This document shows positions 1-64,000 of a stretch of DNA of 64,000 nucleotides, one piece after another; position 1 is the first letter of the stretch, and every line of letters starts with the position of its first letter. A program made the position numbers and the translations under genes. This DNA is from Serinibacter arcticus (GTDB taxonomy: Bacteria; Actinomycetota; Actinomycetes; Actinomycetales; Beutenbergiaceae), in contig NZ_PYHR01000002.1 of NCBI RefSeq assembly GCF_003121705.1, positions 1,798,001 through 1,862,000 on the forward strand, read 5' to 3'. The notes beneath the pieces were generated by a model that was not told the DNA's origin, made no database searches, and worked only from the letters and a program-made list of their open reading frames with translations.

Positions 1-2330
1 CCGCAGCAGGCGTCGCTGCTCGGGATCCGCACGGTGTACCCGGCCTTCTCGAGCAGCCTGACCATCGCCTGCGCCCCCGCGGGGTCGAGGTGCTCGGAGA
101 AGGAGTCGGCCCAGAGGATCACGTCGCGCGTGCGGGTCCCGGTCGCCGCGACGCCGTCGGACGCGCCGTCGTCGGGCGTCCGCCCCCGTGCCGTCAGCGC
201 CGTCCCGGACCGCTGGGGGAACCAGCGCGAGAAGCGATGGGTGGTGAACGCCGTCATCTTCCGCCGGCCGTCGATCCCCGAGACGGCGAACACGGCCTTT
301 CGCAGCGGCGCGACCCGCAGCGCGAGGTTCGCCAGCCCGGCGACGGGCGGGAACGCCGTCGCGAGCTTCGCCCAGCGCGGCAGCCAGCCCAGCACGTAGT
401 GCGACATCGGCCGCAGCTTGCCCTTGTACCGGCGGTAGGTGACCTCGGCCTTGTACGTGGCCATGTCGACGCCGGCGGGGCAGTCGCGCCCGCACGCCTT
501 GCACGAGAGGCAGAGGTCGAGCGAGTCGGCCACCTCGGGCGCGTCCCAGCCCTGCACGAACGAGCCGTTCGCCAGCTCCTGCAACACGCGGGCGCGACCG
601 CGGGTGGCGTTCCGCTCGTCGCCCGTGGCCTGGTAGCTGGGGCACATGAAGCCGCCCGCGCTGCTGTTGTCCGCACGGCACTTGCCGACGCCGACGCACC
701 GGTGGACCGCCTGGGTGAGGTCCCCGCCGTCGTGCGGCAGGGCGAAGCCCTTGGTCCCCAACGTGATCGCCTGCGGGCGGCGCAGGTTGGCCGTCACGGG
801 CGCCGGCCGCACGACGATGCCCGGGTTGAGGTGGTCGGAGGGGTCCAGCAGGCCCTTGAACTGCTCGAACAGGCCGAGCGCCTCGGGCGTGTACATGTGG
901 TGCAGCAGCCCGCCGCGGGCGCGGCCGTCGCCGTGCTCACCCGAGAGGGAGCCGCCGTAGGACCCCACGAGCCGGGCGGCGTCGTTCATGAACGCCTCGA
1001 AGTCGGGGACGTCGCCGGGGCGGTCGAGCGGGAGGTCGATGCGCACGTGGATGCAGCCGTCGCCGAAGTGGCCGTAGGGCAGACCGTCGACGCCGTACTG
1101 CGCGAGCAGCGCGTCGAAGTCGCGCAGGTAGGCGCCGAGGTTCTCGGGCGGGACCGCCGCGTCCTCCCAGCCCGGCCACGCCTGGCGGCCGGCGGGCGTG
1201 CGCCCGGCGAGACCGACGCCGTCGGCCCGGATCCGCCACAGCGCCGCCGACTTGGCCTTGTCGGTCGTGATGAGCGAGTCGACGCAGTCGCTCGCGGCCA
1301 CCAGGGCGGCCGCGTTGGCGAGCGCCTCGGTCTCGTCGGCCCCACCGACCTCGCAGAACAGCCAGCCCGCGCCGCGCGGCAGGTCGGGCACCGAGCCGAC
1401 GTGCTGGCGCACGACGTCGACGAGCCGCGCGTCCATGCCCTCGATCGCGAGGGGCTTCAGGGCCGCGAGCGGGACGACGGCGTCGGCCGCGCTGGGCATG
1501 TCGGCGTAGCCGAGCACCACCAGCACGGGCGCCGTCGGAAGGGGGTGGAGCTCGACGGTCGCGCCGAGCAGCGTGACGACGCTGCCCTCGGTGCCCACCA
1601 GCGCGCGGGCGAGGTGGCTGCCCCGCTCGGGCAGCAGGTGCTCGAGCGAGTAGCCCGAGACCTGGCGGGTGAAGCGCCCGAGCTCGGTGCGCATCAGGGC
1701 GAGGTTGGCGGCCACCAGACGGTCGAGCCCGGCCACCGCCTCGAGGGCGTCGCGACCGGAGCCGGCCGTGAAGCGGCGACCGGCGCCGTCCACGACGTCG
1801 AGGCTGCGGACGTTGTCGGCCGTGCGCCCGTAGGCGAGCGCGTGCGGACCGCACGCGTTGTTGCCGATCATCCCGCCGAGCGTGGCGCGGTTCTTGGTGC
1901 TCGGGTCGGGCCCGAACCACAGCCCGTGCGGCGCGGCGGCCGTCTGCAGGCTGCTCATCACCACACCGGGCTGCACGACGGCGGTGCGCTGCTCCGGATC
2001 GATCTCGCCGATCGCGTGGAGGTGGCGCGAGAAGTCGATGACCACCCCGGGCCCGACGGCGTTGCCCGCCACGCTGGTTCCCGCACCTCGCGCGGTGACC
2101 GGGGCCCGGTGGGTACGGGCGACCTCGAGCGTGGCGAGCACCTCGTCGACGTGCCGCGGGAACGTGACGACCTGCGGGACGACGCGGTAGTTCGACGCGT
2201 CGGTGGAGTACTCGGCGCGACGGCGGCGTCCCGCGTCGGCCTCGGTCACGCGCGCCAGATCGCTCAGCAGTGCGGCCGTGGCGTCCTCCGGGGGCCGTCC
2301 GGCACCGGGCGGACGGGTGAGGGTGGTCAC
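1..2330 (-). CDS. FAD-linked oxidase with C-terminal Fe-S domain (D-lactate/glycolate dehydrogenase-like), 3' end cut by window
   Basis: This is one open frame on the minus strand that runs off the left edge. The N-terminal half is a GlcD-type FAD-binding oxidase: it has the PCMH signature RGAGTSVAGNAVGPGVVIDF near residue 80 and TLGGMIGNNACGPHALAYG near 150. The second half is a GlcF-type ferredoxin/CCG region with CVGVGKC followed by MCPSY, and then CLSCKACGRDCP. Such fusions oxidise 2-hydroxy acids, probably D-lactate or a relative, and pass electrons to the membrane chain; the substrate is not determined here. The chosen GTG lacks a clear ribosome binding site, so the start may be internal. 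A CCG motif is just reached at the window edge; the rest is missing. Confidence 0.85.
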   Translation of the reverse strand, partial: MTTLTRPPGAGRPPEDATAALLSDLARVTEADAGRRRRAEYSTDASNYRVVPQVVTFPRHVDEVLATLEVARTHRAPVTARGAGTSVAGNAVGPGVVIDFSRHLHAIGEIDPEQRTAVVQPGVVMSSLQTAAAPHGLWFGPDPSTKNRATLGGMIGNNACGPHALAYGRTADNVRSLDVVDGAGRRFTAGSGRDALEAVAGLDRLVAANLALMRTELGRFTRQVSGYSLEHLLPERGSHLARALVGTEGSVVTLLGATVELHPLPTAPVLVVLGYADMPSAADAVVPLAALKPLAIEGMDARLVDVVRQHVGSVPDLPRGAGWLFCEVGGADETEALANAAALVAASDCVDSLITTDKAKSAALWRIRADGVGLAGRTPAGRQAWPGWEDAAVPPENLGAYLRDFDALLAQYGVDGLPYGHFGDGCIHVRIDLPLDRPGDVPDFEAFMNDAARLVGSYGGSLSGEHGDGRARGGLLHHMYTPEALGLFEQFKGLLDPSDHLNPGIVVRPAPVTANLRRPQAITLGTKGFALPHDGGDLTQAVHRCVGVGKCRADNSSAGGFMCPSYQATGDERNATRGRARVLQELANGSFVQGWDAPEVADSLDLCLSCKACGRDCPAGVDMATYKAEVTYRRYKGKLRPMSHYVLGWLPRWAKLATAFPPVAGLANLALRVAPLRKAVFAVSGIDGRRKMTAFTTHRFSRWFPQRSGTALTARGRTPDDGASDGVAATGTRTRDVILWADSFSEHLDPAGAQAMVRLLEKAGYTVRIPSSDACC

Positions 2331-2391
2331 GAGGAGGAGTCTTCCACGGGGGTGACGAGCGCGGTCGGCGCGTCCGGTCCGTGACCCGTGG

Positions 2392-2994
2392 TCACCCGGC
2401 CGCGAGCCACCCGATGGAGGGCGGCGTGGTCGCGTTGGGGATCGTGACCTGGCCGAGCTCACCGAGCTGTGCCGTCACCGCCTGCAGCGGGTCGAGCTCG
2501 CTCGGCCCGGTGACCGTCGTGACCGTGGGCACGAAGTCCATCGTGCACACCGCGCCCCCGGTCTGGACGAGGTCGATCTCGACGACGGAGTCCGCCTGGC
2601 GCACGGCCTCGGGGATGAGCGGGCACGAGCTGGAACCGAACGTGATGACCAGCAGCGCGTCCCCGGCCTCGTTCCACCCGACGCCGCCGGCCGTGTCCTC
2701 GGGCGCCTCGACGCCCGCGGGCAGTCCCCGCACGTAGTCGAACGGGAGGTCGGCACCCTCGGCCCCGGCGCCGTCGCCCTCCGGGGCGTCGGTCTCCGAC
2801 GCGTCCGTCTCGGGCTCGTCCGTGGGGCGCGTGGTCTCGCCGCCGCCCTCGCTCTGCTCCTGCGAGGGGGACGGGCTCGCCGAGGTCTCCTCGGGGTCGG
2901 CGGCCTCCCCCTGGGGCGGCGTGCATCCGGCGAGGCCGACGACGAGGCTGGCCAGGGCGAGGGTGGTGAGCGTTCGAGCTGCGGGGCGACGCAT
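2392..2994 (-). CDS. putative lipoprotein, unknown function
   Basis: About 200 residues. It begins MRRPAARTLTTLALASLVVG and has a lipobox (VGLAGC) giving a lipid-anchored Cys near residue 24. A Glu/Ser/Thr/Asp-rich linker follows (to about residue 85), then a compact domain of about 110 residues with two Cys (SSSCPL and GGAVCTM) that may form a disulfide. The ATG at 2994 is preferred over one 30 bases upstream because GAAGGAG lies just before it. It follows the sigma factor/membrane protein pair and is separated from it by a strong hairpin. I recognise no family; an envelope or sigma-regulon role is a guess from position. Confidence 0.8.
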   Translation of the reverse strand: MRRPAARTLTTLALASLVVGLAGCTPPQGEAADPEETSASPSPSQEQSEGGGETTRPTDEPETDASETDAPEGDGAGAEGADLPFDYVRGLPAGVEAPEDTAGGVGWNEAGDALLVITFGSSSCPLIPEAVRQADSVVEIDLVQTGGAVCTMDFVPTVTTVTGPSELDPLQAVTAQLGELGQVTIPNATTPPSIGWLAAG

Positions 2995-3031
2995 GAGGGA
3001 CTCCTTCGACGAGTGCCTGGTCACGGTACTA

Positions 3032-3082
3032 CCGGAGCCTGGGAGCGGCGCGGCCGTGGCCGACGCCGGTCCCAGGCTCCGG
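3032..3082 (-). terminator. Rho-independent-type hairpin after the sigma factor/membrane protein pair
   Basis: There is a perfect 13-bp inverted repeat: CCGGAGCCTGGGA at 3032-3044 and its complement at 3070-3082, around a 25-base loop. It starts 9 bases after the stop codon of the membrane protein gene. There is no U-run, as is usual for high-GC actinobacteria. Confidence 0.7.
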
Positions 3083-3090
3083 GTGAGGTC

Positions 3091-4548
3091 CTACTGCTGG
3101 ACGCTGAAGTCGAGCTGCTCGTCGGCGACCGCGATCACGGACCACGTGCCGCCGTCGGCGTCGGTGAACTCGTAGGACGGCACGAGCAGCACGGTGCCGT
3201 CCGGCTGCCACTGCTGCGCGAGCCCGAGGCGAGCCCCCGTGATCGTCACGTCCTGCACGGGCCACGCGACCGACACCCCGGGGGCCGGGGCGGCGGGCGC
3301 CTCGGTGGGCGGCGTCCACTCCTGGGTGACGCTCGTGTCACCCTCCATCGTCCGCGCCCACCCGGTCTGGTAGCCGCCGAACCGCGGGTCGCTGAGGCGC
3401 TCCACGCCCTCCTGCTCGCTGACGACGGGGTAGGTCCCGAGATCGACGACGCCGGCGAGGCTCCCGGAGAACGAGGCCAGACCCGTCGAGGTCAGCTCCA
3501 GGTAGAACATCAGGTCCGTGCCCTGGCCGGCGACGACGCGGCGCGCCTCCGCCATCGCGGAGACGGCGCCCTCCCACGTCGGGGAGGTGAACTCGAACTG
3601 GGTGGGGTCCTCACCGATCGCGGTGAGGACCTCCTTGATCCGCTCGATGGCGGCGTCCCCGCTCGGCGCGTCCTCGGGGCGCGGCTCCTCGCACCCCTCG
3701 CACCAGGCCTGGGCGGCGCTGTCGTAGAAGTAGGAGCTGAGCGAGCCGTCGAGACCGACGTTCAGCTGCCGCGTGCCGTCCGTGAGCTCCCAGCCGCCGT
3801 TGGCGATGGCCGGAGTGCCCGCCATGCCGAGCGCGGTCGCGAGCTGCACCATGCGCTCCTCCGTCGACGCCGTCGCGGCGTCCAGCCCGAAGGCCTGGGC
3901 CGAGCGCTCGGCGGTGCTGAGACCGGTGGAGCTGAACGTGGAGCGACCGAACCCGATCATCATCGAGTCGGCGGCGCTGCGGCTGGCGAAATCAGCAGAG
4001 GCCGGCCCGGCGGCCGAGGTCGCCGCGGGTCCGACGGCGCTCTCCTCGGCCGCGCCTGCGTCCCCACCCGCCACCTGCGGCCCGCCCAGCGAGATCGGCG
4101 CCGGGGCCGACTCCGCGGAGTCGGCGGCGGAGCTGCCGCCCGAGGCTGCGGAACCGCCGAGCGCGTACCCGCTCGTGCCGACGATCACGGCAGCGGCCGC
4201 CGCGGCGACCGGGGCGTACCAGGAGCGGCGACGACGGGCGGTGAGGTCGACGGGAGCCGGCGGCTCGGCGTCGTCCGGATCCGTGGCCGTGGGGGCCGCG
4301 TCGGCGGCCGACGGCGTTCCGTCGGCGGACTCGTCGTCGTCGACCCGCGCCTCGACGACGGTCGGGAACTCGGGGCTCACCTCGACCTCGGCGGCAGGGT
4401 CGGCGGCGCGCAGTCGCGCCATCACCTTCTCCTCGACGGCGGCCGCCGCGTCGTCGTCGTGCTGGTCACCGGGCTGCGCGTCGTCGTTCCGGTCGTCGTC
4501 ACGGTCGTCACCGGGAGGGGCGAACCGCCGGAGGTTGTCGTCGCTCAT
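3091..4548 (-). CDS. single-pass membrane protein paired with ECF sigma factor (possible anti-sigma or effector)
   Basis: 485 residues. The N-terminal ~105 residues are very acidic and cytoplasmic-looking, with a short segment EEKVMARLRAADPAAE. They are followed by ARRRRSW and one hydrophobic segment (about residues 110-130, APVAAAAAAVIVGTSGYALG). A long extracytoplasmic part of about 350 residues contains two nearby Cys (WCEGCEE). AAGGAG precedes the ATG. It lies 87 bases downstream of the sigma factor on the same strand. That arrangement is typical of anti-sigma factors, but I see no ZAS zinc motif (HxxxCxxC), and the large outer domain is unusual. A sensor or substrate role is equally possible. 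Confidence 0.75.
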   Translation of the reverse strand: MSDDNLRRFAPPGDDRDDDRNDDAQPGDQHDDDAAAAVEEKVMARLRAADPAAEVEVSPEFPTVVEARVDDDESADGTPSAADAAPTATDPDDAEPPAPVDLTARRRRSWYAPVAAAAAAVIVGTSGYALGGSAASGGSSAADSAESAPAPISLGGPQVAGGDAGAAEESAVGPAATSAAGPASADFASRSAADSMMIGFGRSTFSSTGLSTAERSAQAFGLDAATASTEERMVQLATALGMAGTPAIANGGWELTDGTRQLNVGLDGSLSSYFYDSAAQAWCEGCEEPRPEDAPSGDAAIERIKEVLTAIGEDPTQFEFTSPTWEGAVSAMAEARRVVAGQGTDLMFYLELTSTGLASFSGSLAGVVDLGTYPVVSEQEGVERLSDPRFGGYQTGWARTMEGDTSVTQEWTPPTEAPAAPAPGVSVAWPVQDVTITGARLGLAQQWQPDGTVLLVPSYEFTDADGGTWSVIAVADEQLDFSVQQ

Positions 4549-4635
4549 GTCTCGCTCCTTCGTTCGTGTCGGGGCCTGACCCCCACTGCTCCGTATGTGT
4601 GTCGCGGCCCGCGAACCTTGCGCGGACGGCGGTCG

Positions 4636-5142
4636 TCAGAGGTGGAGCCGGTCGGTCCAGGCTTCCCGCAGGCGCTTGCGGGCGCGGGACAGCGCGGCGT
4701 CCGCGCCTGACCGCGAGATGCCGAGCACCTGGGCGAGCTCCGCGCCGTCGAGCCCCTCCCACGCGTTGAGCAGCAGGATGTGGCGGTCCCGCTCCGCGAC
4801 GGCGCCCAGCGCCCCCCTGACCTCGGCGTCGAAGATCGCCGAGATCTCCGGATCCGTGCCCACGCGCGCGGGTGACGGTCGCTCGGGCAGCTCCGCCACC
4901 GGGAGGTCGGCGTGCTTGCGGCGGTGGTTGGCGAGCGTGTAGCCGGCCGTCGTGTAGAGCCAGGGGAGGACGGCCTCGCGAGGGACGTCGTCGCGGCGTC
5001 GCCACGCGGTCACGAGCACGTCCGCGGCGAGATCCTCCGCGTCCTGCACGGGACCCCGTCGCGCGAAGTAGCGCACGAGCGCGCGCGAGTGCTCCTCGAC
5101 GACGCCGGTGAACCAGCGTCTGTCCTCGTGCTCCTGGCCCAT
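4636..5142 (-). CDS. ECF-type RNA polymerase sigma factor
   Basis: 168 residues, the normal length for an ECF sigma factor. Region 2 lies at about residues 20-60 (the stretch with DAEDLAADVLVTAWRRRDD, core binding and -10 recognition). Region 4 lies at about 110-163, with an HTH in AELAQVLGISRSGADAALSR that reads the -35 element. There is no extra C-terminal domain. It is the first gene of the pair with the membrane protein just downstream, so activity is probably controlled at the membrane. The 222-base gap to the divergent amidotransferase gene should hold both promoters; I could not identify convincing boxes there. Confidence 0.92.
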   Translation of the reverse strand: MGQEHEDRRWFTGVVEEHSRALVRYFARRGPVQDAEDLAADVLVTAWRRRDDVPREAVLPWLYTTAGYTLANHRRKHADLPVAELPERPSPARVGTDPEISAIFDAEVRGALGAVAERDRHILLLNAWEGLDGAELAQVLGISRSGADAALSRARKRLREAWTDRLHL

Positions 5143-5364
5143 CGGCCCTCCTCAGGTGGTGCGGTGTCGACCCGTCGGTGTCGGCCGTCGGCCGACCGGC
5201 GGGCGTGCGGTCCCCTCCCACGAACATGTCGCGACCCGCCTCGATCTTGCCGCCCCGGGACGACCGATCCGTGGACCGTCCGGGCGAGCTGCACCGCGAG
5301 GCCCCCCGTGCGCTTGACTGTGCACCCGGGCGATGGGCCCGGACGAGGCGGCGGGGAGGTCGAC

Positions 5365-6093
5365 ATGCGGCAGTTCGTCCTGCTCGCATCGCGTCAGCTG
5401 GACGGCGTGGCGGACGAGGAGTACGCGGCCTTCTGCCGCTTCATGGACCTTCCGCCCGAGCGCCTCCGTCGCGTCCGGCTCGAGCAGGGACCCCTGCCGG
5501 ATCTCGACCTCGACACCGTCGCCGGGGTGGTCGTGGGGGGCAGCCCCTTCACCTCGAGCGATCCGGAGGAGACGAAGTCCGACGTCCAGCTCCGCGTCGA
5601 GCGGGAGATCGGTGACCTCCTCGTCGAGATCTGCGACCGCGACCTGCCGTTCCTGGGCGCCTGCTACGGCGTCGGCACGCTCGGCGTGCACCTCGGGGGC
5701 GTCGTCGACACGACGTTCGGCGAGCCGGCAGGGGCGGTCCCCGTCACGCTGACCGACGAAGGCCGCAGCGACCCGCTGCTGGCGGGGATGCCGACCACGT
5801 TCGAGGCGTACGTCGGCCACAAGGAGGCGCTGCGCGAGGCCCCGCCCGGCAGCGTGCTCCTGGCGTCCTCGCCGACGGCGCCCGTGCAGATGCTGCGCTA
5901 CCGCCGCAACGTCTACGCGACCCAGTTCCACCCCGAGCTCGACGCCGAGGGCATCGTCTCCCGCCTCCTCGCCTACCGGCACGAGGGCTACTTCGACCCG
6001 GCCGAGGTCGACGCCGTCGTCGCCCGCGTGCGGAGCGCGAACGTCATCCACACCGGCCGGATCCTGAAGCGGTTCGCGGCCCTCTACGGATGA
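5365..6093 (+). CDS. class I glutamine amidotransferase (GMP synthase-like)
   Basis: 242 residues forming a single GATase1 domain. The nucleophile elbow is GACYGVG (Cys near residue 98) and the catalytic His/Glu lie in QFHPELD near residue 192. There is no fused synthetase domain, so the enzyme either removes glutamine-derived groups or amidates a partner encoded elsewhere. GGGGAGG lies 5-6 bases before the ATG. The following gene is a second, divergent member of the same superfamily on the same strand about 230 bases later, so the two may be functionally related. The substrate is unknown. Confidence 0.88.
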   Translation: MRQFVLLASRQLDGVADEEYAAFCRFMDLPPERLRRVRLEQGPLPDLDLDTVAGVVVGGSPFTSSDPEETKSDVQLRVEREIGDLLVEICDRDLPFLGACYGVGTLGVHLGGVVDTTFGEPAGAVPVTLTDEGRSDPLLAGMPTTFEAYVGHKEALREAPPGSVLLASSPTAPVQMLRYRRNVYATQFHPELDAEGIVSRLLAYRHEGYFDPAEVDAVVARVRSANVIHTGRILKRFAALYG

Positions 6094-6114
6094 GGCGTAT
6101 CCGGTCGTAGAGCG
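6084..6114 (+). terminator. hairpin overlapping the end of the first amidotransferase gene
   Basis: CTCTACG (6084-6090) pairs with CGTAGAG (6108-6114), and an inner GGAT/ATCC pairing extends the stem. The left arm lies inside the last codons and the right arm just after the TGA. No U-run is present. This is a plausible transcription end, but it could be chance. Confidence 0.4.
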
Positions 6115-6327
6115 GGCCGTTGAGCATGGTTTGAGGCTGGCTGACGCAGGCGCTCGCCCCACCCTCACGCTGTCGGCGAACAAGTCTCGACTCGGTCGTG
6201 CGCCACGACGAATCGTGCCGTAGCGTCATCCACGGTTCGGGGTCGACGTCGCCCCCTGCTCGGCCCCGAACCACTTCCTCCCCCGCACGTGACACCGACG
6301 TCACACGCGCACGGCAGGATCTCCCCC

Positions 6328-7050
6328 ATGACCCGCACCGCCCTCGTGCTGCGACACGACCCCGGCATCGGCCTCGGCAACGTCGCGCCCACCCTCGCCT
6401 CCCACGGGTACGCCGTCACCACGATCGACACCCCGGGCGGCGACGTGGGCGCGCTCGATCCGCTCGACTGGGACGTCGTCGTCGCCCTCGGCGGGACGGA
6501 GGGCGCCTACGAGACCGACGCGCACCCCTACCTCGCCGCCGAGATCGAGCTGCTCGCCACGCGTGCCGCCGCCCGCCGACCGATCCTCGGCATCTGCCTC
6601 GGCGCACAGATGCTCGCGGCGGCCCTCGGCGCGCGGGCCTACCGCGGGGACGCCCACGAGGTCGGCCTCCTCGCCGTCGACCTCACGCCGGCCGGAACCG
6701 CCTCTCCCGTGCGACACGTCGCGGGTGTCCGGATGGTCGAGTGGCACCACGACACGTTCGACCTCCCCGACGGCGTGGAGCTCCTCGCGACGTCGCCCTC
6801 CTACCCGCAGGCGTACGGCGTCGGCCGGTGGCTGCTGGCGGTGCAGTTCCACCCCGAGGTCGACGACGTGATCCTCGACGGCTGGATCGACCGCTGGTCG
6901 GCGGAGGTGCACACGGGGCTGACGGCCGAGGACCTCCGCGCCGACGCGGCGCAGCACCTCGACGCGGCGCAGGCGGCCTCGCGGGCGATGGTCGGCGAGT
7001 GGCTGGACGGGTTGGCCGGGCCGGACGGGCCGGACGTGAAGAACGACTGA
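6328..7050 (+). CDS. class I glutamine amidotransferase, second copy
   Basis: 240 residues, starting MTRTALVLRHDPGIGLGNVA. The nucleophile motif is GICLGAQML (Cys near residue 90) and the His/Glu motif is QFHPEVDD near 175, so the triad is complete. It resembles stand-alone GMP-synthase-like amidotransferases of actinobacteria. An in-frame ATG 39 bases upstream exists, but the inner ATG gives the normal family N-terminus. The C-terminal 60 residues are Ala/Asp-rich and probably helical. The specific substrate cannot be told from sequence. Confidence 0.87.
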   Translation: MTRTALVLRHDPGIGLGNVAPTLASHGYAVTTIDTPGGDVGALDPLDWDVVVALGGTEGAYETDAHPYLAAEIELLATRAAARRPILGICLGAQMLAAALGARAYRGDAHEVGLLAVDLTPAGTASPVRHVAGVRMVEWHHDTFDLPDGVELLATSPSYPQAYGVGRWLLAVQFHPEVDDVILDGWIDRWSAEVHTGLTAEDLRADAAQHLDAAQAASRAMVGEWLDGLAGPDGPDVKND

Positions 7051-7104
7051 CGGCCGGCTCGCGGCTCGGCCGGGCAGTCGGGGCACCCGCCGGACCGCCG
7101 TCGC

Positions 7105-7212
7105 CCTCGCTGTCTGCGGACGGATGGAGGTCGCCCCGGCAGCACGTCGCTGCGACCTGCAGGAACGCTGCGGTCCCTCGCGCCGGACCGATTCCGTCCG
7201 CAGACAGCGAGG
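7105..7212. repeat. 108-bp nested inverted repeat (three-stem structure) between genes
   Basis: A perfect 20-bp inverted repeat (left arm 7105-7124, CCTCGCTGTCTGCGGACGGA; right arm 7193-7212) encloses two further hairpins: AGGTCGC/GCGACCT (7128-7134 with 7152-7158) and CGGTCC/GGACCG (7171-7176 with 7185-7190). The whole would fold as a closed stem with two side hairpins. It sits between the end of the second amidotransferase gene and the oppositely oriented tRNA-Thr. It could be a structured RNA, a bidirectional terminator or a tiny palindromic mobile element; sequence alone does not decide. Confidence 0.6.
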
Positions 7213-7261
7213 TTCGTCCGTCGAGAGCGAAGCCGCACCGGTCGTCGCCCAGGAACGGCGA

Positions 7262-7290
7262 AGGCCCGGAACCGATGAGGTTCCGGGCCT
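7262..7290 (-). terminator. terminator hairpin downstream of tRNA-Thr
   Basis: A perfect 12-bp stem, AGGCCCGGAACC with GGTTCCGGGCCT, around a 5-base loop. It ends 8 bases beyond the 3' end of the tRNA on the minus strand. No long U-tract follows, but position and stem strength support termination of the tRNA transcript. Confidence 0.75.
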
Positions 7291-7298
7291 GGTCGCCG

Positions 7299-7371
7299 AG
7301 CCGCCTAAGGGAATCGAACCCTTGACCTATTCATTACGAGTGAATCGCTCTGCCGACTGAGCTAAGGCGGC
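7299..7371 (-). tRNA. tRNA-Thr (anticodon CGU)
   Basis: A full cloverleaf reads on the minus strand: acceptor GCCGCCT pairing with AGGCGGC, D-arm AGCTCAGTCGGCAGAGC, an anticodon loop CTCGTAA giving anticodon CGU for ACG codons, and a T-arm with GGTTCGATTCC. The discriminator base is U. CCA is not encoded, as is usual in actinobacteria. It stands alone between the amidotransferase and MazG-like genes. Confidence 0.97.
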
Positions 7372-7461
7372 GACGCTACCCGAGGATCGCCCGGGCAGCG
7401 GCGTCAACTCTACTAGGCGATCGGGGGTGCTCCAAACCGGCCCGCCCGGCATCATGGACGG

Positions 7462-7800
7462 ATGCCCACCACCGCCGCGCAGATCGCCTCCCTGTCCCGA
7501 TGGATCGACGCGGGCAGCACCGGTCGCGACGCCGAGGCCGTCACCTGGGGGCGCCTGGCGAAGGTGTCCGAGGAGCAGGGCGAGGTGATCGCCGCCTACA
7601 TCGGCGCGACCGGACAGAACCCGCGCAAGGGCGTCACGCACACGATCGACGACGTCGTGGAGGAGCTCCTCGACGTCGCCCTCACGGCGCTGGCCGCGGT
7701 CGAGCACCTGCGCGGCGCGCCCGGCGACTCGCTCGCGCTGCTGGACGCGAAGGTCACCGCCGTCATCGACCGAGCCCGCCCCCACGGCCTGGAGGACTGA
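7462..7800 (+). CDS. MazG-like nucleotide pyrophosphohydrolase family protein
   Basis: 112 residues and all helical. The metal-binding signature is EEQGEV around residue 38, followed by VVEELLDVALTALAA near 75 (the EExxE...ExxD pattern of all-alpha NTP pyrophosphohydrolases). Members hydrolyse non-canonical or excess NTPs to NMP and PPi. It is transcribed divergently from tRNA-Thr and converges on the minus-strand operon ending at 7929; a palindromic element fills the space between them. Confidence 0.8.
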   Translation: MPTTAAQIASLSRWIDAGSTGRDAEAVTWGRLAKVSEEQGEVIAAYIGATGQNPRKGVTHTIDDVVEELLDVALTALAAVEHLRGAPGDSLALLDAKVTAVIDRARPHGLED

Positions 7801-7825
7801 CGGCCGGCCTGCCGACGGCCTGCCG

Positions 7826-7884
7826 CGTTGCGCGCACCCGTGGCCGCTTCAGCCGCCGCGAAGCGGCCATCCGTGCGCGCAACG
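7826..7884. repeat. TTGCGCGCA-family palindromic element, copy 1
   Basis: A 24-bp inverted repeat with two mismatches: CGTTGCGCGCACCCGTGGCC begins the left arm, an 11-base loop follows, and the right arm ends GTGCGCGCAACG. A second copy with the same 11-base ends but a different centre lies at 45974-46032. Here it sits between convergent genes and could act as a bidirectional terminator. Confidence 0.65.
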
Positions 7885-7928
7885 CACCTGCCCGGCGGCG
7901 GCCGGCCGGCCACCGGCGGCCGGGGCGG

Positions 7929-8618
7929 TCAGGCGCCGATGGCCGCCGTCAGGGCGTCCGCGACCGTGTGGTCGCCGCCCACGAGGTCCCACTGATGGTG
8001 GATCGAGCCCGCCTCGGCGAGCACGGCTGCGATCGTCGCGGCGACGTCGTCGCGCGTGACGCCGGCCGGCTCGAGGTCGACGCCGAGCTGCACCCGGTCG
8101 GTGCCGGGCGAGTCCAGCAGCGCCCCGGGGCGCAGGATCGTCCAGTCCAGGCCGCTCTCGCGGACCGCCTCGTCGGAGTCGCGCTTGGCGACGACGTAGC
8201 TGGCCCACACCGCCGAGTCCGACAGCGGCACCTTCGCGTCCACGCCGATCGCCGAGATCTGGACGTACCGACGCACGCCCGCGATCGCGCACCCCTCGAG
8301 CGACTTGATCGCGCCCTCGAGGTCGACGCTGCGCTTGCGCAGCACGTTACCGTCCGGCCCACCGCCGGCCGCGAACACGACCGCGTCCACGCCGTCGAAC
8401 GCCGCGGCGAAGGCCTCGGCCTCCGAGCGCTCGATGTCGAGGAAGCGCGGGCGAGCACCGAGGTCGAGGAGCACCGCGGCCTGCTCGGCCCGGCGCACGA
8501 GGGGGACGACGACGTCGCCCCGAGCCCGCAGCAGCGGCACCAGCCGCCGCGCGATCTTCCCGTAGCCGCCCACGACGGCGACGGTCCTGCCCTGCGGTGT
8601 GCTGCTGGAATCGGTCAT
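7929..8618 (-). CDS. atypical SDR / NAD(P)-binding oxidoreductase
   Basis: 229 residues. The N-terminal Rossmann motif is VAVVGGYGKIARRLVPLLRA (residues 13-32). Asp-rich substitutions follow, then VVFAAGGGPDG and a YVVAKRDSDEAVRESG segment matching the conserved Tyr/Lys position of atypical SDRs. The closest kinds are NAD(P)H-binding proteins of the azoreductase/NmrA-like type; the substrate is unknown. The ATG at 8618 lies 14 bases after the upstream hydrolase gene, so it is probably the last gene of the LssY-tmk-holB operon. Confidence 0.82.
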   Translation of the reverse strand: MTDSSSTPQGRTVAVVGGYGKIARRLVPLLRARGDVVVPLVRRAEQAAVLLDLGARPRFLDIERSEAEAFAAAFDGVDAVVFAAGGGPDGNVLRKRSVDLEGAIKSLEGCAIAGVRRYVQISAIGVDAKVPLSDSAVWASYVVAKRDSDEAVRESGLDWTILRPGALLDSPGTDRVQLGVDLEPAGVTRDDVAATIAAVLAEAGSIHHQWDLVGGDHTVADALTAAIGA

Positions 8619-8632
8619 GCGTCCATCATGCG

Positions 8633-10186
8633 CTACCCGCAGACCGTTCCCTCGGCCGGGAGCTCGCCGGTCAGGAGGTAGGCGTCCACGGCCTCGTCGA
8701 CGCACGGGGAGACGCCGCCGTAGATGGCGTGGCCCTCGCCGTCGTAGCTGAGCAGCCGCCCGGAGCTGAGCTGGTCCGCCAGCGCGACCGACCACGCGTG
8801 CGGCGTCGCCGGGTCGCGCAGCGCGCTGACCACGAGGATCGGGGCGGCGCCCTCGGCCGCGATCGGCTCCCGCACGACGGTTGCCTTCGCGGGCCACAGC
8901 ACGCACGCCAGCTCGCCCACGGACCCCTCGCCGAACAGGGGCGAGGACGCCTCCAGGTCGCGGGCGCGCCCGAGCGCCTCCTCGACGTCGCTCGTGACCG
9001 GGTAGTCGGTGCAGTCGACGGCCGGGTAGGCGAACGGGTAGTTGGGATCGTCGGAGCCGGCGAGGGCGCCGGTGGCCCCGATCTCGTCGACGAGCGAGCC
9101 GTCCTCGCCGTCGACGACGTCGGCCAGCCCCGTCACCAGGTCGGGCCAGACGTCCGAGGTGTACATCGCCCCCTGCACGGCGTAGAGCAGCTCCCAGCCG
9201 GCGAGCTCGCCGTCCTGCGCGTCCGAGCCCAGCGGGTCGGAGTCCAGCTCCGCGACGACGTCGAGCAGCTCCTCCGCCGCCTCGTCGGGGTCGGCGGCCA
9301 GCGGGCACGCGGGCTCGTCCTGGCACTGCTCGACGAACGCGGCGAACACGTCGTCGAACCCGTCGAGCTGCTGGGACTGCAGGTCGGCGTAGCCCAGCGC
9401 CGGGTCGATGCCCGAGTCGAGCACCAGCCGGCCGACGCGCTCGGGGAACAGCCCGGCGTAGACCGCGCCGAGGAGCGTGCCGTAGGAGTAGCCGACGTAG
9501 GTGAGCTGCTCGTCCCCCACGAGGGCGCGCAGCACGTCGAGGTCGCGGGCCGCGTGCTCGGTGTCGACGTGGTCGAGCAGCGCGCCGGAGAGCTCGGTGC
9601 ACCGCTGCCCGAGCTGCGCGTAGGCGGTGCGCATCTCCTCGACCGAAGCGGGGTCGTCCAGGTCGAACACGACGGCGGTGGGGTCCTCCTCTCCCGGCTC
9701 GAGGCACCGGACCTGCGTGGACGAGCCGACGCCGCGCGGATCGAACCCCACGACGTCGTACTTCGCGAGCACCTCGCTCCCGAAGATGGCGGTGGCCGCG
9801 TCGACGAGCTCGACCCCGGACTCCCCCGGGCCTCCCGGGTTGACGAGGATCGTGCCGCGGGCCTCACCCGTGGCGGGCAGGCGCTTGAGCGCGAGCCGGA
9901 TCCCCTGGCCCGCCACGTCGTCGTAGTCGAGCGGGACGATCACGTCGGCGCACTCGGCGCCGTTGCCGCACGAGCCCCAGGCCAGCGGCTGCGCCTCGAC
10001 GTCCGCGAGCGTCGCGAAGCCGGTCGACGACGGGGCGTCGTCGAAGCCGCCGACGTCCGGCTCGCGCCGCGGGAGCCCGTCCGGCGGCGTGCACGCGGTG
10101 AGGGCGACGAGGCCGGTCAGCGCGGCGACGACGACGGCGCGTGCCGTCCGACGTCCGGCCGGCCGTCGAGCCGCCCCCGGCGTCAC
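8633..10186 (-). CDS. secreted alpha/beta hydrolase, tripeptidyl-aminopeptidase (TAP) type, lipoprotein
   Basis: 517 residues. An Arg-rich N-terminus and hydrophobic stretch AVVVAALTGLVALTAC form a lipoprotein signal with a lipobox. The alpha/beta hydrolase core follows: oxyanion motif VNPGGPGESG, nucleophile GYSYGT (about residue 230), and a TAP-like C-terminal part with SALRDPATPHAW (Asp) and GEGHAIYGG (His), so the triad is complete. It likely removes peptides from N-termini or hydrolyses esters outside the membrane. The GTG start is separated by one base from the TGA of the small lipoprotein gene, which implies translational coupling. Confidence 0.9.
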   Translation of the reverse strand: MTPGAARRPAGRRTARAVVVAALTGLVALTACTPPDGLPRREPDVGGFDDAPSSTGFATLADVEAQPLAWGSCGNGAECADVIVPLDYDDVAGQGIRLALKRLPATGEARGTILVNPGGPGESGVELVDAATAIFGSEVLAKYDVVGFDPRGVGSSTQVRCLEPGEEDPTAVVFDLDDPASVEEMRTAYAQLGQRCTELSGALLDHVDTEHAARDLDVLRALVGDEQLTYVGYSYGTLLGAVYAGLFPERVGRLVLDSGIDPALGYADLQSQQLDGFDDVFAAFVEQCQDEPACPLAADPDEAAEELLDVVAELDSDPLGSDAQDGELAGWELLYAVQGAMYTSDVWPDLVTGLADVVDGEDGSLVDEIGATGALAGSDDPNYPFAYPAVDCTDYPVTSDVEEALGRARDLEASSPLFGEGSVGELACVLWPAKATVVREPIAAEGAAPILVVSALRDPATPHAWSVALADQLSSGRLLSYDGEGHAIYGGVSPCVDEAVDAYLLTGELPAEGTVCG

Positions 10187-10187
10187 G

Positions 10188-10394
10188 TCAGCCCTCGTCG
10201 GTCACGTCGGGCACGGGCGCCACGGGTTGCAGCATCGGCGCGCGCGACTCGTTGCACGCGCTCACGCCGGTCGCCCCGAGCAGCACCACGCCCAGCAGCA
10301 GCGCGGCCCGCAGCCGCGGGCGTCGTCGTCCGCCGTCGGCCACTCCCGTCACTCGCGTCACTCGTCCGTCTCGTCCGTCCGGTCCGGTCCCCAT
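10188..10394 (-). CDS. small putative lipoprotein (68 residues)
   Basis: This is a short frame with a strong ribosome binding site (AGGGGAAGGG directly before the ATG). It starts MGTGPDGRDGR and contains a hydrophobic segment LRAALLLGVVLLGATG ending in a lipobox VSAC, leaving a mature peptide of about 22 residues (CNESRAPM...). It lies 11 bases after holB, and its stop is one base from the GTG of the hydrolase, so it is built into the operon. It has no recognisable family. The signal, binding site and spacing argue it is real. Confidence 0.65.
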   Translation of the reverse strand: MGTGPDGRDGRVTRVTGVADGGRRRPRLRAALLLGVVLLGATGVSACNESRAPMLQPVAPVPDVTDEG

Positions 10395-10405
10395 CGCCCT
10401 TCCCC

Positions 10406-11578
10406 TCATCCCTGCGGCCGCAGCGCGACCGTCATCGCCTCGACGGCCAGCAGCGGGGCGACGTTCCCCGCCAGGCGGGTCCTCGCCGTCGCGATCGCCT
10501 CGGTCCGGCGCAACGTCTGCTCGGGCGTGCTGGCCGAGGCCACCGCCCGCACGTCGGAGACCTGCGCCTGGTTCACCAGGGCGACGTCGGAGCCCACCTG
10601 GACCGCGAGCACGTCGCGGTAGAACGAGAGCAGGTCGGTCATCGCGCGGTCCAGTCCGTCGACGACGGCGCGCTTCGACCGGCGCTTCTGGTCCTCCTCG
10701 AGCTGCCGGATCTGGGTCCGGACGTTGGCCGGCAGCGTCTTCCCAGCCTCGGCCGTGTCGGCCCCGAGCGCGCGCAACAGCTCGGACTTCTCGACGGCGT
10801 CGCGCTCCGCGGAGGACGCGCTCGCCTGGGCGGTGGCCACCTCGACCAGCGCGCCCGCGGCGATCACGGCGTCGCCGACACCCCTGACCCGCGAGGCGAT
10901 CTCCAGCACGCGGTCGCGCCGCGCGCGGGCCTCGGGGTTCATCGCGAGCGACGTCGCGAGGCCGATGTGGCTCTGGGCGGCGCGGGCCGCGGTGAGCGCG
11001 TCGGCGTGGTCGATCCCGTGCCGGCGCACGAGGAGGTCGGCCACGGCGTCGGCGGGCGGGACGCGCAGCGTCACGTGGCGGCAGCGCGAGCGGATCGTGG
11101 TGATGACGTCCTGCTCGCTCGGCGCGCAGAGGATCCAGACGGTCCGCGGCGGCGGCTCCTCGATCGCCTTGAGCAGCGCGTTCGCGCTTCGCTCGACGAT
11201 CCGGTCGGCGTCCTCGACGACGATCACGCGCCAGGGCGCCTCGCCCGGCGTGCGCTGGGCGATCGTCACGAGGTCGCGCACCTCGGCGACCGTGATGACC
11301 GTCTTGTCGGTCGCGACGACGTGCACGTCCGGGTGGGTTCCGCGCAGCACCCGCGCGCGGGCGTTCTCCGCGACGGCGGCCGACATCCCGGCGTTCTCCT
11401 CGCCGTCGTCGCCCGCCACGAGAGCGGCGGCGAACGCGCGGGCCGCGACGGAGCGGCCGGACCCGGGCGGGCCCGTCACGAGCCACGCGTGGGTCATCGA
11501 GCCGGGGTCGGTGACGGCGCGACGCAGCACCGCGACGGCGTCGGGCTGCCCGACGACGTCGTCCCAGACCGAGCTCAC
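10406..11578 (-). CDS. holB: DNA polymerase III subunit delta'
   Basis: 390 residues. AAA+ clamp-loader subunit: N-terminal DDVVGQPDAVAVLRRAV, a P-loop-like GPPGSGRS near residue 37, VIVVEDADRI in the Walker B region near 118, and the SRC-type sensor SEQDVITTIRSRCRHVTLRV. It belongs to the complex that loads the sliding clamp during replication. The GTG start overlaps the tmk stop as GTGA. A tmk-holB pair is standard in actinobacteria. A zinc module seen in many delta' subunits is not evident. Confidence 0.94.
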   Translation of the reverse strand: MSSVWDDVVGQPDAVAVLRRAVTDPGSMTHAWLVTGPPGSGRSVAARAFAAALVAGDDGEENAGMSAAVAENARARVLRGTHPDVHVVATDKTVITVAEVRDLVTIAQRTPGEAPWRVIVVEDADRIVERSANALLKAIEEPPPRTVWILCAPSEQDVITTIRSRCRHVTLRVPPADAVADLLVRRHGIDHADALTAARAAQSHIGLATSLAMNPEARARRDRVLEIASRVRGVGDAVIAAGALVEVATAQASASSAERDAVEKSELLRALGADTAEAGKTLPANVRTQIRQLEEDQKRRSKRAVVDGLDRAMTDLLSFYRDVLAVQVGSDVALVNQAQVSDVRAVASASTPEQTLRRTEAIATARTRLAGNVAPLLAVEAMTVALRPQG

Positions 11579-12216
11579 GACGTCACCCCCAGGACGGGCG
11601 CGAGATGGCCCCGGATCTCGGCCGCGACGGCGTCGACGGGGGCGGACGCGTCGATGACGCGCCACCGCTCGGGCTCGTCGGCCGCCAGCGCGAGGAAGGT
11701 CTCGCGCGTGCGGCGGTGGAAGTCGGCGCCGGCGCTCTCGAGGCGGTCGAGCGAGCCCGTGATCCGCTGCGGCAGCAGCACCGGGTCGAGATCGAGGAGG
11801 AACGTCATGCGGGGAATCAGACCACCGACCGCCCACATCTGCAGATCGCGGAGCTCGGTCATCCCCAGCTCGCGGCCCCCGGCCTGGTAGGCGAGGGAGG
11901 AGTCGAGGTAGCGGTCGGTGAGGACGACGGCGCCGCGCTCCAGCGCCGGACGCACCAGGCTGGCCACGTGGTGGGCCCGGTCGGTGGCGTACAGGAGCGC
12001 CTCCGTGCGCGGGTCGACGTGCTCCCCGTGCAGCACGAGCTGCCGCAGGGTGCGCCCCAGCTCGGTCCCGCCGGGCTCGCGGGTGCGCACGACCTCGCGG
12101 TGCAGCGTCTCGCCGAGCCAGTCGCCGAGGATCGCGAGCTGCGTGGACTTGCCGGCGCCGTCGCCACCCTCGAACGAGACGAACAGGCCGGCGGGGTCGG
12201 CGGAGGACTGGGTCAC
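11575..12216 (-). CDS. tmk: thymidylate kinase (dTMP kinase)
   Basis: 213 residues, normal length. The P-loop is FEGGDGAGKSTQ near residue 15. The TREPGGTELG motif (near 45), the dTMP-binding TDRYLDSSLAYQ motif (near 100) and the LID region RITGSLDRLE near 150 are all present. It phosphorylates dTMP to dTDP for DNA synthesis. The GTG start overlaps the TGA of the upstream LssY_C gene by four bases (GTGA), and its own stop overlaps the holB start in the same way, so the three genes are translationally coupled. Confidence 0.95.
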   Translation of the reverse strand: MTQSSADPAGLFVSFEGGDGAGKSTQLAILGDWLGETLHREVVRTREPGGTELGRTLRQLVLHGEHVDPRTEALLYATDRAHHVASLVRPALERGAVVLTDRYLDSSLAYQAGGRELGMTELRDLQMWAVGGLIPRMTFLLDLDPVLLPQRITGSLDRLESAGADFHRRTRETFLALAADEPERWRVIDASAPVDAVAAEIRGHLAPVLGVTS

Positions 12217-13682
12217 GTCCCCAGGGTAGTTGGGGCCCGGGGACGCCTCTGGCGTGAGAACTGCCGGGCAGGCTTCCCCGACAGGGCGAGCAGCGTGAGG
12301 ATGTCGAGCGCCGTCACCGCCAGCGCCACGCCCGCGACGATCTGGGCGTGTCCACCCCACCAGGCGACGAACTGGACGAGGATCGAGAGGCAGCCCAGCA
12401 GGAGCACCGTGAGGCGGGCCCAGTCCACCCCGCGCAGCACCATCAGCCCGACGGCAGCGGGCGTGACGGCCACGAGCGCGCCGATCACCAGCAGGATCCG
12501 GAAGCCGACCGGCTCGATCTCGAACGACCCGGTCCCCGCCTCGCGCAGGAGCGCGTCGATCCGTTCGGGCCCGAGGATCGCGAGGCCGCCCACGACGGCC
12601 CCCACGGCGACGGCCCGCGCGAACGTCGTCACCACGCCGAGGACGATCGAGGCGGGCCGGGAGATCCGCTCGAGCGGTGCGGTGTCGTCCTCCACGTCAG
12701 GGAGCTCGTAGGCCCCGCGCTTGCGGTCGTCGTCGTCGAGCGACGCCGCCTCGCGGGGGCCGACGGCGGTGAGCTCGACCACCCGGGAGGTGACGGGCGC
12801 GGGGGCGGGCGGTCCGCCGTCGGGGCCCGGCAGCGCGATGACGGGGAGGTCGCCGTCGGTGTGGACCGAGTCGCCGCCCCCGTTGCGCGAGTGGTAGCCG
12901 GTGGAGAAGTCCTCCAGCACGTGCACCGAGACCTCGGGCGCCCCGGCCAGGACGGACGCGACGATGTGGTCGCGCTCGACGTCGATGTCCGCCTCGATCT
13001 TGTGCGTCACCTGGAGCGTGAACAGCGACAGCCCCACCGCGCGGTCGAACGTGCCCGCCGCGAGCCAGTCCACGCGGGTGCCGCCCGGCAGCAGCCACCC
13101 GGGCGGGCAGCGCCAGAAGCGCACGTGGTGGCGCTTGGCCGCGTTGCCGTCGACCTCCTGCTGGTAGGCGAAGTCCTGCTGCTTGCCGAAGAGGAACAGC
13201 GGGCTGACGGGCGCCTCGGGGTAGCTGCGGCGCGTGAGCGTCGAGACGACGATCCCCCAGCTCGACCGGAGCGAGACGTCGTCGGCGCGCGTCCAGCCCG
13301 AACGCGTCATGACGTCGTGCAGCACGACCTCCTCGCCGAGCAGCGCGAGGTTGACCGGGTCGCCCAGGAGCCCGTCGCTCGTGCGGGTCCGACCGATGAA
13401 GTAGTCGGGCACGTAGACGTCGGTGAGGATGCGGTGGAGCCGCGGCAGCACCAGGTAGGCCAGCAGCGCCCAGAACACCACGAGCCCGGGGACGCCCCAC
13501 CACCCCAGGCGCCAGGTGTCGGAGACGACGAGGATCGCCAGCCAGACGGCAGCCAGGCCCGCGAAGACGAAGCAGAAGCCGTCGACGACCTGGCGCAGGC
13601 GGGCGCGGCGCACCAGACGCCGGGAGGGCGCGCGCCGTCGGGGCGTCGCCGGCCGTCGCGACGGCGAGGCCTCGCTGCCCAC
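12213..13682 (-). CDS. LssY_C-domain membrane protein
   Basis: About 489 residues. Two N-terminal membrane segments (GFCFVFAGLAAVWLAILVV and GVPGLVVFWALLAYLVLP) are followed by a soluble LssY C-terminal-type domain with LGEEVVLHDVMTRSGWTRAD, LFLFGKQQDFAYQQ and VDWLAAGTFDRAVGLSLFTL. An acidic linker and about four more membrane helices end the protein. LssY domains are named after a Legionella secretion locus; their function is unclear. GGAGGAGCC supports the GTG at 13682; a second GTG at 13721 is possible. It is the first gene of the tmk/holB operon, an odd partner for replication genes. Confidence 0.8.
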   Translation of the reverse strand: MGSEASPSRRPATPRRRAPSRRLVRRARLRQVVDGFCFVFAGLAAVWLAILVVSDTWRLGWWGVPGLVVFWALLAYLVLPRLHRILTDVYVPDYFIGRTRTSDGLLGDPVNLALLGEEVVLHDVMTRSGWTRADDVSLRSSWGIVVSTLTRRSYPEAPVSPLFLFGKQQDFAYQQEVDGNAAKRHHVRFWRCPPGWLLPGGTRVDWLAAGTFDRAVGLSLFTLQVTHKIEADIDVERDHIVASVLAGAPEVSVHVLEDFSTGYHSRNGGGDSVHTDGDLPVIALPGPDGGPPAPAPVTSRVVELTAVGPREAASLDDDDRKRGAYELPDVEDDTAPLERISRPASIVLGVVTTFARAVAVGAVVGGLAILGPERIDALLREAGTGSFEIEPVGFRILLVIGALVAVTPAAVGLMVLRGVDWARLTVLLLGCLSILVQFVAWWGGHAQIVAGVALAVTALDILTLLALSGKPARQFSRQRRPRAPTTLGT

Positions 13683-13794
13683 GGCTCCTCCGCGGTTCGA
13701 GACCTCGCGTGGCTGGGGCACGGCGGGGAGCCTATCGCTCGGGTCGGACGGGGTCGGCGCGGCCGGCCGGGCGTCCGGCCGACCGCGCGGCCCC

Positions 13795-14850
13795 CTACTC
13801 GCCGGGGTAGACGACGCCGACCTGGCGACGCACCTCGTCCATGATCTCCATGACCTCGACGGACGCCTGCCACGACATGAGCGGCGAGCTCGTCTCACCG
13901 GCGTCGATCCGGCGCGCGGCCTCGGCCGCCTGGAACTGGAAACCGCCCGGGAGGCGCCCGGCGACGTCCTGACGCGTGCCGTCGAGCAGCGCGAGGTGGA
14001 CGTCGGTGGGGTTGTAGAAGGTGGGGTCGAGGTCGATCCGGCCCTTGGTGCCGGCGATGGTCGCGTTGTTGAGCATCGCCGTCTCCATCGAGGACGTGGC
14101 GACCGCGACCGCGCGCTGCCCGTAGCGCAGCACCACGGTCTCGGCCTTGTCGACCCCGAGGTCGGACAGCTCGCCGTAGGCGTGCACCTCGTCCGGGACG
14201 CCGAGCACCGCGTGCGCGAAAGAGATCGGGTAGACGCCGAGATCGAGCAGCGCGCCGCCCGCGAGATCCGGGTTCCACAGCCGGTGCTCGGGCCCGCCCG
14301 GGATGTTCTGGCCGTGCAGCGCCGTGAGAGAGATGACGTCACCGATCGTCCCGGCGGCGACGGCGTCGACGGTCGCGCGGTAGCTGGGCAGGAACCGCGC
14401 CCACATCGCCTCCATCGCGAACAGGCCGCGGGCGGCGGCGGCGTCGAAGATCTCGCGCGCCTCGGCGGCGTTGCGCGTGATCGCCTTCTCGACGAGGACC
14501 GGCTTGCCCGCGTTCAGGGCGAGCAGGGCGTGGTCACGGTGCTCGCTGTGCGGGGAGGCGACGTAGATCGCGTCGATCTCGGGGTCGGCCACGAGCTCCT
14601 CGTAGGAGCCGTAGGAGCGCGGCACGTCCATCTCGGCGGCGAACGCGGCGGCGCGGTCGGCGCTGCGGGAGCCGACGGCGGCGATCACCGAGGAGGTGTG
14701 GTGCGGGATGTCGGTGGCGAACTTCCGTGCGATCCCGCCTGCGGCGAGGATGCCCCACCGGATCGCGGGCGCGTCCTTCGGGTCGGGGTAGGAGCTGAGC
14801 GGGGGGAGGGGGGCGGCAGCGGACGGGGCGGCGGCAGTGGCGTCGGTCAC
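13795..14850 (-). CDS. Gfo/Idh/MocA family NAD(P)-dependent oxidoreductase
   Basis: 351 residues. The Rossmann fold IRWGILAAGGIARKFATDI lies after a 30-residue Ala/Pro-rich leader. YVASPHSEHRDHALLALNAG and VLVEKAITRN follow (the usual EKP is EKA here), then the C-terminal substrate domain with GGALLDLGVYPISFA. The family oxidises or reduces sugars and trans-dihydrodiols. No sugar genes are adjacent, so the substrate is unknown. The start lies next to a tandem-repeat array, so its promoter must lie in or beyond that array. Confidence 0.9.
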   Translation of the reverse strand: MTDATAAAPSAAAPLPPLSSYPDPKDAPAIRWGILAAGGIARKFATDIPHHTSSVIAAVGSRSADRAAAFAAEMDVPRSYGSYEELVADPEIDAIYVASPHSEHRDHALLALNAGKPVLVEKAITRNAAEAREIFDAAAARGLFAMEAMWARFLPSYRATVDAVAAGTIGDVISLTALHGQNIPGGPEHRLWNPDLAGGALLDLGVYPISFAHAVLGVPDEVHAYGELSDLGVDKAETVVLRYGQRAVAVATSSMETAMLNNATIAGTKGRIDLDPTFYNPTDVHLALLDGTRQDVAGRLPGGFQFQAAEAARRIDAGETSSPLMSWQASVEVMEIMDEVRRQVGVVYPGE

Positions 14851-14883
14851 TCCGTCAGCCTATGCCCCGCCCCCGCCCACCGC

Positions 14884-15037
14884 TCGCGAGGCCCTTCCGG
14901 CCCACTCGCGAGGCCCTTCCGGCCCGGTCGCGAGGCCCTTCCGGCCCACTCGCGAGGCCCTTCCGGTCCACTCGCGAGGCCCTTCCGGCCCGGCCGCGAG
15001 GCCTTTCGGGCCCACTCGCGAGGCCCTTCCGGCCCGC
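14884..15037 (+). repeat. 22-bp tandem repeat array A, seven units
   Basis: Seven direct copies with an exact 22-base period start at 14884, 14906, 14928, 14950, 14972, 14994 and 15016. The core TCGCGAGGCCCTTCCGGCCC is nearly constant, and variation sits mainly in the last few bases. There are no spacers. The array fills almost the whole gap between two minus-strand genes, starting 7 bases after the stop of the DUF3592-like gene. The same repeat recurs at 16000-16104 and 63202-63333. Confidence 0.95.
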
Positions 15038-15044
15038 CGTCGCG

Positions 15045-15917
15045 CTACATCCGCCAGCGCAGGAAGTCCTCCGCCGTGTGCGCCTCGAGCCCGCCGAGGT
15101 AGATCCTGCGCCTGTCGCCCGGGGCCGCCGGGTCGTAGAGGACCGTGACGCGATCGCCGACCCTCGGGAGGTCGTCGCGCGGGAACTTCCCGCTGCTCGT
15201 GACCCACCGGTCGGTGAGCGAGCGGTCCACGAAGTGCACCGTCCACGGGGCGAGAAGCGCACTCCCCTCGGTGAGCGTCGGGATCTCGGTGACGTCGCCG
15301 ATCGTGCGCTGACCCTTGAGGACCAGGCGGTCGAGCTCACGACGGCGACCCGCACGTCGCGCCCGGGCGATCACTCCGGTCACGAGGCTGAGAAGGGCGA
15401 CGCCGACGGCGACCCACGGGATCCAGCGGTCCGCGTGGTACCAGGCCCAGTCGGTGGACGACCAGACCTCGTCTTCGCCGAACGACTCGTCGACCCGGAC
15501 GCCCACCGTCAGCGGCGGCGGCCACTCGTGGATCCTGGCGGTGAGCCCTGCGGCGAAGCCCGCGAGCCAGACGGTCAGCGGCCCGACGAGCGGGAAGCTC
15601 ATGATCTGCCCGGTGTAGGCGCGAGCGGCGGCCGTGAGCACGAACATGCCGATGATCGGGAGGACGATACCCACGGGGAGCGCCACCAGGTCGAAGCCCG
15701 ACGGACCGAGGTCGGTCGGGGACTCGGCGAAGAAGTGGTTGAGCGCGTGGTCCCGGAACTGGCCGAGGAAGGTGTCACCGGCCGTCGCCCACCCGGCGGA
15801 GGCGCCACCGGCGAGGATCAGCAGGTTGCCCAGCACGACGCCGATCGCGGCGCCGAAGGAACCTTGACGTGCCTGGGACCGCTCACGCCTGACGCGGGCC
15901 GGATCGATGGTGCTCAC
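15045..15917 (-). CDS. DUF3592-like membrane protein
   Basis: 290 residues with four predicted membrane helices: around GAAIGVVLGNLLILAGG, VALPVGIVLPIIGMFVLTAA, VGPLTVWLAGFAAGL and WIPWVAVGVALLSLVTGVI. A C-terminal soluble beta-rich domain has the DUF3592-type ending GDRVTVLYDPAAPGDRRRIY. GGGGAGG just before the GTG at 15917 decides the start over an upstream ATG at 15980. The function of the family is unknown. It is flanked on both sides by 22-bp repeat arrays. Confidence 0.75.
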   Translation of the reverse strand: MSTIDPARVRRERSQARQGSFGAAIGVVLGNLLILAGGASAGWATAGDTFLGQFRDHALNHFFAESPTDLGPSGFDLVALPVGIVLPIIGMFVLTAAARAYTGQIMSFPLVGPLTVWLAGFAAGLTARIHEWPPPLTVGVRVDESFGEDEVWSSTDWAWYHADRWIPWVAVGVALLSLVTGVIARARRAGRRRELDRLVLKGQRTIGDVTEIPTLTEGSALLAPWTVHFVDRSLTDRWVTSSGKFPRDDLPRVGDRVTVLYDPAAPGDRRRIYLGGLEAHTAEDFLRWRM

Positions 15918-15999
15918 GGTGCCTCCCCTCACGCCGCGCCCCAGCGGTGCGTCGTAAAGGAAAGGTAAAGCGTGCGTCAAGCAGGCGCAAGAGGTGGTG

Positions 16000-16104
16000 C
16001 CTGAACGGTCTCGCCGTCACACCCGAAGGGCCTCGCCAATAGACCCAAAGGGCCTCGCCGTCACACCCGAAAGGCCTCGCGACCAGACCCGAAAGGCCTC
16101 GCGA
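16000..16104 (-). repeat. 22-bp tandem repeat array B, four full units plus a decayed fifth
   Basis: Read on the minus strand, four units start at 16104, 16082, 16060 and 16038, and a degenerate fifth starts at 16016. The consensus is TCGCGAGGCCTTTCGGGT plus four variable bases. It starts 3 bases after the topA stop codon and reads in the topA direction. It belongs to the same family as arrays A and C, with its own sub-consensus (CGGGT in place of CCGGCCC). Confidence 0.93.
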
Positions 16105-16107
16105 AGG

Positions 16108-18888
16108 TCAGGCCTTCTTCGCGGCGGGCTTCTTCGCGGCGGGCTTCTTCGCCGTCGTGGTCCGCGCGCGGGCTGCCGGCTTCTTGGCCGGACCCTTCGC
16201 ACGCTTCTCAGCGAGCAGCTCGAACCCGCGCTCGGGCGTGATCGTCTCGACGTCGTCCTCGCGGCGCAGCGTCGCGTTCGTCGTGCCGTCGGTGACGTAC
16301 GGGCCGAACCGGCCGTCCTTCACGAGCACCGGCTTCTCGCTGACCGGGTCGACGCCGAGCTCCTTGAGCGCCGAGGCCGCCGCGCGACCGCGCTGCTTGG
16401 GCTGGGAGTAGATCTCCAGCGCCTCTTCCAGCGTGATCTCGAAGATCTGCTCCTCGGCGGTGAGCGAGCGCGAGTCCGTGCCCTTCTTCAGGTACGGGCC
16501 GTAGCGACCGTTCTGCGCCGTGATCTCCACGCCCTCGGCGTCGGCACCGACCACGCGCGGCAGCGACATCAGCTGCAGCGCCTGCTCGAGCGTGACCGTG
16601 TCGAGCGACATCGACTTGAGCAGCGACCCGGTGCGCGGCTTCTGCTTCGCCGGCGCCTTCTTGCGCGTCTTCGGCTTCGCCGCACCCTCGGCCGCAGGCG
16701 GCTCCTCGGGGGCCGGCGGGTCCGGGATCACCTCGGTGACGTACGGCCCGTAGCGACCGTTCTTCGCGACGACCTGGAAGCCCGTGTCGGGGTCGACGCC
16801 GAGCTCGATGTCGCCGTCGGACAGCGTCTCGAGGATCTCGCGGGCCCGGGCGGGCGTGAGCTCGTCCGGCGCCACGTCGTCGGGCACCGAGGCACGCAGC
16901 GCGGCGCCGTCGGAACCGGTCCCCTCGAGGTAGGGCCCGTAGCGACCCACGCGGAGCGTGATGCCGTCGCCGACAGGGATCGAGTTGATGTCGCGCGCGT
17001 CGATGTCGCCGAGGTTGTTGACGAGGTTCGACAGCCCGGGCTTGTCGCCCGCGCCGAAGTAGAACTGCGTCAGCCACTCGACGCGATCCTGGTCGCCGGC
17101 CGCGATGCGGTCGAGGTCGGACTCCATGCTGGCCGTGAAGTCGTAGTCGACCAGCTCGCCGAAGTTCTCCTCGAGCAGGCGGACCACGGAGAACGCGAGC
17201 CAGCTCGGGAACAGCGCCTGGCCGCGCCGCAGCACGTACCCGCGGTCGACGACGACGGCGATGGTCGCCGCGAACGTCGACGGTCGCCCGATCCCGCGCT
17301 CCTCGAGCGCCGCCGTGAGGGAGGCCTCGGTGTAGCGCGGCGGCGGGGAGGTCTCGTGGCCGTCGGCGACGAGGGCGCTGTGCTCCACGCCGTCGCCCTC
17401 GCGGACGTCCGGCAGGCGCGAGCCTGCCTTCTCGTCGGCGCCGGCGCCCTTGTCCTCGGCGGTCTCGTCGTAGCGCCCGGCGTCCTTGCCCTCCTCGTAC
17501 GCGGCGAGGAAGCCGCGGAAGGTGATGACGGTGCCGGAGGCGGAGAACTCGGCGGCAGTGCCCTCGGTGATGGCGCCGGCCGTGGCCGAGGCGATCTCCG
17601 CCGTCGTGCTCGCCTGCATCCGGATGGAGGCCGTCGACCCCTTGGCGTCGGCCATCTGCGAGGCGACGGTGCGCTTCCAGATCAGCTCGTAGAGGCGGAA
17701 CTCGTCGCCCGAGAGGGCCTTGGCCACCTGGGCCGGGGTGCGGAAGTGGTCGCCGGCGGGGCGGATCGCCTCGTGCGCCTCCTGCGCGTTCTTGCTCTTG
17801 TTGGCGTACAGGCGCGGCTTGTCCGGCACGTACTCGGCGCCGTAGAGGTCGGCCGCCTGGCGCCGCGCCGCGGAGATGGCCTCGGTCGACAGCGTGACCG
17901 AGTCGGTACGCATGTAGGTGATGTAGCCGTTCTCGTACAGCGACTGCGCAGTGCGCATCGCGGCGCGGCTGTTCATGCGCAGCTTGCGGCTGGCCTCCTG
18001 CTGCAGCGTGGAGGTGGTGAACGGCGCGGCCGGACGGCGCGTGTACGGCTTGGTCTCGACGGAGGAGACGGCGAACGTCGCGCTCTCGAGCGCGGCGACC
18101 AGACCGTGCGCGCCCTCGGCGTCGAGGTGGACGACACCGCCGGCTCGGCCCTTGAGCTGACCGGCGTCGTCGAAGTCGCGGCCCGTGGCCACGCGGGTGC
18201 CGCCGAGGCTCGTCAGGCGGGCGCCGAAGGCGGTGCCGGCGGTCTCGCCGCGGCCGCCGGTGAACTGGCCCGTCACGTCCCAGTAGGACGCGCTGCGGAA
18301 CGCCATCCGCTCGCGCTCGCGCTCGACCACCATGCGGGTGGCGACGGACTGCACGCGGCCGGCCGACAGGCCCGGGCCGATCTTGCGCCACAGGACCGGC
18401 GAGACCTCGTAGCCGTAGAGGCGGTCGAGGATGCGGCGGGTCTCCTGGGCGTCGACCAGGCGGGTGTCGAGCTCGCGGGTCGCGTCGAGGGCGCGGAGGA
18501 TCGCCTCGCGGGTGATCTCGTGGAACACCATGCGCTTGACGGGCACCTTGGGGTCGAGCACCTGCAGGAGGTGCCACGCGATGGCCTCCCCCTCGCGGTC
18601 CTCATCCGTGGCGAGGTAGAGCTCGTCGGCGTCCTTGAGCTTGCGCTTGAGCTCGGCGACCTTCTTCTTCTTGTCCGCGTCGACGACGTAGTACGGGTCG
18701 AAGCCGTCCTCGACGTTGACCGCGAACTTTTTGTACGGCCCCTTCTTCATCTCCGCGGGCAGCTCGCTGGGCTGCGGGAGGTCACGGATGTGCCCGACGC
18801 TGGCCTCGACGTCGTACTCCGCGCCGAGGAACGGCGTGATGGTGCGCGCCTTGGTGGGCGACTCGACGATGACGAGCTTGGTGGGCAC
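16108..18888 (-). CDS. topA: DNA topoisomerase I
   Basis: 926 residues. A TOPRIM domain begins KLVIVESPTKARTI with DEDREGEAIAW near residue 100. The active-site Tyr lies in YITYMRTDS at about residue 325. The C-terminal half holds several topoisomerase C-terminal repeats, each marked by GRYGPY or GRFGPY, and a Lys/Ala-rich basic tail (KKPAAKKPAAKK). There are no Cys zinc fingers, as is normal in actinobacteria. It relaxes negative supercoils. GGAAGG before the GTG at 18888 supports that start. A 22-bp repeat array follows the stop directly. Confidence 0.97.
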   Translation of the reverse strand: MPTKLVIVESPTKARTITPFLGAEYDVEASVGHIRDLPQPSELPAEMKKGPYKKFAVNVEDGFDPYYVVDADKKKKVAELKRKLKDADELYLATDEDREGEAIAWHLLQVLDPKVPVKRMVFHEITREAILRALDATRELDTRLVDAQETRRILDRLYGYEVSPVLWRKIGPGLSAGRVQSVATRMVVERERERMAFRSASYWDVTGQFTGGRGETAGTAFGARLTSLGGTRVATGRDFDDAGQLKGRAGGVVHLDAEGAHGLVAALESATFAVSSVETKPYTRRPAAPFTTSTLQQEASRKLRMNSRAAMRTAQSLYENGYITYMRTDSVTLSTEAISAARRQAADLYGAEYVPDKPRLYANKSKNAQEAHEAIRPAGDHFRTPAQVAKALSGDEFRLYELIWKRTVASQMADAKGSTASIRMQASTTAEIASATAGAITEGTAAEFSASGTVITFRGFLAAYEEGKDAGRYDETAEDKGAGADEKAGSRLPDVREGDGVEHSALVADGHETSPPPRYTEASLTAALEERGIGRPSTFAATIAVVVDRGYVLRRGQALFPSWLAFSVVRLLEENFGELVDYDFTASMESDLDRIAAGDQDRVEWLTQFYFGAGDKPGLSNLVNNLGDIDARDINSIPVGDGITLRVGRYGPYLEGTGSDGAALRASVPDDVAPDELTPARAREILETLSDGDIELGVDPDTGFQVVAKNGRYGPYVTEVIPDPPAPEEPPAAEGAAKPKTRKKAPAKQKPRTGSLLKSMSLDTVTLEQALQLMSLPRVVGADAEGVEITAQNGRYGPYLKKGTDSRSLTAEEQIFEITLEEALEIYSQPKQRGRAAASALKELGVDPVSEKPVLVKDGRFGPYVTDGTTNATLRREDDVETITPERGFELLAEKRAKGPAKKPAARARTTTAKKPAAKKPAAKKA

Positions 18889-19040
18889 GAGGGGCCTTCC
18901 GGGGGGTGGGGCACGTGAGCGGGATCGTCCCACCGACGGTGCGGCGGGTGGACGGGTCCGTGGCGCACGCTACCCCGAACGCGCCCCGGTGGCGCAAGCC
19001 GGTCCGACGCCGTGGACGCCGGGACCCGGCCGGGAGGACG

Positions 19041-19982
19041 TCAGCGTCGGGCGAGCAGCTGTGCCCACGACGACGCCGCCGCGCACCCGACGACGGCCAC
19101 CGCCGAGCCGACGTAGGCGAACGTCAGCGCCGAGCCCGGGACGCCGTCGACGACGCTCGCCGCGTCGGCGGCGAGGCCGGCGGAGCCCAGCGTCGCGACC
19201 AGCGCGACGACGCCGACACCGATCCCCACGACCGCGACGAGACCGAGCAGCAGCGAGGCCACGACCCGTCCGGACGTGCCAGGGAAGCCGTCGGCCGCCC
19301 GGCCGCTGCCCGGCACCATGAGCAGGAGCGTCCACGCGGTGACGACGGCGATCGCGGCGATCACGTCCGAGGGGCGGTGCCAGCCGAGCGACATCGTGGC
19401 GACGGCGGTCGCCGCCGTGTAGGTGGCGCCGAGGATCGCGACGAGCGGGCGCGCCGGGCGGGGCGCCACGAGCAGCGCGACGGCGGCGACCGACGCCGCG
19501 ACGGTGGTGTGCCCGCTGGGGAGCGAGTTCGCGAGGCTGGCCATGCCGTCGACGTCGGGCCGGTCGATGAGCTCCTTGAGCACCTGGGTGGTGAGGTTCG
19601 CGCCCACGACGATCAGCACGGCGCGGGCCGCGTCGCCCCACTGCCGGCGCAGCAGCGAGACCGCGACGGCGACGACCATCGCCCCGACGAGGAACGGCAC
19701 GCCCACGACCGACAGCACGAGGTGGCTGACGGGCTCGAGCTGGTCGCGGCCGCGCTCGGAGCCGGTGAAGGCGATCTCGTCGACCCACAGGCCGGTCGTC
19801 GTCTGCACGAACGAGCGCGCGAGCCCCGCCGCGGCCGCGCCGGCCACGATCGCGCCGAGGAGCGCCCACACCCACCGGGTGGCGCGCTGCGTGTTGACGG
19901 GGCGAGGAGCTGCGCCCGGGGCCGCACCCGGGCCGGGGCCCCGGGGGACTCCGCCGGACGGCGCCTGCTGGACCATGGTCAT
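19041..19982 (-). CDS. PAP2-family membrane phosphatase
   Basis: 313 residues. A Pro/Gly/Ala-rich N-terminal tail of about 35 residues leads into about eight membrane segments. The phosphatase motifs are ordered KELIDRP, LPSGHT and SLGWHRPSDV, matching the type 2 phosphatidic acid phosphatase triad with its catalytic His residues. Likely substrates are lipid phosphates such as undecaprenyl diphosphate or phosphatidate at the outer membrane face. There is no coupling to neighbours; topA is downstream on the same strand with a 152-base gap. Confidence 0.88.
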   Translation of the reverse strand: MTMVQQAPSGGVPRGPGPGAAPGAAPRPVNTQRATRWVWALLGAIVAGAAAAGLARSFVQTTTGLWVDEIAFTGSERGRDQLEPVSHLVLSVVGVPFLVGAMVVAVAVSLLRRQWGDAARAVLIVVGANLTTQVLKELIDRPDVDGMASLANSLPSGHTTVAASVAAVALLVAPRPARPLVAILGATYTAATAVATMSLGWHRPSDVIAAIAVVTAWTLLLMVPGSGRAADGFPGTSGRVVASLLLGLVAVVGIGVGVVALVATLGSAGLAADAASVVDGVPGSALTFAYVGSAVAVVGCAAASSWAQLLARR

Positions 19983-20139
19983 GAAACCTACGGTAAGTCG
20001 CCGACCTGGGAGCGCCGGGGGCGACCCGCGCGCGTCACGTCACGCCCCGGGGGAGATCCGGTGAAGGCGAGAACGCACCAGCTCGCGGTCGACGGGCCGG
20101 ATCCGCGAGCAGGGACGTTCTCGACGGCGGGCCGACCCG

Positions 20140-22173
20140 TCAGGCCTGCCCCTTCCACCGGGCGGCCCGGAGCACGCCGTCCGGCGTCCAGGAGTCGAAG
20201 GAGACCTCGCCCTCGACGTCGGGGCTCACCCAGACCGCGACCTTCGCCTCGGGGCCGGGCACCGGCGTCGTGAACGGGTTCTTCCTGCCCCGCAGCGGCT
20301 CGAGCACCCCGAGCAGACGGTCCAGCTCGGCGTCGGTGAAACCCGTCCCGACCTTGCCGACGTACCGCAGCCCGCCGTCGGGCTCGCGCACGCCGAGCAG
20401 CAGCGAGCCGATCCCGCCGGCGCGCCGCCCCTGCCCGGGACGCCAGCCACCGACCACGACGCGCGCCTCGGTCTCGTGCTTGACCTTCACCCAGGCGTGG
20501 CTGCGACGGCCGGAGGAGTACGTCGCGTCGCGACGCTTGGCGATCACCCCCTCGCCGTCGACGGCGGCACTCGCCCCCAGGGCGTCGTCCAGTCCCCCCG
20601 CGAGCAGCGGGGTGACGAGCCAGCCGCCGTCGCCGTCGCCGATCGCGGCCTGGTCGGCCTCTGGCAGGTCCAGCGCCTCGAGCACGTCGCGCCGGTCGGT
20701 CCACCGGTGCCCGGTGAGGTCGACGCCGTCGAGCTCCAGCACGTCGAAGACGAGCAGCCGCAGCGGCGGCCTCGGCGCGGTGCCGTGCTCCTGCAGGACG
20801 TGGAAGCTCGGGCGCCCCTCGCTCAGGGCGACGATCTCGGCGTCGAGCACGGCGCTGTGGTCCTCGAGGTGGTGCGGGAGCTCGGTGAGACCGGTGAACT
20901 CCGAGGTGAGGTCGCGTCCCGAGCGGCCGCGGAACCGCACGACGCCGTCGTCCACCAGCACGAGGGTGCGGTAGCCGTCCCACTTCGGCTCGAACGCCCA
21001 GCGATCGGGGTCGAGGTCGGCGTGGGTGAAGGGGTCGTGCGCCGTCGCGAGCATCGGGCTCAGCCCCCTGCCCAGGGTGCCGGTCGGCTTCGCGCGCGAC
21101 GCGGGCGTCGTCCCGGAACGCGACGCGGGCGTCGCCCCACCCTCCCCCGCGGACCTCTCCTCCGGCGCCGAGAACGAGATCGCCGGGTGCGGCGACGGCG
21201 CCTCTCCCCCCGCCTCCGCCACGTCCGCTGGCGTCAGGGCCGAGAACGGGTCGCCGTCCTCGGCCCGCTCCAGCACCTCCTCGATCCGCAGCTGCGCCAG
21301 CCCGCCGGCCTCGAGCTCCTCCCACGTCCGGGGCGCCGCGACCCACGGCTGCACCCGGCCGCGCACCGAGTACGGCGAGACGGTCGTCTTGGCCGCGTTG
21401 TTCTGCGTGTGGTCGACGAACACCTTCGACTCGCGCAGGTCCCGCTTCATCTGCATGATCGCGAGCGTCGGGAGCTCGGCCACCAGCGAGCTCGCCAGCT
21501 CGGCAGCGAACGCGCTCGCGGCCGCCGAGCTCACGCCCTCCAGCGCCGCGTACAGGTGGATGCCCTTGCTGCCGGAGGTGACCGGGACGGACGCGAACCC
21601 GACGTCGTCCAGCAGCTCCTTCGCCGCGAGCGCCACCTCGACGCACTCGTCCAGCCCGACGCCGGGCCCGGGGTCCAGATCGACCACCAGCCGGTCCGGG
21701 TGGGTGTCCGCGCCGTCGAGCACGAACGCCCGCCGCCCCGCGATCACGTCCGCCGGCAGCCGCCACTGCGGCACGTGCAGCTCGATGCTCGCCATCTGCG
21801 CGCACCACACCAGCACGGCGTCCTCGGTCGCCAGCGGGTAGGTCACCTCGCGCTCGTGGTGCACGACGGCGGCGCGCGCCACCCAGTCCGGCGTGCCGGA
21901 GTCGAGGTTCTTGGTGAAGAACGGCTCCTGATCCTTCACGTGACTCCCTGGCACGGGCCCGGTCCCGTGCGGCCACCGCTTGCGCGTGACGATCCGGCCG
22001 GCGAGGTGCGGCAGCACCACCGGCGCGATGCGCCAGTAGTAGGCGACCAGCTCGGCCTTCGTCGTCGGGCCGACGGTGTCGTCACCGGGGAACAGCACCT
22101 TGTCCGGGTTGGTGAGCCGGATCGTGCGCTCCCCCACCCGGACCTGCTGCGCGGCGCCGGACCCGCTGGGCAC
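20140..22173 (-). CDS. ligD: ATP-dependent DNA ligase LigD, polymerase-ligase form lacking the phosphoesterase domain
   Basis: 677 residues. The N-terminal primase-like polymerase domain (about 10-300) has the metal motif VVDLDPGPG near 165 and TSGSKGIHLY near 200. A Ser/Ala/Pro-rich linker (about 325-370) is followed by the ligase domain with adenylation Lys397 in EPKWDGYR and VDGEGVIAKRR, ending in the OB-fold. Mycobacterial LigD carries a 3'-phosphoesterase domain between these two parts; none is present here. It fills and seals double-strand breaks with Ku. The GTG start shares its G with the ku TAG stop. Confidence 0.94.
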   Translation of the reverse strand: MPSGSGAAQQVRVGERTIRLTNPDKVLFPGDDTVGPTTKAELVAYYWRIAPVVLPHLAGRIVTRKRWPHGTGPVPGSHVKDQEPFFTKNLDSGTPDWVARAAVVHHEREVTYPLATEDAVLVWCAQMASIELHVPQWRLPADVIAGRRAFVLDGADTHPDRLVVDLDPGPGVGLDECVEVALAAKELLDDVGFASVPVTSGSKGIHLYAALEGVSSAAASAFAAELASSLVAELPTLAIMQMKRDLRESKVFVDHTQNNAAKTTVSPYSVRGRVQPWVAAPRTWEELEAGGLAQLRIEEVLERAEDGDPFSALTPADVAEAGGEAPSPHPAISFSAPEERSAGEGGATPASRSGTTPASRAKPTGTLGRGLSPMLATAHDPFTHADLDPDRWAFEPKWDGYRTLVLVDDGVVRFRGRSGRDLTSEFTGLTELPHHLEDHSAVLDAEIVALSEGRPSFHVLQEHGTAPRPPLRLLVFDVLELDGVDLTGHRWTDRRDVLEALDLPEADQAAIGDGDGGWLVTPLLAGGLDDALGASAAVDGEGVIAKRRDATYSSGRRSHAWVKVKHETEARVVVGGWRPGQGRRAGGIGSLLLGVREPDGGLRYVGKVGTGFTDAELDRLLGVLEPLRGRKNPFTTPVPGPEAKVAVWVSPDVEGEVSFDSWTPDGVLRAARWKGQA

Positions 22174-23069
22174 TAGGAGGCCTTCTTGGCCGTCTTCTTC
22201 GCGGGCGCCTTGGCCTTGGTGTCAGCCTTCGCGGCCGGCTTGCTGCCCGATGAGCCCGACGAGCCCGACGACGACCCCCCGCTGGCCTTCTCGCGCGCCT
22301 TCTTGCGCTCCTCGACGCTCTTGCGCAGGGCCGCCACGAGGTCGACGACGTCGGTGGTCCCGGTCTCCTCCTCCACCGCCGTGAAGGACTCCCCGCCCGT
22401 GAGCTTGTCGTCGATGAGCTGCTTCAGCTGGGCGGTGTAGTCGTCGGTGAACGCGCCGGCGTCGAAGTCCTCGGCCATCGACTCCACCAGGCTCGCGGAC
22501 ATCGCGAGCTCCTTGTCGGAGATCTCGGGCTGCTCGTCGAGCGCGGCGAACTCCGCGGCGCGCACCTCGTCGGGCCAGATCATCGTCTGGACCACGAGCA
22601 CGTCGTCGCGCACCCGCAGGGCCGCCAGGCGCGTCTTGTTGCGGAGCGCGAAGTGGACGATCGCGGTGCGGTCCGTCTCCTCGAGCGTGCGGCGCAGCAG
22701 CGCGTACGCCTTCGGGGAGCGGGAGTCGGGCTCGAGGTAGTAGCTCTTGTCGAGCAGGATCGGGTCGATCTGCTCGTTCGGCACGAACTGCAGCACCTCG
22801 ATCTCGTGCTTGGCCTGCGCCGGGAGGGCCTTGAAGTCGTCGTCGGTGAGGATGACGCGCTGGCCGTCCTCGGAGTCGTAGGCCTTGGCGATCTGGTCGT
22901 AGGTGACCACCTCGCCGCACACCTCGCACCGGCGCTGGTAGCGGATGCGGCCGCCGTCCTCGGCGTGCACCTGGTGGAAGGACACGTCGTGATCCTCCGT
23001 GGCGGAGTAGACCTTGACCGGCACGTTCACCAGGCCGAAGGCGAGTGAGCCCTTCCAGATCGATCGCAT
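22173..23069 (-). CDS. ku: non-homologous end-joining DNA end-binding protein Ku
   Basis: 298 residues. It starts MRSIWKGSLAFGLVNVPVKV, the classic bacterial Ku opening, and contains CEVCGEVV and the conserved segment PEISDKELAMSASLVESMA. The Ku core ends near residue 255. A Ser/Gly-rich linker and a Lys/Ala-rich tail of about 35 residues follow, typical of actinobacterial Ku and likely to aid DNA binding and LigD recruitment. Directly followed by ligD with overlapping stop and start codons, forming a complete two-protein end-joining system. Confidence 0.96.
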   Translation of the reverse strand: MRSIWKGSLAFGLVNVPVKVYSATEDHDVSFHQVHAEDGGRIRYQRRCEVCGEVVTYDQIAKAYDSEDGQRVILTDDDFKALPAQAKHEIEVLQFVPNEQIDPILLDKSYYLEPDSRSPKAYALLRRTLEETDRTAIVHFALRNKTRLAALRVRDDVLVVQTMIWPDEVRAAEFAALDEQPEISDKELAMSASLVESMAEDFDAGAFTDDYTAQLKQLIDDKLTGGESFTAVEEETGTTDVVDLVAALRKSVEERKKAREKASGGSSSGSSGSSGSKPAAKADTKAKAPAKKTAKKAS

Positions 23070-23085
23070 CGGGCCATTGTGGCGG

Positions 23086-23135
23086 CTCGCCGTCCCCAGG
23101 GGAACGCCTGGCGGCGGATCCCCGGGGACGGCGAG
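23086..23135 (-). terminator. terminator hairpin of the uronate operon
   Basis: CTCGCCGTCCCC at 23086 onward plus AGGGGA pairs with TCCCCGGGGACGGCGAG at 23119-23135: 17 paired bases per arm with one bulged A. It sits 5 bases after the kduD stop and before the ku start region. It would stop transcription of the nine-gene operon before ku. Confidence 0.75.
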
Positions 23136-23140
23136 CAGGC

Positions 23141-23923
23141 TCAGCGGGTCAGCCAGCCGCCGTCGACCGGCAGGATCGCGCCGTGGACGTACTCCGAGGC
23201 GGCGGAGGCCAGGAAGACCGCCGCGCCCTTGAGGTCGTCCGGGACTCCCCACCGCCCCACCGGGATGCGGGCGAGGATCTCGGCGGACCGGTCCTCCTGG
23301 GCCCGCAGCTGCGCGGTGTTGTCCGTGGCGAAGTAGCCAGGCGCGATCGCGTTGACGTTGATGCCGTCGGCGCTCCACTCGCTCGCCAGCGCGCGGGTCA
23401 GCCCGGCCAGCCCGCTCTTGGACGCCGTGTACGACGGCACGATCTTGCCGCCCTGGTAGGAGAGCATCGAGGCGACGTTGATGATCTTCCCGCCCCCCTG
23501 CGTCCTCATCACGCGGGCCGCGGACTGCGCCAGGTAGAAGGCCTTGCTGAGGTTGACGTCGATCACGTCCGCCCAGCTCGTCTCGGAGTGCTCGATCGCC
23601 GGCTCTCGGCGGATGATGCCCGCGTTGTTGACGAGGATGTCGAGGCGGCCCGCCTGCCCCACGGCGTCGTCCACGAGCGCCCGCACGTCCTGCGGGGTGG
23701 CCTCGAGCAGGTCGAGCTGCAGCGACCAGGCGCGGCGTCCGAGGGACTCGACGTCCACCACGGTCTGCTTGGTCTCCGGCGATCCGCTGCGGTCGACGAC
23801 CACCACGTCGGCGCCGGCCTCCGCCAGCGCGAGGGAGAAGCCGCGGCCCAGGCCGCGTCCGCCGCCGGTGACGAGGGCGACGCGCCCGTCGAGCCGGAAG
23901 GCGTCGAGAATCGTCTGCGTCAT
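23141..23923 (-). CDS. kduD: 2-deoxy-D-gluconate 3-dehydrogenase / 2-keto-3-deoxygluconate-forming SDR
   Basis: 260 residues, a classical SDR. The cofactor motif is TGGGRGLGRG near residue 20, followed by NNAGIIRREPAIEHS and the active site SYTASKSGL (Tyr/Lys near 158 and 162). The ILPVDGGWLTR ending is typical of KduD. It reduces 2,5-diketo-3-deoxygluconate to 2-keto-3-deoxygluconate with NADH in uronate breakdown. It follows kduI by 15 bases, and the pairing of the two makes the assignment firm. Confidence 0.92.
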   Translation of the reverse strand: MTQTILDAFRLDGRVALVTGGGRGLGRGFSLALAEAGADVVVVDRSGSPETKQTVVDVESLGRRAWSLQLDLLEATPQDVRALVDDAVGQAGRLDILVNNAGIIRREPAIEHSETSWADVIDVNLSKAFYLAQSAARVMRTQGGGKIINVASMLSYQGGKIVPSYTASKSGLAGLTRALASEWSADGINVNAIAPGYFATDNTAQLRAQEDRSAEILARIPVGRWGVPDDLKGAAVFLASAASEYVHGAILPVDGGWLTR

Positions 23924-23938
23924 GGTTGCGTCCTTCCG

Positions 23939-24757
23939 TCAGCGCAGGGTGCGCGGGTCGACGCCGACGACGTCGCTGTAGTCGACGTTCTCCCCCGCCA
24001 TCGCCCACACGAAGGAGTAGGCGCCGGTGGCCGAGGCGGTGTGGATGGACCACGGCGGGGACACGACGACGTCGCGGTCGTGGAGCACCAGGTGCCGCAA
24101 GTTCTCGGGCTCGCCCATGAGGTGGACCAGCACCTCCTCGCCGAGCCCCGTGTAGAGGTACAGCTCGGTGCGACGCGCGTGGACGTGGGGCGGCATCGTG
24201 TTCCAGACGCTGCCCGGCTCGAGCGTGGTGATGCCCAGCACGAGCTGGTTGGAGACGATGCCGTCCGCGTGGACGTACTTGCGGATGGTGCGGTGGTTGG
24301 ACGTCTCGCCGGCGCCGAGCACGACCGCCTCCACGTCGTCGCGGGAGGCGAGGGCGGCCTGGTCGGCGCGGTGCGCCGGCGCCGAGACCAGGTAGACCGC
24401 ACCGCTGCCCGTGAGGGAGATGTCGCGGGTGCCGAGCGGCAGGTAGAGCACGTCCTGCGGCCCGAGCGGGAAGGTCGTGCCGTCGGCGCCGACCTCGACC
24501 GCCGTGCCCTCGAGCCCGACGAGCGCGAGCTCGCGGCGCTCGAGGAGGTGCTCGGCGCGGAGGATCTCGGGGGCCTCGAGGGCGATCTCGCCGTCGACGA
24601 CCACGCCGCCGACGAGGATGCGGTCGTCGTGCGCGTAGCCCCAGGTCACGGCGCCCGGGGTGAACAGGCCGGAGAGCACGAAGCGCTCGCGCAGCTGCGC
24701 GCCGTCGAGGTCGCGGACGTCGTCGGGATGGGTGCTCCACAGTCGGGTGACGCTCAT
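23939..24757 (-). CDS. kduI: 5-dehydro-4-deoxy-D-glucuronate isomerase
   Basis: 272 residues, a bicupin of the KduI/IolB fold. Metal-binding residues lie in MPPHVHARRTELYLYTGLG (His, His, Glu) with a later His in PPWSIHTASATGAYSF. The N-terminus (RLWSTHPDDVRDLDGAQLRE) matches KduI. It converts 5-keto-4-deoxyuronate, the product of unsaturated uronate release, to 2,5-diketo-3-deoxygluconate. AGAGGAA precedes the ATG. Its neighbours are GH88, which makes its substrate, and KduD, which uses its product. Confidence 0.94.
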   Translation of the reverse strand: MSVTRLWSTHPDDVRDLDGAQLRERFVLSGLFTPGAVTWGYAHDDRILVGGVVVDGEIALEAPEILRAEHLLERRELALVGLEGTAVEVGADGTTFPLGPQDVLYLPLGTRDISLTGSGAVYLVSAPAHRADQAALASRDDVEAVVLGAGETSNHRTIRKYVHADGIVSNQLVLGITTLEPGSVWNTMPPHVHARRTELYLYTGLGEEVLVHLMGEPENLRHLVLHDRDVVVSPPWSIHTASATGAYSFVWAMAGENVDYSDVVGVDPRTLR

Positions 24758-24770
24758 CGGGTCGTTCCTC

Positions 24771-25724
24771 TCATCGGGGTCGCCCGGCGCGGGCGGCACC
24801 GGACGGGTCGGGGTGGGACGGGGCGACGACGGCGGTGCGGAGGGTTCCGAGCCGGGAGACGGTGATCTCCACGACGTCGCCGGGACGCATGGGAGCCGGG
24901 GCGGCGAGCGCCTCCGGCAGCTTCTGGGGGGTGCCGGTGGCGATGACGTCACCGGGTTCGAGGGTCATCACCTGGCTCAGGTAGGAGACCAGGAACGCCA
25001 TCGAGAAGACCATCCTCGCGGTGCTCGAGGAGACGGTGAGACGACCGTTGTGGCGCAGCGTCACCTCGAGCGCGTGCGGGTCGCCCACCTCGTCGGTCGT
25101 GACGAGGGCGGGCCCGAGCGGGGCGAACGTGTCGAAGGACTTGCCGAGCGCCCACTGGCTGGTGCGACCCTGCCAGTCCCTGGCACTGACGTCGTTGACG
25201 ATCGTGTAACCGGCGACGTGGTCCAGCGCCTCGGCCTCGTCGACCTCGTGACAGCGGCTCCCGACGACGATGCCCACCTCGGCCTCGTAGTCGACGTTCC
25301 CGCTGGCGCGGGGCACGACCACGGCGTCCTGCGGCCCCACCACCGTGTTGGCCGTCTTGACGAAGACGTCGGGGAACTCGGGGTCGGCGACCTGCCCGTC
25401 CGCCTCGTGGCCGCGGTAGTTGTAGCCGATGCACAGCAGCTTGCCCGGCCGGACCGGGGCCAGCAGCCGGACCTCCGCGATCGGGTGGACCGCGCCGACA
25501 GACCCGGCGCCCGCAGCGACGCCGGCCGCGAGCGCCGCCTCCGCGGCCTCGACCAGCGCCCGCGCCCGCGGCAGCGCCCCGGCGGCGAGCAGCGCCGTCA
25601 GGTCGTGGTCCCGCGCGGGGGCGCCGCCGTCGTCCAGCACCTCCGCCAGGTCCAGCACGTCGCCGCCGGGCAGCAGGGCACCGGGGGCCACGACGCCGGC
25701 ACGCTCGTAGGTCACGAGTCTCAC
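24771..25724 (-). CDS. fumarylacetoacetate hydrolase (FAH) family protein
   Basis: 317 residues. The N-terminal ~100 residues are Ala-rich and variable. The FAH catalytic domain follows, with LLCIGYNYRGHEAD, FVKTANTVVGPQDAV, the metal ligands in VDYEAEVGIVVG, and VIATGTPQKLPEALAAP. Family members hydrolyse or decarboxylate 2,4-diketo acids. In this operon it may act on a keto-deoxy sugar acid downstream of KduD; no KDG kinase or aldolase is present in the window. This role is inference. The GTG start overlaps the GH88 stop as GTGA. Confidence 0.85.
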   Translation of the reverse strand: MRLVTYERAGVVAPGALLPGGDVLDLAEVLDDGGAPARDHDLTALLAAGALPRARALVEAAEAALAAGVAAGAGSVGAVHPIAEVRLLAPVRPGKLLCIGYNYRGHEADGQVADPEFPDVFVKTANTVVGPQDAVVVPRASGNVDYEAEVGIVVGSRCHEVDEAEALDHVAGYTIVNDVSARDWQGRTSQWALGKSFDTFAPLGPALVTTDEVGDPHALEVTLRHNGRLTVSSSTARMVFSMAFLVSYLSQVMTLEPGDVIATGTPQKLPEALAAPAPMRPGDVVEITVSRLGTLRTAVVAPSHPDPSGAARAGRPR

Positions 25725-26908
25725 CAGAACGTCACCCGGTCGGGGAGCTGGAGCCGCGCGAGCGCCTCCAGGTAGTAGTAGTCGCCCCAGAGGGTGCCCT
25801 CGTCGACGCCGATCGTCTTCGGCCAGTCGTAGACCCCGTGCAGGAGCAGCGCGTTCGACCCGGCCGCCTCGCCGCCGTAGTGCGCCGCCAGCGAGTCGAC
25901 GATCGCGCGGGCCGCCGCGTCGTACCGGGCGGCGCGCTCGGCGTCGGGCACGAGGGCGGCCAGCTCGAGCAGCCCGTTGGCCGCGATGGCCGCCGCCGAG
26001 GAGTCCCGGGGCTCGTCGCTGCCCTCGCCGAACACGAGGTCCCAGTAGGCGACGTGGTCGGCGGGGAGGTGGTCGAGGAAGTACTCGGCGCACCGGATCG
26101 CGGCCGCCAGGAACGTCTCGTCGCCCGTGTGGCGGTAGTTGATCGCGAAACCGTAGACGCCCCAGGCCTGGCCGCGGGACCAGCACGAGTGGTCGGCGTA
26201 GCCCTGCTGGGTGCTGCCGTACAGCGGCTCCCCCGTCGTGACGTCCCAGTGGAAGGTGTGGAAGGTGGTGTCGTCCTCGCGGATGATCGAGTCGCGCAGC
26301 GCCGAGACGTGCCGGACCGCCGCGTCGCGGTAGCGGCTCTCGCCCGTCTGCTCGCTCGCCCAGTACAGCAGCGGCATGTTCATCAGGCTGTCGATGATGG
26401 TGCGCCCGCGCTGCTCGGGGTTGTTGGCGAGGTCGCCCCACGCCTGGATGATCCCGGCCGGCTCGAGGAAGCGCCTCATCAGGTGGTCGGCCGCCTCCAG
26501 GGCCGCGCCGCGGGCGATCGGGTCGCCGGTCAGCCGCCACGCCGGGATGCAGGAGAGCGTGTAGAGGAACCCGAGATCGTGCGTGTGCAGGTCGATCTCC
26601 TCCTCGACGCGCTCGACGAACGACGCCACGTGCGCCTCGGCGAGCTCCCGGTAGCGGTCCTCGCCGGAGAGCTCGTGCGCCAGCCAGAGCATCCCCGGCC
26701 AGAAGCTCGTGGTCCAGCCGTAGTTGCTGCCGGCCGCCAGCTGGGCGGTGGCCGGGCGGTCGACGTAGCGCTGGTCGACCGTGGTGTCTCCCGGGTAGCG
26801 CAGTCCGAACTGCGCCACGTTCGCATCGACGATGCGCAGCGCAGCCGCGACCGCCCCCTCGGGGCTGCTGACGACGACGGTGTCGGCGCGGGATTCGCGC
26901 TCGGGCAT
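25721..26908 (-). CDS. glycoside hydrolase family 88, unsaturated glucuronyl/galacturonyl hydrolase
   Basis: 395 residues with an alpha/alpha barrel and no signal peptide, so it is cytoplasmic. It shows HTHDLGFLYT with the Asp used for hydration of the double bond, and the family signature WSRGQAWGVYGFAINY with a preceding ADHSCW. The enzyme removes the 4,5-unsaturated uronic acid left at the non-reducing end by polysaccharide lyases, releasing 5-keto-4-deoxyuronate for KduI. The inner ATG at 26908 is preferred because GGAAGGACC precedes it. Confidence 0.92.
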   Translation of the reverse strand: MPERESRADTVVVSSPEGAVAAALRIVDANVAQFGLRYPGDTTVDQRYVDRPATAQLAAGSNYGWTTSFWPGMLWLAHELSGEDRYRELAEAHVASFVERVEEEIDLHTHDLGFLYTLSCIPAWRLTGDPIARGAALEAADHLMRRFLEPAGIIQAWGDLANNPEQRGRTIIDSLMNMPLLYWASEQTGESRYRDAAVRHVSALRDSIIREDDTTFHTFHWDVTTGEPLYGSTQQGYADHSCWSRGQAWGVYGFAINYRHTGDETFLAAAIRCAEYFLDHLPADHVAYWDLVFGEGSDEPRDSSAAAIAANGLLELAALVPDAERAARYDAAARAIVDSLAAHYGGEAAGSNALLLHGVYDWPKTIGVDEGTLWGDYYYLEALARLQLPDRVTFW

Positions 26909-26978
26909 GGGAGGTCCTTCCTTCGGGCGCGCGGGGGCGCCTCGGTTCACGATCGGGGGTGGGGCGGGCTCGGTCGGG

Positions 26979-27685
26979 TCAGCCGGCCGCGCCGTCGTCG
27001 GGGTGGAGCACGGGACGCAGGCTGTAGCGCGAGTTGCCCCAGACGGCGTAGAGCAGCGGTGCGGCGAGCAGCCCGACGGCGAAGCCCGGCTGCTCCGTGA
27101 AGATGAGGGTGAGCGAGCCCAGGACCACGAGCGAGACCAGGGTCAGGTACCACCGGCGCACGGCGAGGTAGAGCGAGACCTTCAGCACGTCGCGCAGCCG
27201 GGCGTCGGGCCGCTCGACCCCGGCCACGAACGCGAGCGTGACCGTGGCCAGGGTGAGGACGAGCAGCACGACCAGCAGCGGCGTGAGCAGGGCCCGAGCC
27301 GGGTCCCGGCGGCCCACACGAGGTCGACGACGAGCACGGTCGCCACGGCCACCGCCAGGCCGCCGATCGCGAGCGACCGGCGCAGGTGGGTGAGCCACGC
27401 CCGGGCGAAGGTCCGCACGACGTCGGTGGAGCGCTGGGTGGTGAAGCCCGCGAACACGGCGCACGCGGCGCTGAGCCCGGGGGCGGCGGCCACCGCGGCC
27501 AGCGCCAGCACCGGCCAGGAGGCCGACGGGTCGGTGGTCACCAGGAGCACCAGCAGCGGCAGGGACGCGACCGCGAGCATGATGTTCGTGGCCATCACCA
27601 GGTACACGGTGCCGAACACGAGCTGCCAGGTGTCGGCCTTCGCCCGCGGGAGGATCTGCCGGCGCGGAGCCGTCGTCGTCGTCAC
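26979..27685 (-). CDS. YesL/DUF624-like membrane protein, frameshifted
   Basis: Two overlapping frames make one protein of about 235 residues. The first (from GTG 27685) has membrane segments ending in VVDLVWAAG. The second continues ARALLTPLLVVLLVLTLATV and ends near SLRPVLHPDDGAAG. The break is at a GGG run (27305-27307 on this strand); one extra G would restore a continuous frame. DUF624/YesL proteins accompany carbohydrate ABC importers and may assist the permease. It follows permease 2 by 4 bases. A single missing base in a homopolymer suggests sequence error, but a true pseudogene is not excluded. Confidence 0.7.
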
Positions 27686-27689
27686 GGCC

Positions 27690-28571
27690 TCAGCCCTTCA
27701 GACCCGAGGTCGCGATGCCCTGGATGAAGAACCGTTGCCCGAGCATGAACAGGAGCGCGATCGGGAGCACCGACAGCACCGACCCCGTCATGATGAGCGC
27801 GTGCTCGGCGTTGTACTGCGACACGAAGGTCTTCAGACCGATCTGGACCGTCCACAGCGTGCGCTCGCGCAGGTAGATGAGCGGGCCCAGGTAGTCGTTC
27901 CAGGTGGCGACGAACGTCAGCAGCGTGAGGGTCGCCAGCGCCGGCCCGGAGAGCGGGACGATGATCCGCGCCCAGATGCCGTACTCCGACAGCCCGTCGA
28001 TCCGGGCGGCCTCGGAGAGCTCCTCGGGGATGGACTCGTAGTACTGCTTCATCAGGAAGACGCCGAACGCCCCGAAGGCCTGCAGGACGAGGATCGCCCA
28101 GAGGGTGTTCGACAGGCCGAGCCGGGACAGGATGATGAACTGCGGGATCATGTACGCCTGCCACGGCACGGCGATGGTTCCCAGGTAGGCCAGGAACAGC
28201 ACGTCGCGGCCGGGGAACTTCGCCTTGGCGAAGCCGTAGGCGGCGAACGAGCCGGTGAGCACCTGCAGGAACGTGACGCCGACCGACAGGATCATCGTGT
28301 TGCGCAGCCAGGTGGTCATGTCCGACCGGGTCCAGATGTCGAGGTAGTTGCTCCACACGACGGGGTCGGGCAGCCACTGGATCGGCACCGAGAAGACCTG
28401 GTTGTTGTTCTTCAGGGACGAGGAGACCATCCAGAAGAACGGCAGCATGATCGCGGCCGCCGCGATGGTCAGCACGACGTAGAGCACGACGTTGCGGGCG
28501 AGACGCTTCGAGCGCCCCGGGTCCCGGTGCTCCTGCGGCGCGGTGGGCCGGTCGAGCGTGAGCGTAGCCAT
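27690..28571 (-). CDS. carbohydrate ABC transporter permease (CUT1, MalG type)
   Basis: 293 residues with six membrane helices and the binding-protein-dependent transport EAA loop EELSEAARIDGLSEYGIWARI near residue 190, which contacts the ATPase. It is the inner partner of the permease encoded just upstream; the start ATG overlaps that gene's TGA by one base. No ABC ATPase is encoded in the window, so a shared MsiK-type ATPase elsewhere probably powers uptake, as is usual in actinobacteria. Confidence 0.93.
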   Translation of the reverse strand: MATLTLDRPTAPQEHRDPGRSKRLARNVVLYVVLTIAAAAIMLPFFWMVSSSLKNNNQVFSVPIQWLPDPVVWSNYLDIWTRSDMTTWLRNTMILSVGVTFLQVLTGSFAAYGFAKAKFPGRDVLFLAYLGTIAVPWQAYMIPQFIILSRLGLSNTLWAILVLQAFGAFGVFLMKQYYESIPEELSEAARIDGLSEYGIWARIIVPLSGPALATLTLLTFVATWNDYLGPLIYLRERTLWTVQIGLKTFVSQYNAEHALIMTGSVLSVLPIALLFMLGQRFFIQGIATSGLKG

Positions 28572-29509
28572 CAGCGATTCCTCCGCTTGTTGACCATGAA
28601 CTGCAGCACGGTGATCCCGAGGCAGATGACGAACAGGACCATCGCGACCGCCGAGGCGTAGCCGAAGTCGTTCTCCTCGAAGCCCTTGCGGTAGATGTAC
28701 TGCGACAGCACGAGGGTCGAGGTCCCCGGCCCGCCGTCGGTCATCACGAGGATGAGGTCGAAGATCTTGAAGCTGGCGATCGTGAGCATCACGGTCACCA
28801 GGAACGTGGTGGGGCGGATGCACGGGATCGTCACGTTCCAGAACCTCTGGACGGCGTTCGCGCCGTCCACGCGGGCCGCCTCGTAGAGCTCGGACGGGAC
28901 GGCCTGCAGGCCGGCCAGGAAGAGCAGCATGTAGTAGCCCATGTCGCGCCACGTGCCGACGATGATCACGGCGGGCATCGACCAGTCGGGCGAGGTCGTC
29001 CACCCGGGCGGGTCGGAGATGCCGATCGCCGTGAGCATCTGGTTGATGACGCCGGAGTCAGGCGAGAAGAGCATGTTCCACACCACGGCGATCGCGACGA
29101 TCGAGGTGATGTAGGGGAAGAAGGCGACCGTGCGGAAGAACGCCATGCCGCGCATCTTGCGGTTGAGCAGCAGCGCCAGGCCGAGGGAGATCGCCAGGGT
29201 CAGCGGGATGTGGAAGCCGGCGTAGTACACGGTGTTGAACAGGGCCGTGTGGAACGTCTTGTCGGCCGCCAACCGCTGGAAGTTCTCGAGGCCGGTGAAC
29301 TCGGCGGCGCCGAACACGTTCCAGCTCGTGAAACCGAGGTACAGCAGGATGATCACGGGCGTCAGGGTCAGCGCCGCGAACCCGATGAAGTTCGGCAGGA
29401 TGAACGTCCAGCCGATCAGTGCGTTGCGCAGCTTCAGTCGGGACCCCGGGCGCCGTTGCTTCGTGGTGCGAGGAGCCCGGGGCGGTGCATCGACGGTCGT
29501 CGTCGACAT
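28571..29509 (-). CDS. carbohydrate ABC transporter permease (CUT1, MalF type)
   Basis: 312 residues. A 30-residue basic N-terminus leads into six membrane helices beginning WTFILPNFIGFAALTLTPVI. The EAA motif is SELYEAARVDGANAVQRFW near residue 215. It forms a heterodimer with the next permease to import an oligosaccharide, here inferred to be a uronate-containing one. It is separated from the binding-protein gene by 68 bases that hold a stable hairpin. Confidence 0.93.
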   Translation of the reverse strand: MSTTTVDAPPRAPRTTKQRRPGSRLKLRNALIGWTFILPNFIGFAALTLTPVIILLYLGFTSWNVFGAAEFTGLENFQRLAADKTFHTALFNTVYYAGFHIPLTLAISLGLALLLNRKMRGMAFFRTVAFFPYITSIVAIAVVWNMLFSPDSGVINQMLTAIGISDPPGWTTSPDWSMPAVIIVGTWRDMGYYMLLFLAGLQAVPSELYEAARVDGANAVQRFWNVTIPCIRPTTFLVTVMLTIASFKIFDLILVMTDGGPGTSTLVLSQYIYRKGFEENDFGYASAVAMVLFVICLGITVLQFMVNKRRNR

Positions 29510-29528
29510 GGTGCCTCCTGGGGCTGGG

Positions 29529-29561
29529 GACCCGGCCCGGCCGCGCTGGCCGGACCGGGTC
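29529..29561 (-). terminator. intra-operon hairpin between binding protein and permease genes
   Basis: GACCCGGCCCGGCC and GGCCGGACCGGGTC form a 14-bp stem with one mismatch around a 5-base loop, 16 bases after the stop of the solute-binding protein. Such stems commonly lower read-through or protect the upstream mRNA, so that the binding protein is made in excess over the permeases. Confidence 0.6.
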
Positions 29562-29577
29562 CACCGATCGGTTCCGG

Positions 29578-30909
29578 TTAGTTCAGGACCTCGGACTTGG
29601 CGCGGGCCATGGCCTCGGTGATGGCGGCCTCCGGGGCGGTGCCACCGGCGAGGATCGCCGTGTGGGCGTCGCTGAGGATGTTCTGCAGCGCGGCGGTGTC
29701 GGCCGAGACCGGGTTCTCCGGACGGACGTCGCGGTTGGAGAACGCCGTGCGGGAGAGGTCGTCACCCGGGGCGCCCTCGACGGCGAAGAACGCGTCGGCG
29801 ACGGTGTCGTTGGCGATGGCCGGCGTGATGCCGATCTCGGCGAGCGCGACGGCGGCGTCCTCGGAACCGATGAACGCGAGGAACTCCTTCGCGGCGTCGA
29901 CCTTGTCGTCGGCGATCGCGGGGTTGACCCCGATGCCGGTCGGGTCGGCGAAGGTCACCGGCGTCTCCAGCGTGTCCTCGGTCAGCTGCGGGGAGGGCGC
30001 GATGCCCCAGGCGAACTCGTTCGCCTCGCCCGACTCCTGCTGCGCGAGCAGCGTGGCGACGTACCAGGAACCCATCAGCATCATGGCCGACTTCTGCGTG
30101 CCGAACTGCGACTGGTAGGTGAGGGAGTTGGTCGTGATCGCGCCGAGGTTCTCCTGCGCGCCCTCGGTCTGCAGCGCGACGGCCCGCTCGTAGTACGGCA
30201 CGAAGTAGTCCCACTCGCCCGAGAGCAGGTCGGCGCCGTCGGCCTGCGCCGTCGCGAAGCCCTGGACCGTGGACTGCCAGGAGTGCTGGTAGGTGCCCTT
30301 GGCGTCGCTGCCGGCGGCGGCGAGCTTCTCGGTGAGCTCGACCGCGAGCGCGTCGTACTCCTCCCACGTGATCGCCTCGGTGGGCACGGGGACCCCGGCC
30401 TGCTCGAACAGGTCGACGTCGTAGTAGAGGTACCAGGCGTCCTGGCGGTAGGGGACGGCGTACGTGGCGCCGTCGACCTCGTAGGCGTCCAGGCCGGCGA
30501 GGTCGTCCGACAGCTCGCCGGCGACGTCGGAGACGTCGAGCAGCTGGCCGCCGTCCTGGTAGGTGAAGAAGTTCTTGAGGTTCTTCTGGATGTACATGTC
30601 CGGCGCCGAGCCGGCCGCCAGGTCGGCGATCATCTGGGTGTCGTACTCGGTCGCGTCGTACTCCTTGAGCTCGACCGTGACGTCGGGGTTCGCCTCGTTG
30701 AAGGCGTCGGCCAGGAGCTGGAACTCCGGGGTGGTCGACAGGCTCCAGCCGGCGAGGGAGATCGTGACGGGTCCGCCGCCGCCCTCGCTGGTCTCGCTGC
30801 CGCCGCCGGTGCCGGTGTCGCTGCCGCCGGTGTCCCCACCCGAGCAGGCGGTCAGGGCGAGCGTCGCGGCCGCGAGGGTGGCGACTCCCGTGAGAATGCT
30901 GCGCTTCAT
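29578..30909 (-). CDS. sugar ABC transporter extracellular solute-binding lipoprotein
   Basis: 443 residues. The lipoprotein signal MKRSILTGVATLAAATLALT has a lipobox LTAC. A Gly/Ser/Thr-rich linker (about residues 23-45) leads to a family-1 type extracellular solute-binding fold (SLAGWSLSTTPEFQLLADAF, then DAYEVDGATYAVPY). It captures the oligosaccharide outside the membrane for the two permeases. The ATG at 30909 is favoured over one at 30930 because AGGA sits 8 bases before it. It comes directly after the DUF2264 gene with a 17-base gap. Confidence 0.92.
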   Translation of the reverse strand: MKRSILTGVATLAAATLALTACSGGDTGGSDTGTGGGSETSEGGGGPVTISLAGWSLSTTPEFQLLADAFNEANPDVTVELKEYDATEYDTQMIADLAAGSAPDMYIQKNLKNFFTYQDGGQLLDVSDVAGELSDDLAGLDAYEVDGATYAVPYRQDAWYLYYDVDLFEQAGVPVPTEAITWEEYDALAVELTEKLAAAGSDAKGTYQHSWQSTVQGFATAQADGADLLSGEWDYFVPYYERAVALQTEGAQENLGAITTNSLTYQSQFGTQKSAMMLMGSWYVATLLAQQESGEANEFAWGIAPSPQLTEDTLETPVTFADPTGIGVNPAIADDKVDAAKEFLAFIGSEDAAVALAEIGITPAIANDTVADAFFAVEGAPGDDLSRTAFSNRDVRPENPVSADTAALQNILSDAHTAILAGGTAPEAAITEAMARAKSEVLN

Positions 30910-30926
30910 TGCGATGTTCCTCTCCT

Positions 30927-33011
30927 TCAAGAGGTTCGGTGCCCGACGTGGGCACCTGGCTCGGTTTCTCCCGGCACTCCGGGAATCGGGAGGTCCACCG
31001 ACGTGGTGGCTCCGTCAGCCCACGCGACGAGCGCGCGGGAGTCTGTGAGGGTGACGCCGGGCACGGCGTCGAGCGAGTCGGAGGGGCCGACACCGTCGGC
31101 CCGCTCCCCCGTCGCGGCGGAGCGGCCGAGACCCAGTGCCAGCGCGTACCAGCCGGCGCGCGCGGGCGCCGAGGCCAGCGCGACGGCGGCGTGGTCGCCC
31201 AGCGGCGAGGCGTCGCGGCGGCGCTCGACGCGCGTCGCGTCGAAACCCAGCAGCGGGGCGAGGACGGCGCGCACCGCACCGTCGTCGAGCACGACGGCGG
31301 GGGTGTCGCCGGTGTCGTCACCGCCACCGGCCAGGCTCTCCAGGGGCGGCGCCGCGGAGGCGAGGGCCCAGCCGCCGGCCTCGAGGGCGACGGCGTCGGC
31401 GGAGGCGTCGGCCAGGTGCACGAGGCGCACCTCCCACGCGCCCCGGAGCACCGAGACCGTGGTGAGGGTGCCGGCGCCGGTCGGCGTCCCGCGGTAGCCG
31501 CTGCCGTGGTGGTGCTGGACGGCGTCGGGCGCGATCCAGCGGACCTCGGAGCGTGATCCGGCCACGACGGCGCCGTCCGCGGACGTGAGCTGCAGGACGG
31601 CCATGCCGCTGCGGTGGCTGCGTCGACCCTCGCCGTCCACGAGCACGACGGTCTGGTCCAGCGGGGCGGTCCAGGCGTCCTCGTCGAGCAGCGGGAGGGT
31701 CGCGGTGGAGTAGCCCAGCCGGGCGTACAGGGGCGAGTCCGCCCCCGTGTCACCGACGCGGGCGTGGTCGGTGCCGTGGTTGGCGATGCGCACGACACCG
31801 TCCTCGGCCCCCGAGCTGACGGCCCAGACGGGCGCGGCGATCGTTCGCGACACCGGTCCGCGCTCGGCCGGCAGCGGCTCCTCGGTCGCGGTCCAGACGG
31901 GGTGGTCGGCCGGGAGCGAGAGGCCCAGGAAGCCCTTGCTCGCCCAGTACGGCGACGAGGGTCCGGAGTAGCTCTGGGCGAGCCGGGGCCAGGCGTGGCG
32001 CCAGCCGAGCGTGAGCACGCCGTCCTCGGGCACGCCGTGGTCGGTGAAGGAGGAGAGCACGCCGGAGGCGGCGCGACGCAGCACCCCGGGCGAGTGGGAC
32101 GGCACCTCGGCGATCGCGCCGACCCAGAACGGTGCCGCGGCGGCGAACCGGTAGACCAGGCTGCGTCCCTGACCCAGCGGGGCGCCGTCGCTGCCGAGCA
32201 GGGCCAGGGCGTCGCCGAGGAAGGTGTCGAGGTTCGCGCGGTCCCGCTCCCGGCGCGGGGCTGCGAGGTCGGTCGCACCGGCCATCCGCGCCCAGAGCGT
32301 GGGGTAGAGGTGCAGCGCCCAGCCGACGTAGTGGTCGTAGGCGCGGGTGTCGCCGTCGGCGAGCCAGCCACCCTCGCGGGCGAACGTGTCGTGGGTGTCG
32401 AGGTCGGCCTGCATCTCCCCCAGGTCGTGGGGGCCGCCGACCGAGCGCAGGAACGTCTGCACGACGAGGCGGAACCAGACCCAGTTGATGCGGGGGTAGG
32501 TGTCGTCGCCGACCGCGGGGGCGAGGTAGTCCACGAGCCGCTCCTGCACCGATGAGGTCAGGTTGTCCCAGATCCAGGGGCGGGTGAGGTCGAGGACGAG
32601 CGCGAGCGAGGCGGCCTCGACCTTGGCCTGGGGGTGCTCGGTCAGGCGCACCCAGCGGTCGGGCGCCGACGGGTCCGTCCCGGTCTCCAGACCGCGGGCG
32701 AACCACCCCGCGAGGTCGCGGGGGTCGGTGCCGCGGTTCCCGGCCAGCCGGAAGCCGCCCAGCAGGAAGGTGCGGGCGAAGCCCTCGAGCCCGTCCACGT
32801 CGGCGCCGTAGCCGCCGGCCGGTCCGGGGAAGGTGATGCGGCCGTGACCCGGGCTCGCGTGGCGCTGCGCCGTGTCGAGGAGGTGGTCGGCGAGGCTCGC
32901 CCACGTCTCGCGCGTCCATCCCGAGAGCGGGGACGGCGACGCGCCGGGGTCGAGCTGGTGACCACGCTGCTGTTCACGCGCTGCGCGCTCGTCCTGGACC
33001 ACTGTCTCCAC
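30927..33011 (-). CDS. DUF2264 domain-containing protein, first gene of the uronate operon
   Basis: About 694 residues and no signal peptide. The N-terminal alpha/alpha-toroid-like DUF2264 part carries ITFPGPAGGYGADVDGLEGF, RTFLLGGFRLAG and WVWFRLVVQTFL (about residues 60-180). The C-terminal ~300 residues are beta-rich. DUF2264 proteins often sit with polysaccharide lyases and GH88/GH105 enzymes and have a lyase-like shape, but I know of no settled activity. GTG 33011 has AGGA four bases upstream; GTG 33002 is an alternative. It heads a co-directional series through kduD. Confidence 0.82.
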   Translation of the reverse strand: METVVQDERAAREQQRGHQLDPGASPSPLSGWTRETWASLADHLLDTAQRHASPGHGRITFPGPAGGYGADVDGLEGFARTFLLGGFRLAGNRGTDPRDLAGWFARGLETGTDPSAPDRWVRLTEHPQAKVEAASLALVLDLTRPWIWDNLTSSVQERLVDYLAPAVGDDTYPRINWVWFRLVVQTFLRSVGGPHDLGEMQADLDTHDTFAREGGWLADGDTRAYDHYVGWALHLYPTLWARMAGATDLAAPRRERDRANLDTFLGDALALLGSDGAPLGQGRSLVYRFAAAAPFWVGAIAEVPSHSPGVLRRAASGVLSSFTDHGVPEDGVLTLGWRHAWPRLAQSYSGPSSPYWASKGFLGLSLPADHPVWTATEEPLPAERGPVSRTIAAPVWAVSSGAEDGVVRIANHGTDHARVGDTGADSPLYARLGYSTATLPLLDEDAWTAPLDQTVVLVDGEGRRSHRSGMAVLQLTSADGAVVAGSRSEVRWIAPDAVQHHHGSGYRGTPTGAGTLTTVSVLRGAWEVRLVHLADASADAVALEAGGWALASAAPPLESLAGGGDDTGDTPAVVLDDGAVRAVLAPLLGFDATRVERRRDASPLGDHAAVALASAPARAGWYALALGLGRSAATGERADGVGPSDSLDAVPGVTLTDSRALVAWADGATTSVDLPIPGVPGETEPGAHVGHRTS

Positions 33012-33022
33012 CTCTTCCTCGC

Positions 33023-33034
33023 CACATCGATGTG
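33023..33034. promoter_or_regulatory. palindrome CACATCGATGTG, candidate operator
   Basis: A perfect 12-bp palindrome just upstream of the DUF2264 start codon. Its core matches two other sites in the same divergent control region: TTCACCGATGTTCA (33113-33126) and CACACCGATGTG (33170-33181). Placement near the translation start of the operon fits a repressor roadblock. The proposed binder is the DeoR/LacI-type protein encoded at 35129. Confidence 0.5.
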
Positions 33035-33073
33035 CCGGAACGTGACGCCCGCCACAACGCGGGGCCACGGGAA

Positions 33074-33102
33074 GAGTCAAACCGGACACAAACGTTCATG
33101 TC
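33074..33102 (-). promoter_or_regulatory. possible promoter of the uronate operon
   Basis: On the minus strand TTGACA (33102-33097) is followed 17 bases later by TTTGAC, a consensus -35 with a poor -10. Its place in the divergent region and the nearby palindromes support it; the -10 weakness does not. Confidence 0.35.
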
Positions 33103-33166
33103 AAGTCATTCGCGTTCACCGATGTTCACCGAGACGCCGCCGTCGCGCCCTGATACGATCAGAACT

Positions 33167-33184
33167 GATCACACCGATGTGATC
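33167..33184. promoter_or_regulatory. operator-like palindrome GATCACA-CCGA-TGTGATC
   Basis: A perfect 7-4-7 inverted repeat 34 bases before the heparinase-like start codon. A plausible extended -10 (TGATACGAT, 33151-33159) lies just upstream, so the palindrome would cover the start of that transcript. Its half-site GTGATC also appears in palindromes before the GH59-like gene, suggesting common control. Confidence 0.55.
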
Positions 33185-33218
33185 CTCCGATGCTGCGGGA
33201 CACCGCAGGAAGGCGACG

Positions 33219-35132
33219 ATGACCGAGTTCTCCGGGCCCCTGAGCCGGGCGCTCCCCACCTGGCGGACCGCGGTGCGCGCACCGCACGGCCTCGACGGAC
33301 CGCCCGGCGGCACCGCGCTGCCCGCGCCCCCCGCGACGGACCGCTCCGCGTGGCGGGCGGACCGGCTCGACACCGTCACGGTCACCGACCTCCTCGCCCG
33401 GGTCGCGACCGACCGCGGGGCCCCGTGGCCGACCCCGCGGGCCCGCGACCTCGCCCGCCTGCACCGCGACGGCGATCGCGACGCCTACGAGCAGATCGTC
33501 TTCGCCCGCCAGGCCCGACTGACCCGCGCCGTGCTCGCGGCCGCCACGACCGGCGAGGAGTGCGACCTCGACGAGGTGGCCGACGGCGTCTGGTCACTGT
33601 GCGAGCAGAGCACGTGGTGCTGGCCCGCGCACGACGACGTCGGACCCCGCCGCGGCTGGGTGCTGCCGTCGGCAGGCGATCCCTACCTCGACCTGGGCGC
33701 CGGCGAGGTCGCCGGGCAGCTCGCGTGGGTCGACGCCGTGCTCGGCGAGGCGCTCGCGGCCCGCTGGCCAGGACTCCGCGAACGCGTCCGCCACGAGGTG
33801 GCCGTGCGGGTGCTCGACCCGTTCCTCACCCGCCGCGACTGGCACTGGATCGGCCTGGACGGCGACGTCCACAACTGGAACCCGTGGATCCACGGGAACG
33901 TGCTGGTCAGCGCGCTCGTGCTGGCCGAGCCGGCGGTGCGCGCCGACGCCGTCGTCCTCGCCGTCGAGGGCATCGACCGCTACCTCGCCGCGATGCCTGC
34001 CGACGGGGCCGTCGACGAGGGCTACGCCTACTGGTGGAACGGTGCCTGCCGAGCGATGGAGGCGCTGCAGGTGCTGGCCCACGCCACCGACGGCGTCGTC
34101 GACGCCCGCGAGCTCCCGCTGCTGCGGGCGCTGGTGGCCTTCCCCGCGCGGTCGCACCTGGGCGGGGAGTGGTTCCTCAACGTGGCCGACGGTCCGGCCC
34201 GCCCCGGCGACCAGCCGTGGCACTCGCTCCTGCGGGCCGGCACCTGGTTGGGCGACGCCGATGCGGTCGCCTTCGCCCGCGCCCGCCGCGACCCCGCGCG
34301 CGCCCTCACCCGCGACACCGACGGCCTCGGCCGGTGCGTCCTGGCCCTGACGGACCCGCGGTGGCGCGACGCCGCCGCGGTGCCGGTCGCCGCGCCCGTC
34401 GATGCCGACGTGTGGTGGCCGTCGGTCCAGGTGCGCCTCGCGCGTCCCCGCCCCGGCCACCGCCTCACGCTGGCCGTCAAGGGCGGTCACAACGGCGAGC
34501 ACCACAACCACAACGACGTCGGGGAGGTGGTGGTGGCGCGCGACGGTGTCCCGGTCCTCGTGGACGCCGGCCGACCCACCTACACCGCCGCCACGTTCGG
34601 CCCCGACCGCTACGACACCTGGTGCCTGCGCAGCGAGTGGCACAACGTCCCCGCGATCGCCGGGCTGGAGCAGGGCGTCGGCGAGCGCTACGCGGCCTCC
34701 GACGTCGTCGTCCACCCGCGTGGCCTCGCGCTCGACCTCACCGGGGCCTACCCCGGCGTGGTCGGCACGTGGCGACGGACGGCCGTGCTCGCGGAGGACG
34801 GCCGCGCCGTCGTCACGGACGTCTGGGAGCTGCCCGCGGGCACGCCGCCCACGCGCTACCACCTGGTGCTGGCGGGCCACGTGCGCGCGGACGGTCACGA
34901 CGGCGTCGTGGTCACCCCCGTGGAGGGCGACGGCGACGTCCGCATCGGCTGGACGCTCACCGATGCGGTCGCGAAACGTCCCTCCCCCGAGCCCGTCCTC
35001 GAGGAGATCGCGTTGACCGACCCGATGCTCGGTGACGTCTGGGGCTCCGCGCTGACCCGCCTGACCCTCGCCCTGCCCGGGCCCACCGGCACACTTACCC
35101 TGGTCGTCCGAGAAGTCGAGGAGACGTCATGA
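33219..35132 (+). CDS. heparinase II/III family protein (polysaccharide lyase-like)
   Basis: 637 residues without a signal peptide. An N-terminal alpha/alpha toroid (about 80-380) carries the active-site-like region NWNPWIHGNVLVSALVL and GYAYWWNGACRAM. The heparinase II/III beta-domain has KGGHNGEHHNHNDVGEVVVA, with the His-rich motif typical of the family. These enzymes cleave uronate-containing chains by beta-elimination, producing the unsaturated ends removed by GH88. GGAAGG before the ATG decides the start. The stop overlaps the regulator ATG as ATGA. A cytoplasmic location implies action on imported oligosaccharides. Confidence 0.87.
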   Translation: MTEFSGPLSRALPTWRTAVRAPHGLDGPPGGTALPAPPATDRSAWRADRLDTVTVTDLLARVATDRGAPWPTPRARDLARLHRDGDRDAYEQIVFARQARLTRAVLAAATTGEECDLDEVADGVWSLCEQSTWCWPAHDDVGPRRGWVLPSAGDPYLDLGAGEVAGQLAWVDAVLGEALAARWPGLRERVRHEVAVRVLDPFLTRRDWHWIGLDGDVHNWNPWIHGNVLVSALVLAEPAVRADAVVLAVEGIDRYLAAMPADGAVDEGYAYWWNGACRAMEALQVLAHATDGVVDARELPLLRALVAFPARSHLGGEWFLNVADGPARPGDQPWHSLLRAGTWLGDADAVAFARARRDPARALTRDTDGLGRCVLALTDPRWRDAAAVPVAAPVDADVWWPSVQVRLARPRPGHRLTLAVKGGHNGEHHNHNDVGEVVVARDGVPVLVDAGRPTYTAATFGPDRYDTWCLRSEWHNVPAIAGLEQGVGERYAASDVVVHPRGLALDLTGAYPGVVGTWRRTAVLAEDGRAVVTDVWELPAGTPPTRYHLVLAGHVRADGHDGVVVTPVEGDGDVRIGWTLTDAVAKRPSPEPVLEEIALTDPMLGDVWGSALTRLTLALPGPTGTLTLVVREVEETS

Positions 35133-36280
35133 CCGATCTTCCGTCGCTGCTGCCCGCCACCCGCCGCACCCAGCTCATGGCGGTGCTCCAGCGCGAGGGC
35201 ACGGCGCGCGTCAGCGAGCTCGCTGCCGCGACCGGCGTCTCCGCCGTCACGATCCGGCGCGACATCACCCAGCTCGCCGAGGAGGGTCTGGTCACGCGCG
35301 TGCACGGCGGCGCGACGCTGGCCGCTCCCTCGGAGCCCGGCCCGGCCCCCGCGACCGCGACCGCGGGCGCGAACGGCGTGGGCCCGACGTCCGAGTCGGG
35401 CGAGCGTCACGAGATCGGGATGCTGGTGCCGTCGCTCGACTACTACTGGCCCGACGTCGTGCGTGGCGCCGAGGCGGCCGCCCGCGATCTCGGCTACCGC
35501 CTCGTGCTGCGCGGCTCCTCCTACGAGGCCGACGACGACCGCCGTCAGCTCGCGCGCCTGGTGGAGCGGGGCGTGAGCGCCCTCGTGGCCGCGCCCCGGC
35601 TCGACGTGCCGAGCACCGACTCGACACTGGCCTGGCTGGCGGGCCTGGACATCCCCGTGGTGCTCGTGGAGCGCGACGCCACCAGCCGCTCCCACCGGGA
35701 CGTGCTGGAGTCGGTCACCACCGACCACGCCCTCGGTGCCGCGATGGCCGTCCGCCACCTCGCCTCGCTCGGTCACGCACGGATCGGCCTCGTCACCAGC
35801 CTGCACTCGCCCCACTCGAGCGCGATCCGCGCCGGCTGGGCCGCGGCCGCGCAGGAGTGCGGTTTCTCCCCCGCCGACACCGTCGAGGCCGAGGTCCCGG
35901 ACAAGTCCGACCCGGCCTGGGACACCCTCCTGGACGAGGTGCCCGAGCTGTGCCGCAGCACCGGCACCACCGCCCTGCTGGTGCACGCCGACTCCGAGGC
36001 CATGACGATCGCCCAGCACGCCGACAAGCACGGCCTGGTCGTCCCGCGCGACCTGTCGGTGATCGCCTACGACGACGAGGTGGTCAGCCTGTTCTCCCCG
36101 CCCATGAGCGCTGTGCGACCGCCGCGCAGGTCCGTGGGCAAGGCCGCCGTGGAGCTCGTGGTGGCGCGCATCGACGACCCCGATCGCCCGATCCACCGCA
36201 TCGTGATCAACCCCTCGCTCCGGGTGCGCGACACGTGCACGCCCCCGCAGGCGGCCTCGGTGGGGACCGCCTCGTCCTGA
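35129..36280 (+). CDS. hybrid regulator: DeoR-type HTH with LacI-type sugar-binding domain
   Basis: 383 residues. The N-terminal DeoR winged helix has RVSELAAATGVSAVTIRRDI and EGLVTRVHGGATL (about 15-65). A Pro/Ala linker follows, then a periplasmic-binding-protein-like domain (from about residue 92, IGMLVPSLDYYWPDVVRGAE) with YDDEVVSLFSPPMSAVRPP as in LacI-type repressors. It probably represses the lyase/uptake locus until a uronate product binds. Co-translated with the heparinase-like protein (ATGA overlap). Likely targets are the palindromes at 33.0-33.2 kb and 41.06-41.15 kb. Confidence 0.88.
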   Translation: MTDLPSLLPATRRTQLMAVLQREGTARVSELAAATGVSAVTIRRDITQLAEEGLVTRVHGGATLAAPSEPGPAPATATAGANGVGPTSESGERHEIGMLVPSLDYYWPDVVRGAEAAARDLGYRLVLRGSSYEADDDRRQLARLVERGVSALVAAPRLDVPSTDSTLAWLAGLDIPVVLVERDATSRSHRDVLESVTTDHALGAAMAVRHLASLGHARIGLVTSLHSPHSSAIRAGWAAAAQECGFSPADTVEAEVPDKSDPAWDTLLDEVPELCRSTGTTALLVHADSEAMTIAQHADKHGLVVPRDLSVIAYDDEVVSLFSPPMSAVRPPRRSVGKAAVELVVARIDDPDRPIHRIVINPSLRVRDTCTPPQAASVGTASS

Positions 36281-36333
36281 ACGACGCGCAGCTCCCGCTG
36301 CTCGACCCGGACGACTCGCCCGAGACGTCCGGG

Positions 36334-36381
36334 GACGACGGCGCCCCGGCCCCTCGCAGGAAGGACCGGGGCGTCGTCGTC
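36334..36381. terminator. bidirectional terminator between regulator and GH59-like gene
   Basis: GACGACGGCGCCCCGG (36334-36349) pairs with CCGGGGCGTCGTCGTC (36366-36381) with one mismatch, around a 16-base loop. It lies between two convergent genes, 53 bases after one stop and 3 bases after the other. Confidence 0.75.
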
Positions 36382-36383
36382 TC

Positions 36384-39300
36384 TCACTCGTGCTTGTCGG
36401 CCCACCGGAACAGGAACGCCGCCATCGCGTCCCGGTTCACGGAGCTGAACGGACGGTAGTAGGACGAGCCGTCGTTGCCGTGCCCGACCCACCCCGTCGC
36501 GATCTGGTTCTCCGCGAGCCAGCTGATCTCCGCGTAGAACTGCGTGCTCGGCGCGACGTCCGCGAACGCGGACGAGGCCGGGGCCTCGTACGCCGGGGAG
36601 TCGGCGAGGCGGTAGAGGAACGCCGCCATCGCGTCACGGGCGATCGGCTCGAGGGGTCGGAACTCCGCCCCCGCCGCCGTCGCCCAGCCGGTCGAGATCC
36701 CCTCGTGCGCGAGCCACGTGATCTCGCGGTAGAACTGGTTGCTCGGGTCGACGTCGACGAACGGCGAGACCGCGGGCGCCTGGAACTCCTCGTCACCGGC
36801 GAGCCGGAACAGGAAGGCCGCCATCGCGTCCCGGGCGATCGGCTGCAGCGGCCGGAACTCGTGCTCCCCGCCGGGCAGCTCCCAGCCGGTCGAGATCTCG
36901 CGCTCGGCGAGCCAGGCGATCTCCCGGAAGAACAGCGAGTCCACCGGCACGTCGACGAACGGGGACGTCGTCTGCGGCGGGGCGGTAACGGTCACGGTGA
37001 AGGTCGCCGAGCGGGAGACCTCACCCACCACGGCCGTCACGGTGACGACCTGCTCCCCGAGCACCTGGGCGTCGAAGCCGCTGACGGCCAGGTCGCTCGC
37101 GGCGATGACGCCGGTGCTCCCGTCGGAGTACGTCGCCGTGACCACGAGCCCGGTGAGGTCGAGGACCCCGCCCTGCTCGTAGGCGACCGTCGTCGGCGGC
37201 GTCGTGACCGCGATCGAGTCGAGCACCACGGGCTCGACCTTCTCGTTGACCCCGAGCCAGCTGATCACCATGGCCTGGTTGCCGCCGTTGTTCGCGACCC
37301 GGTAGACCACCTCGCCGTCGACCGGCATCGTGAACGGTGCGGTGACGACGGCGCGCTGGCCGTTGGCGGTGCTGGGGAAGTTCACCCCACCCACCGGCAC
37401 GACGGTCGTGCCGCCGGCGCCGTCGGGGACCTCGACGGTCATGGTCATGTTGCGGTTGCCGCCCGAGGCCCACCACTCGGTGTGCCCGCTCGCGATCTCG
37501 TACTCGCCGGCCGGGAGCGTCAGGCGGTAGGTGAGCGGGGTGCCGGCGTTCGCCGTGTACCAGCCCGTCTCGCGCATCTTGTCGTACGGGGTCTGGTTCA
37601 GCAGGCCCTTGGCGGTGTAGGTGGCACCACGTCCCCAGCCCGTCTGGGCCGAGTACGCGCCGTCGCCCACGTCGTTGAGGAGCGCTCCGCCGTCGGCCTC
37701 CACGAGCGCCTTGACCGCCGGGTGGGCGGAGGCGCCGGTGACGGCCGGGGAGTTCGCGTCGATGAAGTAGCGGACGTCGTCGGGGACGACCTCGACGTGG
37801 GCGCTCACCACCAGCGAGGGGTTGTTCTCGAAGACACCGTCCACCTTGACCGTCGCGTACGGCTCGGCGAACGCCGGCTCGTTGACGATCCAGGTGACGG
37901 CGGCGTCGATCTGGCCGCCCGCCTGGGAGACGGCCCGGACGGTCGCGGGCAGCTCCGGGACGGTGCCGACCTCGGTGGCCAGACGCCCGAGCGGCGTCAC
38001 GACCGAGACCGGAAGCTCCTCCGGGTCGACCTGCTCCGGGACGTCGCCGCCCGAGAGGACGACGACACCGTCGAGCGTGAACGTGCCGCTGGCCACGGTG
38101 ATCGTGACGTCGTGCGGCTCGTCGGTCAGACCGCGCAGCCAGTAGGACGTCTGCCGGTCGCCCGTGCCGCCGACCTGGGCCGTGCGGACCGGGTCGTCGT
38201 CGACGGCGACCTGCAGGGTCGCGCTGCCGCTGGCGCCGGTGAGGTTGACCCCGGTGCCGTCGGCCTCGAACGTGACGGACTGTCCCGCGGTGAGGCGGCT
38301 CTGCGTGCGGTTGAGGTGGGCGAAGCCCGCCTGGATGAACTGGCGGCCTCCCGGGTAGCTCATCCGGGAGTCGGCGTCGTCGATGACGGTGCCGAACCAG
38401 GACAGACCCTCGATCGGGGTGATCGAGAGGTTGTCGAACTGGTTGTTGGAGAAGCCGCTGACGAAGGCGATGCGCCCGGCCATGACCGGGTTGCCGCTCG
38501 TGTCGACGTAGCGCGCGAGCTGTCCGCCGTCGAACCGCACGGTGATGATGTTCTCGCGGGCCTCGACCTCGAGGGTGCCCCACCCGGCGGGGTCGAACCC
38601 GGGCACGGTGCCCTGCTGGACGACCTGCCCGAGCTTGCGGAGCTCCCAGCGACCGTCCTGGTAGATGCGCGCCGTGTAGGTCGCCAGGTCGGCGCCCTGG
38701 GCGACGACCTGCCGCACGCCGATGCCGACGAAGTTCGTCAGGCTCGCGTTGCGCACCTGGGTGTCGAAGCGGACGTCGACGGCGGCGGTGTAGTTGGTCC
38801 AGCTGTGGTCGCCCAGCACGGTGGCCGGGGTGTCCGTGGCGAGCTTGTTCATCGAGCCGTCGCCCCACGGGTTCCACGTGAACGGCCGGATGCCGGCGTG
38901 GATCTGCTGCTGCATGACGTTGCCGCGCGCGGGGTCGCCGGAGTCGACCACCTCGAACGCACCGTTCTGGTCGGCGGTGTAGCGGGTCTTGCCACCGCGC
39001 CGCTCCAGGTAGTCCATGGGGACGCCGTTGATCTCCTGGACCGGGTAGTCGTCGTAGGAGTAGTCGTCGGTGTAGGGCAGCGCGAGAACCGTGTCCGTGG
39101 CCGGGGAGGCGTACTCGCCCGACTCGTAGGGCTCGACGGTGCCGTGGATCCCCTGGTGGAGGGTCGAGAGGGTCTGGATCGAGTACGGCGCGACCTGGAC
39201 CTGGTACGCGTCGTGCTCGACGCCGCCGATCGTCTCCGTGCGCACCGGCAGGAGCTTGCCCGGGTTCTGCAGGTAGTTGGCGTCGATCGCGTCACCCGCG

Positions 39301-40817
39301 CCCGGACCCGTGGTCTCCCACACGAACAGGGGACGGTCGCTCTCACCGAGGTTGGCGACCTTCACCTCGAAGTTGCGCACCGTGGCGGTGTTGTTGGCGT
39401 GGACCTGGGTGAACTCGGGGTCCTCCCCCTCGGCCACGTCGGCCTCGGGCGTGCGCAGCGTGAGGTAGGTGCGCGTGGAGGTGTCCACGAGCGTGCCGCC
39501 GTCGCCCTTCGTCCCGTCGCCCAGGCTCGCGCCCTCGATGTACTCCCAGCCCTTGTCGATGAACTGCATGAAGTGGCGCACGAGCACCACGCCGATATCG
39601 CCCTCGTAGTAGCCGGACCACGGGTCGGAGGCGCGGATCAGGCTCTTCGGCAGGTACTGCGAGCCCTCGTACATCGCGCTGACGGCGGGCTGGAACAGGA
39701 ACGACGTCATGTGGCCGGGGTTGTTGATCGACCCCTGCCAGCGGTAGGCGTTGATGAACCGGTCGGCGATGTCGACGGGGCCCACGGCGCCGCCGATCCC
39801 GCCGCGGTTCGGCTCGACGTTGAGGCGGTACTCCGGCTCGATCATCGGGGCGACGCCCTCGGAGTACAGCACCTCCATGCCGTACTCCTTGTTGAGCCGC
39901 GTCAGGCCCGGGTCACCGGCGATGTCGTAGTGGTAGCCGATCGCGTCGATCTGCTCCAGCGCCTCCGGGCTGGCGAGGATGAGGCTCGAGACGCGGTTGA
40001 CGTTGCGGTAGGAGTCGAGCGCGACGATCTTGATGTCGGAGTAGTCGTAACGGGCGTCCGCGGCCTCGGCGTCGGCCTCGAGGCGCTTCGCGAAGTCCAC
40101 CGTCCAGGCCAGCTCGGTGGCCATGTAGTTGACGTGCACCTCGTTCTGCGAGGGGCTCAGGTAGTCGAACTCGACGCCGTAGGTGTCGTACGCGGCGTCG
40201 ACCGTCTCCTTGTACCACTGGTAGCGGAGCTCGCTCGAGTTGTTCGTCCACGACGGCTCGGCCCAGCGCAGCGCCTCGACCTCGATGTCCGGGTTGAACG
40301 TCTTGGCGTCGGCGATGAAGTGGAAGCCGGCGCCGCGCAGCACGTTGGCGGGCTCGTCGGCGGTGCGCTTGGTCGCCGGCTCGGTGCCGGAGGACGTGTT
40401 GACGTCGGCGCCGAGCTCGACCTTGATGTGGCGCAGGCCCGCCCCCGTCTCCGGGTCGAAGAGCAGCTCCATGATGCGCCAGTAGACGTCCGGCTGCTCC
40501 TCCTTGTAGTCCAGGAGGAGGTTGGAGGTGTTGTTGCAGTTCACGGACCCGAATCCGCCGAAGGTGTTGAACGGGTTGCCGTCGGCGTCTCGCTCGACGT
40601 CCTCTCCGTTCACGAGGATCTCGGCCCACTGCTGCACGTTCTCGTACGTGAGCGTGGGGAGGTCCTCGGGCGCGATGATGCCCGCGGCCGTGGGAGCGGC
40701 GTCGGGGTTTCCGGGGTCCGCGCTCGCGCCGGGCAGCACGAGCAGTGCGCCGGAGAGCCCGAGCGCGGCCGTCGTCAGGCTCGCCGCGGCGAGCCTGAGG
40801 GATGGCGTCCTTGCCAT
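36384..40817 (-). CDS. secreted multidomain GH59-like glycosidase with three SLH repeats
   Basis: 1477 residues. The signal peptide ends near GASADPG (residue 34). The catalytic part (about 60-560) follows the galactocerebrosidase pattern: GGFGSVNCNNTSNLLLDY, HIKVELGADVNTSSGTEP, proposed acid/base Glu225 in SPSQNEVH, nucleophile Glu319 in YSEGV, and DPWSGYYEGD. A LamG-like jelly roll (about 590-820) and Ig-like/CBM-like modules follow. The last ~190 residues are three SLH repeats (motifs FREIAWLAEREIS and RDAMAAFLFR), anchoring it to the wall. The likely role is removing beta-galactosyl or related residues from a complex polysaccharide; GH59 assignment is by motif only. Confidence 0.85.
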   Translation of the reverse strand: MARTPSLRLAAASLTTAALGLSGALLVLPGASADPGNPDAAPTAAGIIAPEDLPTLTYENVQQWAEILVNGEDVERDADGNPFNTFGGFGSVNCNNTSNLLLDYKEEQPDVYWRIMELLFDPETGAGLRHIKVELGADVNTSSGTEPATKRTADEPANVLRGAGFHFIADAKTFNPDIEVEALRWAEPSWTNNSSELRYQWYKETVDAAYDTYGVEFDYLSPSQNEVHVNYMATELAWTVDFAKRLEADAEAADARYDYSDIKIVALDSYRNVNRVSSLILASPEALEQIDAIGYHYDIAGDPGLTRLNKEYGMEVLYSEGVAPMIEPEYRLNVEPNRGGIGGAVGPVDIADRFINAYRWQGSINNPGHMTSFLFQPAVSAMYEGSQYLPKSLIRASDPWSGYYEGDIGVVLVRHFMQFIDKGWEYIEGASLGDGTKGDGGTLVDTSTRTYLTLRTPEADVAEGEDPEFTQVHANNTATVRNFEVKVANLGESDRPLFVWETTGPGAGDAIDANYLQNPGKLLPVRTETIGGVEHDAYQVQVAPYSIQTLSTLHQGIHGTVEPYESGEYASPATDTVLALPYTDDYSYDDYPVQEINGVPMDYLERRGGKTRYTADQNGAFEVVDSGDPARGNVMQQQIHAGIRPFTWNPWGDGSMNKLATDTPATVLGDHSWTNYTAAVDVRFDTQVRNASLTNFVGIGVRQVVAQGADLATYTARIYQDGRWELRKLGQVVQQGTVPGFDPAGWGTLEVEARENIITVRFDGGQLARYVDTSGNPVMAGRIAFVSGFSNNQFDNLSITPIEGLSWFGTVIDDADSRMSYPGGRQFIQAGFAHLNRTQSRLTAGQSVTFEADGTGVNLTGASGSATLQVAVDDDPVRTAQVGGTGDRQTSYWLRGLTDEPHDVTITVASGTFTLDGVVVLSGGDVPEQVDPEELPVSVVTPLGRLATEVGTVPELPATVRAVSQAGGQIDAAVTWIVNEPAFAEPYATVKVDGVFENNPSLVVSAHVEVVPDDVRYFIDANSPAVTGASAHPAVKALVEADGGALLNDVGDGAYSAQTGWGRGATYTAKGLLNQTPYDKMRETGWYTANAGTPLTYRLTLPAGEYEIASGHTEWWASGGNRNMTMTVEVPDGAGGTTVVPVGGVNFPSTANGQRAVVTAPFTMPVDGEVVYRVANNGGNQAMVISWLGVNEKVEPVVLDSIAVTTPPTTVAYEQGGVLDLTGLVVTATYSDGSTGVIAASDLAVSGFDAQVLGEQVVTVTAVVGEVSRSATFTVTVTAPPQTTSPFVDVPVDSLFFREIAWLAEREISTGWELPGGEHEFRPLQPIARDAMAAFLFRLAGDEEFQAPAVSPFVDVDPSNQFYREITWLAHEGISTGWATAAGAEFRPLEPIARDAMAAFLYRLADSPAYEAPASSAFADVAPSTQFYAEISWLAENQIATGWVGHGNDGSSYYRPFSSVNRDAMAAFLFRWADKHE

Positions 40818-41198
40818 GTGTGGTCCTGTTCGTCGGTTCCCCCGGCGTCCGGACGGGAGCGAGGGGTCGGGACCGGCGACGGCCCGTCCCTGCCTCGATC
40901 ACCCGTGGCCGGGTGTCTGGAGGAGAGCTGGGTGATGACAGGTGTCGTGTGACAGGTGTCGCGGGGCCAGGCCGGAGCATCGGTGCCGCCGAGCCGCGAT
41001 CCCTCCGCCCCGCCGTGCCGGGATCGCCGGAACGTCAGTGCGCGAAAAGGATCGTTTGTGATCACCTTTGACGAGAGCCAGTCAATCACGCCGCGAGACG
41101 AACAGCAACGGCCTCCTCTGGTCTTTAAGTGATCATTTCCGATCACTACGCTGTCGGCGCTTGACCCTGACGTAACGTCAGCCTCTAGCGTCCCGACC
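40818..41198. promoter_or_regulatory. control region between the GH59-like and DUF2268 genes
   Basis: A 381-base gap with no gene. Next to the GH59-like start are two direct copies of GACAGGTGTCG (40937-40947 and 40951-40961), each with GACA/TGTC arms. Further out lie GTGATCAC (41058-41065) and AGTGATC-ATTTCC-GATCACT (41128-41147). The latter share the GTGATC half-site with the palindrome before the heparinase-like gene. The stretch around 41040-41150 is visibly more AT-rich than its surroundings, as expected for divergent promoters. No -35/-10 pair is convincing. Confidence 0.5.
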
Positions 41199-42088
41199 AT
41201 GACGATCACCGTGCTCGACACCGACCGGAGCATGCAGGCCGTGCTCGACGCCCCCGTCTCCGATCGCGCCGACGTCCTCCGCACCGCGGTCGCCCCCGTG
41301 GCCGAGATGTACCGCTACTTCCCGGGGAGGTCGATCTCGCGGAGATGCACGCCCACTCGTTCGGGTTCCCGCTGCACGGACGTGACGGGACGGTGCGGGA
41401 GGCGCTGGCGGCGCTGCGCGACGCCGACGCGTGGGGGCGCATCCGTCACGCCCTCCGCGACGCCGTCGCCCACCAGGTGGCGGTGCTCCCCGGCGTCGTC
41501 GTCCCCGACCTCACCGTCCTGCTGGTCCTCGGCGACCCGGACGACGTCTACTTCATCGACACGGTCCGCGGCTTCAGCGGCAACGGCAGCGCGACGGGCT
41601 ACCTCTCCCTCACGCTCTGGCCGACGCCGGAGAACCTGCATCGCCTCGAGGCCGCCGCCGTCCACGAGCTCCACCACAACCTGCGCTACGCGCCGGGCGG
41701 CGTCGTGTGGGACCCGGCCTCCGTCGTCGTCGGGGAGCAGGTGGTCTCCGAGGGGTTGGCCGACGCGTTCGCGCGCGAGCTCCACGGCGACGCCGGCTAC
41801 ACCCCGATCGGACGGCCGCACCTCGACGACGACGCCGTACTCGCCCGCGTGGCCGGCGGTCTCGACACGGCCGGGATGCAGTCGTTCGTGGCGTGGGTCC
41901 ACGGCGACGAGGCCGCCGTCCGCTTCGGCGCCGAGCCCGTCGGCCTGCCGACCGGGGCGGGCTACGCCGTCGGGAACCGGCTGGTCGACGCCTACCTCGG
42001 CGCGACCGGGACGACGGCGTCCCGGGCGCTCCACGTGCCCAGCAGCGAGATCATCGCCGTCGGGCTCGCGGCGCTCGGCCGGGGCTGA
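41199..42088 (+). CDS. DUF2268-type putative Zn-dependent protease, frameshifted
   Basis: The N-terminal 45 residues (MTITVLDTDRSMQAVLDAPV... to MYRYFPG) and the remaining 250 lie in two frames that join at a GGGG run (41334-41337). One extra G gives PGEVDLAEMHAHSFGFPLHG and a complete protein of about 296 residues. The second part has the zinc-protease signature VHELHHNLRYA and a downstream Glu in VSEGLADAFAREL. The family is a predicted metalloprotease of unknown target. It converges on a MerR/TipAS regulator with 6 bases between stops. A single missing base in a homopolymer points to sequence error. Confidence 0.75.
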
Positions 42089-42094
42089 GGGCCG

Positions 42095-42919
42095 CTACTC
42101 CCAGCGGGCGGCCTCCGGGTCGACGCCGCGCGCCCGGGCAGCGGCGTCGATCGCGTCCCGCAGCCAGGAGGTCAGCCCCTCCTGGAGGTCCTCGAGCTCC
42201 GCGGTGAAGCCCGGTTCGGAGGCGTAGAGGCGACCCATCACGACGTGCATCGACGGCGTGACGTGGAAGTGCGCACCCATCGCCGCGCGGTGCCGCTCGG
42301 CGAGGGCGATCGCCTCCTTCTGCCCTGGGCCGACGCCGGTGCCGCACGCCTGCGCCATCTCCCGGAGCACCTCGCGGGTCTCGTGGACGACGTCGGACCA
42401 GTCCTGCGCGCTCCGGCCTGCCGAACGCTCGGCGTACTCCGCCCACTGCGCCGTGTCGCCCCACCGCTCGCGCGCAGCCGCGCTCCACCCCGGGTCCCAC
42501 CCCGGCCCGAAGACCTCGGCCGCCTCGGCGGCCGGCAGCAGGACCCCCCGCTCGTCGGCGGCCAGGACGGCCTCGACGTCGGCCGCGACCTGCTGCAGGC
42601 GCGCGATGCGTTCCGACAGCTCGCCGCGCCGCCGGACCAGCTCCGCCCGGCGCTCGGCCGCCGTCGCGGCGAGGAGTCCCGGGATCTCGGCTAGCGGCAC
42701 TCCCAGGTCGCGCAGCAGGAGCACGCGCCGGGCGCATGCGACGTCGGCCGGCAGGTAGGCGCGATAACCACCGGAGGACCGGGTCGACGGCGTGACCGCT
42801 CCGAGTGCGTCCCAGTGGTGCAGCGTCCGGATGCTCACCCCGAGGGCCCGGGCAACCACGCCGACCGTGACCGCCTCGCCCTCACCCTCGCCCGACGTCG
42901 GCGTCGGCGTCGGCGTCAT
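42095..42919 (-). CDS. MerR-family regulator with TipAS-like domain
   Basis: 274 residues. The N-terminal MerR winged helix begins VGVVARALGVSIRTLHHWDA and reads GGYRAYLPADVACARRVLLL (about 18-80). A long coiled coil (about 85-120) leads to a TipAS-like antibiotic- or ligand-recognition domain with RWGDTAQWAEYAERS and HFHVTPSMHVVMGRLY. TipAS-type regulators activate genes on binding thiopeptides or other ligands; the ligand here is unknown. The N-terminal PTPTPT tract comes from a short GGCGTC repeat at the gene start. Confidence 0.87.
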   Translation of the reverse strand: MTPTPTPTSGEGEGEAVTVGVVARALGVSIRTLHHWDALGAVTPSTRSSGGYRAYLPADVACARRVLLLRDLGVPLAEIPGLLAATAAERRAELVRRRGELSERIARLQQVAADVEAVLAADERGVLLPAAEAAEVFGPGWDPGWSAAARERWGDTAQWAEYAERSAGRSAQDWSDVVHETREVLREMAQACGTGVGPGQKEAIALAERHRAAMGAHFHVTPSMHVVMGRLYASEPGFTAELEDLQEGLTSWLRDAIDAAARARGVDPEAARWE

Positions 42920-42926
42920 CTCGGCC

Positions 42927-44408
42927 TCAGCCTGCGAGCAGGTGCCGGAAGAACCGCACCCCGCGCACCAGCGAGTCCGCGGCCACGTGCTCGTCGACGC
43001 CGTGGATCCCCGCGCGCTGCTCGGACGTCATCGCCAACGGCGCGAACCGGTAGACGGCGGGCGTCAGCCGGGCCGCGAAGCGCGAGTCGCTCGCCGCGAG
43101 CATCGTGTACGGCGCGACGACGGCGTCCGGGTAGGCGTGGCCGACGGCAGCGGCGATCAGAGCCCATCGCTCGTCGTCGAGCGGGGAGACCGGCGTCGGC
43201 TCGCTGGCGGCGAGCACCCGCACGCTCGCGCGGGGACCCCGACGCCCGACGGCGGAGCGCACCACGCGCTCGACGTGCGCGACCGCGTCGGCGACGCTCG
43301 ACGTCGTCGCCACCCGGAGGTTGACGACGGCGCTGGCGCGCGAGGCGATGACGTTCGGCGCGGACGAGCCCCGCAGCACGGTCGCGGTGGCGGTCGTCCG
43401 GACGAGGGCCCCCAGCTCGCCGCCCAGCAACGGCAGCACGCGGGCGAGCGGCCGGCGCAGCCCGTCGGCCCGGCCCACCACCCAGCGCAGCGGCAGGGGC
43501 AGGTGGGGCGCGACGGCGTCGAACATCGCGACCACGACGTCGTCCACCACCGCCGGGTGCGGGTGGCGCTCGATCGCGGCGAGGGCACGGCCGAGCGCGG
43601 ACACGACGCCGCGGCGGGGCGGCGTGGAGGCGTGACCGGCGTGGGCCGGGTCGGACTCGACGACGATCTCCAGGTTGACGACGCCCTTCTCCGCGACGCC
43701 GACCACCGCCAGCGGGCGCGTCAGGCCGGGGAAGGCCCCCGTCGCGACGGCGCCGCCCTCGTCGACGACGAGCGCCGGCACGACACCGCGCTCGGCGAGC
43801 AGGGCGACGGCGGCCTCGGCCGAGGGTCCGTCGCGCTCCTCGTCGGCGCCGAGCAGCAGGTGGAGGTCGTGCGCCGGCCGCCAGCCGTCGCCCAGGAGCT
43901 CCTCGACGGCCTCGAGCGTGACGAGCATCGCGCCCTTGTCGTCCAGCGTGCCGCGACCGTGGACGATGAGGTCGCCGTTGCGATCAGGCGCGACGACGCC
44001 GGCGAACGGCTCGTGCGTCCAGCCGGAGGCCGCCCAGTCCTCGCCCTTCTCGCCGCGCGGGGCGGGGACGACGTCCTGGTGGGCCATGAGGAGGACGGGG
44101 CCGAGCGCCGTCGCACCCGGGGACGTGCGGCCGCTGGTCGTGGCGGTGGTGGTGTCCCCCGCGATCCGCAGCAGCAGCCCCGCGCGGCCGACGGTCTCGA
44201 CGTCGGCCGCCGCGAACGTCGTCGGGAACATCTCGCCGAGCGCCTCCCGGAAGGCGTCGAAGACGGCGGTCGCGGCGTCGTCGAGCGGGCCGTCGTCGGG
44301 GCTGATCGTGGGGATCCGTACGAGCCGGGCGAGGCGCTCCGCGAGCCGGGCTGCCTCGGCCCGATCGCCGTCGGGAGCGGGGGGCGTGGCGCTGGCGGGA
44401 TCCGACAT
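42927..44408 (-). CDS. M20-family metallopeptidase / carboxypeptidase
   Basis: 493 residues. The zinc ligands are recognisable in VLLMAHQDVVPAP (His, about 112), GRGTLDDKGAML (Asp, about 150) and LLLGADEERDGPSA (Glu-Glu, about 185), with late His residues in GIHGVDEHVAADS. The lid/dimerisation domain holds VESDPAHAGHASTPP. The length and the pattern of the PM20D1/CPS1 branch suggest an amidohydrolase acting on N-acyl amino acids or dipeptides. There is no signal peptide. It is separated from the MFS transporter upstream by only 13 bases, so the two may form an operon. Confidence 0.88.
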   Translation of the reverse strand: MSDPASATPPAPDGDRAEAARLAERLARLVRIPTISPDDGPLDDAATAVFDAFREALGEMFPTTFAAADVETVGRAGLLLRIAGDTTTATTSGRTSPGATALGPVLLMAHQDVVPAPRGEKGEDWAASGWTHEPFAGVVAPDRNGDLIVHGRGTLDDKGAMLVTLEAVEELLGDGWRPAHDLHLLLGADEERDGPSAEAAVALLAERGVVPALVVDEGGAVATGAFPGLTRPLAVVGVAEKGVVNLEIVVESDPAHAGHASTPPRRGVVSALGRALAAIERHPHPAVVDDVVVAMFDAVAPHLPLPLRWVVGRADGLRRPLARVLPLLGGELGALVRTTATATVLRGSSAPNVIASRASAVVNLRVATTSSVADAVAHVERVVRSAVGRRGPRASVRVLAASEPTPVSPLDDERWALIAAAVGHAYPDAVVAPYTMLAASDSRFAARLTPAVYRFAPLAMTSEQRAGIHGVDEHVAADSLVRGVRFFRHLLAG

Positions 44409-44421
44409 GCGTCCCAGCCTC

Positions 44422-45903
44422 TCAGGCGATCGCGTCCGCCGGGACGGACGTGAACGCCACCTTCGGCACGGTGAGCAGCGCGACGATGGCGACGATCGCC
44501 GTCACGCCGCAGATCGCCCACACCGTGATGTAACCGCTGAGCGGGGCGGCGGTCTCGTCGACCCCGAGGCCCGCCCCTGCCCCCGCGACGACCACGCCGC
44601 CGGCGAGCGCGAGCGCGAAGGCCGAGCTCGCGAACGAGCCGCCGATGGTCTTGGTGGTGTTGGTCAGGCCGGTGGCCATCGCCGTGCGGTCGACCGGGGC
44701 GGCCGCGGCCGCGGCGGCGGGGAGCGCGGCGACGAGGGCGCCGGAGCCGAGGCCCGCCACCACCATGCACGCCACCACCTGGACGACGGTGTCGTGCAGC
44801 GGGATGAGCCCGAGGTACCCGATCGCCACCAGGCTCGCCGCGCCGATCAGCACCAGGCGCGGAGTGAGGGCCGCAGAGATCCGGGAGAACAGACCGGCGC
44901 CGATGAGCAGGCTGAACACGTAGGCGCCGATGATGTACGACGCCTGGGCGGAGTCGAGGCCCAGCCCGTGCCCGGTGGCCGGGTCGGTGCGGACGAACGT
45001 CGACAGCGGACCCTGCGCGCCGAGCACGCTGACGCCGAACAGGCCGGCGGTGAGGAAGACCGGCCAGAGCGCGGGTCGGCGCACCAGCGCGATGTCGATG
45101 AGCGGTGAGTCGGTCCGCAGCTGGAGACGGACGAACAGCCAGCCGAGCGCGAGCCCGACCAGCACCAGGAGCCCCACCCAGATCGTGATGCCGTCCAGCC
45201 GGACGAGACTGAGTCCGCCCGTGACCGCCAGCAGCGCGAGCGAGAGGACGACGGCGCCGCGCGTGTCCACCGCGCCGCCGCCCCGCTCCCCGGAGTCGGG
45301 CACGAGGCGCCAGACGACGACGAACGCGGCCGTCACCAGCAGCGCCGGCACCGCGAGGACGAGCGACAGGCTGCCCGCGAGCAGCGTTCCGAGCTGGCCG
45401 GCCAGCAGCGCGCCGCCGATCGCGCCGGCCTGGAGGGCGACGACGATGACGCCGGTCGCGCGCCGGGTGACGGCGGCGGTGTCGGGGAGCTTGCGGGCGC
45501 GGGAGTAGATGATCGCGACGTTGAGCGGCAGCCACACGACGTAGAAGCCCTGCAGCGACCAGGCGAGCAGGAACAGGGGGAAGGTCGGGGCGATCGCGAC
45601 GGCCCAGGACGCGAGCGCCGTCACGGCGAGCGAGCCGATGAGCACGCGGCGGTGGCCGAAGATGTCGCCGAGCCGCGCGAGCACCGGGACCACGATGGCC
45701 GAGACGAGGAGCTGCAGCGCCTCGAGCCAGTTGATGTCGGCGTCGGGGACGTCGAGGCGGCGTGCCACGTCGGAGAAGAGGGGCGTGTAGTAGCCCTGGA
45801 GCACGCCGGAGGTGATCTCGACGACGACGAGCGCCCCCACCACTCCCCCGGCGATCTTCGCGACCCGCGTCGCGCCGCCGCTGCCACCCTGCTGTGTCGT
45901 CAT
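44422..45903 (-). CDS. MFS transporter
   Basis: 493 residues with about 12-14 hydrophobic helices. The loop 2-3 motif appears as ARLGDIFGHRRVLIGSLAV (A-motif GxxxDRxGRR-like). A Gly-rich motif C-like stretch and a cytoplasmic central loop VPDSGERGGGAVDTRG are also seen. It likely exports or imports a small molecule by proton coupling; no substrate is indicated. The neighbouring M20 peptidase on the same strand suggests amino acid or peptide derivatives, but this is only context. Confidence 0.88.
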   Translation of the reverse strand: MTTQQGGSGGATRVAKIAGGVVGALVVVEITSGVLQGYYTPLFSDVARRLDVPDADINWLEALQLLVSAIVVPVLARLGDIFGHRRVLIGSLAVTALASWAVAIAPTFPLFLLAWSLQGFYVVWLPLNVAIIYSRARKLPDTAAVTRRATGVIVVALQAGAIGGALLAGQLGTLLAGSLSLVLAVPALLVTAAFVVVWRLVPDSGERGGGAVDTRGAVVLSLALLAVTGGLSLVRLDGITIWVGLLVLVGLALGWLFVRLQLRTDSPLIDIALVRRPALWPVFLTAGLFGVSVLGAQGPLSTFVRTDPATGHGLGLDSAQASYIIGAYVFSLLIGAGLFSRISAALTPRLVLIGAASLVAIGYLGLIPLHDTVVQVVACMVVAGLGSGALVAALPAAAAAAAPVDRTAMATGLTNTTKTIGGSFASSAFALALAGGVVVAGAGAGLGVDETAAPLSGYITVWAICGVTAIVAIVALLTVPKVAFTSVPADAIA

Positions 45904-45973
45904 CGGAGGATCGTCGCACCGGGTGGGGCCGGGCGCGCGACGGCGCGGCGGGGCCGGTCGTTCGGCCGCGGCC

Positions 45974-46032
45974 CGTTGCGCGCAGCGGTGGTCGGTTCGG
46001 GGCCGCTCAAGCGACCACCGGTGCGCGCAACG
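45974..46032. repeat. TTGCGCGCA-family palindromic element, copy 2
   Basis: 21-bp arms with one mismatch: left CGTTGCGCGCAGCGGTGGTC plus G, right ending GGTGCGCGCAACG, around a 17-base loop. It has the same 11-base termini as the copy at 7826-7884 but an unrelated centre. It sits between divergent genes, so a terminator role is unlikely for this copy. Confidence 0.65.
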
Positions 46033-46061
46033 CGGCGGGGCCTGCCGGCGGCCGGGGGTCG

Positions 46062-46082
46062 TTGGTATCGGCGTGATACCAA
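46062..46082. promoter_or_regulatory. antitoxin operator, inverted repeat TTGGTATC / GATACCAA
   Basis: A perfect 8-bp inverted repeat with a 5-base centre, 20 bases before the GTG of the ribbon-helix-helix antitoxin. RHH antitoxins bind such short palindromes to repress their own operon. Confidence 0.65.
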
Positions 46083-46101
46083 TCGCTCCCTGGAGGCTGC
46101 C

Positions 46102-46296
46102 GTGGCCATGACTCTTCGACTCGACGACGAGGCGCAGGCTGCGCTCGAGCGGATCGCGACGGCGGAGGGCGTCAGCTCCAACGAGGCCGTACGCCGCGCC
46201 GTCCTGGAGTACGACACCAACCGCACCTCGGTGCGGGATGCGTTCATCGCTCGCATCGTCGCCGAGGACGGGCCGCTGCTTGACCGACTCGGCTGA
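46102..46296 (+). CDS. ribbon-helix-helix (CopG-type) antitoxin
   Basis: 64 residues. The N-terminal beta strand VAMTLRLDDEAQAALERIA and helices with EGVSSNEAVRRAVLEYDT form the RHH DNA-binding fold. The acidic C-terminal tail would wrap the toxin. GGAGG lies 5 bases before the GTG; an ATG two codons later is an alternative. It precedes a Doc-type toxin gene by 10 bases, the standard antitoxin-toxin order, and has its own operator palindrome upstream. Confidence 0.85.
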   Translation: MAMTLRLDDEAQAALERIATAEGVSSNEAVRRAVLEYDTNRTSVRDAFIARIVAEDGPLLDRLG

Positions 46297-46306
46297 CCGC
46301 TGTCCG

Positions 46307-46690
46307 ATGACCGTCTACCTCGACGTCGAGGACCTGCTCGCGAGTGCCCGCGCGTTCCTCGGCACCGAGCCCCTCGCGCGCAACCCCGCTCTGCTCGCCT
46401 CGGCCCTCGCGCGCTCGACGGCGCAGATGTACGGCGTGGAGGCCTACCCCGAGCTGAACGAGTAGTCCGCGGCGCTGCTGATCTCGGTGACGAACAACCA
46501 CGCCCTGATCGACGGCGACGAGCGACTCGGCTGGGTGGCCACCCGCCTTTTCTACCTGCTCAACGGCAGCGACCTGGTGACGCCGCACGACGAGGCCTGC
46601 GACCTCGTCATGGCGATCGCGGACGGCAGCCGTCGCGAGGTCGCCGACTTCGCCGCCACGCTCGCCGCCTGGGTGCGCCCGGCACCCTGA
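46307..46690 (+). pseudogene. doc: Fic/Doc-family toxin, interrupted by an in-frame amber codon
   Basis: The frame reads MTVYLDVEDLLASARAFLG ... YGVEAYPELNE, then TAG at 46463-46465, then continues in the same frame SAALLISVTNNHALIDGDER to WVRPAP, giving about 127 residues if read through. This is a complete Doc fold. The catalytic loop is HALIDGDERLGW where the family has HxxxDGNKR: His and Arg are kept, but Asn is Asp and Lys is Glu. A toxin phosphorylating EF-Tu would therefore be disabled twice. The intact antitoxin upstream could persist for regulation or by chance. Confidence 0.85.
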
Positions 46691-46694
46691 CGGC

Positions 46695-49600
46695 TCAGCG
46701 CGCCGCGAGCTGCTCCATCTGGTCGATCACCAGCGTCACGGCACCAGGCTGCTGGTCGGGCGGGTAGCGGTACTTCACGAGCAGCCGCTTCACCGACGAG
46801 CGCAGCTTCGCCTTGACGTCGTCCCGCGAGCCCCAGTCCGTCTTGGCGTCGCGCCGCATGATGATCACGAGCTCGCGCGCGATGGTCGCGAGCGTGTCAG
46901 TTCCCTGCAGCTCGACCGCCGACGGGTTGGAGGCGACGGCGTCGTAGAAGGCCAGCTCGTCGTTCGAGAGCGGAGGATCGAACTCCGCGCCCCTCGCCCC
47001 CTCGGCGAAGATCTCCTCGCCGAGCTCGAACAGTGCCGACATCACCTCCGCCGACGTGAGGTTGGCGTTGGTGTAGCGCGCCATGATCTCGTCGAGCCGC
47101 TCGCTGAACGCCCGCTGCCGCACGAGGTTGCCTCGAGCGACGCTCCGTGACTCGCTCATCACGAGGTTGCGCAGCTGCTCGATCGCGAGCTGGTGATCGT
47201 CCTGGGCGCGCAACCTATCGAGCATCGCCCGCTCGAACGTGTCGATCCGCACGGGCTCGAGGCCGGCCGCCTCGTAGATCGACAGCACCTCCCCCGAGGC
47301 GACGGATCGCGCGACGAGCCCTGCCAGCTCCACCTCGATCTGGGCCGGGATGGGCAGTCCGGCCGCGCGTCGTTCCTCGGTGTCGAGCTTGCCGATCACC
47401 ACGCGGACCGCGGAGAGGAACTGCACGTCGCCGCGCACCGCCTCGAGCTCCTCCTGGCGTCCGGCCAGCGCCCACGCACGCTGCAGCTGACCCGCCGCCG
47501 TCCGGAACTCCGACGACGGCGACGGCGCCTCCGGATCGGCCCCCGGTCGGGGCGTGCGGAGCCAGCTCGCCGTCGTCATCACGGCCCGCAGGAAGTCGCG
47601 GCTCTGCTTCGCATCCCGCAGCCGCGTCCGCCAGTCGAACCCGACGAGGCACTCGGCCGCGGCAGCCAGAGCCTCGTGGACGAGGGCGACGGCGTCCTCC
47701 ACGGTCCGCCCGACGGGTCGGGTCTCCTGGTCGCTCACCGTGTACTCGGCGAGCGCCGCCGCCAGGTTCTCGGTCACGGGCGCCGACGCCACGAGCAGGC
47801 CCGCGTTCTTCCGCCGAAAGGTGCGGTTGACCCGCGCGAGCGTCTGCATCAGCAGCGCGCCCTTCATCGGACGGTCGAGGTAGAGCGTGTGCAGCGGCGG
47901 AGCGTCGAACCCGGTCAGGAGCATGTCCTTGACGATGACGATCTCGAGCGGGTCGGCGGGGTCGGTCAGCCGCTGCCGGATCGCCCGGTTCGCCGACTCG
48001 CGCCGCACGTGGTCGACGACAGGAGCGGTGTCGCTCGCGGTGCCGGAGTAGACGACCTTGATCACGCCCTCGGAGTCCGCCTCGGCGTGCCACTCCGGCC
48101 GGAGCGCGACGATCTCGTCGTACAGCCGGGCGCAGATCTCGCGGGTCGCGGCGACGACGAGCGCCTTCCCCGGTGCCTTCTCCGGCTCCGATCCCGACAC
48201 CAACGCCGCCATCGCTTCGCGCCGGGCCTCCCAGTGCTCGACGATCTCCCTCGCAAGGACCTCGAGCCGCTGCGGCGCCCCGTAGACGGCGTTCACGCGG
48301 GCCACGCCCTGCTCGATCCTCGCCCGCTCGACGTCGTCGATCCCCGCCGTGATCTCGTCGGCGAGCTCGTCCACCTCCTCGGGCGAGAGGTCGGCCGACT
48401 GCTCCACCTTGAGCAGTCGCGGCTCGAAGTAGACGGGGACGGTCGCGCCGTCGACGACGGCCTGCGTGAGGTCGTAGGTGTGGATGACCTCGCCGAACAC
48501 CGCCCGGGTGTCGCGGTCGGCGAACGAGATGGGCGTGCCGGTGAAGGCGATGAGCGTGGCTCCGGGGAGCGCGTTCTTGAGGTGCCAGGCGTACCCGTCG
48601 AGGTCCTCGTAGTGCGAGCGGTGGGCCTCGTCGACGATGAGCACGATGTTCCGGCGGTCGCTGAGCCGGGGATGGGCGGCACCAGCGTCGCGCTCGGCCT
48701 TGCTGAGCCCGAACTTCTGCAGGGTGGTGAAGTAGATCCCGCCGGTGCGGCGCGCCGACAGGTTCTGCCGCAGCGTCGCGCGGGACGTGACCTGCTCGGG
48801 CTTCTCGGGGAGGAGCTCGCTGCGCGCGAAGGTCTCGTAGAGCTGGCCGTCCAGCTCCGTGCGGTCGGTGACGACCACGATGGTCGGGTTCCGCAACGCC
48901 GGGTGCTTGAGGATCTTCGCCGCGTAGAGCTCCATCTCCATGGACTTGCCCGACCCCTGCGTGTGCCAGACGACGCCGGCCCGGCCGTCCCCGGCGACGG
49001 CCGTCACGGTCGCCTCGACGGCGGCGCGCACGGCCGCGATCTGGTGGGGCTTCGCGACGCGCTTGACGAGGCCGCCCTCACCCGAGTCGAAAGCGACGAA
49101 CCCGTCCAGCAGCTCCAGCAGCCGCTCGGGCGCGAGCAGTCCGTCCGTGAGCTGCTCGAGCGCGTAGGCGAAGTCCTCCTCGGCCAGCGCGACCTCGGCG
49201 GCGGTCTCCACCTCACCGAGCGGTGCGGTGACGCCGTCGGCCGCCGCCTCGGCTCCCTCGGGCCGCCGCGGGGTGCCGTCGGCGTCCACGTTCCAGGGCG
49301 AGTAGTGGTTGAGCGAGGTGAAAGGGGTCCCGTAGCGCGCCGTCACGCCGTCGGAGATGACCGACACGGCGGCGGCGCGGAACGCCGTCGGGAACTCCCG
49401 CACGTACGTCGCGATCTGGGCGTGCGCCGTGTCGAGGGTGGCCGCGGCGTTCGAGGCGTCCTTGAGTTCCGCGATGACAAGGGGGAGTCCGTTGAGGTAG
49501 AGCACGACGTCGAAGCGCCGTTCGAGATCGGGGGTCCGGACCGTGACCTGACGGACGGCAAGGAACGTGTTGTTCACCGCCTCGTGCAGATCGACGATGC

Positions 49601-49961
49601 GGATCGTCGGGGTCCGCTCGATTCCGTCGTCGTCGATGTAGGTGTGGCGGATGCCGTCGACGATCGCGTCGTGGAGACGCTTGTTCTCGGCGATCGCGTC
49701 GCTGGACTGCGGGCGCAGCAGCTCCGCTACGGCGAGGTCGAGGTGATTGGTGGGCACGCCAGGGTTGAGCCGGTGCACCGACTGCCGCACTCGGGAGGGG
49801 ATCACGACGTCGGCCCAGGACTCCCGGTTCGGGCGGACGTTCCCGGAGGCGTCCGTCCACGTGGCGCCGGGGGCGATCTCGCGGCCGTGGAGCGACTCCC
49901 ACCCCAGCTCGGCGAGATGCTCGACGAAGAGGTCCTCGATCTCGGACTCGTGGAACTTCAT
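46695..49961 (-). CDS. hsdR: type I restriction endonuclease subunit R
   Basis: 1088 residues. The N-terminal PD-(D/E)xK nuclease has FDVVLYLNGLPLVIAELKDA (about 150-170). The SF2 translocase has Walker A TQGSGKS near 337, DEAH in LIVDEAHRSHY near 443, and motif VI-type QTLARVNRTFRRK near 710. The C-terminal helical region binds the methylase core. It pumps DNA and cuts unmodified DNA at a distance. It is the last gene of the restriction operon, separated from hsdS by four extra genes. The start overlaps the stop of a 43-residue frame (ATGA). Confidence 0.94.
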   Translation of the reverse strand: MKFHESEIEDLFVEHLAELGWESLHGREIAPGATWTDASGNVRPNRESWADVVIPSRVRQSVHRLNPGVPTNHLDLAVAELLRPQSSDAIAENKRLHDAIVDGIRHTYIDDDGIERTPTIRIVDLHEAVNNTFLAVRQVTVRTPDLERRFDVVLYLNGLPLVIAELKDASNAAATLDTAHAQIATYVREFPTAFRAAAVSVISDGVTARYGTPFTSLNHYSPWNVDADGTPRRPEGAEAAADGVTAPLGEVETAAEVALAEEDFAYALEQLTDGLLAPERLLELLDGFVAFDSGEGGLVKRVAKPHQIAAVRAAVEATVTAVAGDGRAGVVWHTQGSGKSMEMELYAAKILKHPALRNPTIVVVTDRTELDGQLYETFARSELLPEKPEQVTSRATLRQNLSARRTGGIYFTTLQKFGLSKAERDAGAAHPRLSDRRNIVLIVDEAHRSHYEDLDGYAWHLKNALPGATLIAFTGTPISFADRDTRAVFGEVIHTYDLTQAVVDGATVPVYFEPRLLKVEQSADLSPEEVDELADEITAGIDDVERARIEQGVARVNAVYGAPQRLEVLAREIVEHWEARREAMAALVSGSEPEKAPGKALVVAATREICARLYDEIVALRPEWHAEADSEGVIKVVYSGTASDTAPVVDHVRRESANRAIRQRLTDPADPLEIVIVKDMLLTGFDAPPLHTLYLDRPMKGALLMQTLARVNRTFRRKNAGLLVASAPVTENLAAALAEYTVSDQETRPVGRTVEDAVALVHEALAAAAECLVGFDWRTRLRDAKQSRDFLRAVMTTASWLRTPRPGADPEAPSPSSEFRTAAGQLQRAWALAGRQEELEAVRGDVQFLSAVRVVIGKLDTEERRAAGLPIPAQIEVELAGLVARSVASGEVLSIYEAAGLEPVRIDTFERAMLDRLRAQDDHQLAIEQLRNLVMSESRSVARGNLVRQRAFSERLDEIMARYTNANLTSAEVMSALFELGEEIFAEGARGAEFDPPLSNDELAFYDAVASNPSAVELQGTDTLATIARELVIIMRRDAKTDWGSRDDVKAKLRSSVKRLLVKYRYPPDQQPGAVTLVIDQMEQLAAR

Positions 49962-50089
49962 GACTCTCCCCTGTTGTCGAAAAGCTGACTCATGGCGTGG
50001 GCGAAATGCGGCACGCCGGCGCGGCCGACGTGCGCTGACGATCGGCGGGTGAACGAGGATGCGCAGGCATCGATGAAGGCGACGAACAT
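49958..50089 (-). pseudogene. truncated PIN-type toxin stub between antitoxin and hsdR
   Basis: A 43-residue frame starts MFVAFIDACASSFTRRSSAH, which resembles the first strand of VapC/PIN toxins with the first metal-binding Asp (FIDAC). It then ends in unrelated sequence PHFAHAMSQLFDNRGES. PIN toxins are normally about 130-190 residues, so only about the first 10-12 are recognisable. Its ATG overlaps the antitoxin stop (TGATG) and its stop overlaps the hsdR start (ATGA). It looks like a toxin cut away when hsdR was joined, though the tail may belong to a lost or coupling peptide. Confidence 0.5.
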
Positions 50090-50595
50090 CAGTCCTTAAG
50101 TCGCCTCATGGCTCGAAGCGCCTCGTCGTAGTCCGTTCGATCGACGTCGTACAAACCGTCAGCGACCGGCTGGCGCGTGATCTCGCCGAGGAGCTCCCGG
50201 CGCTGGCGGGAACGCTTCTCCCGGTAGGCGAGCACGTCGTCGAGCCGCACGAGCCGGTGCTTCCGAGGGCGTTCGTACGGAAGTTCGCCGTCCTCCAGCA
50301 GCTTCACCAGAGTGGGTCGGGAGACGCCCAGCATCTCGGCCGCCTGGCTCGTCGTGAGTCGCACGGACACCGGGGCGACCGTCACCGCATCTCCTCGCCG
50401 AAGAGCGGAGACGACGTCGACGAGCACCTCGTAGACGTCGGCCGGCAGGTCGACGCTCTCACCTGCCGGGCCCTGCAGTCGCGCAGGCGTCGAGCCGCCG
50501 AGCAGATCGGCCAACGGCTTGAGCGACGACGAGTCGTGCGGGGGAAAGAGCGTGTCGGAGTGGGGTCGGCGGAGGCTCGCGGGAGGGGTCGACAT
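50089..50595 (-). CDS. excisionase-family HTH protein, likely antitoxin
   Basis: 168 residues. The N-terminal ~70 residues are variable. A helix-turn-helix of the excisionase/MerR kind follows: RLTTSQAAEMLGVSRPTLVKLL, then ELPYERPRKHRLVRLDDVLA (about 80-130). The acidic C-terminus YDVDRTDYDEALRAMRRL is as in antitoxins paired with PIN toxins. A stub of such a toxin follows with overlapping codons. It lies inside the restriction operon, so it may now serve as a regulator only. Confidence 0.8.
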   Translation of the reverse strand: MSTPPASLRRPHSDTLFPPHDSSSLKPLADLLGGSTPARLQGPAGESVDLPADVYEVLVDVVSALRRGDAVTVAPVSVRLTTSQAAEMLGVSRPTLVKLLEDGELPYERPRKHRLVRLDDVLAYREKRSRQRRELLGEITRQPVADGLYDVDRTDYDEALRAMRRLKD

Positions 50596-50681
50596 GCGCT
50601 TATCGTCGTGGCGAAACGAAAGAAACGCAACTGCACCACCCGCCGCAGAACTCGTCCTCGACATTGCTGTCGTTGCGCTCG

Positions 50682-51419
50682 TCACAGCAGGCTGGCCGGA
50701 GGCGCGAACAGACCGCCGTCGTCGATCTCTACCTTGGTGGCTATCGGCGGCGTCGCATCGGCCGCTCGCGCAACCGCCAGCGAGTGACCAAGCGCGGTGG
50801 CGTAGAAGTCGGCCGCCGGGCCTGCCAGTTGGGGATCTGACTTCATCAAGGTGCTGAGGGCCTGACGCCACAGTTCGTGCGCGTCGTCCAACAGCACAGC
50901 CATCGCAGGGATCTTCGCAAGCGCTGCGATGACCGTTCGGGTCTCGCCGGACGTGGCCGCGCCTCGCGCCTCGCCGTACAGTGCGCCGATCGCCGACACG
51001 TAATGCCGGATCGCGTCGGCCGACTGCTCCCGGTCGTGCTCGGCGCGGACGGTTTCCTGATCGTCATCGTCATCCCAGCCGTGCTCGTCCTCGAACAACG
51101 TCCCCCACTCGTACGGGTCAGGGTCCTTGATCGTAGGCTTCACCGACCCCCACGCCCCCTTGTCGTCCCAGAGCCGGACCGCGACCGCGCGGCCAATCAG
51201 TTCGTCCTCCTCGCAGATCTCATTGGCGGTGGACAGCACGGCGCCGACCTCGTCTTCGACAGCCGTGGAGTCGCCGTCGGCGAGCGCGCCATCGAGGCGC
51301 CACCCTGCGCCCTCGAGCTGCTGGGAGTGCACGTCGTCGTCAGGCTCCTGAGCTTCGACCTCGACCTGCTGCCCCACACGCTCGAACCAGCTGGGCTCTT
51401 CGAGCTCATCGTGGCTCAT
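50682..51419 (-). CDS. acidic protein of unknown function within the restriction operon
   Basis: 245 residues and no signal or membrane segment. The N-terminal half is strongly acidic (EVEAQEPDDDVHSQQ, and DEHGWDDDDDQETVRAEHD). The C-terminal part (about 135-225) looks like a helical bundle. The ATG overlaps the stop of the membrane protein gene upstream (ATGA), so the two are made together. I recognise no family. Acidity and position inside a restriction operon allow a DNA-mimic or regulator role, but nothing proves it. Confidence 0.75.
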   Translation of the reverse strand: MSHDELEEPSWFERVGQQVEVEAQEPDDDVHSQQLEGAGWRLDGALADGDSTAVEDEVGAVLSTANEICEEDELIGRAVAVRLWDDKGAWGSVKPTIKDPDPYEWGTLFEDEHGWDDDDDQETVRAEHDREQSADAIRHYVSAIGALYGEARGAATSGETRTVIAALAKIPAMAVLLDDAHELWRQALSTLMKSDPQLAGPAADFYATALGHSLAVARAADATPPIATKVEIDDGGLFAPPASLL

Positions 51420-52027
51420 TCGGATTCCGCGACCGTGATGACGCCGTCCATGCCGCGGTCGGGGTGGTAGGACCACTGGAACTCGAGGTCGTCCCACGAG
51501 GCCGTCTGCCGTCCGTCCACGGACGTCGTCTGACCGACATGACCGCCCACCGAGGACGGCATGCTTAGCTCGCCGAACACGCAGGAGATGTCGACGAAGT
51601 CGGCGCCGGTGTACTCGTCCTCGCCCTGGTTGTCGATCGTCAGGGTGGTGCCGCCGTCACCGAGGGCGAACCCGTCGGTATCGCGGACGTCGCACGAGTC
51701 GAGTGCGTCGCCCAGGATCGCGGTGCGGGCCTCGGCCGCGGCGGCGGCCGCCTGCTCCTCGGCACGTTCGTCCGCCGCCGCGCTTCCCGCAAACACCGCA
51801 GCAGTTGCTACGGCGCCGACCACGAGGCCGATGACCCCCGTGAGCGTCGGCAAGAACCACGAACGTTGCGGAGCGGCCGGCGTCGGCGTCGGCGGAAGAA
51901 CCTGCGAGGAGGGTGGCTGGGGGTGCATGGGCTGCGATGACGGTTGGGGCGGAAGGCCCGTGCCCTCCCCGCCGGGGTGGATGGGACGCGACGGATCGGA
52001 CGGCTCGAGTGCGTACGGGTTGGTCAT
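51416..52027 (-). CDS. single-pass membrane protein with Pro-rich N-terminus, within the restriction operon
   Basis: 203 residues. About 55 Pro/Ser/Gln-rich cytoplasmic residues (PPQPSSQPMHPQPPSSQ) precede one membrane helix (FLPTLTGVIGLVVGAVATAA, about 58-80). An Ala/Glu-rich stalk and an outer beta domain of about 100 residues follow, with a Cys pair (DALDSCDVRD and FVDISCVFGE). It begins 33 bases after hsdS and overlaps the next gene. No family is recognised. A membrane protein between hsdS and hsdR is unusual. Confidence 0.75.
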   Translation of the reverse strand: MTNPYALEPSDPSRPIHPGGEGTGLPPQPSSQPMHPQPPSSQVLPPTPTPAAPQRSWFLPTLTGVIGLVVGAVATAAVFAGSAAADERAEEQAAAAAAEARTAILGDALDSCDVRDTDGFALGDGGTTLTIDNQGEDEYTGADFVDISCVFGELSMPSSVGGHVGQTTSVDGRQTASWDDLEFQWSYHPDRGMDGVITVAESE

Positions 52028-52060
52028 GCCAGTTCCATTCGGTGTTCGGTAGGCAGATGC

Positions 52061-53257
52061 TCAGGTGACGTCGGAGACGAGGCGCTCCGCATCGCGGATG
52101 GTGAGGCGGCCGGACATCAGCGCGGGCAGGAGAGCGTCGCGGGTTGCTGCCAGTCGCAAGCTCTCCTGCTCGGCAGCCAACGCCCTCGACCAGAGCCCAG
52201 ACATTGCGGCATCGAACGCCGCTATGTCGGAAGGCCCGGGGATCCGCACGAGCTCGTCGAGGTGCCGTCGCTGGATATGCCCCATCGTGGTGGCCTTGTC
52301 GGCAGCAGTTGCCTTAAAGTCGTCGAGCTTGGCGCGAAGCGCCTGGTTGACTAGCCACATCGGCGAGCCCCGGTCCGGGATCACCTTGAAGATGTGCTGG
52401 TTGACGATCGCGGGATCGCGGAACCATCGATGAACCGTGAGCGATCCCGACCACGCGAAGAGCAGGTCGCCAGGCAAGACTGTCTGGTCGATCTCGACCT
52501 CGCGGTCGGAGTAGACCGTCGACCCTCCGATCCCGGAGTTCAGCTCGGCGATCCGCACGACGACCTTTCCGGACCCACTCGCACCCTTGGTGTAGGCGCC
52601 CCCGTTGACGAAACGGGCAAGATCACTCAGGGGCACCGTCTGACCGTCTTTGCCTCGAAGCATCGCCCGGAAGTACGTCGAAGCAAGTTCGTCGCAGCGT
52701 CGGACAACCTCGTCCCCGGCGGCGATCTTGTCGTCCAGCGCGCCCAGCACCTCGGCGATCGCCCGCTGATCAGCCACGGGAGGGACCGTGATGTACATCT
52801 GCCTCAGGTGCGACGGTCCGAAGTGCTTCATTACCGACCCGACGCCCATCGCCTCGATCTGGGCCTTGAAATCGGACGACCGGAGCGCGTACTCGATGAA
52901 CTCTGCTGCGATCCCGCTCCCCGCAGGGCGAAATCGAATCAAGCCCGTGTAGGGCACGGCACCCACGCCTGACGACTTGACGACCGCTACCTCTCCGAGC
53001 GAGGCCGACGTACTCAAGAGAACGTCACCCTCAGCCAGTCGAAACTGGGACCATCGACGATCCACTACGTCCGGGTCCAGGTAGTTGCAACCTTCGAGCA
53101 GATCGGAACCGACCTTCGTCCCGGAGAGGCGGATCAGCGGCGTGCCCTCCGACACGAAGTCCTTCGCCAGGATGCCGGGTCCTTCCCGGAAATCCAGCAC
53201 TTCGGCTAGGGGAAGTCGGGGGTACGACGAGCTCATGTCAAGCCCCTGCTCGCTCAC
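52061..53257 (-). CDS. hsdS: type I restriction-modification specificity subunit S
   Basis: 398 residues. Two target recognition domains (about 15-160 and 210-345) are separated and followed by conserved coiled-coil helices: PPVADQRAIAEVLGALDDKI near 165-185 and the C-terminal DALLPALMSGRLTIRDAERL. The subunit reads the two half-sites of the target and positions HsdM and HsdR. The GTG start overlaps the hsdM stop as GTGA. Codon use and base composition look less GC-rich than in flanking chromosomal genes, as expected of exchanged specificity genes. Confidence 0.93.
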   Translation of the reverse strand: MSEQGLDMSSSYPRLPLAEVLDFREGPGILAKDFVSEGTPLIRLSGTKVGSDLLEGCNYLDPDVVDRRWSQFRLAEGDVLLSTSASLGEVAVVKSSGVGAVPYTGLIRFRPAGSGIAAEFIEYALRSSDFKAQIEAMGVGSVMKHFGPSHLRQMYITVPPVADQRAIAEVLGALDDKIAAGDEVVRRCDELASTYFRAMLRGKDGQTVPLSDLARFVNGGAYTKGASGSGKVVVRIAELNSGIGGSTVYSDREVEIDQTVLPGDLLFAWSGSLTVHRWFRDPAIVNQHIFKVIPDRGSPMWLVNQALRAKLDDFKATAADKATTMGHIQRRHLDELVRIPGPSDIAAFDAAMSGLWSRALAAEQESLRLAATRDALLPALMSGRLTIRDAERLVSDVT

Positions 53258-54870
53258 AGCACCCGCTCCAGCTGCTCGCGCACGACCTTCTCCAGCCGCG
53301 CCGATTCGTCGAACGCCGCGAACAGCTCCGCCTGGAGGCGAGCGATCTTCTCCTCGATGGGCTCGCCGTCGTCCTCCTCGGGCGCCGACCCGACGTACCG
53401 GCCCGGCGTGAGCGCGTACCCGGCCTCCTTGATCTCAGCCAGCGTCGCCGACTTCGCGAACCCGGGCACGTCCTCGTAGGCCTGCTCACCAGCGGACTCG
53501 GTCCCACGCCAGGCGTGGAACGTCCCGGCGATGCGCGCGATGTCCTCATCGGAGAACGTGCGCTCGGCCCGGTCGACCATGTGCCCGAGGTTGCGAGCAT
53601 CGATGAACAGCACCTGCCCGGTCCGGTCGATCGACCCGCGCTCCCCCACCGACTTGTTCTTCGCGAAGAACCACACGCACACCGGAATGCCGGTGGACCG
53701 GAACAGCTGGGTCGGCAGCGCCACCATGCAGGAGACCAGATCGGACTCCACGAGGTTCGCCCGGATGTCACCCTCGCCCCCCGAGTTGGAGCTCATCGAA
53801 CCGTTGGCCATCACGATGCCCGCGCTGCCGGTAGGCGTGAGCTTGCTGAGGATGTGCTGGATCCAGCCGTAGTTGGCGTTGCCGGAGGGCGGGACGCCAT
53901 ACGTCCATCGCGCGTCGCCCTCGTTGCGGGCCCAGTCCTTGATGTTGAACGGCGGGTTCGCCATCGCGAAGTCGACCTTGAGGTCGGGGTGAACGTCCCG
54001 AGAGAACGTGTCCTCCCAGCGCGGGCCGAGATTCGCCGTCATCCCGTGCACCGCGAGGTTCATCCGGGCCATGCGCCACGTGCGCTCGTTGAGCTCCTGC
54101 CCGTAGACGCTCAGCGCCTGCGGGTCGGCGCCGTGCCGCTCGATGAACTTCTCCGCCTGCACGAACATGCCGCCGCTGCCGCAGCACGGGTCGTACACGC
54201 GACCGGAGTAGGGCTCCAGCACCTCCACCAGCACGCGGACCACGCTCGGCGGCGTGTAGAACTCCCCGCCCCGCTTGCCCTCGGCCGCGGCGAACTTGCC
54301 GAGGAAGTACTCGTAGACCTCGCCGAGCACGTCGCGGGCCTTGGAGGCACCGACACCGGTGAAGCGCGCCGAGTTGAACAGGTCCACGAGCTCACCGAGC
54401 CGTCGCTGGTCCAGGTTGTCGCGGTTGTAGATCAGCGGCAGCGTGTTCGCCAGGCTCGGGTTCGCCCCCATGAGGTGCTCCAGGGCGCCGTCGATCAGTT
54501 CTCCGATCGCAGCCGGAGCCACACCCGCCGAACCCTGACGCCCCTTGGCGTGCAGCGCCAGGTACTCCCAGCGCGACGTCTCGGGCACCCAGAACACGCC
54601 CGCGCTCCGGTACTCGTCCGAGTCCTCGAGGAACTGCTCGAGCTGGGACTCCTCGATCCCGTCCGCCCGCAGCTCCGCGGCGATCGCCGCCCGGCGCTCG
54701 GAGAACGCGTCCGAGACGTACTTGAGGAACACGAGTCCGAGGATCACGTCCTTGTACTGGCTCGCGTCCAGCGAACCGCGCAGCTTGTCCGCCGCCTTCC
54801 AGAGCGTGTCCTTCAGCTCCTTCATCGTCGACGGCGCGAGCGCCACCTGCTCCTTCGTCCTACGCGCCAC
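53254..54870 (-). CDS. hsdM: type I restriction-modification DNA methyltransferase subunit M
   Basis: 538 residues. The HsdM N-terminal helical domain begins MKELKDTLWKAADKLRGSLD. The SAM-binding motif is VYDPCCGSGGMFVQ near 228 and the catalytic motif is MANPPFN near 305, so the N6-adenine methylase is intact. The GTG start has GGAG five bases upstream and lies inside the end of the preceding gene (11-base overlap), so the two are translationally coupled. It methylates host sites and forms the core with HsdS. Confidence 0.95.
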   Translation of the reverse strand: MARRTKEQVALAPSTMKELKDTLWKAADKLRGSLDASQYKDVILGLVFLKYVSDAFSERRAAIAAELRADGIEESQLEQFLEDSDEYRSAGVFWVPETSRWEYLALHAKGRQGSAGVAPAAIGELIDGALEHLMGANPSLANTLPLIYNRDNLDQRRLGELVDLFNSARFTGVGASKARDVLGEVYEYFLGKFAAAEGKRGGEFYTPPSVVRVLVEVLEPYSGRVYDPCCGSGGMFVQAEKFIERHGADPQALSVYGQELNERTWRMARMNLAVHGMTANLGPRWEDTFSRDVHPDLKVDFAMANPPFNIKDWARNEGDARWTYGVPPSGNANYGWIQHILSKLTPTGSAGIVMANGSMSSNSGGEGDIRANLVESDLVSCMVALPTQLFRSTGIPVCVWFFAKNKSVGERGSIDRTGQVLFIDARNLGHMVDRAERTFSDEDIARIAGTFHAWRGTESAGEQAYEDVPGFAKSATLAEIKEAGYALTPGRYVGSAPEEDDGEPIEEKIARLQAELFAAFDESARLEKVVREQLERVL

Positions 54871-56872
54871 GGGGGCTCCTCTCCTCGAAACTCTCACTGG
54901 CCTGATCCAGAACGATCCTGACGGAACCGTCCGAAATTCCTTCGGCGATCGCCCGGCGCAGCTGCGCCAGACGATCGAGCTCGCCACGCAGCTGGGACTC
55001 ACGTTCCGCCACCACGGCCCACGCCTCCTCCACCGTTCGAGCCGCCTCCGGGGTGACCCGCGGCAGGAACCACCGCTGCCAGCGGCGATCACCAACCGGC
55101 CGGTCGCAGACGGCGGCCGCCGCGAGGTGCGGGCTGACGCCGGACCCGGGAGTGACCCGGATGACGCGAGCCGGCGTCGCGACGAGCGCCCCGCCGTCGA
55201 CATCCACCACGGCGGCGGGTCGTGGGGTCGCTGTGATCACGACATCCCCTGGCTGCGTCAGACGCGCCGCGGGAAGAACCTGGGCCAGCGTGAACGCGTC
55301 GACACGCCGGTCGACGTCGACGACTCCGGCGATCACGTCGGCGGCGGTCAGCACGCGCAGCCCCGAACCCGAACGATCGCTGGTTCGCTCACCCAGCGAC
55401 TCCGGGACCCGCGCTCCGGGTATCACGCGCAGCTGCCCGAGCCCGATGAGTGCCTCGATCGTGACGAGCTCCGACACATTCGGCACGTGGGACGAGACGA
55501 TCAGCGGCAGTTCCTCCCGGGGCGGCGTCGCCGAGGATCGAACGAGGTCGGCGGCTCGCTCGGCGAGGGCGAGATCGCTGCTCGACCGCGCCCAGCGGTC
55601 ACGGTCCGCGAGCGTGAGGAGGCTTCCCCTGCGCAGGACCAGGGCCCGGGTGCGGACGACGGAGGCGTGCGCGAAGGAGTGGCGGCGCCCCGCGTCGTCA
55701 CCCTCGACCGCGGCGAGGACGTCCGTCACCAGGTCGTCCAGAACGACGCCGGGGAGCGTGCCGCCCACGCCCGCGAGCCGGGCCACGTCGGTGACGGTGG
55801 TCCACCGTCTCTCGAGCGCCGTGGCGTCCATGGGGTCGCCCATCACCCAGAGCGTGACTGACTCGCGTGGTCGCCCGGGGATGAGACCGGGAGGAAGCCC
55901 GACGATCGCGCGCACGCGACCGGTGCGCAGGAGATCCGCTCGCAGACCGTCCTCGAACGAGACACCGAGTCCACCGGCGAAGGCCGAGCCCCTGCCGATG
56001 AGCACCGCCCTCGCACCCGGTGACATCCCGAGCGCGATCTCGTCGGCGTGCTCGAGGGCCTCGGCCGCGTCCCCCACCCCGGTCAGATCGGCAACCACGA
56101 GTGGACCGCCGGGCCGGCGCCCAGCCTCGACCACGATCCAGCCGTGGGCGTGCATTCGACGGCGGTGGGCCCGGGCTGCCGCTCCGCCCCCCTGCGACGG
56201 AACGACGAGCCTGGCTCCCTCCCAGCCACCGACGACCCGCGGCATCCCCGCGGCGAGGTCACCATCGCCCGGGAAGGCGTCGACGACGGCGACATCCTCG
56301 CCCGGCCCCCAGCCGGCCAGTGCGAGTGCCACCCGGGTCACCAGGCTGACCGCCGTGGAGTGGATCCTCGGCGAGGAGCCGGCCCGGCGCCGTCGAACCT
56401 CGAGCGCGCTGCCCGGGTCGGGAACGGCGTCGAGCATCAGGGTGACGAATCCGGCGATCTGTCGAGCGTGGGCACCGAGGGCCTCGATCTCAGCGACGAG
56501 AAACGCATCGTCCGGATCGAGGTCGTCAGCGAGTGACACGAGTCCCGCCGGGCCGAGTCCGCCGAGATGCTCGCCGGTGAGCCGGGCAAGGACGAGGAGC
56601 GCCTCGGCACCCGACGCGACCTCCGCCGTCGAGAGCCCGGGAATCTCGAGGTCGCCGTGCAGGGCGAGCAGCGCGGCCTCGCCGACGCGGTCGCGCCCGG
56701 TGTCCCTGAGCCATGCGAGGAGCTCATCCGCCCGGATCAGCTCGCCGGACGGGAAGGGAGTCGATGTGTCTGCTGAGCGCGTGCGCCACATAGAGACGAC
56801 CGGACGGCGCACGTCGAGCGCACGCGCCACATCCGCATAGCGGAGGCGCAGGGAGCTCAGGTCGACGGGCAT
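54860..56872 (-). CDS. HTH plus degenerate N6-methylase-like protein with HsdS-like C-terminus, first gene of the restriction operon
   Basis: 670 residues. The N-terminus has an HTH-like region RYADVARALDVRRPVVSMWR (about 10-55). The middle (about 170-420) has a methylase-like order, but the SAM loop is DAFPGDGDLAAG and the expected NPPF is replaced by VADLTGVGD, so catalysis is doubtful. The C-terminal ~170 residues resemble an HsdS recognition domain ending in a helix ESQLRGELDRLAQLRRAIAE. It could be a regulator, an extra specificity factor or part of a larger complex. It is coupled to hsdM and has an operator-like palindrome upstream. Confidence 0.75.
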   Translation of the reverse strand: MPVDLSSLRLRYADVARALDVRRPVVSMWRTRSADTSTPFPSGELIRADELLAWLRDTGRDRVGEAALLALHGDLEIPGLSTAEVASGAEALLVLARLTGEHLGGLGPAGLVSLADDLDPDDAFLVAEIEALGAHARQIAGFVTLMLDAVPDPGSALEVRRRRAGSSPRIHSTAVSLVTRVALALAGWGPGEDVAVVDAFPGDGDLAAGMPRVVGGWEGARLVVPSQGGGAAARAHRRRMHAHGWIVVEAGRRPGGPLVVADLTGVGDAAEALEHADEIALGMSPGARAVLIGRGSAFAGGLGVSFEDGLRADLLRTGRVRAIVGLPPGLIPGRPRESVTLWVMGDPMDATALERRWTTVTDVARLAGVGGTLPGVVLDDLVTDVLAAVEGDDAGRRHSFAHASVVRTRALVLRRGSLLTLADRDRWARSSSDLALAERAADLVRSSATPPREELPLIVSSHVPNVSELVTIEALIGLGQLRVIPGARVPESLGERTSDRSGSGLRVLTAADVIAGVVDVDRRVDAFTLAQVLPAARLTQPGDVVITATPRPAAVVDVDGGALVATPARVIRVTPGSGVSPHLAAAAVCDRPVGDRRWQRWFLPRVTPEAARTVEEAWAVVAERESQLRGELDRLAQLRRAIAEGISDGSVRIVLDQASESFEERSPRGA

Positions 56873-56901
56873 GGGATCAACCTAGGGGTTCACGACCACA
56901 G

Positions 56902-56943
56902 GGGTCCGCCCGCAAGCGATAACCCCTGTTATCGCACGGACCC
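56902..56943. promoter_or_regulatory. nested palindromic operator between the restriction operon and DUF3892 gene
   Basis: The inner palindrome GCGATAAC-CCCT-GTTATCGC (56916-56935) is enclosed by outer arms GGGTCCG (56902-56908) and CGGACCC (56937-56943). It lies 30 bases upstream of the first gene of the restriction operon and 79 before the divergent DUF3892 start, so it can control both. The HTH protein encoded at 54860-56872 is the obvious candidate binder. Confidence 0.6.
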
Positions 56944-57021
56944 ATGCCGAGGATCGGCCGACCAACCATCTTGGTGACACCCGCCGGACACACCGCGCGG
57001 AACCAACCCGAGGGAGTCTCC

Positions 57022-57309
57022 GTGCCTAGCTACACGATTCGTGAGGTGCACGTCGTTGCACCCGGCACCACCTGCGAGCACGTGCTCACCGTCCGGTACA
57101 CCGTCGGGGCGGAGACCTCCTTGCGGGCCGCCAGCCGCGAGCAGGTCCACGCCTGGATCACCGCCGGCAACGCCTTCGCCACTCACAACGCCCGCACCGG
57201 CGCTTCCGCACCGGTCGTCGCGCGCACCAGCCTCCGCGGCACGCGCTACATCGCCACGGTCGCCAATGGCCGCGAGAGCGACAACCTCCTCAGCCTTCCC
57301 CGCTTCTGA
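57022..57309 (+). CDS. DUF3892 domain protein
   Basis: 95 residues. It starts VPSYTIREVHVVAPGTTCEH and ends TVANGRESDNLLSLPRF, the hallmark ending of DUF3892. The small beta-rich domain covers the whole chain. GAGGGAG five bases before the GTG favours this start over an upstream ATG at 56944, which would run through the operator region. The function of the family is unknown. It is divergent from the restriction operon and followed 19 bases later by a lipoprotein gene. Confidence 0.75.
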   Translation: MPSYTIREVHVVAPGTTCEHVLTVRYTVGAETSLRAASREQVHAWITAGNAFATHNARTGASAPVVARTSLRGTRYIATVANGRESDNLLSLPRF

Positions 57310-57328
57310 CCTTCCGACCGGAGCCACC

Positions 57329-58108
57329 ATGACCACTCAGATCAATGCACGCTTCAGTGCACGCCGTTCGGGCGCTGCCATCGCGGTCGCCGCATTCCTC
57401 GGCCTCGGCCTCGGCGCCTGCTCGACCGACGCCGACGCCGACGCCGACGCGTCGCCGTCGCCGAGCAGCTCGTCGTCGGCCCCCTCCGCCGAGCCGTCGA
57501 CCGGCACCGCGAGCCCGACGGCCACCCCGTCGGCGACCGCGACGCCCACTCCCACCCCGACGCCGACGCCGGAACCCGAGCCCGAGCCCGACCCGAACGC
57601 CTTCGCGCCGACGACCGTCACCGGTACGGGCGCGAGCGTCGTCCCGGTCCCCGCCGGATCCTCCCTCGGCACCATCGCCGCCTCGCACGAGGGCTCGAGC
57701 AACTTCGCGCTCTGGGCGATGGACGCCTCGAACAACCAGCTCGACCTCCTCGTCAACGAGATCGGCAGCTACACCGGCACCGTTCCGTGGGGCTTCCGCG
57801 ATGACGACGTCACGAGCGTCCAGGTCGAGGCCGACGGGAACTGGTCACTCACGTTCTCCTCGGTCTCCTCCGCTCCTCAGCTCACGCTGCCCGCGTCGGG
57901 CACCGGCGACACCGTGCTGATCTACCAGGGTGGGGCAGCGACGCCGTCGTTCACCCACCAGGGTGAGAGCAACTTCGCCGTGTGGGTGTACGGCAGCTCC
58001 TCCGACCTGCTCATCAACGAGATCGGCGCCTACACGGGAACCCACGCGCTGAAGGCCGGACCCGCGTTCATCGTGGTGGAGGCCGACGGCGCCTGGACGA
58101 TCGGCTGA
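57329..58108 (+). CDS. lipoprotein with low-complexity linker and internal duplication
   Basis: 259 residues. The signal peptide has a lipobox LGLGAC (Cys near 31). An Asp/Ala/Ser/Pro/Thr-rich linker ends in a PTPTPTPEPEPEPDP tract (to about residue 90). Two related domains follow: SNFALWAMDASNNQLDLLVN with EIGSYTGT, and SNFAVWVYGSSSDLLINEIG with AYTGT; each closes with VEADG and a Trp. The duplicated beta modules suggest a surface binding function. Its closeness to DUF3892 and DUF898-like genes suggests a small envelope cluster. Confidence 0.78.
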   Translation: MTTQINARFSARRSGAAIAVAAFLGLGLGACSTDADADADASPSPSSSSSAPSAEPSTGTASPTATPSATATPTPTPTPTPEPEPEPDPNAFAPTTVTGTGASVVPVPAGSSLGTIAASHEGSSNFALWAMDASNNQLDLLVNEIGSYTGTVPWGFRDDDVTSVQVEADGNWSLTFSSVSSAPQLTLPASGTGDTVLIYQGGAATPSFTHQGESNFAVWVYGSSSDLLINEIGAYTGTHALKAGPAFIVVEADGAWTIG

Positions 58109-58222
58109 GCCGGGAACTCCTCGCCGCGCGAGTTCCGCGGAGCCTTGCTACGTTTCGCAACGGCCGTAGACCTACGTCGTCCGCTGCCACCCACTCTCGA
58201 TCCACGCCTTCAGGGGACCCCC

Positions 58223-58678
58223 ATGACCTATGCGTTCACGCCCGAACCTCAGCAGCAGCCTCACGCGATCGCACCGCAGTCCGGTGTCCCCGTCGTCGTG
58301 AACAACTACCCGTCTGGTCCGACGCCCGTGGCGTCGGGTCACCAGAGCATCCAGATCCCCCTCGGCGTCCCGATGTATCGATTCGACGGCGGTGCAGCCA
58401 ACTACTTCGGAGCCAGTCTCGCCGCCGCTCTCGTCACCATCCTGACGCTGGGCATCTGCCTCCCCTGGGCCATGGTGATCATGCAGCGGTGGCAGACCAA
58501 GCACACCTTCCTCTACGGACGTCGACTTCGCTTCACCGGCACTGCACCTGGACTGTTCGGCCAGTGGATCAAGTGGTGGGCACTCACTCTGATCACCTTC
58601 GGCGTCTACTCGTTCTGGGTGCAGCCGCGACTGACCGCGTGGATCGTGCAGCACCAGGAGTTCGACCCGGTCGGCTGA
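58223..58678 (+). CDS. DUF898-like (YjgN-type) small membrane protein
   Basis: 151 residues. About 60 Pro/Gln-rich residues (PEPQQQPHAIAPQSGVPVVV) precede two membrane segments (FGASLAAALVTILTLGICLP and KWWALTLITFGVYSFWV) around the segment TFLYGRRLRFTGTAPGLFGQ, which is typical of DUF898. The Pro-rich tail resembles that of the membrane protein in the restriction operon. AGGGGA before the ATG sets the start. Function unknown. Confidence 0.75.
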   Translation: MTYAFTPEPQQQPHAIAPQSGVPVVVNNYPSGPTPVASGHQSIQIPLGVPMYRFDGGAANYFGASLAAALVTILTLGICLPWAMVIMQRWQTKHTFLYGRRLRFTGTAPGLFGQWIKWWALTLITFGVYSFWVQPRLTAWIVQHQEFDPVG

Positions 58679-58814
58679 CCGACAAGTCGCCTTCCCCCGC
58701 TGGAGACGGCGGCCATCCGCGTACGCACGCGGGTGGCCGCCCGCGCCCTCGCCCCGGCCGGATAGGCTGGGCCCCGCAGCACGCAGCACCCACAACTTCA
58801 CACCCGGCCCCATC

Positions 58815-59060
58815 ACCGCGCGGGAGAGCCCGGACCACGTCGCCCCACCGGACGTGAGTCAGGCACCGAAGGAGCAAGCCTCCCCGCCAACCTCTCAGGT
58901 ACCCCGTACCGCGCGGCGAGGCCACTCTGGAAAGCAGCGCCGGTCGTCGGTCCTCAGGCCCACGACCAGACGCTCGCCCACGGTGAAAGCCGCGCCCCGC
59001 CGTCGCCCCCGACGCGCCCTGCGGTGAATCTCTCAGGCACCCGCGACAGAGGGGGAGTCC
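58815..59060 (+). ncRNA. tandem glycine riboswitch upstream of gcvT
   Basis: Two glycine aptamers follow one another. The first spans GCGCGGGAGAGCC to about TACCGCGCG, with CACCGAAGGAGCAAGCCTCC and CCAACCTCTCAGGTACC. The second runs through GCCACTCTGGAAAGCAG and CACGGTGAAAGCC, closing with GGTGAATCTCTCAGGCACC. The GGAGAG, GAAGGAGCAA and CTCTCAGG signatures are characteristic of the class. Binding of glycine turns on the glycine cleavage genes immediately downstream. The 58679-58814 stretch before it should hold the promoter; I see no clear boxes. Confidence 0.93.
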
Positions 59061-59104
59061 CAGCCCGACACAACTGCCCTGTCGCCAGCACCCGGAGGAC
59101 TCCC

Positions 59105-60318
59105 GTGACCGACGCCCCGTCGTCCACCCCGCCCCAGCGCACCGAGCTCCACCGCACCCCTCTGCACGAGACGCACGTCGCCGCCGGCGCCACCATGGTC
59201 CCGTTCGCGGGCTGGTCGATGCCCGTGAAGTACTCCTCCGACGTCGCCGAGCACGTCGCCGTCCGCAGCTCCGCCGGTCTCTTCGACATCTCCCACATGG
59301 GGCAGCTCGTCGTCGACGGCCCCGACGCCGCCGCGTTCCTCGACCACGCGCTCGCCGGCCGGATGAGCGCGCTGGCGCCGCTGCAGAGCAAGTACACGAT
59401 GATGCTCGCGCCGTCGGGCGGCATCGTCGACGACCTCATCGTCACGAACACGCACACGCCCGAGACGGCGGCCGCACGAGACTCGGCGGCGCCCACCAGC
59501 TACCTCGTGGTCGCCAACGCCGGCAACCGCGACGCCGTGCTCGCCGCCCTGATCGAGCGGACGACGACGGCGGAGCGCACCTTCGACGTCGTCGTCACCG
59601 ACACCCACCGCGCCCTGATCGCGGTGCAGGGCCCCCGCGCGCAGGCGATCCTGGAGGAGCTCGCGGCCGCCGGACGCCTCACGCTCGACGCCTCCTCGGG
59701 CGCCACCCTCGCCGACCTGCGCTACTACCGCAGCGCGCCCGGCGCCTTCGACGGCCAGACGATCACGCTCAGCCGCACCGGTTACACCGGCGAGGACGGG
59801 TTCGAGATCTCGGTCGCCCCCGAGCGGGCGGTCGAGCTCTGGGAGGCGATCTCCGCCGTCGGGCAGCCGCACGGCCTTGTCCTCGCGGGCCTCGCGAGCC
59901 GCGACACGCTGCGCCTCGAGGCCGGGATGCCGCTGTACGGGCACGAGCTCACGCTCGACACGCTGCCGGCGCAGGCGGGTCTCGGACGCGTGGTCGTCAC
60001 CGCGAAGGAGGACTTCGTGGGGCGCGAGGCGATCCTCGCCGGGCCGCCCGCGGACGCCCCGGTGCTCGTCGGCATCGCGCTGCCTGGTCGGCGCGCGGGC
60101 CGCGCCGACTACCCCGTCGTCCTGCCCGACGGCGGTGAGCGCGTCGGCACCGTGACCTCCGGCGTCCTGTCCCCACCCTCGGCCATCCCGTCGCGATGGC
60201 CTACGTCGCCCCGCACCTCGCGGAGGTCGGCACCCCGCTCGCCGTCGACGTCCGCGGCACCGCCATCACGGGCGAGGTCGTCGCCCTGCCGTTCTACCGC
60301 CGTTCCAAGGAGTCCTGA
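59105..60318 (+). CDS. gcvT: glycine cleavage system aminomethyltransferase T, frameshifted near the 3' end
   Basis: About 404 residues if restored. GGAGGAC precedes the GTG. Family motifs are present: [13 protein letters not shown], the conserved DISHMGQL near 60, and [11 protein letters not shown] with [17 protein letters not shown]. At the CCCC run 60171-60174 the frame slips: GVLSP continues as SAIPSRWP, but adding one C gives [18 protein letters not shown] and a natural end [11 protein letters not shown]. Protein T takes the aminomethyl group from lipoyl protein H to tetrahydrofolate. A missing base in a C run suggests sequence error. No gcvH lies between this gene and gcvP. Confidence 0.9.
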
Positions 60319-60322
60319 ACCG

Positions 60323-63196
<2,874 letters not shown>

Positions 63197-63201
63197 ACCC
63201 G

Positions 63202-63333
63202 CCGCGAGGCCTTTCGGGTCCACTCGCGAGGCCTTTCGCGCCCGTTCGCGAGGCCCTTCGGGTCCACTCGCGAGGCCCTTCGCGCCCGTTCGCGAGGCCC
63301 TTCGCGCCCGTTCGCGAGGCCCTTCGGGTCGAG
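63202..63333 (+). repeat. 22-bp tandem repeat array C, six units
   Basis: Six units with exact 22-base spacing start at 63202, 63224, 63246, 63268, 63290 and 63312. The invariant core is CGCGAGGCC followed by CTTCG or TTTCG. Two endings alternate, GGTCCACT and CGCCCGTT, suggesting growth by duplicating pairs of units. It directly follows the gcvP stop codon and reads in its direction. Confidence 0.95.
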
Positions 63334-63415
63334 CGCCCCGCCGTTGTCCCCAGGTTTACCCACAGGTACGACGGCGGGGCCGCGCCGCCCCTCACACGTT
63401 CGCCATGCTGCCGTC

Positions 63416-64000
63416 ATGGAGACGATCAACGAGGGCCGGCCGTTCCGCACCGCTTCCTGCCCGGACCTCGGGCTCCCCAGCCACCAGGTACGACACCTCG
63501 TCCGCACCCATCGCTTGCGGCGAGTCTTCCGAGGTGTTCTGGTGGACGCTTCGGTTGCCGACACCCGAGAGCTCCGCGTGGCAGCGCTGGCGCTCGTGAT
63601 TCCCGAAGGCGCGACCATCAGCGACCACTCGGCGGCCTGGGTCTACGGCGTCGACACGTATCCGCCGGGTGGCATGCGCGAGATGCGCCCGATGTGCATG
63701 GTTCGCCACGGCTTCGGGCGACCGAAGGGGCTCCGCGCCGTCGTGCGCCAGACGACGATGCCCGACCCGGACTTCGTGACCATCGGCGACGTGAAGGTGA
63801 CCTCGCCCATCCGCACGGTGAGCGACCTGCTGCGGCTGGCGTGGCGACCGCACGCCCTGGCGGCAGCGGATGCGCTGGTGCGCGCCGGCGTCGCCACCCG
63901 CCTCGAGGTGATGGAGCACGTCGCCACCCTCCGGCGTCTCCCGGGGACCAGGCAGGCGCAGGAGCTCGCGCCGCTCATCGACCCGCGCGCCCAGACCGCC
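63416..64000 (+). CDS. AbiEi-antitoxin/DUF559-like protein, 3' end cut by window
   Basis: 195 residues are visible: METINEGRPFRTASCPDLGL, then a winged-helix-like region HQVRHLVRTHRLRRVFRGVL and a domain with ATISDHSAAWVYGVDTYPP and VTSPIRTVSDLLRLAWRPHA. The pattern resembles the N-terminal part of type IV TA AbiEi-like antitoxins and DUF559-linked endonuclease-like proteins common in actinobacteria. Such proteins often end in a DUF559 nuclease-like domain, which would lie past the window edge. The 63334-63415 gap before it holds no other feature I can name. Confidence 0.7.
   Translation, partial: METINEGRPFRTASCPDLGLPSHQVRHLVRTHRLRRVFRGVLVDASVADTRELRVAALALVIPEGATISDHSAAWVYGVDTYPPGGMREMRPMCMVRHGFGRPKGLRAVVRQTTMPDPDFVTIGDVKVTSPIRTVSDLLRLAWRPHALAAADALVRAGVATRLEVMEHVATLRRLPGTRQAQELAPLIDPRAQTA

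What the first reader, a model, noticed from the sequence alone, without database searches (positions are those of the whole stretch)
14884..15037. A 22-bp tandem repeat family at three separate intergenic loci
Arrays at 14884-15037 (7 units), 16000-16104 (4-5 units, opposite strand) and 63202-63333 (6 units) share the core CGCGAGGCC(C/T)TTC with an exact 22-base period, no spacers, and locus-specific ending variants. Each begins within 10 bases of a stop codon: the DUF3592-like gene, topA and gcvP. Two read in the direction of the preceding gene and one does not, so they are not simply terminators. A 22-base period puts units on one face of the helix, which suits cooperative binding of a protein. 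They may be sites for a nucleoid or chromosome-organisation protein, or a homology-driven expanding element. I know of no named family with this unit.
Basis: seen in the sequence. Interest (0 to 1): 0.72.

Follow-up and report, generated by a model that had tools for sequence, protein, structure and literature searches.

The report
Genome-wide 22-bp satellites at gene ends
Short DNA words repeated head-to-tail every 22 bases sit just after the stop codons of some 30 scattered genes in this actinobacterium; relatives keep them behind some of the same genes but spell them differently, so they belong to a known but unexplained class of bacterial satellite DNA and look like sites for a protein not yet found.

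Summary
The three arrays are real. They are part of a genome-wide family: 38 arrays of at least 3 units at about 31 loci of the host genome. The unit is a fixed core (TTCGCGAGGCCnTTCnGG) plus a free 4-5 nt linker. Core spacing is 22 bp in 110 of 121 cases. Core columns are as conserved between loci as within arrays; linkers are not. The core therefore looks selected. Arrays lie only downstream of genes, usually 0-20 nt after a stop codon, in either orientation and never in a divergent gap. Array RNA folds no better than column-permuted arrays, and classical terminator hairpins are as frequent beside arrays as elsewhere. Five genomes in three genera carry such an array directly behind gcvP, each with its own unit and a period of 21 or 22. 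The gcvP array of each genome matches that genome's other arrays rather than its gcvP orthologues (concerted turnover). This fits the published, functionally unexplained class of 20-23 nt bacterial satellites (Subirana & Messeguer). Most likely these are DNA-level binding sites for an unidentified protein at gene ends. A neutral or selfish satellite is the main rival. Protein, transcription and function are untested.

The parts
14884..15037 (+). Array 1, 7 units of 22 bp (CGCGAGGCCCTTCCGGCCCACT), antisense to the adjacent gene; its far end is 7-10 nt from that gene's stop codon
15994..16103 (-). Array 2, 5 units (2 degenerate), sense, directly behind topA
   Evidence: no such array behind topA in the relatives read
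63201..63333 (+). Array 3, 6 units alternating linkers TCCACT and GCCCGTT, sense, directly behind gcvP
   Evidence: arrays with other units at the same place in G001, G002, G006, G007
15045..15980 (-). Gene between two facing arrays, weak DUF3592 match; absent between topA and the oxidoreductase gene in G002, G009, G011, G018 and others, so an insertion in this genome
16108..18888 (-). topA, gene upstream of array 2
59105..63196 (+). gcvT-gcvP reading frame, gene upstream of array 3
13795..14850 (-). Gfo/Idh/MocA oxidoreductase gene on the other side of array 1 (its start faces the array)
63416..64000 (+). Start of a 302-codon gene between array 3 and the facing array at C2:1862324-1862432 (outside the window)

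Best explanation
The arrays are copies of a noncoding bacterial satellite family. Each unit is a conserved core (TTCGCGAG-n4-TTCnGG in this genome) plus a free linker, repeated every two helical turns so that the cores face one side of the DNA. SHOWN: genome-wide family, strict period, core constrained and linker free, placement at gene ends in both orientations, no folding signal, positions shared by related genera with the unit replaced genome-wide. INFERRED: a sequence-specific protein binds the cores as a cooperative row at selected gene ends and acts at the DNA level as a boundary, by blocking polymerase read-through, absorbing supercoils between neighbouring genes, or compacting the nucleoid. 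Each genome's unit follows the changing specificity of that protein, helped by slippage and some copying between loci. Identity as a 20-23 nt satellite family is about 95% sure; the confidence below is for the protein-binding DNA-level mechanism.
For: Core positions of the unit agree in about 0.9-1.0 of unit pairs both within and between arrays (the one free core position and the last C excepted), while linker columns agree in only 0.30-0.57 between loci. Spacing is 22 (110), 21 (7), 23 (1) in G000 and only 21 in G002. Isolated cores are no more frequent than the reversed-pattern control: of 141 matches nearly all are in arrays, control 16. Placement: 23 tandem, 15 convergent, 0 divergent, although divergent gaps hold 22% of intergenic bases in gaps of 60 bp or more. 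Median distance to the upstream stop is 7 nt; about 8 lone arrays are effectively antisense and 4 more are inverted partners, so transcript strand matters little. RNA folding z is about 0.15 sense and 0.13 antisense against column permutation. Length-matched hairpin frequency 9.5% against 9.0%. gcvP 3' array in 5 genomes of 3 genera with 5 different units; the facing pair behind the 2092520 gene is kept in all three congeners.
Against: No binding protein, ChIP or expression data. Arrays mark only a few percent of gene ends and are gained and lost at many loci (topA, 1747155, 1763129, 1944667 lack them in congeners), which also fits a dispensable element. Linker variants recur between loci more often than chance (18 identical pairs, 6.7 expected, P=0.003), suggesting copying between loci.
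Confidence: 0.45

Rival explanations
1. A selfish or neutral satellite: a tandem repeat that spreads and homogenises by copying and slippage and is tolerated only just behind stop codons. The core looks conserved because copying needs it.
For: Gain and loss between congeners; several unrelated subfamilies in one genome; linker sharing between loci; lone arrays in both orientations; six arrays share one register in which the unit itself supplies the antisense stop codon (TCA).
Against: Units within one array differ more in the linker than in the core, which copying alone does not give; the same gene ends keep arrays across genera; tolerance alone does not explain a start 0-20 nt from the stop when hundreds of free bases follow (e.g. 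0 against 471 nt at 1747155).
Confidence: 0.33
2. An RNA element of the 3' UTR: the repeated core in the transcript is read by an RNA-binding protein or RNase and protects or releases the mRNA end.
For: 28 of 38 arrays have a same-strand gene upstream, 26 with the stop within 55 nt; most G006 arrays start 0-20 nt behind a stop in sense; a 52-nt Bacillus satellite is transcribed (PMC8625621).
Against: About 8 of 38 arrays are effectively only antisense; strict 21/22 bp period and uninterrupted tandem form are not needed for RNA; no folding signal.
Confidence: 0.15
3. Tandem hairpin transcription terminators.
For: Position behind stop codons; facing pairs at convergent genes could form long hairpins.
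Against: Folding energy equals column-permuted arrays; no U tract; arrays coexist with classical terminators, e.g. 1747155, 1507253, 3521049; hairpins are as frequent in array gaps as in length-matched gaps.
Confidence: 0.07

Closest known systems
Bacterial 20-23 nt noncoding satellites of constant repeat size and variable sequence (Subirana & Messeguer, PMC8161180 and its ref. 3)
   Same: Noncoding, 21-22 nt period, several families per genome with the same length, species-specific sequence, a short signal kept in all units (TCGCGG in the 21-nt repeats of B. weihaiensis; here TTCGCGAG), reported in Actinobacteria
   Different: Here also shown: anchoring to stop codons, orthologous positions shared by three genera while the unit changes, core/linker split of constraint. 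In the main text of that paper the terms 'stop codon' and 'terminat' do not occur; the earlier survey (its ref. 3) was not available to read.
REP / BIME elements
   Same: Short repeats at gene 3' ends, tandem or convergent contexts, paired inverted copies
   Different: REPs are 20-40 bp palindromes, most in two super-families tagged GTAG or CGTC (abstract of PMC3733652); this unit does not fold better than permuted units, has no such tag and is a direct tandem repeat
MIRU (mycobacterial interspersed repetitive units; from memory)
   Same: Actinobacterial intergenic tandem repeats abutting or supplying stop codons
   Different: MIRUs are about 40-100 bp
Neisseria DNA uptake sequences (from memory)
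   Same: Genus-specific words, often as inverted pairs behind genes
   Different: 10-12 nt, single or paired, not 22-bp tandem arrays, also inside genes

Membership tests
20-23 nt bacterial satellites (Subirana & Messeguer) | Tandem array of at least 4 units, period 20-23 nt, constant within a genome | tested here: met
   110 of 121 core spacings are 22, 7 are 21; G002 only 21; tandem lags in G001 and G002 gaps favour 21. Many arrays have 4 or more units, some only 3
20-23 nt bacterial satellites (Subirana & Messeguer) | Noncoding | tested here: met
   Arrays of 3 or more units lie essentially in gaps between called genes; 22 is not a multiple of 3. A few overlap the uncertain start of a called gene (2193543, 2092346)
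20-23 nt bacterial satellites (Subirana & Messeguer) | Species-specific sequence, several families of one length in one genome | tested here: met
   Three subfamilies in G000; different units in G001, G002, G006, G007
20-23 nt bacterial satellites (Subirana & Messeguer) | Short signal conserved in all units of a species | tested here: met
   GCGAGG and TT in 37 of 37 array consensuses
REP/BIME | Palindromic unit able to form a hairpin | tested here: not met
   MFE z about 0 against column permutation
REP/BIME | Associated RAYT transposase | not tested
   No search made
Intrinsic terminators | Stable hairpin followed by U tract | tested here: not met
Nucleoid-protein binding array | Bound by a protein in the cell | not testable with these tools
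   needs pull-down or ChIP
KOPS-like polar motif | Orientation follows replication from oriC | tested here: not met
   dnaA at C2:2486408; of 38 arrays 17 point away from oriC and 21 towards it (counted)

The most novel reading that the evidence does not exclude
A fast-evolving partnership of satellite and binding protein: an unknown protein marks a fixed set of gene ends in related actinobacteria, and its DNA word drifts from species to species while all arrays of a genome follow, a bacterial analogue of centromere-satellite turnover. Similar cores in Bacteroidales and Cytophagales families would then be the same system.
Probability: 0.15. Interest if true: 0.8.

Novelty: new member of a known kind. 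Interest (0 to 1): 0.5.

Why it matters
Bacterial satellites of two-helical-turn period were described without a known function or location rule. This family supplies three handles: a selected core separable from a free linker, a fixed place behind the stop codon, and orthologous arrays (gcvP in five genomes) whose unit differs between species. That makes the question of what reads the unit directly testable by pull-down and by swapping cores between congeners.

Tried and rejected
RNA hairpin: folding not better than column-permuted arrays. Terminators: classical hairpins equally frequent with and without arrays after length matching. Pairing of GAGGnnnTTC with the 16S 3' end: considered because GAGGTGATCC is its complement (from memory), dropped because nnn is not TGA in the units read (inspection). 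KOPS-like polarity: none. Rare-word avoidance outside arrays (restriction or harmful site): TTCGCGAG 0.98, TCGCGAGG 0.84 of expectation, no clear signal. Viral carriage: 1 hit forward, 0 reversed in viral contigs. Naming the organism through its 10-kb contig: no plasmid match. Cross-phylum homology: the scan of genome contigs selected for the core, and only two Bacteroidales MAGs and one Cytophagales MAG have many copies; the other genomes have one to a few array matches, so shared descent is not claimed. In the Bacteroidaceae MAG arrays also lie in divergent gaps. Gene boundaries come from my own hexamer gene finder, not a curated annotation. An even sample of 396 genomes of the phylum held no other match to GAGGCnnTTC x3, but that pattern misses other units.

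Full report
OBSERVATION. The core word occurs 17 times in the window with at most one mismatch; dinucleotide shuffles give a mean of 1.8 and a maximum of 7. topA and gcvP are confirmed by Pfam; the DUF3592 label is below the curated cut-off.

GENOME-WIDE FAMILY. The pattern CGAGGCCnTTCnnG has 141 matches against 16 for the reversed pattern, and BLAST with the gcvP array finds about 40 arrays. After fetching about 0.43 Mb around them, 38 arrays of at least 3 units at about 31 loci were read in full. Two further subfamilies with the same period (GAGGGGnTTCyGCACCACC... and GGGGCACTTCCCGCCCC...) exist in the same genome. 27 of 31 loci lie in the half of the chromosome nearest dnaA (2486408; P = 3e-5 against an even spread, assuming a circular 4.05-Mb contig); array orientation does not follow replication.

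ANATOMY. Successive cores are 22 bp apart in 110 of 121 cases and 21 in 7. At 37 arrays, GCGAGG and TT are invariant among array consensuses; core columns agree equally within and between arrays, linker columns do not. This is what constraint on the core predicts and simple copying of a whole unit does not. Linker variants nevertheless recur between loci more often than chance, so some copying between loci is likely. Arrays often begin TTCGCGAGG and end soon after TTCnGG.

PLACEMENT. 23 arrays are in tandem gaps, 15 in convergent gaps and none in divergent gaps, although divergent gaps hold 22% of the bases in gaps of 60 bp or more. 26 of 38 have a same-strand stop within 55 nt upstream, median over all same-strand cases 7 nt. 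Four arrays are inverted partners of a sense array in one 3' region, and about eight lone arrays are effectively antisense. In six arrays the unit itself supplies the antisense stop codon in one register. Anchoring to the stop in either orientation argues for a DNA-level element or an insertion preference, against an RNA-only one.

NOT AN RNA HAIRPIN, NOT A TERMINATOR. Folding energy equals that of arrays with permuted columns, z 0.15 sense and 0.13 antisense (one three-unit G001 array folded better than its permutations, the other examples did not). Classical hairpins occur in 9.5% of array gaps against 9.0% of length-matched gaps.

RELATIVES. Behind topA only G000 has an array among the genomes read; several relatives have the oxidoreductase gene directly after topA, so the DUF3592-like gene with its flanking arrays is an insertion in this genome. 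Behind gcvP, five of 23 genomes have an array: G000 TTCGCGAGGCCyTTCGGGTCCAC (22), G001 GCGAGAGACTTCGGGACGTCC (21), G002 TTCGCGAGGTCCTTTCGGGCG (21), G006 TTCGCGAGGTGGTTCTGCAGGCACC (22), G007 TTTCGCGAGAGGAAGTCCGTCC (22). In 500 kb of G001, 21 bp is the commonest intergenic tandem period (11 stretches, plus 3 at 22); in 660 kb of G002 there are 3 such stretches, all at 21. The array behind the methyltransferase gene 1862442 and the facing pair behind gene 2092520 are also shared by all three congeners, while many other loci differ. In each genome the gcvP array resembles that genome's other arrays, not the gcvP arrays of relatives: concerted turnover. G006 shows the same anchoring to stop codons.

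OTHER PHYLA. A scan of public genomes for three cores at period 22 found Bacteroidales, Cytophagales and isolated others. Many copies per genome were confirmed only in two Bacteroidales MAGs and one Cytophagales MAG; the Bacteroidaceae MAG also has arrays in divergent gaps. Because the scan selected for the core, this is a lead, not a test of homology.

KNOWN KIND. Subirana and Messeguer describe 20-23 nt bacterial satellites of constant length and species-specific sequence, with a short signal common to all units, found in Actinobacteria among others, of unknown function; they suggest a protein that polymerises on the DNA, or small RNAs (PMC8161180). All four features I could test are met. 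What is added here is the gene-end anchoring, conserved positions with replaced units, and the core/linker contrast.

VERDICT. A real, genome-wide satellite family, member of a known but unexplained kind; most likely a DNA-level protein-binding array at selected gene ends (0.45), with a neutral or selfish satellite as main rival (0.33). No protein or function has been shown.

Noticed in passing
window 59105-63196: gcvT and gcvP read as one 1363-codon frame (GCV_T plus GDC-P domains); in congener G002 they are two abutting frames. Fusion or sequencing error not resolved.
   Followed up: partly
window 58811-58921: Glycine riboswitch upstream of the gcvT-gcvP frame.
   Followed up: no
L233 (G001 behind topA): Another gene inserted behind topA in G001, flanked by different GCGAGG-containing repeats (CCTCGCGCAGGGAGGC), like the DUF3592-like gene in G000.
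   Followed up: no
RGIG4863 and RUG14526 Bacteroidales loci (L082-L132): 22-bp arrays (unit rCGAGGCGCTTCCGAAATAAGC) in which many units read as AAGCGC-GAG-GCGCTT hairpins; edge units carry other stems such as AAGAGC-CTT-GCTCTT.
   Followed up: partly
G000:C2, whole chromosome: Array loci crowd into the origin-proximal half (27 of 31).
   Followed up: partly
G000:C1 (L268), 10012 bases: Small second contig without any match in the plasmid collection.
   Followed up: no

What the first reader, a model, noticed from the sequence alone, without database searches (positions are those of the whole stretch)
50682..52027. Coupled membrane/acidic protein pair embedded between hsdS and hsdR
Two unrecognised genes with an ATGA overlap sit inside a type I restriction operon. 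One is a single-pass protein with a Pro-rich inner tail and a Cys-pair outer domain; the other is a strongly acidic soluble protein. Insertion of coupled genes inside a restriction operon often marks accessory defence modules. The membrane member hints at a sensor/effector arrangement at the envelope, and the acidic member could control the restriction complex or mimic DNA. This is the best candidate for an undescribed system in the window.
Basis: partly seen in the sequence, partly recalled or inferred. Interest (0 to 1): 0.68.

Follow-up and report, generated by a model that had tools for sequence, protein, structure and literature searches.

The report
Envelope protein recruited to restriction operons
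Inside a bacterial DNA-cutting defence operon sit two unnamed genes: one makes a membrane-anchored surface protein whose undescribed family keeps turning up beside this one type of defence system, perhaps as an outer barrier to viral DNA, and the other makes a rare, very acidic protein that is not its regular partner.

Summary
In detail: an ATGA-overlapping membrane/acidic gene pair lies between hsdS and hsdR, followed by a third, HTH gene. The reading as one coupled module is not supported. The membrane protein (P0001) carries an undescribed extracytoplasmic domain ("P1"). P1 proteins sit at 12 of 33 loci of one type I RM subtype, marked by a 670-aa catalytically dead, HsdS-like protein ("MX") upstream of hsdM, against 0 of 40 other type I loci. 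They lie between hsdS and hsdR or divergent from MX, and come from several lineages. Other copies sit in prophage lysogeny modules, and four lie beside Ltp superinfection-exclusion genes. The acidic protein (P0002) has two distant relatives, one directly after an hsdS of this subtype and one by a different RM system; in the closest sister operon its slot holds a DUF4041/GIY-YIG protein. Best explanation: the hsdS-hsdR interval is a variable accessory slot. P0001 is an envelope exclusion protein co-carried with restriction, hindering phage DNA entry (inferred, about 0.4). P0002 is separate slot cargo, perhaps a modulator of restriction. New variant of a known kind: type I RM with embedded accessory genes.

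The parts
51416..52027 (-). P0001: Pro-rich N-terminal tail, one transmembrane helix, extracytoplasmic domain with two Cys (P1 family)
   Evidence: AF2 domain 106-203 at pLDDT about 97
50682..51419 (-). P0002: acidic soluble slot protein, ATGA overlap with P0001
   Evidence: relatives
50089..50595 (-). P0003: HTH_17/excisionase-type DNA-binding protein, third slot gene
   Evidence: Pfam 3.1e-13, TIGR01764 1.8e-14; relative in sister slot L015 E 6.2e-53
46695..49961 (-). hsdR
   Evidence: PF11867 9e-87, PF04313 3.7e-32; TIGR00348 5e-142
52061..53257 (-). hsdS
   Evidence: PF01420 7.9e-12; PADLOC Specificity_I 1.3e-87
53254..54870 (-). hsdM (start placed at GTG 54870)
   Evidence: PF02384 1.6e-107, PF12161 2e-24
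54860..56872 (-). MX: 670-aa protein, HsdS-like C-terminal part, no methylase catalytic motif
   Evidence: hhalign to HsdS family E 4e-6; no [NDS]PP[YFWLH] in 29 of 30 members
57022..57309 (+). DUF3892 protein, divergent from MX
   Evidence: PF13031 3.8e-11
57329..58108 (+). putative lipoprotein with a repeat shared with L015 and L074, divergent from MX
   Evidence: lipobox LGAC read from the sequence
58223..58678 (+). DUF898-type membrane protein; a DUF898 protein also lies upstream of MX in L083
   Evidence: PF05987 9.1e-14; for L083

Best explanation
The genes are cargo of the hsdS-hsdR accessory slot of one type I RM subtype (MX-hsdM-hsdS-[slot]-hsdR). Shown: P0001 belongs to an envelope-domain family that is found at this subtype far more than at other type I loci. 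Inferred: P0001 works like a superinfection-exclusion protein. Its tail stays inside, one helix anchors it, and the outer domain hinders phage DNA entry, while HsdMSR destroys DNA that gets in, giving two layers of defence from one locus. P0002 is not its obligate partner; it is a fast-evolving acidic RM-associated protein, most likely a modulator of restriction or cargo with its own role. P0003 is probably a regulator.
For: P1 at 12 of 33 MX loci against 0 of 40 other hsdM loci, Fisher 1.9e-5. P1 lies 27-41 nt after hsdS, or overlaps it by 4 nt, in window, L015, L150, L152 and L154. P1s at MX loci come from several lineages: starred branches force at least 5 changes for the divergent ones, while 9 of 9 slot copies fall in one starred set of 15 rows, so recruitment was repeated. 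Other envelope proteins take the same divergent place: at least one listed envelope module at 23 of 33 MX loci against 1 of 40 (those queries came from MX loci, so this figure is biased upward). Ltp genes (PF07553, a superinfection-exclusion family) adjoin P1 in L018, L020, L125 and L192, and one sits in the slot of L080; 24 of 109 genomes carry Ltp at all. P1 sits in lysogeny modules beside ImmA/IrrE and/or integrase in L018, L193, L208/L130 and L212, the kind of module that carries ltp in phage TP-J34, whose product stops DNA injection (PMC3952083).
Against: No functional data. P0001 has no Ltp domain. 21 of 33 MX loci lack P1. 27 of 39 P1 places in the order are not at MX loci; of 26 of these examined only 3 lie near other hsd genes. 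The domain's strongly conserved W-YHPD-G motif is more like a binding site than a fast-evolving exclusion surface. No structural relative was found. Shared cargo of mobile elements could give the same pattern.
Confidence: 0.4

Rival explanations
1. P0001 and the other envelope genes are surface-protein cargo that travels in the same mobile islands and prophages as the RM operon, without a defence role and without working with HsdMSR.
For: P1 is mostly elsewhere: 27 of 39 places in the order are not at MX loci. Some relatives carry PASTA, zinc-ribbon or Big_2 domains. 25 viral contigs carry it.
Against: 0 of 40 other type I loci in the same order carry it, and the position close after hsdS inside the operon is kept in 5 loci. 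Generic cargo should not single out one RM subtype.
Confidence: 0.27
2. P0001 is a membrane sensor or tether of the RM complex: the outer domain senses adsorption or envelope stress and the Pro-rich inner tail recruits or licenses HsdMSR at the entry site.
For: Anatomy: tail, one helix, outer domain. Close 3' coupling to hsdS in 5 loci. Link to one RM subtype.
Against: The inner tail is poorly conserved across the family and is short or absent in relatives that keep the outer domain behind a lipobox-like sequence. No contact with Hsd subunits was tested.
Confidence: 0.18
3. P0002 is an acidic DNA mimic or anti-restriction subunit that damps HsdR against self DNA.
For: pI 4.17; the two relatives, at 21-23% alignment identity to it, keep pI 4.2 and lie beside RM genes.
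Against: No ArdA, Ocr or other match over the cut-offs in Pfam, PADLOC or NCBIfam, and none in PDB sequences. The single-sequence model is unusable.
Confidence: 0.15
4. P0001 and P0002 are a dedicated two-gene defence module.
For: ATGA overlap and a shared slot.
Against: The pairing is found only in the window among the P1 loci surveyed; each occurs at RM loci without the other next to it.
Confidence: 0.06

Closest known systems
Type I RM islands with genes embedded between hsdS and hsdR (DarTG2/RptR island, PMC12255303; abstract and passages read)
   Same: Accessory genes inside the type I operon at exactly this interval; [quoted passage not shown]
   Different: The cargo here is an envelope-domain protein plus an acidic protein and an HTH protein; the operon begins with MX.
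Ltp superinfection-exclusion lipoproteins (PF07553; PMC3952083, abstract and passages read)
   Same: Membrane-anchored outer-face domain, found in lysogeny modules; Ltp genes lie beside P1 genes in 4 loci and in the slot of L080.
   Different: P0001 has no Ltp domain and a predicted transmembrane helix instead of a lipid anchor; exclusion by P1 is untested.
DUF4041/T5orf172 GIY-YIG proteins
   Same: Occupies P0002's place in the sister operon L015, between the P1 gene and the HTH gene.
   Different: No DUF4041 or T5orf172 match in P0002.
DNA mimics Ocr and ArdA (recalled, no call)
   Same: Small acidic proteins linked to type I restriction.
   Different: No sequence match; encoded by the RM operon rather than by the invader.

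Membership tests
Type I restriction-modification system | HsdR, HsdM and HsdS in one operon, HsdM with an NPPF motif | tested here: met
   Pfam/NCBIfam; NPPF/NPPY in 28 of 28 HsdM of this subtype
Type I restriction-modification system | Restriction and methylation activity | not testable with these tools
   needs experiment
Ltp superinfection-exclusion family (P0001) | PF07553 repeats | tested here: not met
   no PF07553 hit for P0001; none among the 25 families listed for the 64 rows of A5
Ltp superinfection-exclusion family (P0001) | membrane-anchored domain on the outer face | tested here: inconclusive
   one hydrophobic helix; relatives with lipobox-like sequences; orientation not measured
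Ltp superinfection-exclusion family (P0001) | blocks phage DNA injection | not testable with these tools
   needs phage assays
Known anti-phage defence proteins (P0001, P0002) | match to PADLOC-DB 2.0.0 | tested here: not met
   0 families at E up to 1 for both
DNA mimic / anti-restriction protein (P0002) | strong net negative charge | tested here: met
   pI 4.17, -14.3 per 100 aa; relatives pI 4.17-4.19
DNA mimic / anti-restriction protein (P0002) | sequence or fold of ArdA/Ocr type | tested here: inconclusive
   no Pfam or PDB sequence match; model pLDDT 48, no fold search made
Dedicated two-gene pair such as toxin-antitoxin (P0001-P0002) | conserved two-gene pairing | tested here: not met
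   pairing seen only in the window

The most novel reading that the evidence does not exclude
MX-type type I RM loci are two-tier defence systems: an envelope arm drawn from interchangeable outer-face proteins (P1 domain, Ltp, and others) hinders phage DNA entry, while MX-HsdMSR restricts what enters, possibly with the catalytically dead MX protein coordinating both arms. P0001 is the envelope arm of the window's system.
Probability: 0.22. Interest if true: 0.78.

Novelty: new variant of a known kind. Interest (0 to 1): 0.55.

Why it matters
It gives an undescribed envelope-domain family, with no Pfam or NCBIfam match over the domain, a testable setting: phage entry at the membrane next to a restriction operon. 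If the envelope arm is real, it joins two layers of phage defence usually treated apart, exclusion and restriction, in one locus. It would also allow a direct test of whether a type I system acts together with membrane proteins at the entry site.

Tried and rejected
Coupled-pair reading: rejected, because each gene occurs at RM loci without the other next to it.

P0002 relatives: P0002 alone found none in genome contigs, plasmids or phages, and besides the window one relative in the 24 genomes of the family; with A3, 80 genomes of the phylum gave only the window. The hit in G147 lies inside a 619-aa frame, called elsewhere as a 610-aa gene, and was dropped. With A1, 8 of 396 genomes had E up to 0.01: the window, L020, and L027, kept after pairwise tests (P0002 itself against L027 gave only 19 bits, E 0.063). 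I dropped L026, L029 and L030 after reading their frames, and L028 and L031 unread.

Structures: P0002 single-sequence model, pLDDT 48, not searched. The P0001 model gave no significant match in the PDB or viral libraries (best Foldseek E 0.02 and 0.052; VIA best Z 5.4, on the long helix only). The absence of a match does not show a new fold.

Cross-phylum claim: the 'Sporosarcina' locus L173 seemed to carry MX and P1 in another phylum. Its GC is 0.64 and its HsdM is 98.5% identical to that of L076, so I treat it as likely contamination. The P1 domain itself is also in other records titled as Clostridia, Lachnospiraceae or Roseiflexaceae.

MX as methylase: profile comparison to HsdM was weak (hhalign probability 0.4, one 68-column stretch); the HsdS-like end is better (E 4e-6). 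An N-terminal HTH in MX is my reading of the sequence only.

Literature: the listings showed no title or abstract on envelope proteins as accessories of a type I RM subtype, and none on MX. Only two papers were opened (abstracts and passages).

Full report
WHAT IS THERE. Both genes are at the stated coordinates with an ATGA overlap. Their operon on the minus strand reads MX (54860-56872), hsdM (53254-54870), hsdS (52061-53257), P0001 (51416-52027), P0002 (50682-51419), P0003, an HTH_17/excisionase-type protein (50089-50595), and hsdR (46695-49961). The hsd genes are confirmed by Pfam and NCBIfam or PADLOC, P0003 by Pfam and NCBIfam. Neither P0001 nor P0002 passes a curated cut-off in Pfam or NCBIfam, and neither has a PADLOC match or a PHROGs match better than E 0.015. 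Divergent from MX lie a DUF3892 gene, a putative lipoprotein and a DUF898-type membrane gene.

P0001. It has a Pro-rich tail, one hydrophobic helix and a C-terminal domain with two Cys. With 63 relatives in the alignment, AlphaFold2 gives the domain (106-203) at pLDDT about 97. Foldseek and VIA found no convincing relative, and a profile search of PDB sequences found none. In the 64 rows T167, G172, W185, Y187, H188, P189, D190 and G192 are invariant and C112, P157 and S186 nearly so; the second Cys, C149, is not conserved at 90%. Several relatives carry the domain behind a lipobox-like sequence, which places it on the outer face by inference. I call the domain P1.

WHERE P1 OCCURS. The profile A4 hit 38 of 392 genomes of the order, 39 places. 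Twelve places are at MX-hsdMSR loci. Of the other 27 I examined 26 (one, in G276, was not fetched); three lie near other type I genes (L125, 67 nt from an hsdS; L124, 2.5 kb from an hsdR fragment; L138, 3.4 kb from hsdM), the rest do not. A scan of genome contigs gave 45 loci, 11 of them with MX (one is the likely contaminant L173), and L147 with hsdR 1.3 kb downstream; L161, L167 and L168 have more distant HsdM-like genes nearby. Twenty-five viral contigs also carry it, some of them near-copies of each other.

CONTROL. I searched the 670-aa MX protein in 396 genomes of the order: 31 have it. I read 33 MX loci: the window, three found earlier, and 29 fetched. Three of these are on contigs under 6.1 kb, and two of those three (L081, L088) may be halves of one locus. 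As control I took 40 of the 94 non-MX places among the 106 hsdM_N places, going down the list and leaving out some, short contigs among them; it is not a random draw. P1 was found at 12 of 33 MX loci and 0 of 40 controls (Fisher 1.9e-5). A coiled-coil envelope protein with a CYW motif was at 11 of 33 against 1 of 40, and any listed envelope module at 23 of 33 against 1 of 40. Hits of a query on its own source locus were not counted. The queries other than P1 were picked mostly from MX loci, so their figures favour my reading; P1 was the given gene. Loci are not independent by descent.

POSITION AND DESCENT. P1 follows hsdS within 41 nt, or overlaps it, in window, L015, L150, L152 and L154; it comes 1.6-1.9 kb after it in L149, L153 and L155. 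Elsewhere it is divergent, upstream of MX; L154 has both. On a 46-row tree the 9 slot copies fall in one starred set of 15 rows with 2 phage and 4 other copies, while the 13 divergent copies need 9 changes (starred branches force 5). P1 was therefore probably recruited to these loci more than once.

THE SLOT. In the MX loci surveyed the hsdS-hsdR interval is empty or nearly so in 10 (L063, L070, L072, L074, L079, L085, L086, L089, L090, L091). Elsewhere it holds different modules. By reading of sequence only these include AlbA_2-like and DUF1016-like proteins and RelE/HigB-like pairs. By Pfam they include a DUF4041/GIY-YIG protein in L015, an Ltp protein in L080 and a NYN protein in L064. That the interval is a hotspot for defence genes is known from another lineage (PMC12255303, passages read).

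P0002. Only two relatives were found. One is L020 7676-8410(-) (BLAST E 4e-7), which overlaps hsdS by 4 nt in an MX locus. The other is L027/L032 (found at E 0.0017 with A1; BLAST E 2e-7 against L020; hhalign probability 87; no significant direct similarity to P0002). It lies about 570 nt from a gene that I read as a GIY-YIG/helicase protein next to methylase-like frames. All three are about equally acidic. P0002 is not tied to P0001: the sister operon L015 has P1, then a DUF4041/GIY-YIG protein, then a P0003 relative (E 6.2e-53), then hsdR.

MECHANISM. Shown: link of P1 to this RM subtype and its position. Supported by the tree: repeated recruitment. Inferred: outer-face anchoring. Proposed: P0001 hinders DNA entry. 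The reasons are contextual. Ltp genes adjoin P1 in L018, L020, L125 and L192; the L020 Ltp protein matches a PHROG named superinfection exclusion at 2.5e-41. P1 also sits with ImmA/IrrE or integrase in L018, L193, L208/L130 and L212. In phage TP-J34 ltp lies in the lysogeny module and its product stops DNA injection (PMC3952083, passages). Against: no Ltp domain in P0001, a conserved motif more like a binding site, 21 of 33 MX loci without P1, most P1 copies away from MX loci, and no functional data.

MX. Across 30 members I found no [NDS]PP[YFWLH] tetrapeptide except one SPPW in L064, while 28 of 28 HsdM carry NPPF or NPPY. Its C-terminal part resembles HsdS (hhalign E 4e-6); similarity to HsdM is weak. 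It is probably a dead MTase/specificity-like subunit or regulator (inference).

VERDICT. A real accessory slot in a recognisable type I RM subtype, with an undescribed envelope family that is enriched there. The pair as such is not a unit. New variant of a known kind.

Noticed in passing
54860-56872(-): MX: a 670-aa protein without any Pfam match heads this type I operon and was found in 31 of 396 genomes of the order; its end resembles HsdS and it lacks the methylase catalytic motif.
   Followed up: partly
L063, L070, L076, L078, L081, L129, L161-L163, L167, L168, L170: A single-pass coiled-coil protein ending in a conserved CYW...CG-W domain is a frequent neighbour of P1 genes (all but L063 of these loci), also outside RM loci.
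   Followed up: partly
L065, L072, L079, L084, L085, L086: A conserved coiled-coil protein of about 480 aa with no match over Pfam's cut-off (L072 tested) lies divergent from MX.
   Followed up: no
L015 7574-9238(-): A DUF4041 plus T5orf172/MUG113 (GIY-YIG type) protein sits in the hsdS-hsdR slot where the window has P0002.
   Followed up: yes
L032 9681-15855(-): A P0002 relative lies next to what reads as an 856-aa GIY-YIG/helicase protein and methylase-like frames, a different RM-like system.
   Followed up: no
L173: A record titled Sporosarcina has GC 0.64 and an HsdM 98.5% identical to that of L076: likely contamination.
   Followed up: yes
L018 and L019: The same P1-bearing prophage-like element appears near the ends of two contigs of one genome (G022), with identical P1 scores.
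   Followed up: no
G000:C2:2616095 and G000:C2:3502146: The window's genome has two further HsdM_N loci besides this one; the first was read as control locus L235 and carries no P1.
   Followed up: partly
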